DNA of 64,000 nucleotides from Melieria omissa (lineage: Eukaryota; Arthropoda; Insecta; Diptera; Ulidiidae): the NCBI GenBank assembly GCA_963971225.1, contig OZ020269.1, positions 93,895,540 to 93,959,539 of the forward strand, written 5' to 3'. The stretch's first letter is position 1; every line of letters begins with the position of its first letter. Under the pieces are notes generated by a model. That model made no database searches. It was not told the DNA's origin and saw nothing but the letters and a program-made list of their open reading frames with translations. Shown one piece after another: positions 1 to 64,000 of this stretch. The translations under genes and the position numbers were made by a program.

Positions 1-163
1 GACATATTAGTTTAAGCAAAGTTAAGACTTAAGTTAAGTGAATGTTATTGCAAATTTCTTAGAGTTCTAAGTTCTCATATCAACGTTTAATACTTAAGGC
101 AGTTTAAGCTGAGCTTAATTTATGTGTTTTTCGTCACTTTTTTTATTTGACTTTTACATTGAG

Positions 164-419
164 TTAAATCTAGTTAAGTCCAGTTGCCTTAAATCAATGT
201 TTCCGAGCATTTCATATGCTTTTAAACACTTAAGTTTAGTTAAGCATTTCATATGCTTTTAAAGACTTAAGTTTAGTTAAGTCAACTTAACTTAAATCTA
301 GTTAAGTCCAGTTGCCTTAAATCAATGTTTCCGAGCATTTCATATGCTTTTAAAGACTTAAGTTTAGTTAAGCATTTCATATGCTTTTAAAGACTTAAGT
401 TTAGTTAAGTTAACTTAAC
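164..419. repeat. Two-copy tandem duplication, 128-bp unit
   Basis: Two adjacent copies (164-291 and 292-419) begin with TTAAATCTAGTTAAGTCCAG and agree almost throughout. Each copy itself holds two shorter repeats built on GCATTTCATATGCTTTTAAA followed by ACTTAAGTTTAGTTAAG. The surroundings from 1 to 480 are rich in TTAAGT. Nothing here is coding. Confidence 0.85.
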
Positions 420-2321
420 GCAACCTTTTAGGGCTTTATAGAAGCTTTTTGGGATAAGTTAAGTGATCTTAAGTTAGGATTATTAAACATTTTGCAATCT
501 TTATGGTTCAAGTGAAGTTATTTCGCCTTAACATAAGAATGTTTGGCCCCCAAACACCCACCCACCCCACCCCCCACCTTCCTTAAATGCTCATAAGGAA
601 TCGTATTGCAAAATAAGAAAACAATTTTCTAATAATAATTTTTAATTTTTGTATTTTATTTGGCTCTAAAAAGTAGTAAAATTCCCAAAAGATTTTCTTC
701 TAGAAATTCATTCAGTCAAATAATAAAATACCAATTTGTTGTAATTTTCAATCCATTCGGCATTTTAGTGCCAATGTTTCTTGACATCTTACATGCTTTC
801 TAAATAATGAGCTTTCACACTGATTAATCCTTGACGTCCACACAATGAAATCAGAAAATAATTCAAAAAAAAAATGCATAAATACTTAGTTTTGGCAACA
901 AGTAATCAATTCGGCTAATACTTAAAAGAACATTTCATAAACTCCCAGCTGACATTTCATTTTGAATTTGCTTTGCCATTGCGCCAAAAAATAAAAATAA
1001 ATTGCCAACGCCGAGCAGCCAAAACTTTAAAACTAACTTTTGCGCACAATTTATTGTTAGACAAAAATCGATGAAAAAAAATTTAAATCAGTTCTTATTA
1101 GTGCTGCAAACATTGAAGTCTGCTTTATTGATTTCATGCGCGATGGCTTTTGGCTTTGGGGAATTTATGAAATTGAAACACTTTAGAAAATCAAAATGCT
1201 TCCGGCAATGATTGCAGCTTCCACAAGGATAACTTCTACAACACACACACATACACACATATGTATTTGTATATGTGTGTTTGTGCTTTAGCGCTCACCT
1301 ATCGCAATGTAAGTGCCGGCCCATACATTTATCACAGAATTTATCGTCTGGAATGAGCTTTGATGATGTGGAAATTTTTTCTCGTTAAATTTAAACTTAC
1401 CGCATAGTCGGACGTCTTGGCGTGTTTGCCTTATTGATTTCGCTCTGGAATTGCAATGTGAAGAAAATAGCAAAAAAAAAGCAGAACTGCGCCCAAAAGT
1501 AAAGTTGCGTCCGCGTCCAGTGCGGAGTCATAATTCGTAGCTGCCGTTCATGTCCGTTCGTTCGTTCGTTCGTTGGTTGGCGTTAAGTGCAATTGAAGTT
1601 GCGTAGCGAGTGATGTTTCCAAGCCAAACAAGCAGTTGCCATGTGGATCGAGTTCGATTCTGGCCACAGTGGCTGCTGCGCGTCGTCAGCCTCAATCAGG
1701 CCGCAACTTGCCGCATGTGTTTAAATATTAATTTCTGCACGTTGCACTGCATTAAGCAATGCAAGAGCAAAAACTATGCTATTTTTAGATGTCTTTGACT
1801 TGGCGGCAGAATGTGCAAAGTGCAGTGCTTGGGCGCTTAGCTTAGGACGGCGTCAGCACTTTGGGACTGATTAATTTTTTATTAAGCCACGTTCTCGCAT
1901 GCGGAATATTTGCATGTTTTTAACATTTGTTGTTTCTTTCGACTTTTCACTGCACTGGGTGTCAGTTTGTTTGTTGTTGCAGTTGTTATTTTAATGCTGC
2001 GGTAGCATTATATGCAAATGTTATGCAGCGAACAGTGGGCGTGAGGCGTTAAAAAAGTGAATAAACACAATGGAAATAAAACATTTTTGTTGCACTTTAA
2101 AATACTTAGTAAATAAATTCTACTCCCAAATACTTCCAAATACCCCGCCACCCCCCTTGTGTGCGCCACTGCATTCAGATATTGTCTTATTATGTCTGCA
2201 AAGTTGTTCTCGAATGGCTTTTCTTAGAGTTTGTTTACTAGTGTTCGAGAAATTTAAATGGCAGAATTGTAAGGTGTTCAATCCAGCAGCATTTGAACTT
2301 TCAGGGACTTAAAATTGGTAC
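420..2321. other. AT-rich noncoding stretch without a recognisable gene
   Basis: Only short accidental reading frames occur. Visible features are a C-rich run near 545-580, a (CA)n/(TG)n tract at about 1,238-1,290 and a short TTCG run near 1,556-1,574. I see no coding exon, RNA gene or element end. Confidence 0.6.
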
Positions 2322-2745
2322 TCCCGATATTCCGGGATTTTCTTCTGAGCAACTTTTTTAGTACAAAATTATAGAAAATTGGCAATCCCGATATTTCGGG
2401 ATTTTGTTCTGGGCAACTTTTTTAGTACAAAATGGCACTCCCGATATTCCGGGATTTTGTTCTGGGCAACTTTTTCTGTACAAAATTATAGAAAAATTGG
2501 CACTCCCGATATTCCGGGATTTTGTTCTGGGGAACTTTTTCTGTACAAAATTATTGAAAACTTGGCACTCCCGATATTCCGGGATTTTGTTCTGGGCAAC
2601 TTTTTCTGTACAAAATTATAGAAAATTGGCAATCCCGATATTTCGGGATTTTGTTCTGGGCAACTTTTTTAGTACAAAATGGCAATCCCGATATTCCGGG
2701 ATTTTGTTCTGGGCAACTTTTTCTGTACAAAATTATAGATAATTT
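2322..2745. repeat. Satellite with palindromic core, seven copies in two unit lengths
   Basis: The core TCCCGATATTCCGGGA (or TCCCGATATTTCGGGA) starts at 2322, 2386, 2439, 2504, 2569, 2633 and 2686. The spacings are 64, 53, 65, 65, 64 and 53 bp. The core is a near-perfect inverted repeat. Each is followed by TTTTGTTCTGGGCAACTTTTT and TACAAAAT; the long units add TTATAGAAAATTGG. The copies at 2386 and 2633 share the variants CAATCCCGATATTTCGGG and a short spacer, which suggests a higher-order duplication. A decayed piece of a similar motif lies beyond the pentamer array, near 3,352-3,410. Confidence 0.85.
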
Positions 2746-3350
2746 AATTTAATTTTTTTTAATTTATTTTATTTTATTTAATTTAAGTTGATTTGATTTT
2801 GATTTATTTTTTTTATTTTATTTTATTTTTATTTTATTTTATTTTATTTTATTTTATTTTATTTTATTTTATTTTATTTTATTTTATTTTATTTTATTTT
2901 ATTTTATTTTATTTTATTTTGTTTTATTTTATTTTATTTTATTTAATTTTTTTTTTATTTTATTTTATTTTATTTTATTTTATTTTATTTTATTTTATTT
3001 TATTTTATTTTATTTTATTTTATTTTATTTTATTTTATTTTATTTTATTTTATTTTATTTTATTTTATTTTATTTTATTTATTTTATTTTATTTTATTTT
3101 ATTTTATTTTATTTTATTTTATTTTGTTTTATTTTATTTTATTTTATTTTATTTTATTTTATTTTATTTTATTTTTTATTTTATTTTATTTTATTTTATT
3201 TTATTTTATTTTATTTTATTTTATTTTATTTTATTTTATTTTATTTTATTTTATTTTATTTTATTTTATTTTATTTTATTGTATTTAATATTCTTTTATA
3301 TTTTATCTGTTTTTATTTTATATTTGATTTTTTAAATTTTATTTTATTTT
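2746..3350. repeat. (TTTTA)n pentanucleotide array, about 0.6 kb
   Basis: Almost pure ATTTT repeats run from about 2,812 to 3,285, with degenerate AT-rich flanks. One strand is nearly all T and A with no C. The long reading frame across it (Phe, Ile, Leu, Tyr repeats) is a product of the repeat and is not a gene. Confidence 0.95.
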
Positions 3351-5068
3351 AGCCCCGGGATATCGGTTCTGCAAAAAACAGCCGGGATCGCGGGATTGTG
3401 GGATCCCTGGATTAAATGCTTTACTGCAGAGTTGTTCATTTTGGGGACTTTTGTTCCGTACTCCACGTTTCGATCTAATTGCATCACTGATTCCTGTTTT
3501 TTTATGCTAAAAACAACATTTTTCATTTAGATTTTTTGTCAATTCGAACCACAGTTCTGTTCCACCTAAGCCTCTGATGTCATTTGAATATTACATTTCA
3601 CACGTGCGAGCAGCTCACAGCGAATCGAGCATAACATACATAACGCAGTTACATAGATGTAAGACACATGTGACATGCGACATTGCGCGGCTGTTTGTAT
3701 GTAAGCTAAAACCCAAAGGATGAATGCGTACAACTTGAAAAAGAACATTAACAGTTACAGAGACAAATGTAAAGTGAATGCACTTGCATGGTGTATGACT
3801 TTTTCTTCTCTATGGAACAGCTTTGGGATAAACAAATTCGAATAGTAAAAGAATTTACTTTAGTAAGAGGATTTCTACTACTAAACTAACATTGAGATAT
3901 TAGAATGTAAGAATGTACCATATAAATATGTACCTAAGTATGGAGGAACGAAGGTATGTGAAGAAAAAGGATATACACGAACATATGTGGAACCTTTCAG
4001 TGTGACAAGAACAATCAAATTGACTTGTCTGTGTTTTCAATGTTGCATCCATCTTTCATCTATTCCCGTTCGTTTTTCTCAAAATTTTTATATCTCATTC
4101 GGCCTTTATTCTATTTTTCCTTCACATTGAAAATACAATTTTTTAAGTAATTTTATTAACTTTTTTCAATACTTTCGGCTCTTATGTACAAACTTATACA
4201 ATTCTATGTATATATATACACATATGTAAATGCATTTATGTTCAATTGCCCATCAACAATGACCGCACCCACCATTCGCCCACACAATGCCGCGTCGCCG
4301 AATCCGCAATTGATTGCTGTGGTTTTCGAAATCGGCGCGTTTACAATTTTAATTGCCTGTCATTTTTTGCCTTGACAAAAACTTTTCGCGCCCCTCCGCG
4401 CACATGAAACTGTCAAAATTTTAATCCACCCTCCGGCTGGCCGAACCTCGTGGTCTGCCTTCGACTACGGCTGCGACTACGCACCGCGCACTCTGGACAC
4501 GTCCGGACTTTGCGCCGCTCAGCAGCCGCACTGCCAATTTTAATTCATTTAATTGAGCTGCCAATATTTGACCAAAATGTAATTAACAAAGCGCCTTTAA
4601 ATGTAACGACGGCGGCGGCGGCGACGGCGGGCATCGTTTGTCGAGTTTGCTTTTGACCAACAATGGCCCAAACGACTGGCGGCCGACACTGTAGGCTGTG
4701 TGTCGATTTATTTGCTTAATGCCGGCCGCCGGTTTAAAATGCTGTGGCTTTTATTTATGTTGTTGCGATTTATTGCAGTTTACCGTTTTATTGTTTGCAT
4801 TGTGCGTCCACGCTGCAATTAATTTAGAGTGAATTTCGATTTTACTGTTTTACTATTTATTTGTTTTTCATGCAGAATATGAAATTTGATGATTGTTGTG
4901 AGGTGGCAAACAACATTTTGAACTACCTGCACATAACTGTTTTGGATTTAATTCGATGGGCTGTTTTGTATGTAATTGGTTAGTGTTTGGTTATGGCTAA
5001 CTTGTTCAGAAGATATTGTTTCAAAATGGAAATAAGTACTTACACAATTTTGTGATTCTCCATGAAGG
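3351..5068. other. Noncoding stretch; GC-rich island near 4.38-4.74 kb
   Basis: No gene is supported. A GC-richer island at about 4,380-4,740 contains GGCGGCGGCGGCGACGGCGG, and several TAATTA/AATTAA homeodomain-type sites lie near 4,540-4,590. This resembles conserved fly noncoding DNA, but enhancer function is a guess. Confidence 0.4.
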
Positions 5069-5304
5069 GAGCAGTTTCCGTTTCGAAGTTCTTCCTTTTG
5101 AGATGCGAGATCTATGTTATCCCAAAAGGAGAGACCAATATGGAAAAGAAAAAGATATAGATATATTAAGAGTGATTCGAAGTAATTCTTGGATATAGTA
5201 GATACGAGACATTTGAGACATTTGAATCCCTTGCTATGACCAACTGAAGAAAGCGAGCGCAAAGAAAAAGAAGTGCCTGGAGACGGCAGGCCGTAACCCA
5301 TCGA
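5069..5304. repeat. Diverged direct duplication, copy 1
   Basis: This copy shares long blocks with 5,347-5,566: GAGATCT...ATCCCAAAAGG.GAGACC.ATATGG.AAAGAAAAAGATATA, AGAGTGATTCGAAGTA, GACCAACTGA and GGCAG.CCGTAACCC. The offset is about 278 bp. It is probably a fragment of an old dispersed element; the family is not recognised. Confidence 0.7.
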
Positions 5305-5346
5305 ATTAGTGCGTTCGTAGTCTCTACAGTTGTCCCTCTATCAAAA

Positions 5347-5566
5347 GAGCAGTTTACTGTCTAAACTCTTTTTTTGAAACGAGATCTTTGACATCCCAAA
5401 AGGTGAGACCGATATGGGAAAGAAAAAGATATAAAAATCATTAGAGTGATTCGAAGTATCTGTTGAAAATAGTAGAACGAGGCATTTGGAGACCCCATCA
5501 TCCCTTCGTGTGACCAACTGAGTCTCTGGAGAGAACTTTTGTGGCAGACCGTAACCCGTTAACGGG
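5347..5566. repeat. Diverged direct duplication, copy 2
   Basis: Second copy of the unit at 5,069-5,304, separated from it by about 40 bp. After the shared CCGTAACCC block the sequences diverge. From 5,567 to about 5,870 there is unassigned noncoding DNA. Confidence 0.7.
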
Positions 5567-5869
5567 TTGTTATGGCCAGTTAAGTAAGTAAGAAATGGGA
5601 TGACCATCTTTAGACAGGCAAGGGAAGCACTAAAGATACGAATGGGTAGCCAATCCGGAAGAGTTCTTAGTTTAGATCGTTGAACTCTTAGATGGCTAAC
5701 AGCATTGGTAACGTGGCCCACGGCACCTTCAGAATAAACCTATCGTTGTTAAACCTCGTTGAGGTTGTCACCAGTTGACTTCGTTTTGATGACAAGACAG
5801 ACCAGCTTTGGCTGGTAGAAACAGCGCCGTACGCAAGAGAATTTTAGAGTTTCAAGGCCTTCCCAAAAA

Positions 5870-6140
5870 TTTTAGTTACCAAATATAGTTTGAACGTGTA
5901 TTGGGCTAAAATTTGTGAACGGATCTCCTCCCTCTTCCCATATATGTGTCATTCCACTGGTTAAATGCGATGGGTGTTGGACAAGGGGTGTGGCGAAATT
6001 TTTGTGACTTAAATTTTCCGCGCATTTTTGAAATTCTAAGTCACACATCAATAGAACCGGATCGCACCCTTTGCCTGGAAGAATAGATTGGGCATTGCAT
6101 AAATGGGTTGTGGCAGTACCCATACAGTGCTGTATGAAGA
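5870..6140 (+). repeat. Dispersed repeat related to 45.2-45.6 kb
   Basis: It shares an ordered set of motifs with 45,230-45,560 in the same orientation: a TTCCACTGGTTAAA-like block, GTTGGACAAGGGG(T/C)GTGGC, and AAGTCACACATCAA / AAATCACACATCAA. The two copies are well diverged. The family is probably a nonautonomous DNA element, possibly Helitron-like. Confidence 0.55.
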
Positions 6141-6189
6141 AACTTAACATATTGGGACAAGCCACTTAAAACTTGCGTGTAAAGCCGCG

Positions 6190-6614
6190 GAGCCCTCCTC
6201 GGTCCTTTGTCCAACTTTTTTCCTTATCTTTATCAACGACCTATTGTCGTCGACGAAAAATCCCATCTACTCGTTTGCGGATGACAGCACCATTTGCCAT
6301 TCATACTCCTTCCCAAAGCGCCCCAGCTCTGTGAGAGAGAACGGCGCCGTATGAATGACATACTTAATAGCGACCTACAAATAATCTCCAAGTGGGGTTA
6401 AGCGAAGACCCAATGTTGCCTGTTATCCCCACATCTCAACATATCCCTGGTTATGGGTGGTGCGAGTATTGCGGAATCGGCAGCTCTTGATGTTTTGGGC
6501 ATGTCCATTAAGAACGATCTTCGTTGGAACGATCATATTTTTGGCGTGTCGAAAGAAGCAACCAAGTGCCTCTTAAAGCGGTGCAAATATTTTACTCCGT
6601 TCTATCTCCGCATA
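6190..6614 (+). pseudogene. CR1/Jockey-like LINE reverse transcriptase, upstream half (interrupted)
   Basis: Decayed reverse transcriptase of a non-LTR retrotransposon. Near 6,225-6,300 the reading gives INDL followed by SFADD, the fingers/palm and catalytic FADD box. Near 6,453-6,600 it gives a thumb-type segment (LDVLGMSIKNDLRWNDHI, then KRCKYFTPFYL). At least one stop and a frameshift separate these parts. The sequence stops abruptly at 6,614 within a short motif (CTATCTCCGCATA) and resumes after the copy of that motif at 8,618-8,630. The break is therefore an insertion of the LOA-like element. Endonuclease and ORF1 parts are absent. Placement in the CR1/Jockey group is from memory of family style; the decay is seen directly. 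Confidence 0.8.
6602..6614. repeat. 13-bp target-site duplication, left copy
   Basis: CTATCTCCGCATA, identical to 8,618-8,630. Removing one copy together with 6,615-8,617 restores the older LINE frame (Tyr-Leu-Arg-Ile-Ile-Tyr across the junction), so this is a true insertion footprint. Confidence 0.9.
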
Positions 6615-8532
6615 GAGCTTTTCAATACGGAGAATACGCGCTGGGAGCCTTCCTCGACATATCAGGGGCTTTCAACAATGTCTCCACAGAGGCACTGTTG
6701 GAAGGCCTTGCATCAATTGAGGTGCACCCACCCATACAGGACAGGATTGGTAATCTGTTGAATTGCCGTACAGTGGTAGCGGAGTGGGGCGCAACAACCA
6801 TGACGAGGAAGGCGAACAGGGGCACCCCCCAGGGGGTGTGCTCTCTCCGTTACTATGGAATCTAGTCGTTAACAAGATCCTTTTAAAGTTGAGGGACGGG
6901 GGGCCAAGGCTAACCGCATATGCGGATGACCTAGCCGTTGTCGTCTCAGGCAGGTGTCTCACCTCAATGAGCCAAGTACTCGAGAGGACACTGAAAGTGA
7001 TTAACAACTGGGCAAAGACTGTGGGACTGGAAACAAACCCAGACAAGACGGACTTAGTTCTTTTTACAACAAAGTACAAGATCCCAACCTGGCTTCCTCC
7101 CAAACTGAACAACACCACACTCACCCCCAAAACATCTACTAAGTACCTAGGAGTCATCTTGGACAGTAAACTGTCATGGAAATTGAATGTGGAAGACAGG
7201 AAAAGGAAAGCCTTGAACGCCTTATACGCTTGCAGGAAAATGCTCGGTAAGACTTGGGGCTTATCCCCCCGTCTCACACATTGGATTTACACTGCAGTGA
7301 TTAGACCCATTATGCTCTACGGGATCATAGTATGGTGGACTGCGGTGGACAAGAAGACCTATGCCAAAAGACTCGAGACTGTACAGAGAGCCGCTGGGTT
7401 GTGTATAACAGGCGCAATGCGCACCACTCCGACAGCGGCACTGGACAAAATCTTGGGATTTTATCCAATTGGTCTGACTGCGAAAAGCGTCGCTAAAAAG
7501 GCGGCGCTTAGACTCAAGGTAACTGGACAGCTCACGCTACGACATTACGGCCACAGCAGGTTACACGAAGGGGTAGGCGAAAGCTCAGACTACGCCGTAC
7601 CTCAAGCCAATTTCGACTTCAAACCCCACGTGATCCTAGAACCGGATGGGTGGCGACAGGGGCTCGAGCCCAGCCGCCAATCCTATAACCTGTTCACGGA
7701 TGGATCCAAGATGACAGAGGGAGTGGGATCTGCAGTTTTCTGTCCGGAACTTGACCTTCAACAGTCTTTCCGGCTCCCGGACTACTGCAGCATCTTCCAA
7801 GCAGAGGTACACGCTGCCACAAGAGCGGCGCAACTAGCAATGGATCGCACCCCTCCAGACTCTCGAATAAACATCTATATCGACAGCCAAGCAGCCATAA
7901 CAGCAGCAGCTGGGGTATTGTCAAACTCGATATGCGTACGGAACTGCAAAACCAAATTGGACGAACTCTGTCGCAACAGAGTGGTCACTATCTATTGGGT
8001 ACCGGGTCACAAAGGAGTTGAGGGAAATGAGAAGGCTGATGCGCTCGCCAAAGCCGGGGCACGACTGCCTACGGTTAGCGAGCCAGACATCCATCCACCC
8101 CTCTCCACGCTCAAGACGGAAATAGAAGAGAATATGATTCGTGAAGCGGCTTCCATGTGGGAGAGATCTACATCTCACAGGAGAGCAAAAATCATGCTTC
8201 GCGAACATAATGTCAACAACACAGAGTTTGTACTATCACTCCGAAGAGATGATTGCAAACTATTGACCGGGATACTCACGGGACACTGTCTCACACCGTC
8301 CCACGCTGCCAAACTTGGCTTGGTACCAAGTGATGCATGCACAAGATGTGGTGAAGACAGTGCCAAGGGTACCCTGGAGCATTTGCTGTGCCACTGCCCT
8401 GCTCTCTACAGATCACGGGTCAGCTGCCTCGGATCCGCGTCGTTCCCTTTCTTGGAAAGAGTCGCGGAACAAAAAAGCAGCGACTTACTTAGATTTGGCA
8501 AAACGTTTTTGACAAACTACATACAGGTCTGA
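6615..8532 (+). pseudogene. LOA-like LINE pol fragment: RT palm and thumb, RNase H, zinc motif
   Basis: C-terminal two-thirds of a LINE polyprotein. It opens at RT motif A (FLDISGAFNNV, catalytic Asp), then GTPQG/GVLSPLLWN, then AYADDLAVV with the YADD box intact. The thumb follows with YLGVILDSKLSW and QRAAGLCITG. An RNase H domain comes next with all acidic residues in place: TDGSK (Asp), AEVHA (Glu), YIDSQAA (Asp), and WVPGHKGVEGNEKADALA (His, Asp). A C-terminal Cys/His motif (CTRCGEDSAKGTLEHLLCHC) ends the protein. The frame is broken once, by loss of one G in the run near 6,832-6,836 (five G where six would keep frame); the second part is open from 6,763 to the stop at 8,530-8,532. An RNase H after the RT fits the LOA or I groups. 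Confident as a LINE, less so for the exact clade. Confidence 0.9.
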
Positions 8533-8617
8533 AGCTCCAGAACCTTTCTGGTACCACTATGGACCAACATGGTCTATGTGAGACCCCCCCGAGGGTCAGC
8601 CAGCCTAACCTACCTAC
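6615..8617 (+). mobile_element. 5'-truncated LOA-like LINE inserted in an older LINE
   Basis: A 2.0-kb insertion bounded by 13-bp duplications. It begins inside the reverse transcriptase palm, so it is 5'-truncated as usual for target-primed reverse transcription. It ends with a short 3' UTR (8,533-8,617) and the tail GCCTAACCTACCTAC rather than poly(A). A related TTAGG-type end is seen reversed at 29,452 and 22,926. Apart from one base lost in a G run, the reading frame is whole, so this copy is clearly younger than its host element. Confidence 0.85.
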
Positions 8618-8630
8618 CTATCTCCGCATA
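8618..8630. repeat. 13-bp target-site duplication, right copy
   Basis: CTATCTCCGCATA, the partner of 6,602-6,614. The older LINE continues directly after it. Confidence 0.9.
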
Positions 8631-9164
8631 ATTTACACCACTTACATCCGGCCCGAAAAGGAGTTGAACTCGCACCTATGGGTAGGGGCCTCAAAATCAC
8701 ATTTGGAGCTCCGGGACCGGGTGCAAAACCAGGCGATTAAGCTTATAGGGAACAGTAGGGCATCCAGGTCTATTGACTCCTTGGAACATGGTCGAAACGT
8801 GCCATGTGTGGTTATATTTTACAGATACTTTTTCGGTAATCGCTCAGCTTGCTGCCATCACTCCGGGTATTCCCCCGGGCAACCCGTTTGAACATTGGCA
8901 CCCATGCATTCCACGTCAAAACGATGTTCCAGCGCACTATGCACTGCAGAGAAAGTTCGTTCCTGGCCCGTACCGCGCGATTGTGGAATGGTCTCCTTGC
9001 AGATATTTTCCCCCAGCACTTATGATCTTGATGGGTTCAAGGCAAGAGTCGATAAATTCTTTACCCGAAATCCTTGCTCCCAACCTATATACCCTTCTTG
9101 ACCCAGCGTAATGCCTCGCATTTATATTCCCTGGGCGTTGGCACGTATTAAAAAGCAAAAGTGA
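8631..9164 (+). pseudogene. CR1/Jockey-like LINE, downstream half
   Basis: Continuation of the element cut at 6,614. Translation gives the thumb and C-terminal region: IYTTYIRP, then SHLWVGASKSHLELRDRVQ, AIKLIGNSRASRSIDSLEH and FYRYFFGNRSA. After frameshifts it gives DLDGFKARVDKFFTRNPCSQ and a final WALARIKKQK ending at TGA 9,162-9,164. There is no RNase H. At least two frame changes between about 8,880 and 9,050 show that it is dead. It ends almost exactly where an opposite-strand LINE fragment begins. Confidence 0.8.
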
Positions 9165-9665
9165 TTAGTAAGGAGGTCCATAATTACGGAAGACATTTCT
9201 TTATGCTGAGTGCAGGACATTCACATAGAATATGGAACCTTGTTTTCTGTTCTACCTTACACATGCTGCACACATCCGTTGAGGATATTCCCATATTTTT
9301 GAGATGGTACCTAAGTGAGCAATGCCTCGTTAGGTACCTAGTGAGGCTACGAAGGTCCTCTCAGTTTAGCATAAGGAGTTTGTTGGATAACCCTCTGTCC
9401 GGGACCAGGAATTGTTTTGGCTAACATTGGTCCTTGGTGTTGGTCCATTGGTCAGCAAATTCCTGGTCAGCCCAATTCCATAACCACTCCTGAATGTGTC
9501 CTCTTGGTAGTCTACAGAATGGTTCCGGGCCTATGAACACAAAAACCTTTTTGTTCATTTCCTCATTTCACCTCTACACACTAAAAATGTGTTCCCATCT
9601 TGGGTCCGAGGAGAGGTCAGTCATCACATCACTGCGACCTGCCCCAAGCGCTGCAAACTACGCAC
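9165..9665 (-). pseudogene. 3' end of an RNase H-type LINE (minus strand)
   Basis: Read on the minus strand, this gives a broken C-terminal region. IGPEPFC and a Trp-rich stretch (EWLWNWADQEFADQW) come first, then RSLTRYLTRHCSLRYHLKN, then the Cys/His motif VCSMC...FHILCECPALS near 9,205-9,275. That C-x2-C...H-x3-C-x-C pattern follows RNase H in LOA/I-type LINEs. Several stops are present. It abuts the end of the CR1/Jockey-like LINE and an RTE-like fragment. Confidence 0.65.
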
Positions 9666-9675
9666 GGATATCGGA

Positions 9676-10060
9676 TCACGTGGATATATAAATCAAATTT
9701 TTAAAGATCTCCCTCTCTGGTGAAATGACCCCAAGTAGCTCAAGCGATACTGCGATGCTGCCACAAAAAGTAATTTTGTTTCCCTTGTTCACTCCTCTCT
9801 GGAGCATAGGGCCTCCACCAGACTCTTCCATCTTACTCGATTCTGGGTTGTTGTTTTCGCGCCGTTCTATGTGGTGTTGACAGCGGCTAGTTTGCGTAGG
9901 GTCGACCTTCTCCAAGTGTTTGTTGGTCGATCGCGACTTCTACTCCCTTGCGGGTTCCAGTCCAGTGCCGTTCTCGTGATGCTGTCGGGTGGTTTTCTTA
10001 GCGTATGAGCTATCCATTTCCGTTTTCTACGCTTTATTTGCCTCAGAATGGGTTCCACAT
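9676..10060 (-). pseudogene. RTE-like LINE 3' end (minus strand)
   Basis: The minus-strand reading RKRKWIAHTLRKPPDSITR, then ALDWNPQGSRSRDRPTNTWRR, is the characteristic C-terminal tail of RTE-clade LINEs. After a frameshift it continues as RWKSLVEALCSR. The matching DNA motif (GGAGGCCCTATGCTCC) recurs on the plus strand at 59,869-59,884. This is a 3' fragment only, with frameshifts. From 10,061 to 10,440 nothing can be assigned. Confidence 0.7.
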
Positions 10061-10444
10061 TGGTAATCTTCCACAGTGAGTCGTTGCTAAAAAGTCAAAA
10101 AGTCGTAAAACTGCCGGAACAACGAGCGGTTAATGCCACCAGTGTCTCAAAGAAAAAACCGGCATGCTCGATCGGTTCTCCTGCTTTCCTCGAACCCCTG
10201 ACAGACGATAGCTTATCCGGAATTTTCATTTATTACCAATCACCGTATAACTCTCGTTTAGAGGGTGAGTAAGGTTCAGTTAAGGTCAGTAAAGTAAGAA
10301 CTTTCCCCCAAATAGATGGAAACTTGACAAATTTCATATGGTCTCATTATTCCCCTGACTTCTATGTGATCTTTTATGGGAAATCCCCTCAACTGAGTCT
10401 GGTTTTAGTCGCTAAAAATCTGAGAGGCTGCTAAAAAGAGATCT

Positions 10445-10906
10445 TCCGGTTTCCATGAGAGGTTGGTTGGTTGAAGTGGCTGACTCACAGTCCCCCTGCA
10501 AGTCACAATTAGCGCATAGACGCCGTTTTGATACCACATGCTCACCGAAAACTAAACCTGGTTAGTAGCATGACTAAATCCACCTGGTAGAATTTAGGTA
10601 TCCAAGAAGATTCCCCAGACTTACTGTCGTACAGTCGGTCGAACAAGTAAGGAAGTGTTTCCGTAGAGACTTAAATCTTGTCCTTGCCAAAGCTGGGCAG
10701 TGACAGAAGAAGTGATTTGGTGTTTCTTTCTCATCTAAATACCCACAGCTCCTACAATGGGTATTGAAGGAGATGCTTAGCCTCTCCGCTATGGTCCAGT
10801 GGCCTGTGATGACCGCCGTAAGCCTAGCAACGTCCGTGCGAGATTTGTAGATAAGGGAGGATTCCATGAAGATTTTCAACTCCCGCTCTAAAAACAATAA
10901 AAACAA
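10445..10906 (-). pseudogene. LOA-like LINE C-terminus and 3' UTR (minus strand)
   Basis: The open stretch at 10,574-10,906 carries RTDVARLTAVITGHWTIAER, then HCRSCGYLDEKETPNHFFCH and CPALARTRFKSLR, ending with NLLGYLNSTRWI. The C-x2-C...H-x3-C-x-C element and the ITGHW block are the post-RNase H region of LOA-like LINEs. The 3' UTR runs to about 10,445, where GAGGTTGGTTGGTTGAAGTGG is a degenerate form of the TTAGG-type tail seen at 29,452. Everything upstream (RT, RNase H) is absent. Confidence 0.7.
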
Positions 10907-13500
10907 AAATCTAAATCAAATTTAATTAATTGACTTTTTCAACCTCTCATTAAAAATCGTTGTTAATTGTTCAATTCAAATCAATTATTCATACTTTAAT
11001 TAAACAACTAACAGGTTCAATGCCCTCGAAATCAGCCCCCTTCCAGTTTTGGACGCATGCCGCATTAGCTCCGTGAAATAATATCCATCGCAGTGCCGCA
11101 CCACCGCCATCACCGTCTTAGGGCGAACGCATTTTACTTGAAAAATATTTTCTTATTATGCCACAAAATGTTGTGTGAGTGTGTGAGTCTCTTATTGCAC
11201 CACCAATAAGCAAAAAAACAACAACAAAAACAACATCAAATCCAATTACCTTCAAAATAATAAACTCTGCGTCAGCCCCCAACTCACTGAAAACCCACAC
11301 AACCTTCCACCCACAAACCATTCCATTCCATTCCCATTCAATACGCCAGCATGCGCTGCTCACAGCTGTATGTGTGTAAGTCTCTATGTGTGTGTGTGTG
11401 TGGCTGCGTATTTCTTGTATCAACTGTTGATAGACTCCATGGGGAATTTCCCATGACTGCCAGCAGAATGCGTATCGGTCTGAGTGTATGTGTGTGTGTG
11501 CGTGTGAATGTTTGAGTGTGACTAGGCGAATGATTCGAGGACTGCGTCCATGACTGGACTTTGTTTGCCTTTGTATGCATTTTGTTTCTGGCTTTACGAC
11601 GTTTTCTTGCGATTTTCTTACTTTCATTATATTTATTTGTTTTCGTTTCCGCGCTCCTCATGCCGCGTTCAGTGTTTTCTATTTTCTTGAGCAAAATGCG
11701 AAAAATTATGATTACAAATAAAAAATAATAAAAGAAATTCGCCGACGCTGAGGGCGCTGTCGCTGTGTCGTGTGTGGGCAATTGAGTGGCCGAGGGGTAT
11801 GTAACGTAAAATGTGCTGCGTTGCTTTGCGTGGCATGTCATCAGCATAAAGTAAGCAACGAAACCGCTTAACCCCGCAACGCCTTCGTTCATTTGACGTG
11901 TTTGAGTGGTGCGGCGACAATGCTGGACAGTTGGCATTGTCGCCAAGGCGGGAACAGACAGCAACGCTCGTGGAGACGCCTTCATATGAAATGTGCATGA
12001 AAATCTTTAGTGGGTGTGAACGAGTGAAATTTTGCTGATTTAAATGAAAATTAGGCAAATTTTTCTTATAGTTTAATTATTGGTTGTTAATTTTGAAGAA
12101 ATTTTTCAACCAAAACTAAAAATCCAATTTCGATTTTGCCTCAACACAAGTCGAGAGTCATATGTAATGTTTGAAGAGGTACAACAACAAATTCTGCTAT
12201 CCAACATTGCTTGTCTCTCAATTCAAAACCAATACAACGGGTTGATCCATGAACTAAAAGCTTCACAAAAACAATCACGTACGCGCAGAAACGTCGTAAG
12301 GACGCACATTCTTTTTAAGGAACTCAAACGAGCTCAAACTTATCCCCTCCACTGCCGCCGTCGCCGCCGCCAAACTAAACTTAAGTAAATATCAATTGGC
12401 TAAATGGCTGGTTGCGGATATTGCCGTGTCACGACATAAACAGCAATTTTGCTGCAGGATAACAATGACAAGCGCACAGACGAGTGGACGGACAACGCAG
12501 CAATGCTTTCATACCCACAAGCAAGCACACGCAAACACATACGAAAGGACAAAAGGACAATTGTGCACAAGCGAAGCAAAAAACCAGAGAGCACAGCACA
12601 CACACACAAACACACAAATAGAACAGAAATTTATTGAATTTCGTTTGGCATCTTTGAACCAACGCACCAGCAGCAAAGGCGTCGGCGGCAAGTGGCCGAA
12701 CACGCAAATGCAACCAGTCGAGGCTGAAGTGCCTCACGAGACATCGAGCGTCGGGCGAGAGGCGACAAAAACTAAGCGCAACTGTTTGATTTTCTATTAG
12801 AACGAGGTTTGTTTGTTTTCACTTGCTCGCACCCTGCGGCAGTCGCCGTCAGCATCGTTGCCAATTTGCTTACGCGTAAGTGGGGGCGTGACAGTTTGTG
12901 AGGTCAAGTCAGTGGCTTTTGCATTTTACTTCGAGTTTTTTCGATTTGATGCTCCTTTTGCTGTCGTTTTTTTATCTACAAATTGCTTAAAGTTCCGTAC
13001 GCGTATTTTTTCCCACATCATGTTTCGCTTTGCTGGTGTCCTTTTACCGCCTATGAACAATGATTTGGTTGTTGTTGCAATTTTGATTTCAGTCACTTTG
13101 TTTGTTTGCTTCTCAGACTCTTGAGCGCGTAATTGGTGATGATTTGGGGTTGTTGACGGAACTTGTTGCTAGTGGGAACTCACTGCAAATGGTATGTGAC
13201 ATCATGAATTTTTTGATATAGAATCAATAAGTCCAACAAAGATTGGTTTCATATGTATGAGTAATACGTAGGCAATCTGGCTCAAGGAATCTTTCCATTT
13301 GGGTATCAATGCACTGTGAAAACAAAGACTGAAACAATTACGAGGCCAAAGCATTTAGTGACTCTAAGTTTCTAGTTTTGTACCACAGTCTCTACTACAG
13401 TGACACAAACAGAGGGGGGAATTGTTCAAACCTCACAATTGGCGATTTTGAGTTCGATTAGTTATTTTAATGACTATGATAAATAATTTTTTGATATAAA
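10907..13500. other. Noncoding DNA with (GT)n/(CA)n tracts
   Basis: No gene is supported. Dinucleotide tracts lie at about 11,385-11,402, 11,488-11,510 and 12,596-12,622. Reading frames here are short and built on Thr-His or Val-Cys repeats from those tracts. The base composition resembles fly intergenic or intronic DNA. Confidence 0.55.
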
Positions 13501-14186
13501 TAAACACTTATCGATGTTTTAACTATCGAGTAGTCGAGTCAGAAGCTGATTGTTAGTACAAAAATCGATTGCACTAATTTTCAATTGAATCAAATAGTAA
13601 CCGCATATTTTTAACATTAAGTAATCGGGTACAAACACAAATTTTGAGTACGAAAAATGATTTTGATTTGTATTATAACATATTTTCAATTAAAATAAAC
13701 ACTAACCGAATGCTAAAATCATCAAGTAGTCAAATAAAAAACTGATTTGGAGGATAAAAACCGATTACTTATACTATTACTTGCATTAAGATTCAATAGA
13801 ACCAAGTATGTACTTACTGCATAATAAAAATGAACTAATCATCAAGTAGTCTAATAAAAAAACTGATTTTGAGTATAGGAACCGATTACAAATAGTACTT
13901 GTATTTAGTTTCAATAAAATCAAGTACTTACTGCATATTTTAAGCGTCAAGTAAGCGAGTACTCGAGTACAAAACTCAACTGTGAGAATAAGAAATTACT
14001 GCAATGGGTATCACAACATTTTTTGTTATAAATTTTTCATTTTCGTTCTAAATTAACATGAATCGAATATTTTAACTATCGAGTAGTCGAGTTAAAATAT
14101 AATTTCCAGTACAAGAATCAGTTACTAATGGTACTTGCATTCAGTTTCAATCAGAATCAAACACTAACTGCTTATTTTAAGCTTTG
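13500..14186. repeat. Diverged satellite with GTACTCGAGTAC palindrome, left block
   Basis: The anchor (C/T)GAGTA(G/A)TCGAGT recurs roughly every 100-130 bp (near 13,530, 13,722, 13,846, 13,955, 14,084 and 14,190). It alternates with AAAAACTGATTTTGAGTA and TACTAACTGCATATTTTAAG. A perfect 12-bp palindrome GTACTCGAGTAC is at 13,959-13,970. The same family continues at 14,533-14,770 and 17,902-18,740. Confidence 0.75.
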
Positions 14187-14195
14187 AGTAATCGA

Positions 14196-14523
14196 TCAGC
14201 CGCCGTAGCTCAGCTGGCTAGTGCGTTGGGCCACGAGTCGAATGCAACGCTCGAACCCAGGTTCAATTCTCCGTTGCGCTAACACCGAAAAAAGAAAAAA
14301 CAATAATTTCTCTATCGGCGGCTATCCTCTCAGCAGGAAATGGCAAACCTCTAAGAGTAAAATTGCATATGAAAAAGCTCCCAACTCGCCGTTCGGAATC
14401 GGCATACAACTGTAGGTCCCTTCCAACCTTGTAAAAAACCTTCGCACGCACAACCCGGTTGGTTGCGGGTAGCTAGGCCTTAGTCTCGTAATCGGGCTGT
14501 CCTGCCAGTCAAGTAGAAGAAGA
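14196..14523 (+). mobile_element. tRNA-derived SINE, 328 bp
   Basis: The insertion is flanked by the 9-bp repeat AGTAATCGA (14,187-14,195 and 14,524-14,532) and splits a satellite unit cleanly. The head is tRNA-like: GCCGCCGTAGCTCAGCTGG contains an A-box (TAGCTCAGCTGG, 14,206-14,217), and GGTTCAATTCT at 14,260-14,270 is a B-box. The body is unrelated to tRNA and carries GCAAACCTCTAAGAG, GAAAAAGCTCCCAACTCGCC and CAACTGTAGGTCCC. The 3' end is a short GAAGAAGAAG tail. RNA polymerase III transcription and LINE-borrowed mobilisation are family knowledge; the partner LINE is not identified. It is not a working tRNA gene, because the acceptor arms do not pair. Confidence 0.85.
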
Positions 14524-14532
14524 AGTAATCGA

Positions 14533-14774
14533 GTACAAAAACCAACTTTTAGTATGAGAAATGGTTTCAATGGGAATTACAAGTGATTGTCGTTGTAAAT
14601 AAACACTAACTGAATATTTTAACTATAGAGTAGTCAAGTAAAAAACTGAGTGCAAGTAAAATCGAATACTTGTGGTACTTGCATTCAGTTTCAATAGAAT
14701 GAAATTAATTGAGTATTTGAGTAATTGAGTATTCGAGTACAAAAAGTGATTTCTGGTACGAAAACGGATCACGG
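14533..14774. repeat. Diverged satellite, middle block
   Basis: Continuation of the satellite after the SINE, with TAACTATAGAGTAGTCAAGT near 14,625 and GAGTATTCGAGTAC near 14,730. It ends where the pentamer array starts. Confidence 0.7.
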
Positions 14775-15217
14775 ACATCACATAACATCACATCACATCA
14801 CATCACATCACATCACATCACATCACATCACATCACATCACATCACATCACATCACATCACATCACATCACATCACATCACATCACATCACATCACATCA
14901 CATCACATCACATCACATCACATCACATCACATCACATCACATCACATCACATCACATCACATCACATCACATCACATCACATCACATCACATCACATCA
15001 CATCACATCACATCACATCACATCACATCACATCACATCACATCACATCACATCACATCACATCACATCACATCACATCACATCACATCACATCACATCA
15101 CATCACATCACATCACATCACATCACATCACATCACATCACATCACATCACATCACATCACATCACATCACATCACATCACATCACATCACATCACATCA
15201 CATCACATCACATCACA
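14775..15217. repeat. (CATCA)n pentanucleotide array, about 85 copies
   Basis: An almost perfect run of CATCA units. The His-Ile-Thr-Ser-His reading frame is a repeat artefact. The purity implies recent expansion or homogenisation. Confidence 0.95.
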
Positions 15218-15860
15218 TTACCTGACATGAAATGACGTGACATGATGTGACATGACATTATGTCACATCACATCACATGATTTAATATCACATCACATCA
15301 CGTCACATGGTTTCATGTCATATCATATCACATGACATGACATGACATGACATGACATGACATGACATGACATGACATGGCATGACATGACATGACATCA
15401 CATCACATTACATCACATCACATCACATCACATCACATCACATCACATCACATCACATCACATCACATCACATCACATCACATCACATCACATCACATCA
15501 CATCACATCACATCACATCACATCACATCACATCACATCACATCACATCACATCACATCACATCACATCACATCACATCACATCACATCACATCACATTA
15601 CATAACATCACATTACCTGATATGATATGACATGACATGACGTTATGTCACATCACATCACATTATATCACTTTATATCACATCAAATCACATCACATCA
15701 CATGTTTTCATGTCATATCATACCACTTTACATCACTTTATATCCCATCAAATCACATCACATAACATCATATAACATCACATCACATCACATCACATCA
15801 CATCACATCACATCACATCACATCACATCACATCACATCACATCAGATCACATCAAATGA
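15218..15860. repeat. Mixed (CATCA)n / (CATGA)n block
   Basis: A degenerate stretch (15,218-15,330) leads into about 13 CATGA units (15,331-15,395). These switch to CATCA at 15,396-15,600, decay again at 15,601-15,780, and return to CATCA at 15,781-15,845. The two pentamers differ by one base. Confidence 0.9.
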
Positions 15861-17726
15861 TTTCATATCATATTACATCACATCACGTCATTTGATTTTA
15901 ATGATGTTCTCATCAAATTTATTTATAATTAGAATGAGGATAACTGAATAGAAGTAGTTGTAGAATGAAGCAAAGAAAGGAAGATAAGGACCAGACGAGA
16001 TGAAATTAAATGAAAGTTCAATAAAAAAAAGCTAAAAAGAACGAACCGAATTATAAAAACTGGTAGGAATGAAGGAATCGTAAGATATAAATGTATAATT
16101 AACGAAGAGATTTCGGTATAGTGGTAACTAATTTTTTACTAATTGATTAATTCATTTGAAATTTCATTTGTATCTAATCCATCCAATGTCAATAAATATA
16201 AATTGATTATTCTATCTTACACTAAAATTGAAATCCAAATTCAATTAAATTGACTATTCTAAGTACTTAAATAATTAGTTTTCTAAAGCAAATTTCTAAT
16301 TTGCATACAATTAAGTTGCATTCAAAACTGATGACAGCAAAGTTATAGCAATATGACATCGCGACTAGGTGGCAACGCGTAAATATTCGTTAAGTCAAAA
16401 ATCATAAATTTTTAAAGCAATGTGAAGCGAGTCAGCATCATTTGGTTTTTCAATTACATTTTAGCACTTTCAAAGATAAATTTGTATACCAACAACACAC
16501 ACGCACACACTTCTATGTACACACACACACACAAAAACAAATTGACGCCCCATGCAAGAACAAATAGTAAAAATTTAGCACAAAAACAACTCCAAACGAA
16601 TGAGTGAAATTAGTGAAATTGACACAGAGTGCAATGCACACACACACACATACAGTTATGCATTTTTAATTTTCCACACTTGTGTTTGTGTGTGTGTGTG
16701 TGTGTCTACATGTGGTGGTAGCTGCAATTTTTGCGCAATTAGAGTTTGAATTTATTTTGCACTATTTGCACGCGTCCTCCCAATGAAAACGAAACGAGTC
16801 TGGCGTCAAACCCAAACACACACACACACCTACTAGCGCGGCCGCTTGTATGTGTGTGTGTGTTTGTGCGCTCGTTTACGTAGCAACCTGTGTTATTTGG
16901 CATTATCGCCATAGCGTCGCCGCCGTACGCAAAAACCGGGCGTTGTTTATTAGCCATTTCAGTAATTAAAATACCCGCAATTTGCCAAGCGCTCCCTTCC
17001 ATCCGGCACTTCTACCTTGACGCCTTGCTGCCCACCAGCGACTACTAGGCGTCTGTCAGCCGCGCACGCCACTCACAGCATTTGTCAATGTTTTTCTTCG
17101 TCCTTGCGTCGCTTTCGCCGCTACTAATTGTCGCTTGTGCAGCGCTGGAACCAAGTTTTTGCTGAAGCAAAAGCGGCCGCGAAACGCAAATGAAGCAAAA
17201 GTCAAGAGGCGTCAACGAAGCGAGCGAACGATGACTACGTATGACGATGCGGCGGAATGGCGGTGCGGTGGCGCTCTGGCGCTGGCGTCCAGCATACTGG
17301 CGACACTTTCAACTTTTGACCTGCACTCGAGCGCCGCCGCGTGATGAAATGCGAATTGTGCGCGCCACAGGAAATGTAATGAATTTTTAATTTTATGCGT
17401 GATGCTGCTCACAGTACGAGTCCAGCAACAATAAAGACGGCAGTGAACTGTGAAACGTTGCAGGTATTTAGGCGATTTAATGAATTGTGAAATGAGTGCG
17501 CGGATCAAGCGGAAATATTATTAAGTTCTACTTGAAATTAATTATGTAATTATTTTATTTCGAAGTTTTTTATATTTTAGTCAGAATGAAGGCCACAACT
17601 TCATAAAAATTGCCTGAGGATTCACTTTTAACGCGACGCGAGCGTTTTTGTGCTTGAATGGAAGAAGTTTGGTTGAGAAAGAGTTTAGCTTCATAAGAAA
17701 GAAATGAAAGGTTTGGGTTTTGAGTT
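15861..17726. other. Noncoding DNA with (CA)n tracts
   Basis: AT-rich to 16,400, then several (CA)n/(GT)n tracts (about 16,496-16,532, 16,636-16,652, 16,684-16,706, 16,815-16,830). A GC-richer part follows at 16,780-17,340. No exon, RNA gene or element end is recognised. Confidence 0.5.
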
Positions 17727-17900
17727 TAGACTAGACTAGACTAGACTAGACTAGACTAGACTAGACTAGACTAGACTAGACTAGACTAGACTAGACTAGA
17801 CTAGACTAGACTAGACTAGACTAGACTAGACTAGACTAGACTAGACTAGACTAGACTAGACTAGACTAGACTAGACTAGACTAGATTAGACTAGTCTAGT
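17727..17900. repeat. (GACTA)n pentanucleotide array, about 33 copies
   Basis: A pure GACTA/CTAGA run containing CTAG palindromes. Its right end turns into ACTAGTCTAGTC, a small inversion of the unit. It is directly followed by the same satellite found at 13.5 kb. Confidence 0.95.
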
Positions 17901-18740
17901 CATTTAGTTTCCATAGAATCAAGTACTAACTGCATATTTGAATCGTCAGTAATAGAGTACTCGAGTACAAAAATCCAACTTTGAGTATAAGAACTTCTTA
18001 ACTATAAGAACTTCTGACTTCAATGTGTATTACAACATTGTTTGTGCAAATTTTTTATTTTCGTTATAAATTAACACTAATCGAATATTTTAATAATCGA
18101 GCAGTCGAGTAAAAAACTAATTTCGAGTACAAGAATCAATTACTAATTGACAAGAATCAATTACAATAGATTCAAACACTAACTGCTTATTTTAAGCTTT
18201 GAGTAATCGAGTACTCGAGTACAAGAACTAACCAATTACATATTATAAGCATTGGGTAATTGAGTACTCGCGTACAAAAATTGATTTCTAGTACGAGAAC
18301 GGACGTTAAAGAGTAATGCAATTGATTCTAGATAGAATAAACAGTAACTGAATACTAAAATAATAATAATAATTAATACTAATTTATAATAACAAATAAT
18401 AATAAATACTAACTGAATACTTTAACCATCGAGTAGTCGGGAAAAACTGATTTTGGATACAAGAACCGATTACTAATTGTGCTAAAATTTTTTGTTCAAG
18501 CAATCAAGCACTAACTGCATTTTTTAAGCAATCAGTAATCGAATACTTGCATACAAAAACCAATATTGAAATCAAGAAATATAATTTATAGAAGAATAAT
18601 ATAATTTATTTTCGATATTGAGTTGATCACAAAAACTGATTCCATGTAAAAGAACCAATAACTAAGGAAGTTCGAACAAAATTTTTATAGATTCAATCGG
18701 TATTTTAATTATTGAGTACTAGAATACTTTACGTATCAAA
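17901..18740. repeat. Diverged satellite with GTACTCGAGTAC palindrome, right block
   Basis: Same family as 13,500-14,774: TACTAACTGCATATTTGAATCG, GAGTACTCGAGTACAAAAA, and TTTTAATAATCGAGCAGTCGAG. Perfect GTACTCGAGTAC palindromes are at 17,957-17,968 and 18,211-18,222. It becomes more degenerate towards 18,740, with an AATAAT-rich patch at 18,358-18,412. Confidence 0.75.
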
Positions 18741-20138
18741 TACATCACTAATGTTAATATGCCAATCACTAAATTTAATTACATTTAAATGTGGCTGTCA
18801 ACTGAAAGTTTTCTACATTAAAAACAAGAATTGGTGCAAATTTGCTTTTTGACTTTCTTTAAAGTAAAACAGGATTACACAATCTTCAAACAATAACAAC
18901 AGTGAAGCTACGCTATAAACCAGTCAACCAATCAAAGCCAACAACCAACTGTCAGCCACAAGTCGAGCTGACAGCTCACCTGACACTGGCCGACTGAATG
19001 ACGTGTTGCTCTTGTTCGACGCTGCGTGCGCCACTGTGTCTGCATATGTAAATGTCAATTGACAGCGTCCATAAATATTCAACACAACAACAATAACAAC
19101 AATAGCAACAACAACAGCAGCAGCAGTCACCAAACAATAGTCGAATGAAAGTGACACAATCTGTTTTTGGTATGAAGGGCAAACTTGGCGCTTGCTTCTC
19201 GCTGGCACGGCGCCGTTTTCTGTCATGCAGCTGAACACACACACACACATACACATAAATACGCAATGTTGACATATCCGACAGTGTCCAGTGCCGCTAA
19301 TGCGGGGCCAGCGCTGGCATAGTGCCGACCAAGTGAGCCAGTCGATTGGCGGCATTTTCGATTTTCGTCGCTTGTTAATTTATTTATGAGCGCAAATGAT
19401 AAATCAGCGCCATGTGCGGGCGCGCCTTCTCAGCACAGCAACAACACACAGCGAGCAGAGCAATGGTGACGCGTTGGCTGCGCGGCCGCTTCATGTGGTC
19501 AAGTGGTAGAAATAAACAAATATGTCCAATATGTAGTAAAAATGAATGTCCTCAAAACAACAACAACAATAATAACAACAACTACATCAGCAGCCATAAC
19601 AACAACAACAACAATAGCTGAGCAGCAGTCAGCAAAAACCATAATGCAGGAGCAACATTTCTGACACACTGCGACTGCTGCTGATGGCACGCACGCATAT
19701 TTCACCTTTTGGCAAATTGACCTCACCATTCATACACACACACACACACACAAACATACATCACACACACATAGCGGCAACCCACATGAATGCCTGAGTA
19801 GCCGTCCGACCTGTCGGCTCGCCAACATTTGCTGTTGTTGCCGATATAATTACGTCGATAGTGTCAATTGTCGTGCTGCTGTTGATGCTGTATTGTTGTT
19901 GTTGTTGTTTTATCGTTTGCAACTCATATGCGTTCGTCCTGGCACCGCATTTTTACTCTTAATGCCATTTTGACACGACACTTCATTTATTTTCAAGCGA
20001 AATTTATTTACATTGGTTGGCATATTTTTCGGCGTCATAGCCATTCGCTGTAGTCATGGGTCGAAACGAGTCTTTTTACGGCAGACAGTCATTTTAGTGA
20101 CGTTCAACCTGTGTTGCCAGCAAACTTTTGAGAGAGTT
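18741..20138. other. Noncoding DNA with (CAA)n and (CA)n tracts
   Basis: Contains AAC-rich runs near 19,082-19,128 and 19,557-19,615, a (CA)n tract at 19,733-19,752 and a GTT run near 19,890-19,910. No gene is supported. Confidence 0.5.
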
Positions 20139-20140
20139 TA

Positions 20141-21060
20141 TCAGGTGTACAACTTTGCTTCCGCCGTTTTTTCCAAAATTAAAAGCTTTATTGCGAAAAA
20201 GTGCTTACAGATGTATTATTCAAAGTATTGTCCGTCGCTAGCGACAACTTTCTCCCATCTTTCCGGCAATTTTCGGATCCCGGCTCGAAAAAAGGAGTCC
20301 TCTTTTGACGCTATCCTTGAAGCAATCCATTTTTCCAATTCTTCGAAGGATTGAAAATGTTGATCTGCCAGGCCGTGTGCCATCGAACGGAATAGGTGGA
20401 AGTCAGAAGGGGCGACATCTGGGGAATACGGCGGGTGGGGCAAGACTTCCCATTTCAGCGTTTCCAGGTACTTTTTGACCACTTTTGCGACGTGAGGCCG
20501 TGAGGTCCCTCGGTTTCAACTCGTACGGCACCCAGTTTCCTTCTTTCTGAATCATGCCCAGGGCCTTGAGACGTTTTGAAATGGCTTGCTGACTCACTCC
20601 CAACGATTCGGCAAGCTCTTCTTGGGTTTGGCACGAATCTTCATCAAGCAATGCTTCTCGTTGCTCATCTTTGAAGGTTTTTTCTCTTCCACCACCATGT
20701 TTGTCTTCGACATCGAAATCACCATTTTTAAAACGTTGAAACCACTCCCGACACGTTCTTTCACTCAGAGCAGCATCACCGTAAGTTTCTGAGAGAATTC
20801 GATGCGCTTCAGCTGCATTTTTTTTCGAATTGTAACAGAAAAGTAAAACTTCCCGCAAATGGCGAGAATTGGGCACATAAACGGACATTTTCGAGCGTGA
20901 ATAATACGAAAACAAGAACAACTGTCACTGGAACGGCGATGACAATTCGTTAGGCACTGTCCACACTCACTTTAAAGGCATTACCATCTATGTATTTCAA
21001 CCAGCCTCAGCCGGTACAGCCACCTATCGGAAAACGGCGGAAGCAAAGTTGTACACCTGA
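20141..21060 (-). mobile_element. Internally deleted mariner element, 920 bp
   Basis: Perfect 30-bp terminal inverted repeats lie at 20,141-20,170 and 21,031-21,060, starting TCAGGTGTACAACTTTGC. TA dinucleotides flank both ends (20,139-20,140 and 21,061-21,062), the normal mariner target duplication. A full mariner is about 1.3 kb, so roughly 370 bp are missing. With both termini intact it could in principle be mobilised by a transposase from elsewhere, but it cannot make one. Confidence 0.92.
20216..20888 (-). pseudogene. Mariner transposase with catalytic core deleted
   Basis: On the minus strand, ATG at 20,888 opens MSVYVPNSRHLREVLLFCYN. This gives the two helix-turn-helix DNA-binding modules, with CREWFQRFKNGDFDVED and LGVSQQAISKRLKALG, followed by NWVPYELKPRD (about residues 1-128). 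The sequence then jumps in a different frame to HVAKVVKKYLETLKWEV, HPPYSPDVAPSDFHLFRSMA and a C-terminus ending in VASDGQYFE, with stop at 20,216-20,218. YSPDVAPSD carries the third Asp of DD34D. The region with the first two aspartates is gone (about 120-125 residues). The junction, near 20,489-20,507, shows a doubled CCTCACG on the coding strand. The protein style resembles the mellifera group of mariners; that assignment is tentative. Confidence 0.9.
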
Positions 21061-21062
21061 TA

Positions 21063-21719
21063 TTTAAAAATATATTCCAGGAAATTCCTGAAAAGTCAGA
21101 TGTGCTCATAGTTTTCAAAGACTAATTTATATTATTTACACTGAAAAGTTGTATTCAGTGATGAAAGAATGGTTCAAGTGGTTTATAATCAGTACTGATT
21201 CTCTCAGTGTCCTTCCCAGCCAATACTTGATCCAAGTCCATGTCCTGAAAAGCATTCATTGAACACACAACCATTGGACGCTTTATTACTAATCTTTGCT
21301 TATTTTTTTGCCATACTTGTTGTTGCTTTATTCTGTTGCAACTACTGCAACTCACCTTCTAAGTACTTGGTGTTGTTTTCATTTTAATTTTGGCCAACCA
21401 TACAAAAAAAGGGACAACGCTTAAATTTTAATTATTTGCAGCTTAAATGAAACAGCAGCACTGCTCCGGCGCCCGAGTGTGTTAATCAGCGTCATTAAGT
21501 GCTAATTAAATGTGTTAATTTCATGTCGACCACATCGACGCCAATGCAGCGAAAGCAAACAATGCAACTGCAGTTGTTGTGCTGGTGGGACTTTCACTAT
21601 GTCTGCTTCGGTGTTTCGGTGCAGCAGTTGGAGGTACAGGTGGCCCGATTGTCATTTAAATTCTGAGCAAATTTCATTGCAATTATAATTTGTGTGATTT
21701 TATTTATCCTGATACTGAT
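21063..21719. other. Noncoding flank of the mariner
   Basis: Unremarkable AT-rich sequence. No gene or element end is seen. Confidence 0.5.
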
Positions 21720-22110
21720 TTATGCTGAAAGTAAATACAAATGGATGACAGATAGAAGAGGGACAGGGATGGTGGGATAGGGAGTTGAATGGGGAGATGG
21801 ATGAATAGGGAGACGAATTGATAAATTAATGCTGAGAAGGATACTGTGGTGACTGGAGAGATGAAAGGAGAGATAGAAGGTGAAAGAGATGCATGGAGAA
21901 AAGAATGACAAGACTAATAGAGACATGGAGAGACCTATGGAGAGGTTAACGCAGAGAAGGAGAGATAAATAATGAGACGGATATAGAGACTCATGGAGAA
22001 TTCAAAGAAGAGGTGGATATCGATATGAAGAAACTCATGGAAAGACGAATAGAGGGACACATGAAGAGATGTACGAAGCTCCGCACGTCCAGATTGTTTG
22101 ATCAACATGG
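21720..22110. repeat. Degenerate GA-rich simple repeat
   Basis: Variants of GGAGAGATGGA/GAGAGATAGA occur throughout on the plus strand. The block ends with ACGTCCAGATTGTTTGATCAACATGG (22,086-22,111). A near copy of that end (ACGTCCAGACTTTTTGATCAACATGG) is at 22,735-22,760, beyond the Tc1-like element and a second GA-rich patch. Confidence 0.6.
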
Positions 22111-22165
22111 CTAAATAAGACATTCTGACATTTACTGAACCAACACTTTTTCACTTTTATACTTA

Positions 22166-22594
22166 CAGTTTGTCAAGTAAATGTTTGCAAATTTAAAAAA
22201 GATTGACAATTATTTTGAAAAATTTATAATATCACAGAAATTGCAATATTTTGAAATTATTTGAAAAATATAGATTAATTGAATATTTCACTCTCATATA
22301 ATATCAATGTAATGTATATTTGATTCGCGTATTGAAGGGCAAATTGATTTGAAAGTATCTCCTGGACGACACAGATAACTGTCTGACAGAGAAGAAAGAA
22401 AAATCATCCGAAAAGTTCGTGAAAACCCCCGTATCTCAATAAGGGAAATGGCTTTGGATATAAAAATATAATGCTGAACTGATGTATCTCATGAAACTGT
22501 TCGGAACTGTACGGCGCCAAATTTTGAATGCAATCTTGGTTTTGGAAGAAGACGAATTTGTTTTTGGGTTTGCAAACATTTAGTTGACAAACTG
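22166..22594 (+). mobile_element. Deleted Tc1-like element, 429 bp
   Basis: Inverted ends CAGTTTGTCAAGTAAATGTT (22,166 onward) and its complement (ending 22,594) match over 26 bp with one mismatch. TA flanks both sides (22,164-22,165 and 22,595-22,596). Inside, 22,372-22,480 encodes a remnant of a Tc1 transposase DNA-binding domain on the plus strand: LSDREERKIIRKVRENPRIS followed by IREMALDI, preceded by GRHR and a stop. No DDE domain is left. This is a dead internal-deletion derivative with intact-looking termini. Confidence 0.85.
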
Positions 22595-22925
22595 TATACG
22601 TTTTTCAATAGTTACAATCTTGGAGTTTTCGGAATATAAAAAACTAAATTGACAAGTAAAGAAATGGAGACATGAAGAGATAGATGGACGGAAAATACCA
22701 TGGATATAGCATAGATAGATGATCGAGGTGGTGAACGTCCAGACTTTTTGATCAACATGGAAAACTAAATTTTCCTGACTACTTATACTGATGAAATATA
22801 TTTACAGAAGGTGGCGCAAAAGTTCTCATCAGATATTCTTAGACTGTAATTTTTTTAATGAGTAAAATCTTTGTTTCTGCTTTTGGATTATGGTTGTTTG
22901 ATATCTGAAATGTCTTAAATATCTA

Positions 22926-23010
22926 AGGTTAGGTTAGGTTGAAATGGCTGGATGCATCCTATCCTCCTCATAGGCCAAGAAGCAGTCCTGTTGTGTAACA
23001 ATATGCAACT
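22926..23010 (-). repeat. Short LOA-like LINE 3' tail (minus strand)
   Basis: AAGGTTAGGTTAGGTTGAAATGGCTGG resembles the start of the minus-strand LINE end at 29,452 (AGGTTAGGTTAGGTTAAAGTGGCTG). Only the tail and a short piece of 3' UTR are present. From 23,011 to 23,394 nothing is assigned. Confidence 0.5.
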
Positions 23011-23394
23011 TTCCCTAAGATTAGGTCAGTTTAGTAAACCATTTGGACTATATATATTTCAAAATATCTTAAAAATGATTTCAAATTTTTACTTTACAAA
23101 TATCAAAACAGAAATGGCATTTAACAGTGACATATGTATATATATAAGAATTTCAAGACTTATTGGAATCCCATGTGATTAATAATTTAATAATTCAGCC
23201 ATAAATTAAATCTAATTTAACTAATTCAAATTAATTGATTCAGCCGGTCGCCACCTTTTGAAGAAATATGAATGTTTTTTGTTTTCCATTGAGATTAAGA
23301 AGTCAAAGAGATTCTATATCTCTTGGCAACAGTTTCATTCATGAAGGAAGAAAAACTGCCTAATTTTAACATTTCTCTTTCAATTTGAATGAAT

Positions 23395-25030
23395 TGAATT
23401 TGCGTGATTTTTGAATTTTTCAAATATTTTTTGAATATTCTTCCGAAATTTCAAAAACAAAGGAGGAAATACTGCAACATTTTTTAATTTCAGTTTCAAT
23501 TTGAATGATTTGCGTGATTTTTGAGTTTTTCAAATAGTTTTCAGAAATTTCACAAATAGGAGAAAAAAGTCTGCAAAATTGTAAAAATTATCACTCAATA
23601 TATGCTTAAAATTGAATGATACTTTTAGATTTGATTTTTTAAATATTTTTCAGAAATTTCAGAAATGAAAGACAAAATACTGCAAAATGTTTAAACTTCT
23701 CTTTCAATTTGAATAACTTGCATGATTTTTGAGATTTTCAAATATTTTTTTAAATGATTTTCTGAAATTTCAGAAATAAAAGAGAAAATACTGCGGAATG
23801 TTTAAATTTATCTTCCAGTTTCAATGATCTGCGTGATTTATGAGTTTTTCAAATAGTTTTCAGAAAATATCACAAATAAGAGAAAAAGATGTCAAAAGTG
23901 TCAAAATTATATTTCAATATGCTCATTCAAAATGATCATTTCTGATTTTTGAATTTTTTAAATATTTTTTTGAAATTTCAGAAATAAAAGAAAATGTCTA
24001 AAAATTTTGTATTTCATTAATTTTAATTAATTAATCTTAATTGGAATTTTATCTTCCAATTTGAATGATTTGCGTGATTTTCTTATTCTTCAAATATTTT
24101 TATACTTATATATATATTTATATATATATATTTATATTTTTATAAATACTGCAACATTTTTAAATTTGAATGATTTTCGTGATTTTTGAGATTTTCAAAT
24201 ATTTTTTGAATACCTATCTTTTAGAAATTTCAGAAAAAAGAGAAAATACTGGAAAAGTTTTAGATGTATCTTTCAATTTGATTGATTTGCGTGATTTTTG
24301 AACTTTTCAACTTTTTTTTAAATAATTTTCTGAAATTTCAGAAATGAAAGACAAAATACTGAAAATTTTTAAATATCTCTTTCCATTTGAATGATTTGAG
24401 TGATTTTTGAGTTTTTCAAATATGTTTTTTATATACATATATTTATTTTTTCTATTTTACTGAATTTTCAGAAATTAAAAACAAAATACTGCACAATTTT
24501 TAAATTTCCCTTTCAATTCGAATGACTTGCGTGATTTTTGAATTTTTCTAAAAAATTTTGAATATTTGTCAGAAATTTTTGGAAAAAAATTGAAAATACT
24601 GCAAAACTTTTCAATTTATCATTCAACTGTTATTTATTTTTTTAAGTTTAAGTTATTTGTTATTTGAATTATTTGCGTGATTTTTGAATTATGCTAAACA
24701 TTTTTGAGTATTTTTCCGAAATTTCAGAAAAAATAGGAAATACTGCAAAATGTTTCAATATATCACTCAATCTTTATTTATTTTTTAAAATATTGTTTTA
24801 ATATTTTTCAGAAATAAAATAGAAATTACTGCAAAATTTTGAAATATATCTTTCAATTTCAATTATTTGTGCGACTTTTTGATTTTTTCTAAAAATTTTT
24901 AATATTTTTCAGAATTTCAGAAACAAACTAGAAAATACAGCACAATGTTTCAATTTATCATTCAATTTCAATTACATGCGTGATTTTTGATTTTTTCTAA
25001 ACATTTTGAATATTTGTCATAAATGATTGT
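23395..25030. repeat. AT-rich satellite of roughly 110-bp units, about 13 copies
   Basis: A unit containing TTTGAATGATTTGCGTGATT, TTTGAGTTTTTCAAATATTT, CAGAAATTTCAGAAATAAA and AGAAAATACTGCAAAA recurs. GCGTGATTT-type anchors occur near 23,402, 23,511, 23,712, 23,831, 24,072, 24,177, 24,290, 24,400, 24,530, 24,676, 24,860 and 24,975. The copies are diverged, so the array is not recent. It reaches within about 110 bp of the stop codon of the cuticular gene. Confidence 0.8.
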
Positions 25031-25140
25031 CAATTTATCATTCAATTTGAATGACTTGCCAACAAAAAACGTATTTATCTAAAATTTAGTAAAGAAGAAA
25101 ACTATTGAAAAAAAACAACAAGTTCGAGATTTAGCTGAAG

Positions 25141-25638
25141 TTAGTAACGGTGTCTGAAGACGCGACGACGCACAACCTTGTAGTGGTAGCCATCCTGAGC
25201 GGGCTGCTCGATTTCCTCGATGGGTTGTGGCTGTGGTGCGGCGGGCGGAATGTAGGTGTTGCCTGGTGCCGCAACGGGTGCCGGAACGAATGGAACTGGA
25301 GCGGGCGCGGGCACGAAAGGCGCTGGCACTTGGGGTGGCACGTACGAGCGATCGGGTTGTGGCAAAGGAGCGGGCTGTGGAATAGGTGCGGGAAGTTGGG
25401 GAATGGGCGCGACCTCTGGTGCGGGCGCACTGGGCGGAATGTAAGAGCTCTCCGGCTGCTGTGGAATGGGTTGTGGCACCGCTACCGGCGCTGGCTGTGG
25501 GTAGATGTAGCCCGAAAATTCGGAGACATCGGCGGCGGCGCAGACCAAGAAGGCAACAGCAATTACGAGGAATTTCTAAAAAGAAATTATTTTATGAGTA
25601 TGAAAATAATCCTTTTTAAATTGATGGGCGTTTACCAT
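25141..25638 (-). CDS. Secreted proline-rich cuticular-type protein with YIPP repeats
   Basis: Two-exon gene on the minus strand. Exon 1 codes only the ATG (25,636-25,638), followed at once by a GTAAAC donor. The intron is 25,576-25,635 (60 bp, acceptor TTCTTTTTAG). Exon 2 runs 25,575-25,141 to a TAA. The product is 145 residues. Residues 1-16 (MKFLVIAVAFLVCAAA) are a clear signal peptide. The mature part is Pro/Ala/Gln-rich with three Tyr-Ile/Val-Pro-Pro repeats (46-49, 79-82, 109-112). It ends in a basic tail, DGYHYKVVRRRVFRHRY (129-145). A tiny first exon, YLP/YIPP motifs and this kind of tail are typical of fly cuticular or other extracellular-matrix proteins, so structural secretion by epidermis is inferred. 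I do not know the orthologue. It is the only intact ordinary host gene I can support here. A satellite lies directly 3' of it. Confidence 0.85.
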
Positions 25639-25722
25639 TTTTTGCTTTTCGACTGCGTTCAAACTGCGTTCGACTGCAAAGATCAAATGGAGTTGTGTTG
25701 TCTTGCTGTGTGCATCGGGGAG

Positions 25723-25730
25723 TTTTTATA
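25723..25730 (-). promoter_or_regulatory. TATA box of the cuticular-type gene
   Basis: TATAAAAA on the minus strand, about 85-95 bp upstream of the ATG. This predicts a transcription start near 25,700 and a 5' UTR of about 60 nt. The leader contains a repeated GCAGTCGAA / GCAGTTTGAA element just before the start codon. Strong TATA promoters are usual for fly cuticle genes. Confidence 0.65.
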
Positions 25731-26128
25731 GCTTCACTCTTAAACTTTGACTTTAATTCGTAACAACAATACAACTTTTGGTGTGCAAAATCATCTTGCT
25801 TCATTTTGTCGGCTTATTGTTTCTATTGTTGTTGCTTTCTGATACATTCACTTGCGTTTTTGTTGTTTGTTTTTGTGTCTTTTGAGAGAAGCAAACAAAC
25901 ATTTTTGCCACAATAGACAATGCGATCACACTTCGCTTCGAAGCAATTTCGAATATCCAAATTAACATTGTTATTTGTTGTTGAATAGTTTTGTTTAAAA
26001 TCGTTTTGATTTAATGTAGAAGACCGTTTGAAATTGTTAGTAAAAGTATTGTGTGTGTGTGTGCGTGTGGAGAGAATGCAAGAGGAGGAAAGAACAGATG
26101 TGACCTAAACTGGATTAAATGGAATCAT
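25731..26128. other. Upstream region of the cuticular gene
   Basis: Noncoding, T-rich, with a (GT)n tract near 26,050-26,068. It probably holds the gene's proximal control region, but no specific site can be named. Confidence 0.4.
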
Positions 26129-26132
26129 TTAA

Positions 26133-26625
26133 CCGTAGATCGAGCTTTGTATCAAAAATGATACATTTGGTTTTTTGTTTTATTATAACTTTTTTCAGGA
26201 TATAATTCTGTGGTCAAAAGCAATAACCGCCTAAGTCGAAAATTGCTGTTTCGAGCAATCTCGCTTTAAAGTTTTAGCGCGTAGTGTGTTCGTTATGGGA
26301 ATGCGAATAGGTTTTTATTAATAACTTTTTTTATTTTAAAGTTACAAATTCCCCGATTTTACACAAATGTAGAGCACAGTCCAGGGAACGTGGTGGCATC
26401 CCTAACTTAGTTTCTTCTTAAGTCGACTTAAGCGGTTATTGCTTTTGACCACAGAATTAATTTAACCATTCTTTGTGACTTTGTTGTGTTGGGATTATTC
26501 TTGTTTAAAACAATATTTCACACTTTTTTATGAAAGAGGTCTTGAGAAAATTGAAAAGTTTATAATACTATCTTTTGTATACATAGGATAGGATTCCTTA
26601 ATTTTTTTTGAAGCCCGATCTACGG
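26133..26625. mobile_element. TTAA-flanked (piggyBac-like) element with a nested MITE
   Basis: Terminal inverted repeats CCGTAGATCGAGCTT (26,133 onward) and the complement of CCGTAGATCGGGCTT (ending 26,625) match at 14 of 15 bases. TTAA lies immediately outside both (26,129-26,132 and 26,626-26,629). TTAA targets are the hallmark of piggyBac-type transposition. There is no coding content. A second inverted-repeat element (26,205-26,457) occupies its centre. Confidence 0.7.
26205..26457. mobile_element. TA-flanked MITE, 253 bp (family shared with 59.2 kb)
   Basis: Inverted repeats of about 35 bp begin ATTCTGTGGTCAAAAGCAAT and differ at one base. TA flanks both ends (26,203-26,204 and 26,458-26,459). 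No reading frame. The arms resemble those at 59,226-59,463, which begin TTTCTGTGGCCGTAAGGAAT. The TA target and the CTGTGGTCAAAA end fit a Tc1/mariner-type nonautonomous element. Confidence 0.8.
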
Positions 26626-26639
26626 TTAAATGTTATATA

Positions 26640-27058
26640 CGAAAGGAAGAAAAGAAGACTTTAAGGGGAAAAGTAGGTATGAAAAGGAGAGAAGTTTGTG
26701 AGGACGAAAGAAAGCTCTGAAAAGGCAAAAAGGCGGTAAACAAGAAAGAAGGCTGTGAAGATGGAAGGAATCTGTGAGGAGAAAGGAAACCGGTAAATAC
26801 CGCAGATGTAAAAAGATAGCTGTGAATAGGCAAGAAGGTTTTGAAAGGAAAAGAAGGCTGTGCGGAGAAGGTTGCAAATTGGAAAGAAGGCTTTGAAAAC
26901 GAAAAAAGGCTGAAAGAAACAGGCAGGTGTGCCTCTGAGTAGGAATGCTGTAAAAAGGTAAGAAGGTTGTGAAGAATAAAGAAGTTTGGTAGCGAAAAGA
27001 AGGTTTTGAAAGGCTAAAAAGGCTCTGAAGAAGAAAAATTTTGGGAAAAAGGAAGAAG
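26640..27058. repeat. Degenerate GAAGGCTGTGAAG-type purine-rich repeat
   Basis: Loose repeats of AAGAAGGCTGTGAAGAAGAAA give an almost pyrimidine-free plus strand. The opposite-strand frames (Phe/Ser/Leu-rich) are artefacts. Confidence 0.7.
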
Positions 27059-27737
27059 TCTCTAAGCAAGAAAGATTAGAATGTTGTGAAGAAGAACGAA
27101 GTTGTGTAGCGAAGAGAAGACTCTGAAAGTAAAGAAGGCTGTGCAGAAGAAGGAAGTTGTGCAGCGAATTCGAATATTCTTAGTGAATAAGAAGGCTAGG
27201 AAGAAAATAAAAATCTGTGAAGAAGAAAGGAGACTGTGATAAGAAAAGAAGCTTGAGAGTCCCTTAGCAAGAAAGATTAGAACGATGTGAAGAAGAACGA
27301 AGTTGTGTAGCGAAGAGAAGACCTTAAAAGTATAAGAAGTCTGTGAAGAAGAAGAACGAAGGTTCTGAAAGAATAAGAAGGCTGTGAAGAAGAAAAAATT
27401 CGTTGCAGAAGTAAGAAGACTGTGCAAAGGAAAGAAGCAGGTGAGTCCTCATGCAAAAAAGATTAGGAAGTTATGAAGACGAATAAAGAGAAGAATCTAA
27501 AAGTATAAGAAGTCTGTGAAGAAGAAGAACGAAGTTCTGTAGTGAAGAGAAGACTCTGAAGGAATAAGGAAGCTATGAAGAAGAAATAAATCTTTGAAAA
27601 AGAAAGAAGACTGTCATAAGGAACGAAGCATGTGAGTCCCTAAGCAAGCAAGATTAAAAGGTTGTGAAGACGAATGTAGTTGTGGAGTGGAAAAAAGATT
27701 TTGGAAAAAAAGAGGAATGGTTGGGTAGAGTAGAGTA
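27059..27737. repeat. Minisatellite, unit about 180-200 bp, 3.4 copies
   Basis: Copies start near 27,059, 27,256, 27,436 and 27,636. Each opens with a TCxCTAAGCAAGAAAGATTA-like block, followed by GTTGTGAAGAAGAACGAAG, TTGTGTAGCGAAGAGAAGAC and CTGAAAGTATAAGAAG. It is a higher-order form of the purine-rich repeat just upstream. Confidence 0.75.
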
Positions 27738-28269
27738 AGAGTAGGAGTAGGAGTAGGAGTAGGAGTAGGAGTAGGAGTAGGAGTAGGAGTAGGAGTAGGA
27801 GTAGGAGTAGGAGTAGGAGTAGGAGTAGGAGTAGGAGTAGGAGTAGGAGTAGGAGTAGGAGTAGGAGTAGGAGTAGGAGTAGGAGTAGGAGTAGGAGTAG
27901 GAGTAGGAGTAGGAGTAGGAGTAGGAGTAGGAGTAGGAGTAGGAGTAGGAGTAGGAGTAGGAGTAGGAGTAGGAGTAGGAGTAGGAGTAGGAGTAGGAGT
28001 AGGAGTAGGAGTAGGAGTAGGAGTAGGAGTAGGAGTAGGAGTAGGAGTAGGAGTAGGAGTAGGAGTAGGAGTAGGAGTAGGAGTAGGAGTAGGAGTAGGA
28101 GTAGGAGTAGGAGTAGGAGTAGGAGTAGGAGTAGGAGTAGGAGTAGGAGTAGGAGTAGGAGTAGGAGTAGGAGTAGGAGTAGGAGTAGGAGTAGGAGTAG
28201 GAGTAGGAGTAGGAGTAGGAGTAGGAGTAGGAGTAGGAGTAGGAGTAGGAGTAGGAGTAGGAGTAGGAG
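27738..28269. repeat. (GGAGTA)n hexanucleotide array, about 88 copies
   Basis: A near-perfect GGAGTA run of about 530 bp. The Pro-Thr and Ser-Tyr frames on the other strand are artefacts, because six is a multiple of three and leaves every frame open. Confidence 0.97.
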
Positions 28270-29451
28270 AGCCCGCCTCTTCTACCCCTACCCTTTCGCC
28301 AGGGCTGCCCATACGCATTTTTATCATAATGATTAACATTTTTCGTGCGTCCTAATGATGAGCATAAATCACGCTCGGCAGCAAAAATGTGAACCAGCCT
28401 CTCAAAGGTGACTGCGCACAGCCTTGCCAATCACATTCAATGCAAATTTGTATTTAAACTTAGATCTGAAGTGTATTTTCAAACAAAAATAGCATTTGTT
28501 ATTTTCTTGCGCATGTCAGCGTTTTCGCCAAAGCATTCGCTGGCGCAGAAAATTTACACATAAACGTGCAGCATAGCCAATTAGTTTGAAACCATAAAAC
28601 CGACTCATTTTAATTTATCGTTTCATTAAGCGAGCGCAGTCCTCCGCTCTTTGCACGAAGTGTTGCGCCCGATTTGCATAAAATGTAAATCGGTTTTAAA
28701 TTTATTCGATTGCTTCCGTTTTGTGTCGTTGTTTCGTTGCGGCTTTTTTTGCTATTGTTGTTGTTTTTACTACTGTTGTCGCCACTTTTGTTCTTATTGC
28801 TGCATTTCAGCAGCAATTATTGTTGTTGTTATTGACAGATTTATGGCAATTTAATGCGCATGAAGCGGTAATCCGATCGTCGATAATTCGTTACTTTCGG
28901 CACGAGCGAGCGCCGCATCGCTTTAACGGTCTCGCTTCAATGTTTGTTTTGTCTTTATTCGGCGTTGATGTCTGCAGCTAATTAAAATTTTACATGTTCA
29001 TTTCTCGCATTCGGTGCGCAACGTTTATTAATCAAAATGTTGCGGCGTTGCCGGCACCCCACACATGCAGCGCTCACTTGTGGCGCAGTCATTTTGAATT
29101 TTCGCCGCTTGTAAGCAAGTTTGAAATACCTTCTCGGTTGGAGCGATTCAATGTGCTGGCGGTGACTTTGAATGCGACTGTGCGAAATTTTAATTTTGCT
29201 GCAAATTTGTACATTGTGTTTGTTGTTGTTGTTGTTGCTGCTATTTTGAGTCATTGGTGGCGAACTGGCGAGGTGAAGAATTTATTTGATTGTTGTCGTT
29301 GAGAAATTTTGTAGGTTATGTACATTTTAAGTGTGGGAGAAAAAAATATTGAAAGATATTATGAAATTAAAGAATTGTGAACAGAAAGCTACATTGGATT
29401 AATATGCTGAATTAGGGCAATGAAAAATATGACAAAAAGCAACACATTTAG
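28270..29451. other. Noncoding DNA, GC-richer with GTT runs
   Basis: Contains TTGTTGTTG stretches near 28,750-28,830 and 29,218-29,240. No exon or element is recognised. Confidence 0.45.
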
Positions 29452-30640
29452 GTTAGGTTAGGTTAAAGTGGCTGCCTGGGTACAAGACTTGCAGAAAGAC
29501 ACACTAAGGCCACAAAAAGGACCCATTACGATACCACTTGAAATGTTAACAAGACGACCGAATAGACAATGCCCAAAAAATCAAAATCGAGACGATCGTA
29601 CTAATACTTATGTTATCTGCCAAGCGAGACACGATTTTTATTGCGCTCGGGGTTCAAAATGGGTAATGGTTTTTTGGTTAAGGATCAAGTACTCTCCTCC
29701 TGCCACCGCTTGTCGACTTTATCGAGAAAGGAAGAACATATTATGAATTTACATGTAGCGAAAGAGATGCCCACTGTATTAGTGGTGTTGTAGTCTGGTA
29801 GGGGGGTGCCACGTCTGCGAGCTCATCGGCTATGCAGTTTTCCTTGATGCCACTGTGGCCTGCTACCCAAGTCAGACTGGTCTTGAACACGCCCCTGACT
29901 CCTTGAGCAGGGAGTGGCAGAGGGAGACCACTTTTGATCTAGTCGAGGCCTTCTTGAAAGCTTTGTCTTGTGTCTTCAGGGAGGTTGCGCAGTTGAACCA
30001 AAGACAGGGCTTTACAAATGGATAGTACTTTCGCTTCGAAGATATTGCAGAGATAACACACCCCCTATCATCCAGCTTGGAATAATCTTTATGGAAACAT
30101 ACCAGTCCTAGACACCGTTTCTTGTTCTCACTCCTGTCTGTTAGGTATGTGGGTTGAGAATTTGAAGTCAAAGAGGTATGATGGTTGGGAGTAGTCTACG
30201 TGTATGTCGGTTACTTTACCCAGAATACGGCAGTAACCGAAATCAGTGCGTGCCCATCTCCTAATTCTGTTCAATCTTATTGAAGAGAGAGTTGCAACTT
30301 GTTTCCCAGGAAGATCAACAGCAAGGAAGTGGATCAAGGCATACAACCCTTGAATGGCATTGATCGCATGACGCCGGTTATGATAAGCACCGCTGATCTT
30401 TGAACTGAGTCCAATGGCTTATTTTAGAGCCTCTTATCTAGGGCTGTACCAGACTTCCGCTACATAGAAGGGAATAGGTGTGGTCATGTAAATAAAGATC
30501 CAGTACATTATCCGTGGTTGCAGGCAGGTACTTGGCTAACACATCTAAGATTTGCATAAATATTTAGGAAGGGGGATATATTCAAAAGGGATTTATATGC
30601 AGTTGCCCTGAGCTTAAAATACTTCAATTAGCAGGAGATA
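29452..30640 (-). pseudogene. Decayed LOA-like LINE: RT thumb, RNase H, 3' end (minus strand)
   Basis: The 3' tail is at the low-coordinate end (AGGTTAGGTTAGGTTA, 29,452 onward). On the minus strand the high end reads as RT connection sequence: a PLDSVQRSA-like block, VLIITGVMRSMP, YALIHFLAVDLPGKQVATLS and RLNRIRRWARTDFGYCRILG. A decayed RNase H follows, including FHKDYSKLDDRG and, near 29,780-29,880, TWVAGHSGIKENCIADELAD. That is the WVPGH...ADELA motif with His and Asp. Frameshifts and stops are frequent. It is related to the younger element at 6.6-8.6 kb but clearly older and another subfamily. Confidence 0.78.
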
Positions 30641-30997
30641 TACATAAGTAAAAATGATTTGGGTATCAACAATTGGCCTACAAGTGCTTTCTTCGGAGCA
30701 GAGATGACTTCTACCTTCTCAAAAACAGTCGAGGGCAGAAAACTTATAGCAAAGTCTTTGATTACATCCAACGATAGACTGTTCCATTCAAATTGATTCA
30801 CAGATAAAATAAAAAATTATAAAAAATTATAAAAATAAATTCATGTTTTTCATTTAATTTTTCATGTTGATTGCTTTTTCATGCATTGCTGACTTTCAGG
30901 GATGAAAAAAATATATATTTTATCGAAAAATAAGTGTTTCGACCACTTTTAAAATTGAATTACTTTGTGAGATCGGAAGATATCAAAGGATCTGTTT

Positions 30998-31420
30998 AAT
31001 CAGCCAAAAAAGAATGATTTTTATATATTAAAAAAATCCAGGAACATACTTTCACATACTTTTTAGATATTTTCCTCTAAGTTTTGACAATTTTCAGAAT
31101 TTTAATTTTGAAAAAAATATTTTAAACTAAAAGTAAAGTAGAAGGCTTAACTTTCCAAATTGTGAGAAAATATTAAAAGCGAAAATGTCCACATCAATTC
31201 TTTATCTATATTGAAAATTTTAGCAAGTTCTTGCTATCCATGAATTTTTACAATTTTTTTCAATAAAAAACAGAAAATATGTGTTTAAATTTGTTTGTGA
31301 AAAAACACGAATAATTTTTTGCACAGATTTCTTTGGGTTGTTTTAGTTGAAGTTTGACCTTGAATGACATCAAAATCGTTGAATTATAGAACGAATCTCT
31401 GTGCTTTTGTGATTGTGATA
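30998..31420. repeat. Diverged tandem duplication, copy A
   Basis: Matches 31,555-32,010 at an offset of about 557 bp. Shared blocks include GCCAA.AAAGAATGATT, CACTTTCACATACTTTTTAG, GAGAAAATATTAAAAGC, AGTTCTTGCTATCCATGAAT and GAATGACATCAAAATCGTT. No coding potential. The unit family is unknown. Confidence 0.75.
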
Positions 31421-31554
31421 TTTATATTACATTGTTCTAATGTTTACAATGAAAAAGTTCTTCAGATTCAACCGATTTCGTTAAAAACTCTGAATGCCGT
31501 CATTTGACCGCTCACGCTATAAGTAGGTATGAAGCCAAACCCGGTACTTCTAGT

Positions 31555-32010
31555 GTTAATCGGCCAAGAAAGAATGATTCTTAAAATATAAAAAAATCCA
31601 GCAACACACTTTCACATACTTTTTAGGTATTTTCTTTAAGTTTTTCAGGTTTTTTTTAATTTTGAAAAAGACTTTAAACTAAAAGTGAAGTACAAGTCTC
31701 AGCTTTGCAAGTTTTGAGAAAATATTAAAAGCAAAAATGGCTACATCATTTTTTGATATATATTGAAAGTTGTAGCGAGTTCTTGCTATCCATGAATTTT
31801 GATGACTTTTTTACTCAATAGACTAAAACACAGAAAACTTATTTGTGCATAAAGTTCCGACTTTGAGATGCTTTTGCAGCCACACTAATTGATTGTTTGC
31901 ACAGATTCTTTGGGGTTTGTTTGTTGAATGACATCAAAATCGTTAAATTCTGAGCCTATAAAGTTTTTGAAGTTTGTCTATGGAATGAATCACTGTGCAA
32001 CGTGATTGTG
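31555..32010. repeat. Diverged tandem duplication, copy B
   Basis: Second copy of the unit at 30,998-31,420, in the same orientation. The 134 bp between them includes AGGTATGAAGCCAAACCCGG. Confidence 0.75.
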
Positions 32011-32015
32011 CAATC

Positions 32016-34187
32016 ATTCAGCTATGAGCGTGTGCCGCTCTCTATCCAAGAACAATTACCATGCAGGGCCATATAGGCTACCAGCAAAATTGTTCAAGTC
32101 TCAACACAAATTGATTGACAAATTGAACATCATAGAATAGCCTTTCTAATACCTCGATCTTAGTATTTTCAGGGTAAATATTAAATATTTGTTATTTCAA
32201 AGAAATTTTAACAAATGTTGTGATTGATTTTCTTCAACTCGATCTAATGTGTATGCATCCTGTAAATGTTGTGTACAAGATTAAATTCTTAGTTAGAAAC
32301 ATTCAGTTGAAAGTGTGATTTTCTTAATCGAAACCAACATCTTCTGGGTCATAGTTGACACACTGAAGTTTTAACAATTTTTAATTGTTCTTAAAATAAT
32401 TTTTGAACAAACAAGGGTTTATAAAAGAATTTTTTCATAGCTTTGGTATTTTTTGCTGCAAAAAAGTTCTTTCAATGTCGAGAAACGACAAAGCAAAACA
32501 CTTTTCTCTTCCACTACAGTCAAACCCTCATCATTTCATTGTATTGAGCACTGTTGAGCTCACAACGCAGCGGCGTCCCAGTCGAGCGGACCGGCGTCGT
32601 CGTCGCTGCTCACGGAAACGAAGATGAATGCAGCTACGTGTAGAAATTTACAAAATTACGCTGAATGCATAGAAAATCGCATGCGGCACTGCAGCATTTT
32701 CCAGCGTATGGGCGACGGATATTTGGCACATTTGATGCGCATAATATGCGCCATTAAATGTCCATCGCCCGCTTGTTCGTTCGTCGTTTTGTCTGACCAG
32801 CTCGCTGTTCAGCTGCGCTCGCCATATATAAATGCGCAGCAGCCGATGCAGCGCGCCCATTTATCTTCGGCCATCGATGCCGCAGCCGACACTTCCTCTC
32901 GCTTCCTACTCCGGCTGCGCGATTACGCCAGCAGCTGGCTGTGCACTTTAGCCGGTCGCAAAATGCGCAAATCGAATGCGAAACGAGCGCAAATCGTGAC
33001 CTGCAGTGACTTTGTATTATTAGCTCGTCTTTCATCCAGACCAAAGTCGAGACCCCAACGCCAACTGGCAGAAGGCAACCGGCAGCCGGCAGCAGCGTCT
33101 AAGCGAAAGCGAAAAGTCCAACAACGCCGTAGAGTTGTTACAGCAGTGGAGTGTGGAAATTTTTCTTAAAATGTCGAAAGTCGAGCGAAATGTTGAAAAG
33201 AAATTGGCAGCTGTTGCCTGGAATTTCTTCATTGAGTACGTGCAATAAATTGCCAATGACAATAATCTACAACAACAAAAAGCACAACAACTAGTACCAG
33301 TGCCGTTTGCTGTCAGCGGCAACTATTATAGCATACTTTCAGGCGTTGCAAACATGAAAATTTAAAATATGCGCCCCGAAGGCTGCAACATTCGCATCCT
33401 TCAACTATGCCTGTCTCATCCTCTTCTGGCTCGCACTCGTCGCAGTTCATTTTGGTCGTTGGTCGCTGTTGCTTTTGTGAGTTTCGTTTCGTTTGTTTGT
33501 TTGTGAATTTAATTGTTTTGGTCGCGCGCCCAAAAGCGGATTATTTGCATATGAATTTCCACAATTTCACACTTCATTGTGCACCGTTTCAATTATTTGC
33601 ATCGTTTGCAACGCGCACTCTGCACGCGTTGCACTCCCCCACTTCCGCTCTCTGCCTGCATTGAGCGCGGCTCGTTCGCGCCTAAAAGTATGCACCAAAA
33701 AATAACAAGTTTCTCATAGTTCATAAATTTAATTGTTATAATTCGAGTTTTTGTGTTCACTGTTGTTGTTGTTGTGAGTTTTTTTCTTTTTGATATGCTT
33801 TTGCAATAAATTAGTTTTTCCTGTGCGGTTCGTAATTGCGCTGATTGCGCTTCCGCATGTTAACACTTCATTCCGCCCGGTGCCCTCGCATGCTGCGTTT
33901 CTATCTCACTTCATTTGTGGGAGTGTAAACAATTTATTGGTAGGTTTGTGTATTGTAGTCCGCTTTCAATTTGGTAGAGTGCACTGTTAGTTCGGGTTGG
34001 GTGTAAATACAATAAATTTGCAATTGCAATTGTTGTGTGAATTTTACACACCATTTGTGCAAATATGAACGAATGACTGATTGAATTTGATTGCTGTCGA
34101 ATCGAGTTTTGGGTTCGAGTTTTCAAACAACTTTTTGTCGGTTTGAAGTTTTTCATTCGTGTTAATTGATTTTTTTGGGACTCTTAT
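32016..34187. other. Noncoding DNA with a possible 5' UTR and first exon near 33.2 kb
   Basis: AT-rich to 32,550. From 32,560 to 33,700 it is GC-richer and CAG/CAA-bearing, like fly promoter-proximal DNA. CCATATATAAATGCG near 32,821-32,835 is TATA-like. An ATG at about 33,171 (context TTAAAATG) opens a short frame, MSKVERNVEKKLAAVAWNFF, reaching a donor-like GAGTACGTG near 33,236. No downstream exon can be paired with it. The 181-residue frame at 32,624-33,169 has no recognisable domain. Confidence 0.3.
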
Positions 34188-34191
34188 TTAA

Positions 34192-35224
34192 CCCTTTCGA
34201 ACCCGAATTTTACCCTGTGCCTCGACATTACCTTTTGGTATTTAAATCATGAGAAAGTGTGCACACATTTAAAGTCGCCACGCCCCTTTGTTAGAGTTCT
34301 AGAGCTAGTTTACTCTTAAACAATTTTAGCTTAAAACAGGTTAAATAAATTTTGTGTCAATATTTTTTAATTACAGAAAAATTATTAAATATCTATGGAA
34401 ATATACAAAATTATCACTTTTTGATTCTATTTAACCCTTTCGGTACTTCTTTTTTGTTTTTAACTTTAAAACTCATTCTTTTCCATTTTTTTACTGTTTA
34501 AGCCTACATAATGAATAATCAAAAGTAATTTTTTAAAATATTGTTCGAAAAAGTGGTTTTTGGGCATCATGAAATATGGCATAGTAAAAAATAAAAAAAA
34601 TCGTACAGCCTTAGTGAACTATATTTGGGATCTAACTTTTTTTACACTTACTAAAGCAATAAATACCTACTAGATTACTTACATAAACCTATAAAATAAA
34701 ATGGTTTTTGTAATAGAATAAATAAAAGTACGAAGTGACCTCTTTTTGTAAAATACGCAGCTCGATAGGACTGCGCACTTTCTGAACCCTTACAAGTTAC
34801 TTGGTACACTAATCAAAATATTTTTTTCATGATTTGGTATAAAAATCTTCAGAGAAAAATACAAAAATTGAAAAATATAGTATCCACAAGTTTTTGACCT
34901 AAAACAGGCACTGAAAAGAGACTATGCCATATGGCATAGAATAACCGAAAGGGTTAACCGTTATTCAAGAAACAGGATTTTGATCCAACGCGCCCAATTC
35001 GTAGACTTCAATTAGAACACAAACTTTCCCTGATATCGCTGCAAATTATTGGAATTTATTTTGGGAATAACAGTAAATTTTTTTTTTTATTTCCTTTGAA
35101 TTCACTTCTAAGAATATTAATTTGTTGGTGTCTTCTCAAATTAAGCCCATAAATCAATCGTAGCTTTTACTATAAGATGACAAAAAGGTGATGTTGCTCT
35201 CAGGAAACTTTGGGGTCGAAAGGG
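34192..35224. mobile_element. TTAA-flanked piggyBac-like MITE, outer copy
   Basis: The ends CCCTTTCGAACCCGAA and, inverted, CCCTTTCGACCCCAAA are flanked by TTAA (34,188-34,191 and 35,225-35,228). Without the inner element the length is 510 bp. A paralogue at 53,773-54,307 matches along its whole length, including GAGCTAGTTTACT, CGCTGCAAATTATTGGAA and CTATAAGATGACAAA. No transposase is encoded; piggyBac-type mobilisation is inferred from the TTAA target and CCC termini. Confidence 0.85.
34435..34953. mobile_element. Second TTAA-flanked MITE nested in the first, 519 bp
   Basis: The ends CCCTTTCGGTACTTC and, inverted, CCCTTTCGGTTATTC lie between TTAA at 34,431-34,434 and 34,954-34,957. The paralogue at 53.8 kb lacks this insert: there the flanks join as GATTTTGTTTACCATTTTAA, aligning with the flanks here when the insert and one TTAA are removed. 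Its termini resemble those of the host element in the first eight bases. No coding sequence. Confidence 0.85.
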
Positions 35225-35228
35225 TTAA

Positions 35229-35600
35229 AAATATAAGTACTTTAAAGTTACATTAGCCGAATAGTCAGCTTAAAAGTATGCAACGAAAGGACAATTCTAA
35301 TAATCCCGGTGTACCGATTTCCGAAATTTCGTGATTTTCAATTAAATGCATTTTTATGTTATTTATTTTATGTTATTTGTGACGAATATTTTGTCTTATG
35401 TTAAAAGTAAGAACACAGAATTGTAATTAATATGAAAATAAAATTTACTAAATTGAAAAAGCCGTTTGATTTGATTTTTTATTTTTATATTATTAATTTT
35501 TTGGGGCGCACCTCAACAGTAGGCTTTGCATTTTCAAAGGCTTAAACTTCACAAAAACTAATTGCACTTAGTTTCATTTCGATTTTAACTCTCGCGCGAA
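35229..35600. other. AT-rich DNA upstream of the transposase remnant
   Basis: Probably includes the left end of the Tc1/mariner-type element at 35.6 kb, but I could not find matching terminal repeats on the two sides. Confidence 0.4.
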
Positions 35601-36609
35601 ATGGCAGCGAACGAAATTCAAAAGCGAAAAAAAAACTGTGCACACTTGGAATGAAAATCCTACATGGACTCAAAAAAGGGTAACAAAACATGTGGGTTTC
35701 AGTGTATCAACGGTGAAAAGGGTTGTCAAGTTTTGATTTAAGAAACATCTCTCCGTTGAGAAGGCTTCAGGTTCTGGGAGAAAGGCTGGTCCTGCCAACG
35801 AAAATTTTGCCAATGCAGTGAAGGCGCATTTTAAGAAAAACCCGAATGCTTCCGTCCGTGATATAGCATCCATAGTGGGAGCATCAAAAAGTTTTGTCTA
35901 AAAAACTAAAATTAATGCTCAATTCAAATCATATAGAGCGCAGAAAGTTCCGGATAGAAGCGATGACATGGAAAATGAGGCCAAAAAGCTATCTAGAAAG
36001 TTATATGAGCAGTTCCTTACAAAATTTGAGTGCTGCGTCATGGACGATGAAACATACGTTAAAGGCGACTTCCAGCAATTGCCCGGACGGCAAATTTACG
36101 TTGTCGCAGCTAAAGGAGCTGTTTCTAAAAAATTTAAAACACAAAAAATGTCCAAGTTCCAAAAAAAGTTGTATGTGCTTGTATGGCAGGCAGTTTGTAC
36201 CTGTGGAAGAAGAGGCGAAATTTTTGTTACCACAAGCTCAATAAACCAATAAATTTACATCAAGGAATGCTAGAGGAAACGGCTTTTGCCATTTTTAAGA
36301 AGCCACAATGTTTCTACTTTTTTGGCCAGATTTAGCCACATCCCACTATTCCAGAGCAGTTTTGAACTGGTATAATGACAATAATGTCAATAATGCACCC
36401 AAAGAATGCAACCCTCCAAATTGTGCAGCATTACATCCCATTCGAAGGTATCGGGCAATAGTAAAGCGGAACCTTAAAGAGACAAAAAATGTGGTAAAAA
36501 ATGAAAATCAATTCAAAAGAAAGTGAAAGGAGTCCGCTCAAAAGATCGCAGAATCAACTGTGCAAGAGACATGATGGAAGGAGTAAGGGAAAAGGTTCGG
36601 GCCTTTTAG
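35601..36609 (+). pseudogene. DD37E-type Tc1/mariner transposase, inactivated
   Basis: Starts ATGGCAGCGAACGAAATTC at 35,601. The N-terminal part has a DNA-binding fold, read through frameshifts: GVSVSTVKRVV-like, then KASGSGRKAGPANENFANAV and NPNASVRDIASIVGASKSFV. The catalytic domain gives MDDETYVKGDFQQLPGRQ (first Asp, near 36,042), then FWPDLATSHYSRAVLNWYND (second Asp, 36,329-36,331). Exactly 37 residues later, where the family has Glu in PIERYW, the sequence reads PIRRYR (36,443-36,445). Spacing of 37 fits the ITm DD37E group known from mosquitoes. Stops and frameshifts occur near 35,645-35,665, 35,733, 35,900, 36,252 and 36,525; the C-terminus ends VRAF with TAG at 36,607-36,609. Dead both by frame and by catalytic residue. 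Confidence 0.85.
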
Positions 36610-39190
36610 AGTAGTAAATAATCAGTTTGCTTTTTTGCATTGTATTCTATTAATTACTAACACTTAGAGGCATTTTCATACCAACAATTTTCGATTTTGC
36701 GTGAATACTTCAAAAAATATACAGATTTTTTGAGGGATCAGTCTTTTCGTGGACACTCCTTAGCTTATAAGTTCAATAAGATAATACTGGTCAATAAAAA
36801 AAAAATGTTGGAAAAACTAAAACGTTAACAACTATAGTGAGTTGTTGTAATAATGAAAATGAGACTATGAGCTATAAGCTTCTATGGAGTTGATAGGCAT
36901 TGCTTTGAGAACTGTTCAAGACCTGAAAGTCTTGAACCAAGATATAATGTATGGTGTTAAAAAAATGCTTAGTCTTTTGAGGCAAACCAAGAATTGACCT
37001 AACTTAGTACAAATGTTGCTTGACCAGGCTATGAACCACTGACTGGATCAAATGGTAGTCGGAAGTCGGAAGGAGCAATGTCTAATGAATACCAAAGTGC
37101 GACTAAAATTTCATTGACCATGTATTCTATGAATTGTGTTTTGTTGGCACAAAGGTCGACATGGTTAGAGTACAAAGAAAGTATATTGTCTACACTTCAG
37201 CTAAAAGACTTTGGAGGCAAATGATGCCGCTTTAACAGGAAAGCAGTTTCATGATGGTTCAATGCGATTTAAAACTAGTTACACCAACTTTTGTAAATCC
37301 CTCAAAACTTATTTCTACCCCCAAATACATGAAGTATCCCAAAAGTTGAAACCTCAACATTAAACTTATTAAAACACGATTTCCGTATGTTTCGAAAGCG
37401 CTGAGCCGGCAGCTATGAATGGTTATGGGATTTGACTTCAATTCGCTGCGCCCCATAGCTGATGTCCAATGGCCCTCACCGTCATAAACGTATATGATGC
37501 CGCGGGTAGCTGGTACCGTTATGTGGCGGTCATATGGAAAAACTAATTGGTGGAAAATTAAGTTTCCAAACTGAAAATTGAAATTGTGCGGCCAATAGCG
37601 CCGCAGCGCGTCAGCCTCATGAAGCATGTTGAGGGGATTACGAAGAGCAAAAAAAAAGGCAACAACAACAGGAGCAGTCTGGGCAGCAGCAAGTGCGGTC
37701 GGCTTTGGCGCATTCGGCAGAAAGGGGTGGAGAAGCAAAATCGTTGCCACATATGCGAACATAAAATTTTATTATTACAAGTAGAGGCAAGTGGAGCATT
37801 TCGTGTGGCGGCACAGCGTGCAGTACATTTAAAGCTTTGCCATATTTGTTATTGTTGCAATACAAATAACAACAACTACAATAACAACAATAGAAGCGAC
37901 AGTAAATATCTATGCAAAACGACAATAAGAAATGCAGCACAAGGCAATTTTCTACGCCAAAAAGTAAGATTTATATGAGTTGCGCTTTCGCGAAACGCGC
38001 CTCAAACTGCTCCTGAAATGGCGAGCAGCCCTTTGCCGCTTCAGTTTGTTGCGTTTTGTGTGCCCAGCAGCCGGTTTGCTTATTGCTTGCGCCAGCAGCG
38101 CAGGCAAAATCAACAAGAAAACAAGCAGCAAAACAGCGCAACGGGGCGTAAGTAGCTCCCCTGGGAGAGGGGCGCGCGGTGTGCGGAAAGGTTTCAATAA
38201 TAAAAATGGCGCACATTTGCCAGCGACAATAGCAGCAGTTGAACACACAACATTTGAAGATGCTAAATTGCCTGCTGCAGGCAAATGTTGCATGTATGTA
38301 TGTGTGAGTGTGTGTGTGTTTTCAACTGCCGTCTAACCTCTTTCCGCGTTGCGGCACCAAAAAACAACAATAAAGACAATAGTAACGAAAAATTCGCTGG
38401 CAGCGCGTTTCGTATGCAAATCACTGCAGAAATCATAAAGTAAATCGCTTTGCAGCGGCAGCAGCTGAGACCAGACGACGGGGGAGCGGTGTGTCACATG
38501 TGTGCAGTTGTGTGCGTTATTGGAAAATGAGCGCACACCATTAAATGTGCATTTTTCGCGGCACTATGCCGTACGCCGATTTGTGCGGCCATATTGTATT
38601 TGCGCGATTTCCGTTTCCGTTCGGCGACAGTCAAAAGGCATTGCAACCAGTTATAGCTACAGTTACTGTTGTTGTTGTTATTGTTGTTATGACTATTGTT
38701 GGCATCATAAATCAGCGCAGCAGCAACACAGGCAAAATATGTCTACAAAATTTTTGTGCTCTTGTTGTTGTTATGTGCGCGTGGGCGTTTAATGTCATTT
38801 CGTTTGGTTGGCTGCAAGTTGCAACAGCGCATTGTTGTTGCTGTTGTCAACACGCAATATGACTGCTGCTGCTTGTGTTATTTGTTGTTTGGCACTGAAT
38901 TTACTTGGCATTAGTGAATCGCTTTTATATTTCCGTTTTCAATTCCAAATCACTTCGAACTGGCACCGGTTCGCGCTGTCATTTGTTTGCAGTTGGCTAT
39001 GCAACGTTGTGTTGTTATTGCTATATAAAGTTTTGTCATTGTTTTGTAATATGCGAATGCCGATCGTAATGGGAATTTTGAAAATGATTTTTTGATGCTT
39101 AGATGTTTGCATCAAAGAGTTAAAGTTTAAGATAAATTCTGGTTTTAACGCTTCGTGCATTTCTGAAGTGCTATATAATGTTTTGGCATA
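36610..39190. other. Noncoding DNA; GC-richer from 37.25 to 39.0 kb
   Basis: 36,610-37,255 is unassigned and probably includes the right end of the DD37E element. 37,256-39,000 is host-like DNA with CAA/GTT runs (37,860-37,890, 38,670-38,700), a short (TG)n near 38,305-38,320 and no recognisable exon. Confidence 0.45.
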
Positions 39191-39739
39191 CACTGCACAA
39201 CAAAAAAAAATAACAAGGTTATGACAACGAATTCTGGTAGAGAGAATCAAAAAAAAGTATACGTATATCGGCGTTTTGAAAGTTTACGTCTGCATTTTTT
39301 TTTAGGGGGGTCAAAGTTTTCCCCCTTTTCCCACATTCTTATGGTGAATCGGCATACGAAAACCATATAACATCACATTTTAGGTATATGATGAGTTAGC
39401 AATTTGATGTAAAATACTACGAAGAACATTTTTTTGCAGCATTTTAACCCTGTAGCTCCTATTTGTGTGGATCAATTTGACCCTTTTTCCCAATATGCCA
39501 AAAATGTCCTGAAAAGCAGGACTTTTAAGGACAAAATATTCCACGAAAATGTTCGCCATAAAATTCTACTATGGCTCTCTGAATACATCAAAGCTCAGAA
39601 ATTAACTTGAACGCCAGAATAAGCCAAAACTGAAAATGTGTTTAAGTGTTTATTTCGTATTTAATCATAATTGGTACTAAAATGTCCTACAAAACTTAAT
39701 TTTTGTTATTTAAAAAAAATTAGATTTTGTTGTGCAGTG
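39191..39739. mobile_element. Candidate MITE with CACTGCACAACAAAA ends
   Basis: CACTGCACAACAAAA at 39,191-39,205 is perfectly inverted at 39,725-39,739, 549 bp end to end. TA lies before the left end but AT after the right end, so the target duplication is unclear. The interior is AT-rich with no reading frame. Class is uncertain. Confidence 0.5.
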
Positions 39740-40111
39740 ATTTTTTCAACTTTTTTCATCAGCCTTGGGTTTAAGACAAAATTAAGCAAGTAAAAAAAAA
39801 TGTATATTCTTAAGTTTCTAATAGGTTTCGAATCACAATGGGCCTTCCTGACCTAAATAGGCTTCGCCACTCCTGCCTACCTTTCAATACATTATTTTTA
39901 TGCTTTTTCGGAGTACTTTTAATGACTTGCATTCCACAGGACTTTTATGCAAATTATATATCTGCGCCATCAATCTTTTTTTGGGTTAAAAAGTATACAA
40001 TTTTTGACCTTAAAAACACTTGTTGAAGTAAAGTAAGAATGAATTGTTTAAGAGTTGTTGAAGACACCATTAACCTGAAGGGGTCTAAAAAGTTTCTGAC
40101 CTCAACAAAAA
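39740..40111. other. Noncoding DNA
   Basis: AT-rich sequence without recognisable content. Confidence 0.45.
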
Positions 40112-40348
40112 GATGACAGCTGTCGTCAACAAAAGATAATCTGTTTGCGGCTCTTTTGAAAGGCATTTACTAAAAATTTAGTCATTTGTGATTCGCAGAT
40201 TTGGTCTGACAATGGTTTGAGATGACAGCACTCATCAACAAAAGATAGAGAATCTGACTTCCTTTGAAAAGAACTGCAACTTTTCAAAGGAATCCATCAA
40301 AATTGTAATCATTTTGGATGTGCAGATTTTGTTTGACAATGGTTTGAG
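40112..40348. repeat. Two-copy tandem repeat, about 110-127 bp
   Basis: GATGACAGC(T/A)(G/C)TC(G/A)TCAACAAAAGATA starts at 40,112 and about 40,222. Both copies run on to GCAGATTT.GT.TGACAATGGTTTGAG. The second copy is longer. Confidence 0.7.
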
Positions 40349-40904
40349 TGTTTTTTGATACAAAAATAAAGAAAACTTGAGTATAGGGCAGTTGATTGAT
40401 TTAAAAAGGGCATATTGCACTGAGACCAGAGATGATCTATTGTGCCCCATATAGAGCAGTTGTTGAATCTATGTTTTTGAAAGGAAAAACAAACAAAGAT
40501 TTGAACTTTGTGTACAGGGACAATGCATTATTATTTATCAAATTAAATGTAAATTTTTTGCAGCTGAATTTAATGTTCAGGACGTCAAAAAACTATGCTA
40601 ACTGACGATAACATTGCTCAAGCTCATCAAATGGTGGTAGGCAACTATTGAATTCAAGTGAGAGAGATAGAAGAAGCTATAAATAAGTTTAATCAATGTG
40701 TTTGTCACATATTGAATCAAGACTTAGAGATTAGAAAGTTGGCGCGTTAGGGCCATGTTTGATCAAAGAAGTGTTTGTATGAACATGTACAATGCTCTCT
40801 TAGTGTAATTAAGTAGCAATAAATTAGAGCCGGAAAAAGTGTGTAAACTTACAAGAAGGCTATGTAAAAAAATTAAAAAAAAATTTTAAGAAACAAATTC
40901 TTGT

Positions 40905-42385
40905 ATCTTAGTTTAGTTGAAAACTTTTCAGCCACCCTTGTACACATTTTCTTAACTGCTTATTTCTCCATAATGCAACAAATAGTTTCCACAACTAATT
41001 AAAAAACAAAAAACATTTTGAAAACAAAATCCATAAATAAATTAAAAATAAACAAAATGTTGAAGAAAACATTTATTTCAATTTGTTAGGTCGAAAACTT
41101 TTCAGACCACCCTCGTATAAAAATTTTTAACTGCTAATTTCTACATAATGCAACAAAACATTTAATTTTCTGTAGAAAACATTATTTATTTTATTTTGTT
41201 AGGTCGGAAACTTTTCAGACAAATACGTTGTTCAAATTTTTTTAACTTCTCATTTCTCCATAATGCAACAAATTAATTCCATAAATAAATAGAAAACAAA
41301 TTTAATAATTATTTAATAATTTCCTTAAATAAATCAGAAATAAACAAAAGTTTGAAACAAAAATTTATTTTATTTTGTTAGGTCGGAAATTTTTCAGATA
41401 TTTTTAACGGCTAATTTCTCCAAAATGCCAAAAATAGTATTTATAAATAAATAAAAAATTAACAAAATTTTGAAGAAAACATTTATGTTATTTTGTTAGG
41501 TCGGAAACTTTTCAGACAAATATTTCGTACAAATATTTTCAACTGCTGATTTCACCATAATGCAACAAATAATTTTCATAAATCAATCAAAAATAAGGAA
41601 AGTTTTAAAGAAAACCTTATTTAAGTTAAGTTTGTTAAGTTTGAAACTTTTCAGACAAATATTTCGTACAAATATTTTTAATTGCTAATTTCTCCATAAT
41701 ACAACAAATAATGTACATAAATAAATAAAAAATAAACAAACATTTGTTTTATTTTGTTAGGTCGGAAACTTTTCAGACAAATATTTCGTAGAAATATTTT
41801 TAACTGCTAATTTCTCCATATTGCAACAAATAGTTTCCGTAAAAAAATAAAAAAACAAAAAACATTTTGAAAATAAAATCCATAAATAAATAAAAAATGA
41901 CAAAATTTCGAAGGAAACATTAAGTTAATTTTTTTAGGTCGGAAACTTTTCGGACAAATATTTCGTGCAATATTTTTAACTGCTAATTTCTCTAAATGCA
42001 ATTAATAATTTTCATAGATAAATAAAAAATAAACAAAATTTTGAAGGAAATATTTATTAAAATTTTTATTGGTTGGAAACTTTTCAGACAAATATTTTGT
42101 TTAAATTTTTCAACATTTAATTTCAAATAATTTCAACATTTTAATTTCAAACATTTATGTTTAAAAGAAAACATTTATTTTATTTTGTTAGGTCGGAAAC
42201 TTTTCGGACAAATTTTTCGTGCAAATATTTTTCTTCATAATGCAAAAAATAATTTCCATAAATAAATTAAAAATAAAAAAAATTTTTAACAATACATTTA
42301 TTTCATATACATTTTTATTTCTCAGACCACTCTCGTACAAACATTGTTAACTGCTAATTTCTCCATAATGCAAAAAATAATTTCC
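40905..42385. repeat. AT-rich satellite with GGTCGGAAACTTTTCAGAC anchor, about 11 copies
   Basis: The unit (about 115-180 bp, average near 135) holds TTAGGTCGGAAACTTTTCAG, ACAAATATTTCGTACAAATA, TTAACTGCTAATTTCTCCAT, AATGCAACAAATAATTTCCA and TAAATAAATAAAAAATAAAC. Anchors lie near 40,915, 41,090, 41,201, 41,382, 41,499, 41,641, 41,761, 41,938, 42,071, 42,192 and 42,325. The units vary in length through indels. Confidence 0.85.
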
Positions 42386-44221
42386 AATTTCACACATGCT
42401 ACCCGACAGCGCAGTCGTCCGCTTTTTGACTGTTTAAAATTGCAACGACGCCTCTCACGTCCCCCACATGACCACCGCTCATAATTTGCTCCACAATTAG
42501 CTAATAACTTTGCGAGTCCACCCTACTTCCCACTTCTACTCGGTGTTCACTTGGTACACTCTCAATGTGGCAACCCGCATAATAAAATCTTTTCATGTGA
42601 TGGCCGACGAGACGCACAAAAACTTTCACTGTGGCAACTTGAAGAGCCACTTTAAGTTGCAATTTTATGCCATACACATACACACACACACACGCACTTG
42701 TACACACATCCTGCCAAAAGGTGGTGGCCGTAATTAGCCAAATTTATTGTAATTAGTTTGCAGTCGAGTGCGCCGTACACGAGCGCAACGATTACACACT
42801 GGTGTCGCCTGTGTCAGTGAACATGTGCGTGTATGAGTTTATAATTATTATGATGTCGGTTGTTAGCATGTGTGCGTTAACTTGTTCAATGGAAATTACT
42901 GTTATGGGACAAAAATTTCACAGACGCCAAGCGAAAAGTAACAAACAGGCAACGACAGTATTGAACATGGCAACGTCAAAGTTGCCACCGAGTGCTTAAA
43001 TATTGTTATTTATTGAGCTTGTTTATTGAATATATATACAAAAAGATATATGTATGTTCTCATATGCGGAAGGTAGTCTAAAATATTCCTTTTTGGTTTA
43101 ATTCAAGTTAGAACGTAGGGTGCCCAGAAGTAACAAAAATAATAGTCTCCGAATTTGTTAATTAAAATAAACTTCGTAACTCTAGTTATGACTTTTACTT
43201 CTTAACTGGACTCCGAAGCGTCTTTATCTGCCTTCTTCATTCATCTTCCTCCAATGAAATACTGTTTTCTTTAAGAAATATAGATGAAGAAAAAGCCTCT
43301 CGTGTCTTGTTTAGACACAACTGTCAAGTTCAGTTTGTTTGTGTTGGCCATTCGAGATATTTTCGGCTCCAATGTAATGCGAAACACATCCATTGCTTGT
43401 CACCCAACTGTCGTCTTCGCTGCTTTAAGTTGTCCTTTAATTGTAAAATGTCCTCTTCCCAGCGAAACGAACCGTTGACCCCCATTTACGAGTACTGGCT
43501 TTGCTGTCACTCTTTCGGCCAACATTCGCCACGTTCTTGTCGCCTCTATGTGTTTCGTCTCATCACAAATAACTGCACCACTCCACTGCTGCCACAAAGT
43601 CCTGGATCGAGAGAAGCGCTTTTCGCTCTTCATTAAAATGGACAACACTTGCTGCTGGGTGCCGCTTCCACAATCCACTGACGTTGTCCGTAATACGAAA
43701 ATCCAGTCACGTTGCACTCACCACTCGCCTTTTTTTTGGTAGTTTTATTTTCGTGTGTTGGTTTTTGTTCTTCGTCTTTCTGTCAAATAATTAAAAGCAA
43801 AAAAGAATCACTGCAATGCGCTAAAAATTTTTACAAACTTTTTCATTTTTTTTCCTTAGCAAATTTTTCTCACAACCTGTTCAGCTTCGGTTGCGACGTT
43901 GGTTCAGCCATTAGTCAATTTGTCATTTATTTTTGTCGTGTGTTACAGGTGTACGTGTCACATAATGGAGTGGGCGGAGTAATTCGCTCTTGGAAGCTGT
44001 TGGAAAAAACTTGAAAAAGGTTACAGTGCTTTAAAATCTAAAGGTTTCGTAATTTGAATTAAATATTTAAAGGATATTTAAAAAAATAAGGAATGTAAAG
44101 GAAAAGGATACAAAATAAAATGAAGAAGTCATGAAAAATAAAATGAAAAATGTATACCATTAAAAAAATTAAAAAATAAAAATAAATGAAAAATAAAGAA
44201 AAATGTGATGAAAGCAAAGAG
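42386..44221. other. Noncoding DNA with a (CA)n tract
   Basis: Includes (CA)n at 42,676-42,694 and GC-richer patches at 42,390-43,000 and 43,280-43,720. A 105-codon minus-strand frame at 43,400-43,717 has no domain I can name. AAAT/AAAA-rich 44,080-44,215. Confidence 0.45.
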
Positions 44222-44225
44222 TTAA

Positions 44226-44715
44226 CCCATTAAAGCCGGGTACCAGTTCCGCCCATACGATTTGGATAAAATTTCATACACGACCTGGAGTTGACCCAAA
44301 ATGATCAAACAAAGTTTCAGCTTTCTCTCTCTGCACGTTTCTGAAATATTCATTGGGTATTTTGTACCCATTACGCAGCAATGGTAGCTTTTTTCCATAC
44401 TTTTTAAAGTGATCAGCTAAACACGTAAACAAAAGAAGTATTGTTTATAGGTGAGTTAGGAGACAGATATCTCTGAAGTTCTAAGGCCACTACGTTTCGC
44501 CACATTTTCCACCTCCGGAAAATTCACAATTTTTGGAGTCTGGTAACTTAGGGTGACCTTAGGTGGTAATTTTAGGGTGACCTCCACTAGACTAAGGTAG
44601 TTCCATCTTTACCCCAACCATCCCTATCAATGATTTTGAGATATCTCTACCATGAAATTTTCTTGAAAAAAGTAAATTTTCATGGGTAAATTTTTACCCA
44701 TTAGGCAGCAATGGG
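44226..44715. mobile_element. Candidate TTAA-flanked element with CCCATT ends
   Basis: TTAA at 44,222-44,225 and 44,716-44,719 encloses a 490-bp segment starting CCCATTAAAGCCGGGTACC and ending GGCAGCAATGGG. The terminal inversion is short (CCCATT). TACCCATTA(C/G)GCAGCAATGG occurs twice (near 44,367 and 44,696). No coding sequence. Confidence 0.5.
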
Positions 44716-44726
44716 TTAAATCAATC

Positions 44727-45560
44727 TACACTATTATATAAAAACAAGTGTGACGTTTTTTGAGCCACAATCAGGCAAAAACCACTGAACCGATTTACAT
44801 AAAATAAACACCAAACATTTTCTTATCTGGGGGAATGGTACATAGGCTATATGAGATTGACCACGCCCCCTTATTACGCCCACTATGGTAACAAAACTCA
44901 TCTATTGTATGCTTTTTTAAGGCAATATGGGTATCAAATGATTCAGCGTGTCATTGCGGCAAACATTGGCTATAATATAATCAGCCACGCCTACTTTCTG
45001 TGCCCACTAAATTTACAAAACGAAACTACGGCACATGTCTGTAAATCAGTATTAATATCAAATGATTCCGTGATTCATTCATGTTAACATAGGATATATA
45101 AAATTGACCACGCCCACCTGATATGCCTTTTCCCCAGGATCACTATAATAACAAATCAGGCATGATATAACTGTCACAGCAATATGGGTGTCAAAAGATT
45201 TAGCGATTCGATAGGGGGAATGGGGTGGGTTTTTGACAAGGGGCGTGGCACCGCCCATACAAATTAAATTTTCAATATGGTATATCTTCGGAATGAGAAA
45301 TCGGGCAGCATTAAAATTTGGTACGGGGCCACCGTTTAGATGTGCCGTTTCACTGGTAAAACTTTGTGAGCGTTGGACAAGGGGCGTGGCATTTTGTAAG
45401 CAAATCAAATGTTTTGAATAACATTGGAACTAGAAATCACACATCAAAGAGATTTGACACAAACTTACGATTTAGATGTGTCCTTCGACATGGGGAATGG
45501 GGTGGGTATCGGACGAGGGCCTGGCACTGCCCATACAACCCAAGTTTTTTATATGAAATA
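44727..45560 (+). repeat. Helitron-like or related dispersed repeat
   Basis: Begins TCTACACTATTATATAAAAA and soon contains AAACCACTGAACCGATTTAC, a phrase common in nonautonomous insect Helitrons. Blocks such as GACCACGCCC(A/C)CC and GGACAAGGGGCGTGGC recur (44,858, 45,106, 45,373). 45,230-45,560 is related to 5,870-6,140. The 3' hairpin and CTRR end were not identified, so the class is tentative. Confidence 0.4.
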
Positions 45561-47014
45561 TCTTCGGACTATAGGCATTCCAGTATTGTCTCGAGTTGTT
45601 CTCGAATATCCCAGTATCGCAGCGAGTCGTCCCTGCAATTGTTCAATCGATATCACCATGCCGTGTTCGGAGCGTGACTTGTTCTCAAATATCCCAGTAT
45701 TGCCTCACAATGGCACAGCGACACCAAGAATTATCGTCACAATACGCCTTTTACTGTCCTGTGTGTAACGCAGACGCTAAGTTTGAGCGTAATAGGCACG
45801 ACAGTAAGAGTCCATCGTAATGTCTTGTACCCTCCGGTAACTCCGCGTAACTTGTCTCTAATATTTCGCGACCTTCCATTTAAGTTATCCTTAGGAGTTC
45901 GCATGGTCCTAGAAATCTTCAATGAAGGATATGTTGACATGCTGGTCTTCCTTTTACCTTAGAATCTGTTGTCATTCACGCCTATGACCCTTTTGGTCCT
46001 TGGATTTACCTTCACTTTCTCACGAAAGAAATAACTATAGATACTGTTGGACTGTTGACTTTGTTGTGTGTTAACTGGACTGTTAACTTTGTTGTGTGTT
46101 GACATTCAAATCTGTTCGATTTGGGTCTACTTTCACCTTATGGTCTATTGACTTCTAGTTCCAGCTATTAACCTGTCTGGATAGTCTTACATACTTTCTT
46201 ACTCTTATTGTTTCGAACATTATTTCTGCTGGTCAACACAGGCGTCGTTCGTATCGTTGGATTGTGCTAAAATTAAACACACTGCAATTTGTTAACGCAG
46301 TTTACCATTTGTAGACTCTTTATTAAACAGTTTTCAAAGTCACTTTATAATACTTTTTATTTATTCATACCTTCTCATTTATTCATTCATTCATAAATAT
46401 TATTAGACCCCAAAAATACTGAGTTACAACTTTTGCGCTACCCTGTGCTTGTTTATCTGGAGCGTCACTCGTTTTCGAACATTTCACGATCTCTTCGATA
46501 GTGCAAAACTTGTCCAAGTCTGTTTCTAACTATGTAAGGACACCAGGTATCCTTGAAATGAAAGTCGCGGCAGTCTAAGTAAAGATACCATTTACTCTAT
46601 TGAGATGAATGGGCAGGTAGAAGTGTTTGCTCAGAGAAGGGCCCGTTGCCACAGACTCAGTTTTGGTCATGAATTTTTCAGTGCTTGAGAATCAATCGGA
46701 CTTTGAGGCGGAATCGTTTATTCTCTGTCGCACTACATCGAAAAAATTATTCAACAAATGAAGCAATAGCTAACAAAACTAAGACTGCGAACAATATTTT
46801 CCGCTTGATTCCGTATGCAGGTTATCGAGAATATAGTTTACTAAGTCAGTTCTTCTTTTCATAGAGAGCACTGGACATGTTTTGAGAAGGTGAAGTTCCT
46901 TAATTTTACCTCGTTTCTTTTGTGCACTCTTGCAGAAATCGTTAAATGGTAGTTCCGGCGTATTTGCGTAAGTATCTTTTCAATACTGATCTACTAGAAC
47001 ACCAATAAAGGTTT
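45561..47014. other. Unassigned noncoding DNA
   Basis: A CTCGAATATCCCAGTAT-type motif is repeated near 45,600 and 45,688. TGGACTGTTGACTTTGTTGTG is repeated with one change at 46,048 and 46,077. No gene or family is recognised. Confidence 0.4.
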
Positions 47015-47180
47015 TTACCTGATCTCTCTTTAATGAGAGAAGTGCCCTAGAACCTCCTAGTGAAGGTTGGCCAAATTTAATAAATAAAATATAATAAAAA
47101 AAAATAAAAATAAATTAAATAAAAATAAATCCTGAATTGTCTTCAGCCTATTTGAAATAAGTTTCTCATAGAAAGCTTCC
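47015..47180. repeat. Dispersed repeat shared with 54.96 kb
   Basis: CTGATCTCTCTTTAATGAGAGAAGTGCCCTAGAAC and, further on, GTCTTCAGCC...TAAGTTTCTCATA parallel the ordered blocks at 54,965-55,060. An A/T-rich insert (47,075-47,130) separates the blocks here. From 47,181 to 47,515 there is plain AT-rich DNA. Confidence 0.5.
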
Positions 47181-47515
47181 ACAGGGTGGTGCAAAAGTTG
47201 TCACCCAGTGTTATTTGGCTCTAATTTGTTTATGAATGAATGAATGTGTGAATAAATAAATAAATGAATGACAAAGTAAAATTTACCTTTGCCGCTCTTT
47301 GCAAAAGTTATAGCATTTGCCAATAGGGTGATGACTTTTGTGCCACGAAGTACGAAAATCTATCCATCTTAAGTCTTTAGTAACAGTTTTAATAGTCTTT
47401 CAGTTTTAATCATATCTTTCAAATCATATCTTCAAAATGAATTCAAAACATTATTAACATTCATGACACTTTTCATATCTCGCAACTGACACTCGCCTGG
47501 ATAACGGTTAACCGC

Positions 47516-47741
47516 TGTACAGATGTACTGTGCTGTATTAGTGATTCGTCGATCCCATCTCCAATCCCAATCTTTCCCTCTCCCTTTGTACTCATGTTCC
47601 CCCTATTTTCTACTCCCCGGCTACGGCCGTTCGTATCGTTTAACGTTTCTTGTGACACTTGTTATCCGTACGTTTACGAATAAACACCCCAAACCGAACT
47701 CCCACCGATTTTTATTTAACCGCTCCGCCGCGATCGAAACA
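47516..47741 (+). repeat. 5' LTR of the Bel-Pao element
   Basis: Starts TGTACAGATGTACTGTGC and ends CGCGATCGAAACA. Carries AATAAA (in ACGAATAAACACC, near 47,679), the likely poly(A) signal. The 3' LTR lies exactly 4,642 bp further on with no difference seen. Confidence 0.93.
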
Positions 47742-47742
47742 T

Positions 47743-47756
47743 TGGTCCTTCGAGCC
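47743..47756 (+). other. Primer-binding site, tRNA-Tyr type
   Basis: TGGTCCTTCGAGCC begins one base after the 5' LTR. Its complement GGCTCGAAGGACCA is the 3' end of eukaryotic cytosolic tRNA-Tyr with CCA (tRNA sequence from memory). The match is 14 nt. Confidence 0.8.
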
Positions 47757-49315
47757 TACGCGAACTCGCGCCGCGCATACAATAAATAATAAACAAAATA
47801 CAAAACAATTAACAATTACAAACACTGATAAAATTTTCAACATTTTCAAACACAAAACAATTCCCAACAAGTGCAACAATTTCAAGTGCAAACACTAAAA
47901 GTGAAAAGACAACAAACAACAACAAAAATTACAAGGGAACAAATGACAAGCCCAAAAAACATAGTGACAACAAGTGGAAAAGTGAAAGAAATGCACAAAT
48001 TGACATCACAAATCAAACAAAAAAGTGCAACGAAAAACTAACTAACCACAAGAAACAGAACAAGTGCAGAAAATTCAAGAAATTAAAAACAAAAAAAAAC
48101 TCCGCGACACATTGGACAGTGCAGTGTAGTGCAACAACAAAAACTCACACATAAAAAACCACAACAACAACACACACCCACAACCCAGAACATAAGACAG
48201 GAAGGAAGACAACAGCCCAAACTACAACAGCATCACAACACAGGAGCGGACCACAGCAAGAGAGGATAGCCCCATTCTCGGGCACGGGGCCCAAAAAACA
48301 GATAAGCGATTCCGCTTTTTTCCGATTTTTATAAATATATATACCCCAATATATACCCACTCCCCAAAATCCAGAATAAAAATTTTCAGTCTGGTACCCC
48401 GCTTATCGTGTGCATATTTCCCTTTGTACAAAACAGCGCAGTGCAGTTAGCAATTCCGCTACTGCACATAATTCGGCGCTTTGTACATTTTCGCCGTCTC
48501 CTTTGTGCGACCTTCGCTGCCGAAGCAGCAAAAACTCCGCTGCTGCCAGCACCCAAAACGCACTGTTCTGGTGCAGTAAATAGGCACGTAGCATTTCTCC
48601 CGCTGCATTCCCACACTCCCACTTGTACGCATTTTCGTGCTTTGTTTTTGTGCGACATAAGCAAGCGCTGAGCAGCGAGCACTCCCGCTGCTGCTTCCAA
48701 GTGCAATTGCTTATTCGCACTTCTGCCTAAGCAATTTACCACTCTCGCTGGCAGAAGTAAGCAAACGCGAATACAGTGGGACGAGTAGCCTATTTTCGCA
48801 GCACATTGTATAATTTTCAATAGTGCTGCACTTAGGCACTCATTGCACAGCTGTTGTCACCCCAAGTAAATACGGTGGGACAAAAACAACCCACCTGTAC
48901 TCAAAACTTTTTAAGCGTTCACCCCATTATTGTTTGGTCCCCTAATACAAACTATAATAAGAATTAATTATTATAGCACGAAAACACTAATTCACTAATA
49001 TATACATACATTGACTATATTAAAAAATTTGTTGTTTATTAATAATTTCCTAAATTCTTGTTTCAATATTTTTAGTTTATTCCCAATATATATATACAAA
49101 TTTCTCGACGCGTTTACACACACAATTGTAAACTTTGATCCTCAACAGAAATACAAATTCGTATTGAAAATTGTTTACACTTTCGTGTATTTTTCCCCAT
49201 TCTTTAATTATCGTTCGCGCGGACGCGGTAAAACTTCCGGTTTATTTCCCATAAACCTTATATTTATATTCAAACGAATTTTAAACCCCCTTTCGAGCTT
49301 TTTTAAGCCATTAAA
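47757..49315 (+). other. Long untranslated leader of the Bel-Pao element
   Basis: About 1.56 kb without a meaningful frame. 47,780-48,250 is A/C-rich with many CAA triplets and almost no G, like an unstructured leader. 48,400-48,830 is GC-richer. The packaging signal should lie here but cannot be placed. Confidence 0.6.
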
Positions 49316-52132
49316 ATGCCTGTTGAGCGATCCCCTAAGCGTCAAATAAACAAAACGGAGTCTCCTTCTCCAAGATGTTCAAAGTCGACTGAGGCACATT
49401 TGACAGTTCCTGTCACTCGCGAGGCACTCAAAACTCGCTCCAAGCCCCCTAGTCCCAAAGCAACCGATCCCAGTGTTGCCACATTTGGTTTTGAGTCCGA
49501 GAGACTCGTGCAATTATGCACAGCGTTTTCATCGGCTCCCATTGAGGATTTGACCACATCACTGGTCCAAATTAAGCAAAAAAATTTGCAAGCCCAATGG
49601 GAGAGGCTAATGCGCGCACATCAGGCAGTCTTCCTTGCTGAGGACAACAGCCAGCCCGACGGTTTCAAAGAGTCGGCTAGACAAAAGATCGACGCCTGCA
49701 CAGACCAATACGAGTTGTGCATGGCTAAGATGTTGGACATCATTAAGATGCTCCAATCTCAGTCCCCCCAGCCTGCTACGCGTATGGAACCGGTTCAACT
49801 CCTAGAACCAGCAAATACTTCCTACATTTGCCTCCAAGTTCCTCCTTGCGACACCGAAACATTTTTCGGGGGCTATGAGCAGTGGCCGTCCTTTCGGGAC
49901 ATGTTTACTGCGGTATACATTAACCACCCCCAGCTCACTCCAGCCCAAAAATTGTATCACCTCCGATACAAAACGCAAGGCCAAGCCGGTGCTATTGTTA
50001 AACAATACGCTCTAACCGATGAGAATTTCAGACTCGCGTGGGAAGCCCTAAGTTCCCGATATGAAAACAAACGCATCCTCGTTGACAGCCAAATTCGATC
50101 TCTATTGAATATCGCTCCTGCCCACACCGAAAATAGTGAGGCATTACAGCGGATCCAGAATTCTATAAACAATTGTCTGTCCGTTCTCAAGTCTCAGGCC
50201 GTAGACACTGACAATTGGGATCCGCTGTTGGTATATATATGCTCCTCCAAATTGCCCGAAGCTACCTTAGCTTTATGGGAGCAGTCATTGACATCCCGGA
50301 AGGATCTGCCCCCCTGGTCACAAATGAATGAGTTTCTGACCTGCAGATACGAGGTAATGGAACGGCTGAATCTGTTTCGGCCCAAGTCGAAACCACAATC
50401 CTCATCTTCCAATGTCCGACCCCCAAGATCCCTAAATTTTCACACTGAAGTGAAAAAGGACTTCGCGTGCAAGCTCTGCAACGCAAATCATTCCGTACGG
50501 ACTTGCCAAAGCTTTACAAGGCTCACCCCCCATAGTCGATTAGCATTTGTGAAAAAGCACAAGATCTGCGTGAATTGTCTTGCTACATCTCACCAAATTC
50601 AGGACTGTACAAGCAATTTCACATGCGTATATTGCCAGAAAAAGCATCATTCTTTGCTTCATCTCCTCAAAGGCAAAACGCAACTCACTCAATCCCCCAA
50701 TCGATCACCGTCGACAACTTCTCTGGTCTCAACGGTTATCCAACAACCAAGCAACAACTCCACCATTAATTCTCCCCTTTCCGATGCGCACCTCAGCACA
50801 TCTTCAAGGCAAAGTACGCTCCCCGTACCAGCCCTTCACTCAAATAATGGCACCCAATCCCTTCTGCCTACGGCAATGGTGTCCATTATGCATTTAGGAA
50901 AGTTGTTCAGAGTTCGAGCGTTGATCGATCAAGGCTCTCAGCGCACTTTCGTCTCCTCGAAGGTCCAGAGACGCTTAAAATTGCCAATCGAGAAATCTAA
51001 CCTCCAGATCTCGGGCATGGGTGGACAGATTGTGAAAACCGCCAACCATATCTGCTTCTTGACATTGGCAGTCCCTAAAACGAGCACAAACCTCCCCGTG
51101 CAAGCAATCGTACTTCCAAAGTTAACGGAATTTCTCCCCCCTTCCAAAATAAACCCCCCAAATTTGAACGCTTTTGCCACGCTAGATCTTGCTGATCCCA
51201 ACCCCTTCGAGGCAGCGCAGATCGATATAGTGATTGGCAGTGATCTCATCCCGCAGATCATACTCGAAGGTTTCCACCGAAATGTATGTGGCAGCTTACT
51301 CGCTCAACAGACAGTATTCGGTTGGATATTAAGCGGTCCAGTAACCCTGTCATCATATTTGACAAATGTCGCCGTGCCACCTCACCATACGCACACTGGT
51401 CCCGCCCTTCGAGAAAACCTTCCTACTCTAAAGGAACCCCTTTCTGACGTGAATGCCGCCCTCAATCCCGTAGGGTTTCCACTCAAGGAAATAAAGGCAA
51501 ATCATGCGGAACCCACCATCCCTGCACACTCAAACTCAAAATGGCAGAAACCCCCATTCGTTGCCAAACGTTTTGCCCCCCGCAGGATGGCTATCGCCCC
51601 CAATGAGACTGCGAAAAAGGCTGCACAACAAGCGTTGGCTCAGCGCCACGCGTCAATATGCACAGCAATTGATGGAAACTGCAGCCCCCTCGCATTTCCA
51701 CATTGCACCCCCCCATACAACAAAACTCGAGCGCACCCATTCCGGGTCCGAGTCAGTCGCCATTCCCGTGCGACCTGTTCTAAGCGCCTTCACTCCTCTG
51801 ACGGCAACTCAAGCGAACCCCATCGCTTGACAAACCGTTCACACCAACTAACGATGTCAACATCATCATTTACAACATCTGAACTCTCTTTTGCAGATCC
51901 AGTGCTAGCGACCCTCGCAGCAGGTGCCCCCTTGACGGCCCCGCACGTCCGTACCGAGCCTAGGCAGCAGAGAGGCCCTCAGCGCACTCCCCAGCGCTCC
52001 GGCATCGTGAAACGGCGACAAACCCCCAGCCGTCAGCCCAACCTACAGCCAGGCAGCCGCGCATCACCGCCAAATCATCACCAGCCAGCCGTGCGCCGTA
52101 ACCCTGAGCGTGACCCCGGCACCCCTATATAA
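49316..52132 (+). CDS. Bel-Pao Gag-protease polyprotein, 938 aa, without RT/RNase H/integrase
   Basis: Structural and protease polyprotein of the element. Residues about 170-355 form the Pao-type gag domain (DUF1759 family), with GYEQWPSFRDMF and LTPAQKLYHLRYKTQGQA. Three Cys/His zinc motifs follow: C385-C388-H392-C397, C418-C421-H426-C431, and C437-C440-H444/H445-H449. A retropepsin-type protease (DUF1758 family) comes next, with ALIDQGSQ (catalytic Asp538) and the closing FGWILSGP near 668-675. The protein should assemble particles and cleave itself. Residues about 680-938 are Pro/Arg/Ser/Thr-rich, with no polymerase or integrase motif, and end in TAA-type termination before the 3' LTR. The start ATG has AAAA before it. 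The frame has no stop or shift over 2.8 kb, which argues for recent selection. The tail may be out-of-frame or rearranged remains of pol; I cannot tell. Confidence 0.88.
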   Translation: MPVERSPKRQINKTESPSPRCSKSTEAHLTVPVTREALKTRSKPPSPKATDPSVATFGFESERLVQLCTAFSSAPIEDLTTSLVQIKQKNLQAQWERLMRAHQAVFLAEDNSQPDGFKESARQKIDACTDQYELCMAKMLDIIKMLQSQSPQPATRMEPVQLLEPANTSYICLQVPPCDTETFFGGYEQWPSFRDMFTAVYINHPQLTPAQKLYHLRYKTQGQAGAIVKQYALTDENFRLAWEALSSRYENKRILVDSQIRSLLNIAPAHTENSEALQRIQNSINNCLSVLKSQAVDTDNWDPLLVYICSSKLPEATLALWEQSLTSRKDLPPWSQMNEFLTCRYEVMERLNLFRPKSKPQSSSSNVRPPRSLNFHTEVKKDFACKLCNANHSVRTCQSFTRLTPHSRLAFVKKHKICVNCLATSHQIQDCTSNFTCVYCQKKHHSLLHLLKGKTQLTQSPNRSPSTTSLVSTVIQQPSNNSTINSPLSDAHLSTSSRQSTLPVPALHSNNGTQSLLPTAMVSIMHLGKLFRVRALIDQGSQRTFVSSKVQRRLKLPIEKSNLQISGMGGQIVKTANHICFLTLAVPKTSTNLPVQAIVLPKLTEFLPPSKINPPNLNAFATLDLADPNPFEAAQIDIVIGSDLIPQIILEGFHRNVCGSLLAQQTVFGWILSGPVTLSSYLTNVAVPPHHTHTGPALRENLPTLKEPLSDVNAALNPVGFPLKEIKANHAEPTIPAHSNSKWQKPPFVAKRFAPRRMAIAPNETAKKAAQQALAQRHASICTAIDGNCSPLAFPHCTPPYNKTRAHPFRVRVSRHSRATCSKRLHSSDGNSSEPHRLTNRSHQLTMSTSSFTTSELSFADPVLATLAAGAPLTAPHVRTEPRQQRGPQRTPQRSGIVKRRQTPSRQPNLQPGSRASPPNHHQPAVRRNPERDPGTPI

Positions 52133-52157
52133 TTGCAATATGCAATGGCGGGCGCGA

Positions 52158-52383
52158 TGTACAGATGTACTGTGCTGTATTAGTGATTCGTCGATCCCAT
52201 CTCCAATCCCAATCTTTCCCTCTCCCTTTGTACTCATGTTCCCCCTATTTTCTACTCCCCGGCTACGGCCGTTCGTATCGTTTAACGTTTCTTGTGACAC
52301 TTGTTATCCGTACGTTTACGAATAAACACCCCAAACCGAACTCCCACCGATTTTTATTTAACCGCTCCGCCGCGATCGAAACA
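52158..52383 (+). repeat. 3' LTR of the Bel-Pao element
   Basis: Identical by eye to the 5' LTR. The stretch just before it (GCAATGGCGGGCGCGA) is only weakly purine-rich, so the plus-strand primer site is not obvious. ACCGC follows directly. Confidence 0.93.
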
Positions 52384-52388
52384 ACCGC

Positions 52389-53456
52389 AATTGCTAATCC
52401 AAGTCGGCATTTAATTACGTTAAATCACAACCGCAGCGTTCGCCACAGAATCGGCTGTCTTAAGCTGACTTAATGATTGCGCGCCCATTGCAAGCGTCTG
52501 CCATGCAAAATGGTCGCCGTAGAGCGCAGCCGACCACCGCTTTAAAGTCAGCCACAAGTCGACGCCGGGCAACGCATAAATACGTGTCGTTATTTTCATT
52601 GACAGCTGGCGTACATTGCGCCATAGTTTGTTCGCTTCCGTATGACTTAAGTCGCGTAATTTCCCGAACAAATTGTCAAAACTTTGACGGTGCATAACCT
52701 CACTTTCGCGCCCAAGCACACAACTGCACGCAACTGTCATTTGTCGCTAATAGCTGAGCTATTTAGCGTTCTTGGCACTTTGGCGGCGTCGCTGGCCGCG
52801 CAACACTTCGCAGCGCGTTGCACTTTTGGCCATCAAAATGCGCATAATAACGGTTGTGGGCGTGTAAGCCGTGCGTCCATATTGCTAAATATTATTCCAA
52901 TAGTGCTCAAACTTTTTCCGCACAAACTTTTCTAATTAAGTGACGGGGTGCGACCGGGTCGCCAGCCGCACTGTGTGCCTACGCCGACGAAACAATAAAA
53001 TTTTATGCTTTTAATGACCATCCGGCCGGCCGGCGCGCAGCGACACGAGGACAGTGTCGAGGATATTATTAGTTGTGGAAATGTCGTTAGGAAAATAATT
53101 TGTTGCGCTGTCGACAATTTGTTGTGTGGTTTTTCGCATTTTTTTCTGTACTTAGCGAACGCTAATTGCAGTTCGGGAGTCACTTTAGTTGCGCGTGCGC
53201 TGCAATATTAAAATCGTGCAATGTACGCAAAAAAGGATAGTTGGCTGTGAAAAGGCGATGCTCAGTGCGTTGGAGAGACCGGTGCTTAGTGAAAAAACAA
53301 AATGGAAGTTTCAAGCGATATTTTCATGTTCGAAGTTCTTGGCTTGTGATCCTGTTCGACAGTCTGTAGATAGGTAGGTGGGAGTCCATTTAGGCCATAA
53401 AAGCCCATTTTGTTGCCATATTAAACTAAACTAAAGTCCGCTCACTCATTGAACCA
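52389..53456. other. Noncoding host-like DNA
   Basis: GC-richer, no recognisable exon. It looks continuous with the DNA left of the Bel-Pao element. Confidence 0.45.
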
Positions 53457-53464
53457 TTTTGAGC

Positions 53465-54485
53465 CAGTGTTGCCAGATACTTGAAATGACTTCTCTTAAA
53501 TCATAAAAAGCTTAAATTTCCTCCCAAAAATTAAAAAAAAACTCCTTAAATTTTTTTTGTATAATTTTTGTCATTACAAACTAAGGAATTGAACTTCTTA
53601 TAAAAAAAATAGATTTATTTTTTTTTGGTAGCCTTTTTAACTATTTAAAGTCAGCTTAACAACAACTTCATACAAACAAAACATATAAAAAATGAGATCA
53701 TTATGATCGCTTTTGTAAACCTCCTTCATTCATTGCATAAATTATACACTTTGAAGCATACATTTTAATTAACCCTATCGACCCCGAATTTTATCCTGTG
53801 TCTCGATATTACTTTTTGGTATTTAAATCATGAAACACTTCCTAATCTTCTTCTTCTTCCAATCATGAAAAGTGTGCACACGTAATTTAAAGTGCCACGC
53901 CTCTTTGTTATAATTCTAGAGCTAGTTTACTTTTGAAAAATGTTACCTTAAAACGGGTTAAATAAATTGTGTATTAATATTTTTAATTACAGAAAAATGA
54001 TTTAATATTTATGGAAAAATACAAAATTATCACTTCTTGATTTTGTTTACCATTTTAAAAGAAACAAGGTTTTGATCAAACGCACCCAATTCGAAGACTT
54101 CAATTAGAACACAAACTTTCCTTGATATCGCTGCAAATTATTGGAAATTATTTTGGGGATAACAGTAAAATTTTTGTAATTTGCTTTGAATGCACTTCTA
54201 AAAATATAAATATGTTGGTGCCTACTTAATGAAACCCATAAATCAGCTTTTGCTATAAGATGACAAAGAAGTGAAGTTTCTCTCAAGCAACTTTGGGGTC
54301 GAAAAGGTTAAATAGAATAAGACATTTTAGCTTTCAATTTTCAAGGCTTCAGCGTCACTAATGATGTCAAATGTATCACCATTACAATCTCCTAATTTTT
54401 CTCACAATTCTTTCTCTTAAAAATTCTCCTAAAAGGCCAAGAACCTCCTGAATCTAGAAGGATATTTCGTGATCTGGCAACACTG
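53465..54485. mobile_element. hAT-type MITE, copy 1, carrying a TTAA MITE
   Basis: The ends CAGTGTTGCCAGAT and ATCTGGCAACACTG are perfect inverts. They are flanked by the 8-bp duplication TTTTGAGC (53,457-53,464 and 54,486-54,493), the hAT signature. Without the inner insert the length is about 482 bp. A paralogue lies at 57,087-57,437 and lacks the insert. Shared blocks include TCAGCTTAACAACAACTT, GACATTTTAGCTTTCAATT and GATGTCAAA.GTATCACC. No transposase. Confidence 0.9.
53773..54307. mobile_element. TTAA-flanked piggyBac-like MITE inside the hAT MITE
   Basis: Same family as 34,192-35,224 but without that copy's nested insert. TTAA lies at 53,769-53,772 and 54,308-54,311. The ends are CCCTATCGACCCCGAA and, inverted, CCTTTTCGACCCCAAA. 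It has a local TTCTTCTTCTTCC expansion near 53,847-53,860. The hAT relative at 57.1 kb shows the empty site (AACAACAACAAGTAAATTAAATTAGACATTTTAGC). Confidence 0.85.
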
Positions 54486-54560
54486 TTTTGAGCTTAGTAC
54501 GTGTCTAAGTAGACTGTGAATAGTTCAATGGCCTAGATCCCCTAGATTGTCCATAAAATA

Positions 54561-54870
54561 GTTTTTCACGTTCCCGTTTCTTCTTACAGACAATGCTGGA
54601 CAACTGCATGGCAGGTGAAGTGCAAATTATAAGAAGGATGGGTTTGCCTACTAACCACGTGTGGACTAGGACGATAAATAATTATTTAAATAAATTTAAA
54701 TAAATAATTAGGACGATAAATAATTATATAAATAAATTTAAATAAATAATTATTTATCGTCCTAGTCCACACGTTGTTAGTAGGCAAACCCATCCTTCTT
54801 ATAATTTGCACTTCACCTTCCATGCAGTTGTCCCGCATTGTCTGTAAGAAGAAACGGGAACCTGAAAAAC
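54561..54870. repeat. Large foldback (hairpin), arms about 120-130 bp
   Basis: GTTTTTCACGTTCCCGTTTC at 54,561 is inverted at the right end (54,851-54,870). The arms stay nearly identical through GAAGGATGGGTTTGCCTAC and GTGTGGACTAGGACGATAAA to an AT-rich centre near 54,690-54,745. A third partial arm follows (see 54,871-54,925). A transcript from either strand would form a long, nearly perfect duplex. Confidence 0.88.
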
Positions 54871-54925
54871 TTTATTTATCGTCCTAGTCCACACGTGGTT
54901 AGTAGGCAAACCCATCCTTCTTGGT
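54871..54925. repeat. Extra copy of one foldback arm
   Basis: TTTATCGTCCTAGTCCACAC, then GTGGTTAGTAGGCAAACCCA and TCCTTCTTGG, repeat the right-arm sequence in the same direction. The foldback therefore sits beside a partial tandem copy. Confidence 0.8.
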
Positions 54926-54954
54926 TCAATTGCACAGTGACTCCTGGGAACACC

Positions 54955-55080
54955 ACTAGTGGTTCTGATCTGATCCCGTTTTTAGTGAGAGAAGTTCTCT
55001 AGAACGAGGTTTAACGAAGCAACACAGGATGTCTTCAGCCCATCTTAGGTTAGTTTCTTGCATAAGGGTTACAGGTTAAA
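54955..55080. repeat. Dispersed repeat shared with 47.0 kb
   Basis: Ordered similarity to 47,015-47,180: TTTTTAGTGAGAGAAGTTCTCTAGAAC, GTCTTCAGCCCAT, TTAGTTTCTTGCATAAG. Family unknown. Confidence 0.5.
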
Positions 55081-55189
55081 TGAGGGAAACCAAGTGTTGC
55101 CTTGTCCTGACAGTCTTTAACTCTACTTACAGTCTTTAACTCGACTTATAGACTAAGACTTTAGGGATGGTGAGACTCCACTGACATGA

Positions 55190-55775
55190 ATCCTTCTTGA
55201 AATATTTGACGTGCTTTGAGATAAGAAAACACGTCAAGGAGGATGTGACTCCATTTTATGGATCAAAATTTGTTGGTCGGTATTTTTTTTCAAAATATTT
55301 GGCATGCTTCGTGCAGTCTTTCTATAAGACAATACATGAAGGATGGTGAGACTGAGCATGTATCCCATAAATTTTCGAGGTACTCTTTCCTAAAATATCT
55401 GGCTTGCTTTGAGCTGTCTTTCAATAAGTAAATACATGAAGGATAGTGTGACTCCACTCACATGTATCCCATAATTTTTTCAGATACTCTTTCTAGAGAT
55501 ATCTGACTTGCTTTGAGTTCTCTTTTGATAAGAAAATAGAAGAAGGAGGAGGTGACTCCATCAAAGTGGATACAATTTTGTAGGGGGTATTCTGTTTCAA
55601 AATATTTGGCGTGCTTTGTGCAGTCTTTCGATAACAAAAGACATGAAGGATGGTCACATGTATCCCATAATTTGAAGAGGTACATGAAGGCGGATATTAC
55701 TCCATTTTATGAATCAAATTTGGTTGGGGTTATTTTTTTTCAAAATATTCGGTGTGCAGTCTTCGGTAAAAAGAG
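55190..55775. repeat. Tandem repeat, unit about 97-105 bp (one longer), six copies
   Basis: TTTGGC.TGCTTTG.GC anchors lie near 55,204, 55,301, 55,400, 55,503, 55,604 and 55,748. Each is followed by AGTCTTTC.ATAAGAAAATA, CATGAAGGATGGTGTGACTC and CATGTATCCCATAATTTTT. Units are diverged. Confidence 0.78.
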
Positions 55776-57078
55776 CATACGAGTTCATATGTAGGGGCCA
55801 CTTTCTTCTATTCCATTTACTGTTAAGGGATCAGCTGCCTTCAACAAATGTCTTAGGTAAGGGAGCGTCAGGCAGGAAGTTCAAAGTGTCAAGTGCCTTC
55901 TTTCACCTTGGCTCACATGATTCAAGTTTTTTAGGACATTTCTTGTCCTACCCGATTTAGAAAGTTACCGATTCTAGTATTTTTTTCTATTCATTCCATA
56001 TTCCAACATCTACATAAATGGACTTTTTAATGTTGACTTGAAGGATTAAACAACCTAATTCGATTTTCGTATGAATGAATATTTTAGGGTCAACAAAATT
56101 CACATTAGTATTTATTTGGCCATTAGTTGCATACAAATAAATCAAATGGCGAATTGTGTGCATGGCCTCGAAAAGTCATTTAGTGTGCTAAAATATCAAA
56201 ATGCAATCGAAAAGCGAAATAATAAAAATAGTGCATGGAAAATGTATGAAAACAAATGCAACGGGCCATGCATTGAAAATCGATGAATCCATTGAATAAA
56301 AATGCCATTGTGGCGCGCACTTTTTATTTCTACTGTGCAAATATTGGAAAATAACAACGAAAAAGATCGACCAATTTGACATTTTCACCTATTTTTGCTC
56401 GTAATTCCTTTTGTACCGCATCCGCAAAACCGCGCGCCAACCGTTGTTGGACTGAGGGAGCGAAGCACAGCATCAGTTTTATAAATATTTGCACACAATT
56501 TCAAATCAAGGCTTTTTTGCTTTGATTTTTGTGTTTTTGGTTTTTTTGTTGCAATGACAAAAAAGCGACAATTGTGACAAGAACGAAAGAAAACAATGGT
56601 TTGGAGAGAAAGAGAATAAAATGGACCACATATTTTTTTTTATATATAAAAAAGCAAACATTGTAAAAAATACACACATGAACTGAGAATAACAAAGCGG
56701 CGATTTTTGCACGAGTGCACGCGATTTGATATGCAACGGGACACACGCGGCTCGGACAGACATCGCTTCGCATCAATCATTGCTGTGAAGGATGACGGCT
56801 GGCGGCCGGCTGGCAGTCGGGAGACGGCGTACAACGTTAGTTGAAGAGTTAACTACAAATCGCGGTCGTGGTTTATTTTTTGCCAGTATTAGTTTGAATT
56901 GAATAGAATTAGTCGAGCGGGTGTGAGAGTTCCAAATCGGCGATAGTTTTGTTAGGTTAGATGGCAAAAGCGCTGAGGGAGAAACTTTTAGTTAAGATTA
57001 AATTTGAAAACAAAAAATGCTAAAGGACTGAGATTTTATGTTTGAAGAATACTTGGGAGGAGATGCTGCCGTGGAAAT
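55776..57078. other. Noncoding DNA
   Basis: AT-rich with a GC-richer patch at 56,400-56,480 and 56,690-56,960. No exon or element is recognised. Confidence 0.45.
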
Positions 57079-57086
57079 GTCTTTAC

Positions 57087-57437
57087 CAGTGTTGCCAGAC
57101 CAGTGTTTAAAAATAAGCTGACATTTTCTTCCAAAAATATAAAAATCTCCAATTTTTTAATTTTTGTCTAAGGAATTCAACTTCTCATAAAAAATAAATA
57201 TTTATTAAATTTTTTATTGCATGTTTTTTATTCATTCAGCTTCAGCTTAACAACAACAAGTAAATTAAATTAGACATTTTAGCTTTCAATTAGCAATTTA
57301 GCAATTCAATGATGTCAAACGTATCACCGTTAAAATCTGTCAAACTTTCTTCTAAACAATTCTTCCTCCTAAAAATTCGCCTGGCAGGCCAAGAATCTCC
57401 TAAATCTAGGAGGAAATCTCCTGATCTTACAACACTG
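57087..57437. mobile_element. hAT-type MITE, copy 2, 351 bp
   Basis: CAGTGTTGCCAGAC at the left and TTACAACACTG at the right (one arm partly decayed). The 8-bp duplication is GTCTTTAC / GGCTTTAC (57,079-57,086 and 57,438-57,445), one mismatch. Same family as 53,465-54,485. Confidence 0.85.
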
Positions 57438-57604
57438 GGCTTTACAAATACTGCTACAGTTATTCTATATGTTCTACACCACGATGAATTTGATCTTTTG
57501 TGCAGCCTTAGCTTTAACAGTTCCAATTTGGGTTTTTTGTGGGGTTGTAAGTTCCAGATGATTGGTGGGGATTTTCTTTTTCGCTTGTCGAAACAGTCCA
57601 GTAA

Positions 57605-58479
57605 GGGGCATTCCACCTCAAGTGTTCCCACCTCAAAAACGAAACATTTCCGATTTTGATGATATTTGGTAGAGTTGTTGTACTATCAGAGTACATTGAT
57701 TGTGGAAAAGGAGGGGCGGATTTATGCACGGGTTGCAGTGATACAGGGGCTTGAATTTTCGCCCTTTATTTCGGACGTCGATTTTAATTAAATTCTCAGT
57801 CCAAAAAGCTGTTGCTAACGAAAAAACAACATGCACGTATCTTTCAGTAATTTTTCCGTACTTTCCAAAAAAAAGTATATAAACAATTTTTTATGAAATT
57901 TAATAACATTTTTTTTTATTTAAACTTTGTTAATAACATTTTTTCAACAAGAGCCTGTTGGGATTTTTTTCAGAGTTAGCTATAATACAGTTCATTTCCT
58001 CCCCTACAAAAGTGTATATGGTATTTTATGGGCAAAGTTGAGTTTCTTGTTTTTTTGAAGCACCAAACCCAACGCGTTTACCGCGCCCGATGCGCGACTC
58101 AGCCGTGGTACATTTTACTTGTGTCGCGCGCGGTAGACGCTTTGGGTTTGGAGCCTCAAAAAGAGAAGAAATTCAACTTTGCCCATAAAATACTATATAT
58201 ACTTTTTTGTAGGGGAGGGAATGAACCGTATTATAACGTAAGTTCGAAAAAAATCCGAACAGGCTCTTGTTAAAAAAATTTTATTAACAAAGTTTAAATT
58301 AAAAAAAATGTTATTAAATTTCATGGAAAATTGTTTATATATTTTTTTTTGGAAAGTACGGAAAAAATACATAAGGATACGTGTTCTTTACTTTCCATTA
58401 TCAACAAATCTTCGGACTTACAATTTTAAATAAAAAATGTTTCGTTTTTGAGGTGGGAACACTTGAGGTGGAATGCCCC
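57605..58479. mobile_element. Foldback element, 875 bp, arms about 430 bp
   Basis: GGGGCATTCCACCTCAAGTG at 57,605 is inverted at the right end (58,460-58,479). Imperfect pairing continues inward through CACCTCAAAAACGAAACAT, CCGTACTTTCC, TTTAATAACATTTT, CAACAAGAGCCTGTT and AAAGTTGA to a GC-rich centre (58,060-58,140; CGCGACTCAGCC / GTGTCGCG). GTAA lies outside both ends (57,601-57,604 and 58,480-58,483), a likely 4-bp target duplication. No transposase. The right flank is an old LINE fragment. Confidence 0.85.
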
Positions 58480-58489
58480 GTAAGCAAAG

Positions 58490-59100
58490 CACTCAGACAT
58501 TACATTCGTTAATTTTACTACGACTTGATGTTTACTGGTAATGTGTATTGAATCTTTCCGATGTACGGAATCCGCTCTCCGGAGATATCTGGATAGATCC
58601 TGAAGTGGCAAGGAGTCAAAGAGATCACCTCTCAACACATCGGATTCAAACGTCCCAGACCTGATTCGGACGCAGGCGAGCTGGATACACAGAAAGTGGT
58701 CCACCATCTCATCGTATTCCCCACAGGCAGGACTTATAGTGCACTGCCAGATATTCCTACATTTCCGTCATAATCTTGATCAGTCATCAACCCGACCAAC
58801 CACCTGCAGTCACTTTTCTGCACAGTGACAGAAGAAACTATGAACATTTACCAGAGATAAAAGGAAGCATAAGTTTCGTCCACCTGCAGTTGCTCTCAGC
58901 CTTCCATGCTCGATCCTGGGTCATAGTGACCCATTTATTAACAGACGCTTTAATGACCGCAGATGGGAAAAGCAGAACAGGCTCAAGGCCCATAAATTGA
59001 TAGAAAAAGAAGCCAATGACACTACTTTCCAAGTTCTTTCTAATTTGTTGGGTGACCTGTGTATTAGATCTGCCCAACTTCGTCAATAAGTTGATTGATT
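58490..59100 (-). pseudogene. RNase H-type LINE C-terminal region (minus strand)
   Basis: The minus strand reads, from high to low coordinate: QRAWKA-like DRAWKAESNCRWTKLMLPF, FLLSLCRKVTAGGW, then SPACGEYDEMVDHFLCIQLA, then FDSLPLQDLSRYLRRADSVH. This is the region between RNase H and the C-terminal Cys/His motif (C-x2-C...H-x3-C) of a LOA/I-like LINE. Stops interrupt it. It ends at the foldback insertion at 58,480. Confidence 0.65.
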
Positions 59101-59225
59101 AATTGATTTATTGACTCAAATTCTATTAGAGAGACAGTTGGATACTTCTCTACCAATGTGGCAAACTTACCTTATCTTTCTGAAATCTTTCTACAATTAG
59201 TTTCTTCTTAAGAATTGTGTTGATA

Positions 59226-59463
59226 TTTCTGTGGCCGTAAGGAATAACAGCCAAAGTCAAGTTAGGACAAAATTGAGTTATTACCACCATTGCATTCGTC
59301 GTATTCAATTCAATTCTATGGCTTTTGCTCATAAAATGAATGTTTTATGTCCAAAAGTCTAAAATTTATCTAGTGTAATCTAAAGCAAATTCAAAAATTA
59401 AAAGTGCTCTCCTGAAAACTTCATAAAATCGACTTTGGCTGTTATTCCTTACGGCCACAGATT
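59226..59463. mobile_element. Small MITE of the 26.2-kb family, about 238 bp
   Basis: Inverted arms of about 31 bp start TCTGTGGCCGTAAGGAATAA and end inward at CCAAAGTC. They match the arms of 26,205-26,457 at most positions. The target duplication is not intact (TA at left, TC at right), so this copy is older. Confidence 0.75.
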
Positions 59464-59689
59464 TCCTGACAACATTGAAGAGAATTTTTGATCATCATTT
59501 TGTCATAAAAAATGCTGAAAAGCAATGTTGAACTGATTTTCTAGCTTTTTTTCTGATGTATAAAAAATATTGAAAAACGATTTTAAGTCTATAGTTCAGA
59601 CTCCCATGGTCTCCATAGAATATGAAAAATCAAAAATAATATAAAAATAATAATAACATAAAAAACTGATCTAGCGAGGTCCCCAACCA

Positions 59690-59920
59690 TTCTGCTGTAA
59701 CCTCTAAACAACAGATGGCGCTACGAGCGGTAGGTCGAAGTAACGTAGGCGACGTTCCTAAGCGGCGTTAGATGGCACTATCACTTAGGACTACCTGCGG
59801 CAGGCCAATCACCTACCCTGGCAGAACAACACAACTGATTAACGTAACCAACACAAGGCTGTCTTGTGGAGGCCCTATGCTCCATAGAGGAGTGAACACG
59901 AAACAAAAAAAAAAATAAAA
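59690..59920 (+). repeat. RTE-like LINE 3' end scrap
   Basis: CTTGTGGAGGCCCTATGCTCCATAGAGGAGTGAACA parallels the minus-strand RTE tail at 9,785-9,830. An A-rich simple tail follows at 59,900-59,935. 59,464-59,689 is unassigned. Confidence 0.55.
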
Positions 59921-59935
59921 TAAAAAAATAATAAA

Positions 59936-60975
59936 TAATCTTAACTGTGCCCGTAATAACTATATGTCCAGACTTGATTCTCGAAGCATAATCTTCATTT
60001 TTCTCATTGAGTCACATTCAGTGAGCACTAGACATGATTAAGGATTGTACGGAGATTTTTAATAATGGGTTCTCGATGTTAAAGAACCTCAAATTTTTTG
60101 CGGTTAGCTGAAAAAGTTCATGAGCCAAAAAATTGTGGAGCTCGAGTTGGGGTTAAATGGCGTCGCATCGAGGTCAAAGTTCGGTCAAAAAAGCTGGGAA
60201 ATTTAACACATTGAACCACAACTGCTCAGAAGTTGCTCCTAGAGGGTTAAAATCTATGACTGACCCCCACTAGTTTTTCTTAATGAACATTGTTTTCAAA
60301 CATACTCATCCCCTATCTCCAACCCTTAATTGGGCTTCCATACAAAATGATTGTTTTTATAAAATAGGCTCTAACTGCTCCTAGGTTGGCCCCGTGTGTT
60401 TCAGATGTAAGAGCAATACTTATTTATTTTCCATTCCGAATGTTTTTTCCAAACATACCTACTCGCTATCTCCAAGTTTTAAGGGGGCTGCCATACAAAA
60501 CTCGCAATTTTCTATGGAATTGACTGCCCACTTGAAAATGTAGTGAAGTAAGCGAGGAACAATCATATCTCGGAAGCTACTGAACCGATTTGAATGATTT
60601 ATTCAGCGATCATCAACATTCCTGAGTGCAAAAAATACAAAAATTAATAAAGTTCAAAAATTCACCACCAGAGGGCATCTCCCATACAATCGGAGTTGTG
60701 AGGCTGTCAACTTTTGGGTTTCTACGCAGCAAAAATCAAAATGAACTGTCGAAACCCTATTAACCTCCCCATTTTGAATATAATTGCAATGGTAATTAAG
60801 TGTTTAGAAGAAATTATTTGATTTTTGTGAGAAAATGTGAAATTTCCAAAAAGTTTGAGAGCCTCTGGACTGTAGTATCGTAATCAGACTAATTTATTTC
60901 TTTAAAAATTTCAGTGCTGTTAATCTTAATTCATACCAAACAATGTCAAATTATAGTAAAACTATTATATTAAAA
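59936..60975. repeat. Noncoding DNA with a diverged direct repeat
   Basis: TTTTCAAACATACTCATCCCCTATCTCCAA...TTCCATACAAAA (60,290-60,348) resembles TTTCCAAACATACCTACTCGCTATCTCCAA...TGCCATACAAAA (60,447-60,501). CTACTGAACCGATTTGAATG near 60,578 is a phrase seen in Helitron-like repeats. No gene. Confidence 0.45.
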
Positions 60976-62520
60976 AATTGAAAAATCTAAATCGAAAAAT
61001 TCTGTTACACAGTGTAATTTGTAAGTCAAATAAAGTTGCAACTTCTTATTGCAAATTGCTGGCTCGTACAGAGCTTGCGTTTTTTGTTTTGTTTTGTATT
61101 ATTTTGATACATAAACATGAACCACAATTGGCCGGTCAGTGTTGCATACTTGAAGGCGCTCTGCATGTTGCATGCAACGAAATTGTGGTAGCAGCACTTC
61201 GATAATATCAATGAAACTCGCTGGCGAAGGGAGAGTGAAAAATGGCAGACTAACATAAATAAAAATATATCAAGGACCTTATGGGCGGCCAGGTGAGAGC
61301 CGCATGTCGGCTGCACAACACGACAGACAGACAGAACCGGGAGGCAGCAAACATGCCCGCAAAATATGGAATTGCTGGAATTTGAGTATACAAATGCAAC
61401 AACAACAACAACTACACAAGATTAGAAAGCAAGTGAAGTGAAGAAGGACGAGAGAAAGTGCGGCAAGGGCGACTACACTTCATTGCATTAGTTTGCTGCT
61501 TTGCTGCTACCAATAACAACAACAATGAAAGCAGCAAAAAAAAATACACTAAAGTGAAGTGGTGGCATAATGCTTTAGGGGGGAGTGGATGCTGAATTTA
61601 TATTTTGTTGGAGCTTCAATTGCTGCGGTTTCAATTGTTCTCCGTTTGTTGTTTTTATTTTCATTGATAGTTTGTTGTTGTGGTTGTTTGCATTGGCTAG
61701 CATTGTTGTTTATTTAGTTTTGTTGTTGTAGTTGTGCAGCTGTCTGATGCCTTGACGTTCGCTCGGCGATTTTTGCAATTTGTATTTGCGGCATTGCCAA
61801 AAACCGTAGCGACCACTCAACCAACCAACCAACTGACCGACCGACCGATCGACTGACCGTCGCGTCGTGGGTTCGACTGCCATTCGCTTCAATACGTTTC
61901 GGCGTCTTCTGCACTCGGTTTGTTTGCAATATTTGTAGCGATTTGTTGCGGTTCGTTGGGCCACGCTCTGTGCGCCCCGCCAGTCCCTCCTCACTGCGCT
62001 CTGTTTCCCATATTGCGGCGAAATGGCGCAACTTGGTGAATGTGCAAAATGCCAAAAATGGCTCAACGAGTTGTTGGTTTTGTATTTTTCTTCTTTTTTT
62101 CTGGATATTTCCAATGGCCGCCACTGCATGTATTGGCTGCTGCTGACTGCCGGCTGCTGTTGCAACAATTGCAATCACAGTCGAATTTCTCGTGCAACAA
62201 CTATGTAGACTGCAAAAAAAAATCCCAACACCACCACAACAACAACAATAACAACAACAATAAGAAGAACTACAATGAGTGCAGCAACAACAAGAACAAA
62301 AAATCAATTGAAAAGTCTGCCGAACAGAAAAGTTTGCATTCGACCAGCAGGTGTTGATTAACTTTTCGCTGTGACTGTAATTTATGACTGCCGAGGTGGC
62401 TTAAGTAATTTGTGTTGTTTTGCGAAATTGAATTTGAATTGGGCGCATAAGATTTAATTTATTTAAGCGCCAGTAGCAGCAACAGCAGCAGTAGCAGAAG
62501 AACAAGAAGAAGAGAAAATG
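60976..62520. other. Noncoding host-like DNA with CAA tracts
   Basis: CAACAACAACAAC near 61,399-61,412 and 62,231-62,256, CCAACCAACCAAC and GACCGACCGACCG near 61,821-61,850. No exon, tRNA or element end is supported. Confidence 0.45.
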
Positions 62521-62960
62521 CAATCACAACTTTAGAAAACTTTTGCTCAAATGACATTCAGCATGAAACCATTCAATCAGTTTAAGTTTTTGAGCAAGAA
62601 AAAATTCAGAATAAATACAAAAATAAAAAATACAAAAAATAAAAAATACAAAAAATAAAAAATACACAAAATAAAAAATACAAAAAATAAAAAATTTAAA
62701 AATGAAAATAAAATCAAAATACAAAATACAGATGGATCCCAATTGTATGATGTCCATCTTTTGACTTACGCGGAAAAGATGGATGAATGCAGAAAATGTA
62801 AAGAAAATGGTTCCAAGGAAATTCTGGAGCACATTCTTTGCTCCTATATGGCCATCTTAAGACTACGTCTTTCCCACTACGAGGCTCCGTTCTTCTATGG
62901 GTAAGAAGAGGTCTTCAAGCATGTCGCTACTGATCTTTGCTGATCTTTGCTATTTAACAA
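62521..62960 (+). pseudogene. LINE C-terminal Cys/His motif, fragment
   Basis: 62,600-62,720 is an AAAAAATAC-type A-rich simple repeat. From about 62,779 the plus strand reads MDECRKCKENGSKEILEHILC, then RLRLSHYEAPFF. The C-x2-C...H-x3-C pattern is that of the post-RNase H motif in LOA-like LINEs. Short and decayed. Confidence 0.5.
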
Positions 62961-63104
62961 CCAAACTCTCACCGATCACTTTTATGTCGAACCGCAAAAC
63001 AAAGAGCTCTAACTGGTACCGCGAGGCACCCAATAGGGTCTATGCGTGGGGTCTGGGACCTGCTTGGGCTAACGTGTGGAGATATTCGTCGAAGAGGACA
63101 ATGG

Positions 63105-63184
63105 TCGCCTGAGAAAACGAATGTCGTATGTTCCATTGAATTTAACTTAATTGTTTCACATACGACAATCGTTTTCTGAGGCGA
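63105..63184. repeat. Short inverted repeat, 26-bp arms
   Basis: TCGCCTGAGAAAACGAATGT (63,105 onward) pairs with ACAATCGTTTTCTGAGGCGA (ending 63,184) with two mismatches. The loop is 28 nt. Confidence 0.75.
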
Positions 63185-63269
63185 TGCAAAGTTATGCTTT
63201 TCTATTCTCAGGGAGATCCCATAGTTAAATCTGTGATTTGTAAAAATAACATTAAGGTGTGGATTTTCT

Positions 63270-63480
63270 TTGTTGATGTTTTGTTTTGGTACCTGGACAC
63301 AAGGAAGCACGATTGCTAAGAAACATGCTCGGCAAGGTTCTGTAGAACGTCTAATTGGACCCCATCCAAATTTTGGTTTGTCTGTGGCATTGGTAGATGC
63401 TCTCTGTATTAGAATTGATGGCATTCTTCAATCTAAGGTCACCATACCTACAATCGATACAAAAAGCTCGATGTTTCTTA
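63270..63480 (+). pseudogene. RNase H-end fragment of a LINE
   Basis: Plus-strand reading AKKHARQGSVERLIGPHPNF then GLSVALVDALC, preceded by a broken pass-PGHK-type motif in another frame (GGTACCTGGACACAAGGAAG). HARQGS...LIGP resembles the end of RNase H in LINEs and parallels the IGPEP block at 9,6xx on the minus strand. From 63,481 to 64,000 nothing is assigned. Confidence 0.5.
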
Positions 63481-64000
63481 ATTCTGTTCATCGAAGTGAC
63501 TGTAGTCAATTCAATTCAGTCAATAATTATTTTTATCACAAGTATTTTACTCCGTCTTGACCCTTTTGGCAAGCAGCAAACAAGCTCGGTTCGTCATGCC
63601 TGAAAGACGAGGACACAGCGGTGCTTTGAGTCTATTAGAAAATAGTATTAGAGAAGTAAGTAGCCATAAACTTAAAGAATATGAAACCAACTATCTAGTT
63701 CCAGTCTCTTCTGTATAAAGACAGTAAAAACTGTAAGTGTCGATTTGAAATGACTGGAGCATAAGTTTATTTGTTTTGTTTCTGTCTTTTTAGTTTTGTT
63801 TAAACCCTTTTTTAAGTATATTTGTTACGTGTAATTGTTTGTCCTGACTGAGTGATGGACTGAATTATTGATCATTGCCCAGCCCAAACCACTGAAGCTA
63901 CATATATGAAATTTGAACTGCAGGTACATTTGAAAAAATGAACCTACATTAAGACGAAATTTTCTGAAATTCGGGATCTACATAAAGGGGCAAAACGTGG

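What the first reader, a model, noticed from the sequence alone, without database searches (positions are those of the whole stretch)
47516..52383. Recently inserted Bel-Pao element that keeps gag-protease but has no pol
Seen: 226-bp LTRs identical by eye, a 5-bp ACCGC target duplication, a tRNA-Tyr primer site and an unbroken 938-codon gag-protease frame. The roughly 3 kb of reverse transcriptase, RNase H and integrase is missing. Known: Bel-Pao elements carry all of these in one polyprotein. Inference: this is a nonautonomous subfamily that supplies its own particle protein and protease and borrows polymerase and integrase from relatives. Such a gag-only strategy is known for some plant LTR elements; I do not know it to be described for Bel-Pao.
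Basis: partly seen in the sequence, partly recalled or inferred. Interest (0 to 1): 0.75.

Follow-up and report, generated by a model that had tools for sequence, protein, structure and literature searches.

The report
Fly retrotransposon keeping gag, lacking polymerase
This is one young copy of a family of Bel-Pao jumping genes in a fly that lost its polymerase genes but kept, under natural selection, the gene for its particle shell and protease, so it most likely moves by borrowing enzymes from a full-length cousin in the same genome.

Summary
In detail: identical 226-bp LTRs, an ACCGC target duplication, a tRNA-Tyr-type primer site and a 938-codon gag-protease frame without RT, RNase H or integrase domains. 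It is not a one-off deletion. The same tail was found at 62 places in the 490-Mb host genome (40, a capped list; 22 more). Of 16 copies with both LTRs delimited, 13 have perfect 5-bp target duplications and 10 have identical LTRs, so the family moves in the deleted form. Of the 40 closest gag matches, 38 carry the pol-less tail and none was seen to run into RT. Gag is under purifying selection among copies (capsid dN/dS median 0.12, protease 0.34). A full-length sister family lives in the same genome (Gag 72% identical, same primer site, related leader). Correction: the tail holds two short RT relics, one in a shifted frame, so it arose by internal deletion. Mobilisation in trans is inferred, not shown. 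Precedents are Bel-21_AG (Anopheles), mouse IAP I-Delta-1 and plant TR-GAG.

The parts
47511..47515 (.). Target-site duplication ACCGC, left copy
47516..47741 (+). 5' LTR, 226 bp, TG...CA, identical to 3' LTR
47743..47756 (+). Primer binding site TGGTCCTTCGAGCC (tRNA-Tyr type); identical in the full-length sister (L048:604)
47759..47770 (+). Short palindromic motif CGCGAACTCGCG just after the primer site, near-identical in the sister (CGCGAACCCGCG), not seen in family L049; possible packaging or dimer signal (inference)
47757..49315 (+). Untranslated leader, 58-67% similar to the sister's leader (A-rich, so weak); no match to family L049's leader
49316..52132 (+). Single open frame, 938 aa plus stop: Gag (DUF1759 residues 183-327; zinc knuckles at 385, 418, 437), aspartic protease (LIDQGS at 536, VIGSDL at 639), then relic-derived tail
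49316..51373 (+). Gag-protease part, 72% aa / 77% nt identical to the full-length sister; similarity to full-length elements ends near 51372
51416..51511 (+). Relic of reverse transcriptase just after the YVDD box, in the gag frame
51510..51650 (+). Relic of the RT connection region, read in a different frame from gag
51895..52059 (+). Possible relics of the sister's integrase end (51895-51957) and of its 3' region (51964-52059); weak, only in linked tblastx scoring
52133..52157 (+). Polypurine-tract region ending GGCGGGCGCGA before the 3' LTR; similar module in the sister
52158..52383 (+). 3' LTR, 226 bp
52384..52388 (.). Target-site duplication ACCGC, right copy

Best explanation
This is a recent copy of a non-autonomous Bel-Pao family that descends from a full-length element by internal deletion of pol. 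The family kept Gag and protease in one frame and kept the replication signals (LTRs, tRNA-type primer site, leader, polypurine region). Shown: multi-copy, shared junction, own target duplications, sister family, selection on Gag and protease. Inferred: its RNA makes Gag-protease particles that preferentially carry its own RNA, a related full-length element supplies RT, RNase H and integrase in trans, and the cDNA is integrated with a 5-bp duplication. Selection on Gag is best explained by such a cis advantage.
For: Tail at 62 places seen: 40 (capped list) plus 22 of 24 further gag loci checked. 13 of 16 delimited copies have perfect 5-bp TSDs and 10 of 16 identical LTRs, lengths 4.7-5.1 kb; L011 also has a TSD. 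All 11 LTR pairs among the 40 scored LTR hits are 4.35-4.96 kb apart, none near 8 kb. 29 pol-less copies form one clade apart from three full-length gags (stem 0.21, support 1.000; 10 of 39 copies were dropped for poor coverage). dN/dS in 15 intact-frame copies, 105 pairs: capsid median 0.12 (93 of 100 informative pairs p<0.01), protease 0.34 (61 of 91), N part 0.37 (17 of 96), NC 0.44 (28 of 95). LIDQGS and VIGSDL kept in 15 of 15. Full-length sister: ORF 1820 aa without stops, LTRs 250 bp identical, flanks both ATCGT, 40 scored RT copies 96-100% identical. Mosaic copies (L010, L044 against the window) point to template switching between co-packaged RNAs.
Against: No expression, particle or mobilisation data. 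The sister's LTR is only about 63% alike and its LTR ends differ (TGGCTAAATG... / ...TTTTTCA against TGTACAGATG... / ...GAAACA), so its integrase may not be the one used. L012 and L044 have no TSD and L023 only 4 of 5. L009 and L011 have 5' and 3' LTRs only 82-83% alike. Pairs in the dN/dS test are not independent, and copies were chosen for open frames. Zinc knuckles: the first is lost in L021 and the third in L025.
Confidence: 0.85

Rival explanations
1. The pol-less form is a dead deletion derivative. Copies spread passively, and low dN/dS reflects selection in full-length ancestors before the deletion or gag moved in by recombination.
For: Recombination is rife; 24 of 39 copies lack a frame of 889 aa or more (counted); relics show the tail began as junk.
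Against: Divergence among pol-less gags (dS about 0.1-0.2 for most listed capsid pairs) arose after the split from the sister (dS 0.75-1.4), with capsid dN/dS 0.03-0.14 in most listed pairs. None of the 40 closest gags was seen to be attached to RT.
Confidence: 0.08
2. Gag of the pol-less element acts mainly on others: it either supplies extra Gag to the full-length sister (a two-part system) or poisons its particles (interference).
For: Bel-Pao elements encode Gag and Pol in one frame, so extra Gag could matter (established knowledge, recalled); sister and pol-less families are both recently active.
Against: Sister and pol-less Gag differ at 28% of residues. Nothing here separates helping or poisoning from self-packaging.
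Confidence: 0.05
3. A domesticated host gag gene rather than a mobile element.
For: Purifying selection on Gag.
Against: Identical LTRs, TSDs at different sites and 62 dispersed places.
Confidence: 0.01

Closest known systems
Bel-21_AG, Anopheles gambiae (PMC3212995, section 11 read)
   Same: Short Bel family: 3803 nt, 227-nt identical LTRs, one 927-aa frame, called non-autonomous by its authors.
   Different: Three copies, no conserved domains recognised, PBS for asparagine, dN and dS not different (neutral). Whether its frame is Gag could not be tested here.
Achilles, Bactrocera oleae (PMC4580426, abstract, passages and section 17 with its subsection read)
   Same: Tephritid Bel element with tRNA-Tyr primer site and LIDQGS protease motif.
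   Different: Gag-Pol of 1632 aa with RT and integrase; 672-bp LTR. A possible relative of the full-length partners, not compared by sequence here.
Mouse IAP I-Delta-1 (PMC6466679, passages)
   Same: Internal deletion leaving one fused frame; non-autonomous; needs proteins in trans; its fusion protein helps in cis; common among new insertions.
   Different: Endogenous retrovirus; the 1.9-kb deletion cuts gag and pol, so Gag too is needed in trans. Here Gag and protease stay whole.
TR-GAG elements of plants (Chaparro 2015 as cited in PMC10025401, passages)
   Same: LTR elements that keep the gag domain and lack pol.
   Different: Plants; Copia or Gypsy type (recalled). Here Bel-Pao, protease kept, animal host.
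CM-gag of Culex pipiens (only the reference title seen in PMC3286476)
   Same: Described as a reiterated element with only a gag gene.
   Different: Superfamily and structure not seen; paper not held.

Membership tests
Bel-Pao superfamily | Bel-Pao Gag (DUF1759) with zinc knuckles | tested here: met
   DUF1759 E 2.9e-28; knuckles at 385, 418, 437
Bel-Pao superfamily | Aspartic protease of Bel type | tested here: met
   (below Pfam cut-off) and LIDQGS / VIGSDL, as in the sister; aligned with fly Bel proteins
Bel-Pao superfamily | RT-RNase H-integrase in the same frame (autonomous form) | tested here: not met
   only short RT relics, so it is filed as a non-autonomous derivative
Bel-Pao superfamily | TG...CA LTRs and 5-bp target duplication | tested here: met
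Gag-only non-autonomous LTR elements (TR-GAG-like) | LTRs, PBS and polypurine region with gag but no pol | tested here: met
   protease is kept in addition
Gag-only non-autonomous LTR elements (TR-GAG-like) | Transposes in the deleted form | tested here: met
   13 of 16 delimited copies with perfect 5-bp TSD
Trans-mobilised partner pair | Full-length partner with shared cis signals in the same genome | tested here: inconclusive
   Same PBS and related leader and PPT module, but LTR about 63% alike and LTR ends different
Trans-mobilised partner pair | Mobilisation depends on partner enzymes | not testable with these tools
   needs experiment
Achilles family | 80% sequence rule against Achilles KT280063 | not tested
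   record not held

The most novel reading that the evidence does not exclude
Pol-less Bel-Pao is a recurrent, stable way of life in flies. It arose at least twice in tephritid-type flies: here with protease kept, and in Bactrocera dorsalis and B. neohumeralis, where eight protein records share one junction that drops protease and most or all of pol. The out-of-frame pol relics in this family have become a new, selected C-terminal extension of Gag: in 9 of 10 pairs tested the gag frame of the tail has the lowest dN/dS of the three frames. Against it: the Bactrocera records are gene models that may hide introns; in one pair (L020-L025) another frame is lower; the tail's dN/dS is 0.48 at the median and only 44 of 90 pairs have p<0.01; no other protein matched the tail.
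Probability: 0.35. Interest if true: 0.7.

Novelty: new variant of a known kind. Interest (0 to 1): 0.52.

Why it matters
It gives an animal, Bel-Pao case in which a pol-less element has lasted long enough to radiate, while selection kept both its particle protein and its protease. That makes it testable whether a Gag works mainly for the RNA that encodes it, and how single-frame Bel-Pao elements balance Gag against Pol. It also warns annotators that Bel gag-only gene models can be whole mobile families. Literature searches for a gag-only or non-autonomous Bel-Pao family gave Bel-21_AG as the nearest; subscription papers and Repbase were not searchable.

Tried and rejected
Single-copy deletion: rejected. 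Pol hidden in a shifted frame: only two short relics. Captured host domain in the tail: no protein match among 5.8 billion for residues 688-938 (1966 candidates, none at E<=0.01). Species name: not found; the sister Gag has no close named match (best 55% Eurosta, 53% Rhagoletis), so 'tephritid-type fly' is inference. Recent exchange between pol-less leaders and the sister's: no copy of 21 tested is markedly closer. Other full-length families (L047, L049) as closest partner: Gag only 48-49% identical.

Dropped rows: 10 of 39 copies left out of the tree (L033, L034, L036-L041, L043, L045); 24 of 39 left out of the dN/dS count (15 used). In one search, L009, L011, L014 and L025 had no 3' LTR end matched by the script and are not in the 16.

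Full report
What is there. The window holds a complete LTR element at 47516-52383. The two LTRs are 226 bp and identical, flanked by ACCGC on both sides. A primer site TGGTCCTTCGAGCC follows the 5' LTR after one spacer base. One frame of 938 aa runs from 49316 to 52132, 25 bp short of the 3' LTR. It carries the Bel-Pao Gag domain DUF1759, three zinc knuckles and an aspartic protease with LIDQGS and VIGSDL. The protease matches are below Pfam's cut-offs, but the region aligns with fly Bel polyproteins through residue ~686.

What is missing, and what is left. Pfam finds no RT, Peptidase_A17, RNase H or integrase. tblastn of 120 fly Bel proteins against the tail finds two relics: 51416-51511 in the gag frame, matching RT just after the YVDD box, and 51510-51650 in a shifted frame, matching the connection region. 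Both match the full-length sister's DNA at 72-73%. Two further relics near 51895 and 51964 are weak. So the element is an internally deleted descendant of a full-length one, with several deletions, and the remaining bits are read as a new tail.

It is a family. A search of the 490-Mb host genome with the tail gave 40 scored matches at 85-100% identity, a capped list from 766 candidates. The 40 best matches to the gag-protease DNA (1268 candidates) are 92-100% identical. 16 of them carry a tail already listed. For the other 24 I read 600-800 bp downstream: 22 have the tail, at 73-93% over the aligned pieces, and 2 (L073, L074) have neither tail nor RT and look truncated. No gag among these 40 was seen to run into RT. 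The 40 scored LTR matches contain 11 pairs, all 4.35-4.96 kb apart and none near 8 kb.

It transposes in this form. Of the window plus 38 fetched loci, 16 had both LTRs delimited: 13 have a perfect 5-bp TSD, mostly different from one another, 1 has 4 of 5, and 2 have none; 10 of 16 have identical LTRs. 15 of 39 keep a frame of 889-939 aa, 11 of them 938 or 939.

Selection. In 105 pairs of the 15 intact-frame copies, the capsid region has median dN/dS 0.12 (IQR 0.09-0.17; 93 of 100 informative pairs p<0.01), protease 0.34 (61 of 91), N part 0.37 (17 of 96), NC 0.44 (28 of 95) and tail 0.48 (44 of 90). Pairs share ancestry, so p-values are descriptive. In the tail the gag frame has the lowest dN/dS in 9 of 10 pairs; in L020-L025 another frame is lower (0.28 against 0.93), and in L044-L046 the difference is small (0.56 against 0.62). 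Selection on the tail is therefore suggested, not secure.

Why the selection is not simply inherited. A tree of 29 pol-less and 3 full-length gags puts the pol-less ones together behind a long stem (0.21, support 1.000). Synonymous distance to the sister is 0.75-1.4, against about 0.1-0.2 for most listed pol-less pairs. With the result that the closest gags are pol-less, this places most of the divergence after pol was lost. Only 3 full-length gags were sampled, so an unsampled full-length relative inside the clade is not fully excluded.

The likely partner. Searches with P0008 and P0001 found many full-length Bel elements with open frames of 1782-1857 aa. The closest Gag of three sampled belongs to the group of C4:41949484 (L048): 72% aa and 77% nt, against 48-49% aa for L047 and L049. 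That copy has identical 250-bp LTRs, ATCGT on both sides, the same primer site and a near-identical palindrome after it, and a leader related to the pol-less leaders, while L049's leader gave no match. Its RT has 40 scored copies at 96-100%, so the group was recently active. Against it: its LTR is about 63% alike and its LTR ends differ. The 3' ends of pol-less LTRs are themselves variable (AAACA, TTTACA, TATACA, ATTCA, TTTTCA), only CA being constant.

Recombination. Against the window, L010 is 100% identical from the gag start region through most of the tail but only 63-93% in the leader, while L044 is 98-100% identical in most of the leader but 88-100% in gag and 80-90% in the tail. Such mosaics fit template switching between co-packaged RNAs; gene conversion after insertion is possible too. 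L011 has a TSD although its LTRs are 82% alike.

Mechanism. Shown: anatomy, family, junction, TSDs, selection, sister family. Inferred: LTR transcription, Gag-protease particles, preferential packaging of own RNA, RT and integrase from a full-length relative, integration. The cis-advantage step rests on the logic that an element gaining nothing from its own Gag would not keep it; mouse I-Delta-1, whose fusion protein acts in cis (passages), is a tested analogue in another group.

Known relatives. Bel-21_AG has the same size class (3803 nt, 927-aa frame) and is called non-autonomous, but showed no domains and no selection in three copies. TR-GAG elements (passages) are the plant counterpart. 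Searches for a gag-only or non-autonomous Bel-Pao family in the held library gave no other. Passages of the Bel-Pao survey (PMC3118150) do not mention non-autonomous elements.

A second case, as a lead. Eight protein records (P0090, P0091, P0129, P0136, P0139, P0141, P0146, P0147) of Bactrocera dorsalis (7) and B. neohumeralis (1) share a Gag whose protease is missing at one and the same junction; five of them keep a pre-RT stretch and five end at the connection box read in a shifted frame. They are gene models, and introns cannot be excluded.

Verdict. The finding holds and is stronger than its reader could show. It is a new variant of a known kind (gag-keeping non-autonomous LTR element) in a superfamily where the nearest described case was poorly characterised.

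Noticed in passing
L011 (G000:C3:68832230-68838444) and L009 (G000:C2:94540639-94546853): 5' and 3' LTRs only 82-83% alike although the inner 3' half matches the window at 96-100%; L011 has a TSD. L009's 5' LTR is preceded by the end of another copy's inner region, so it looks like part of a tandem.
   Followed up: partly
L015 (G000:C3:49479424-49489423): Two copies in tandem: a 2.7-kb stretch repeats at 99.1% identity, 4.66 kb apart.
   Followed up: no
Bactrocera protein records P0090, P0091, P0129, P0136, P0139, P0141, P0146, P0147: Bel Gag gene models lacking protease at one shared junction, some with out-of-frame pol relics: a possible second pol-less family.
   Followed up: partly
window 6763-8532 (+): 589-aa frame that looks like the end of a non-LTR retrotransposon (RT and RNase H by eye).
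   Followed up: no
window 20403-20921 (-): 172-aa frame that looks like a truncated mariner-type transposase (by eye).
   Followed up: no
window 2793-3335, 14725-15225, 27614-28430: Long simple-repeat arrays that give spurious open frames.
   Followed up: no
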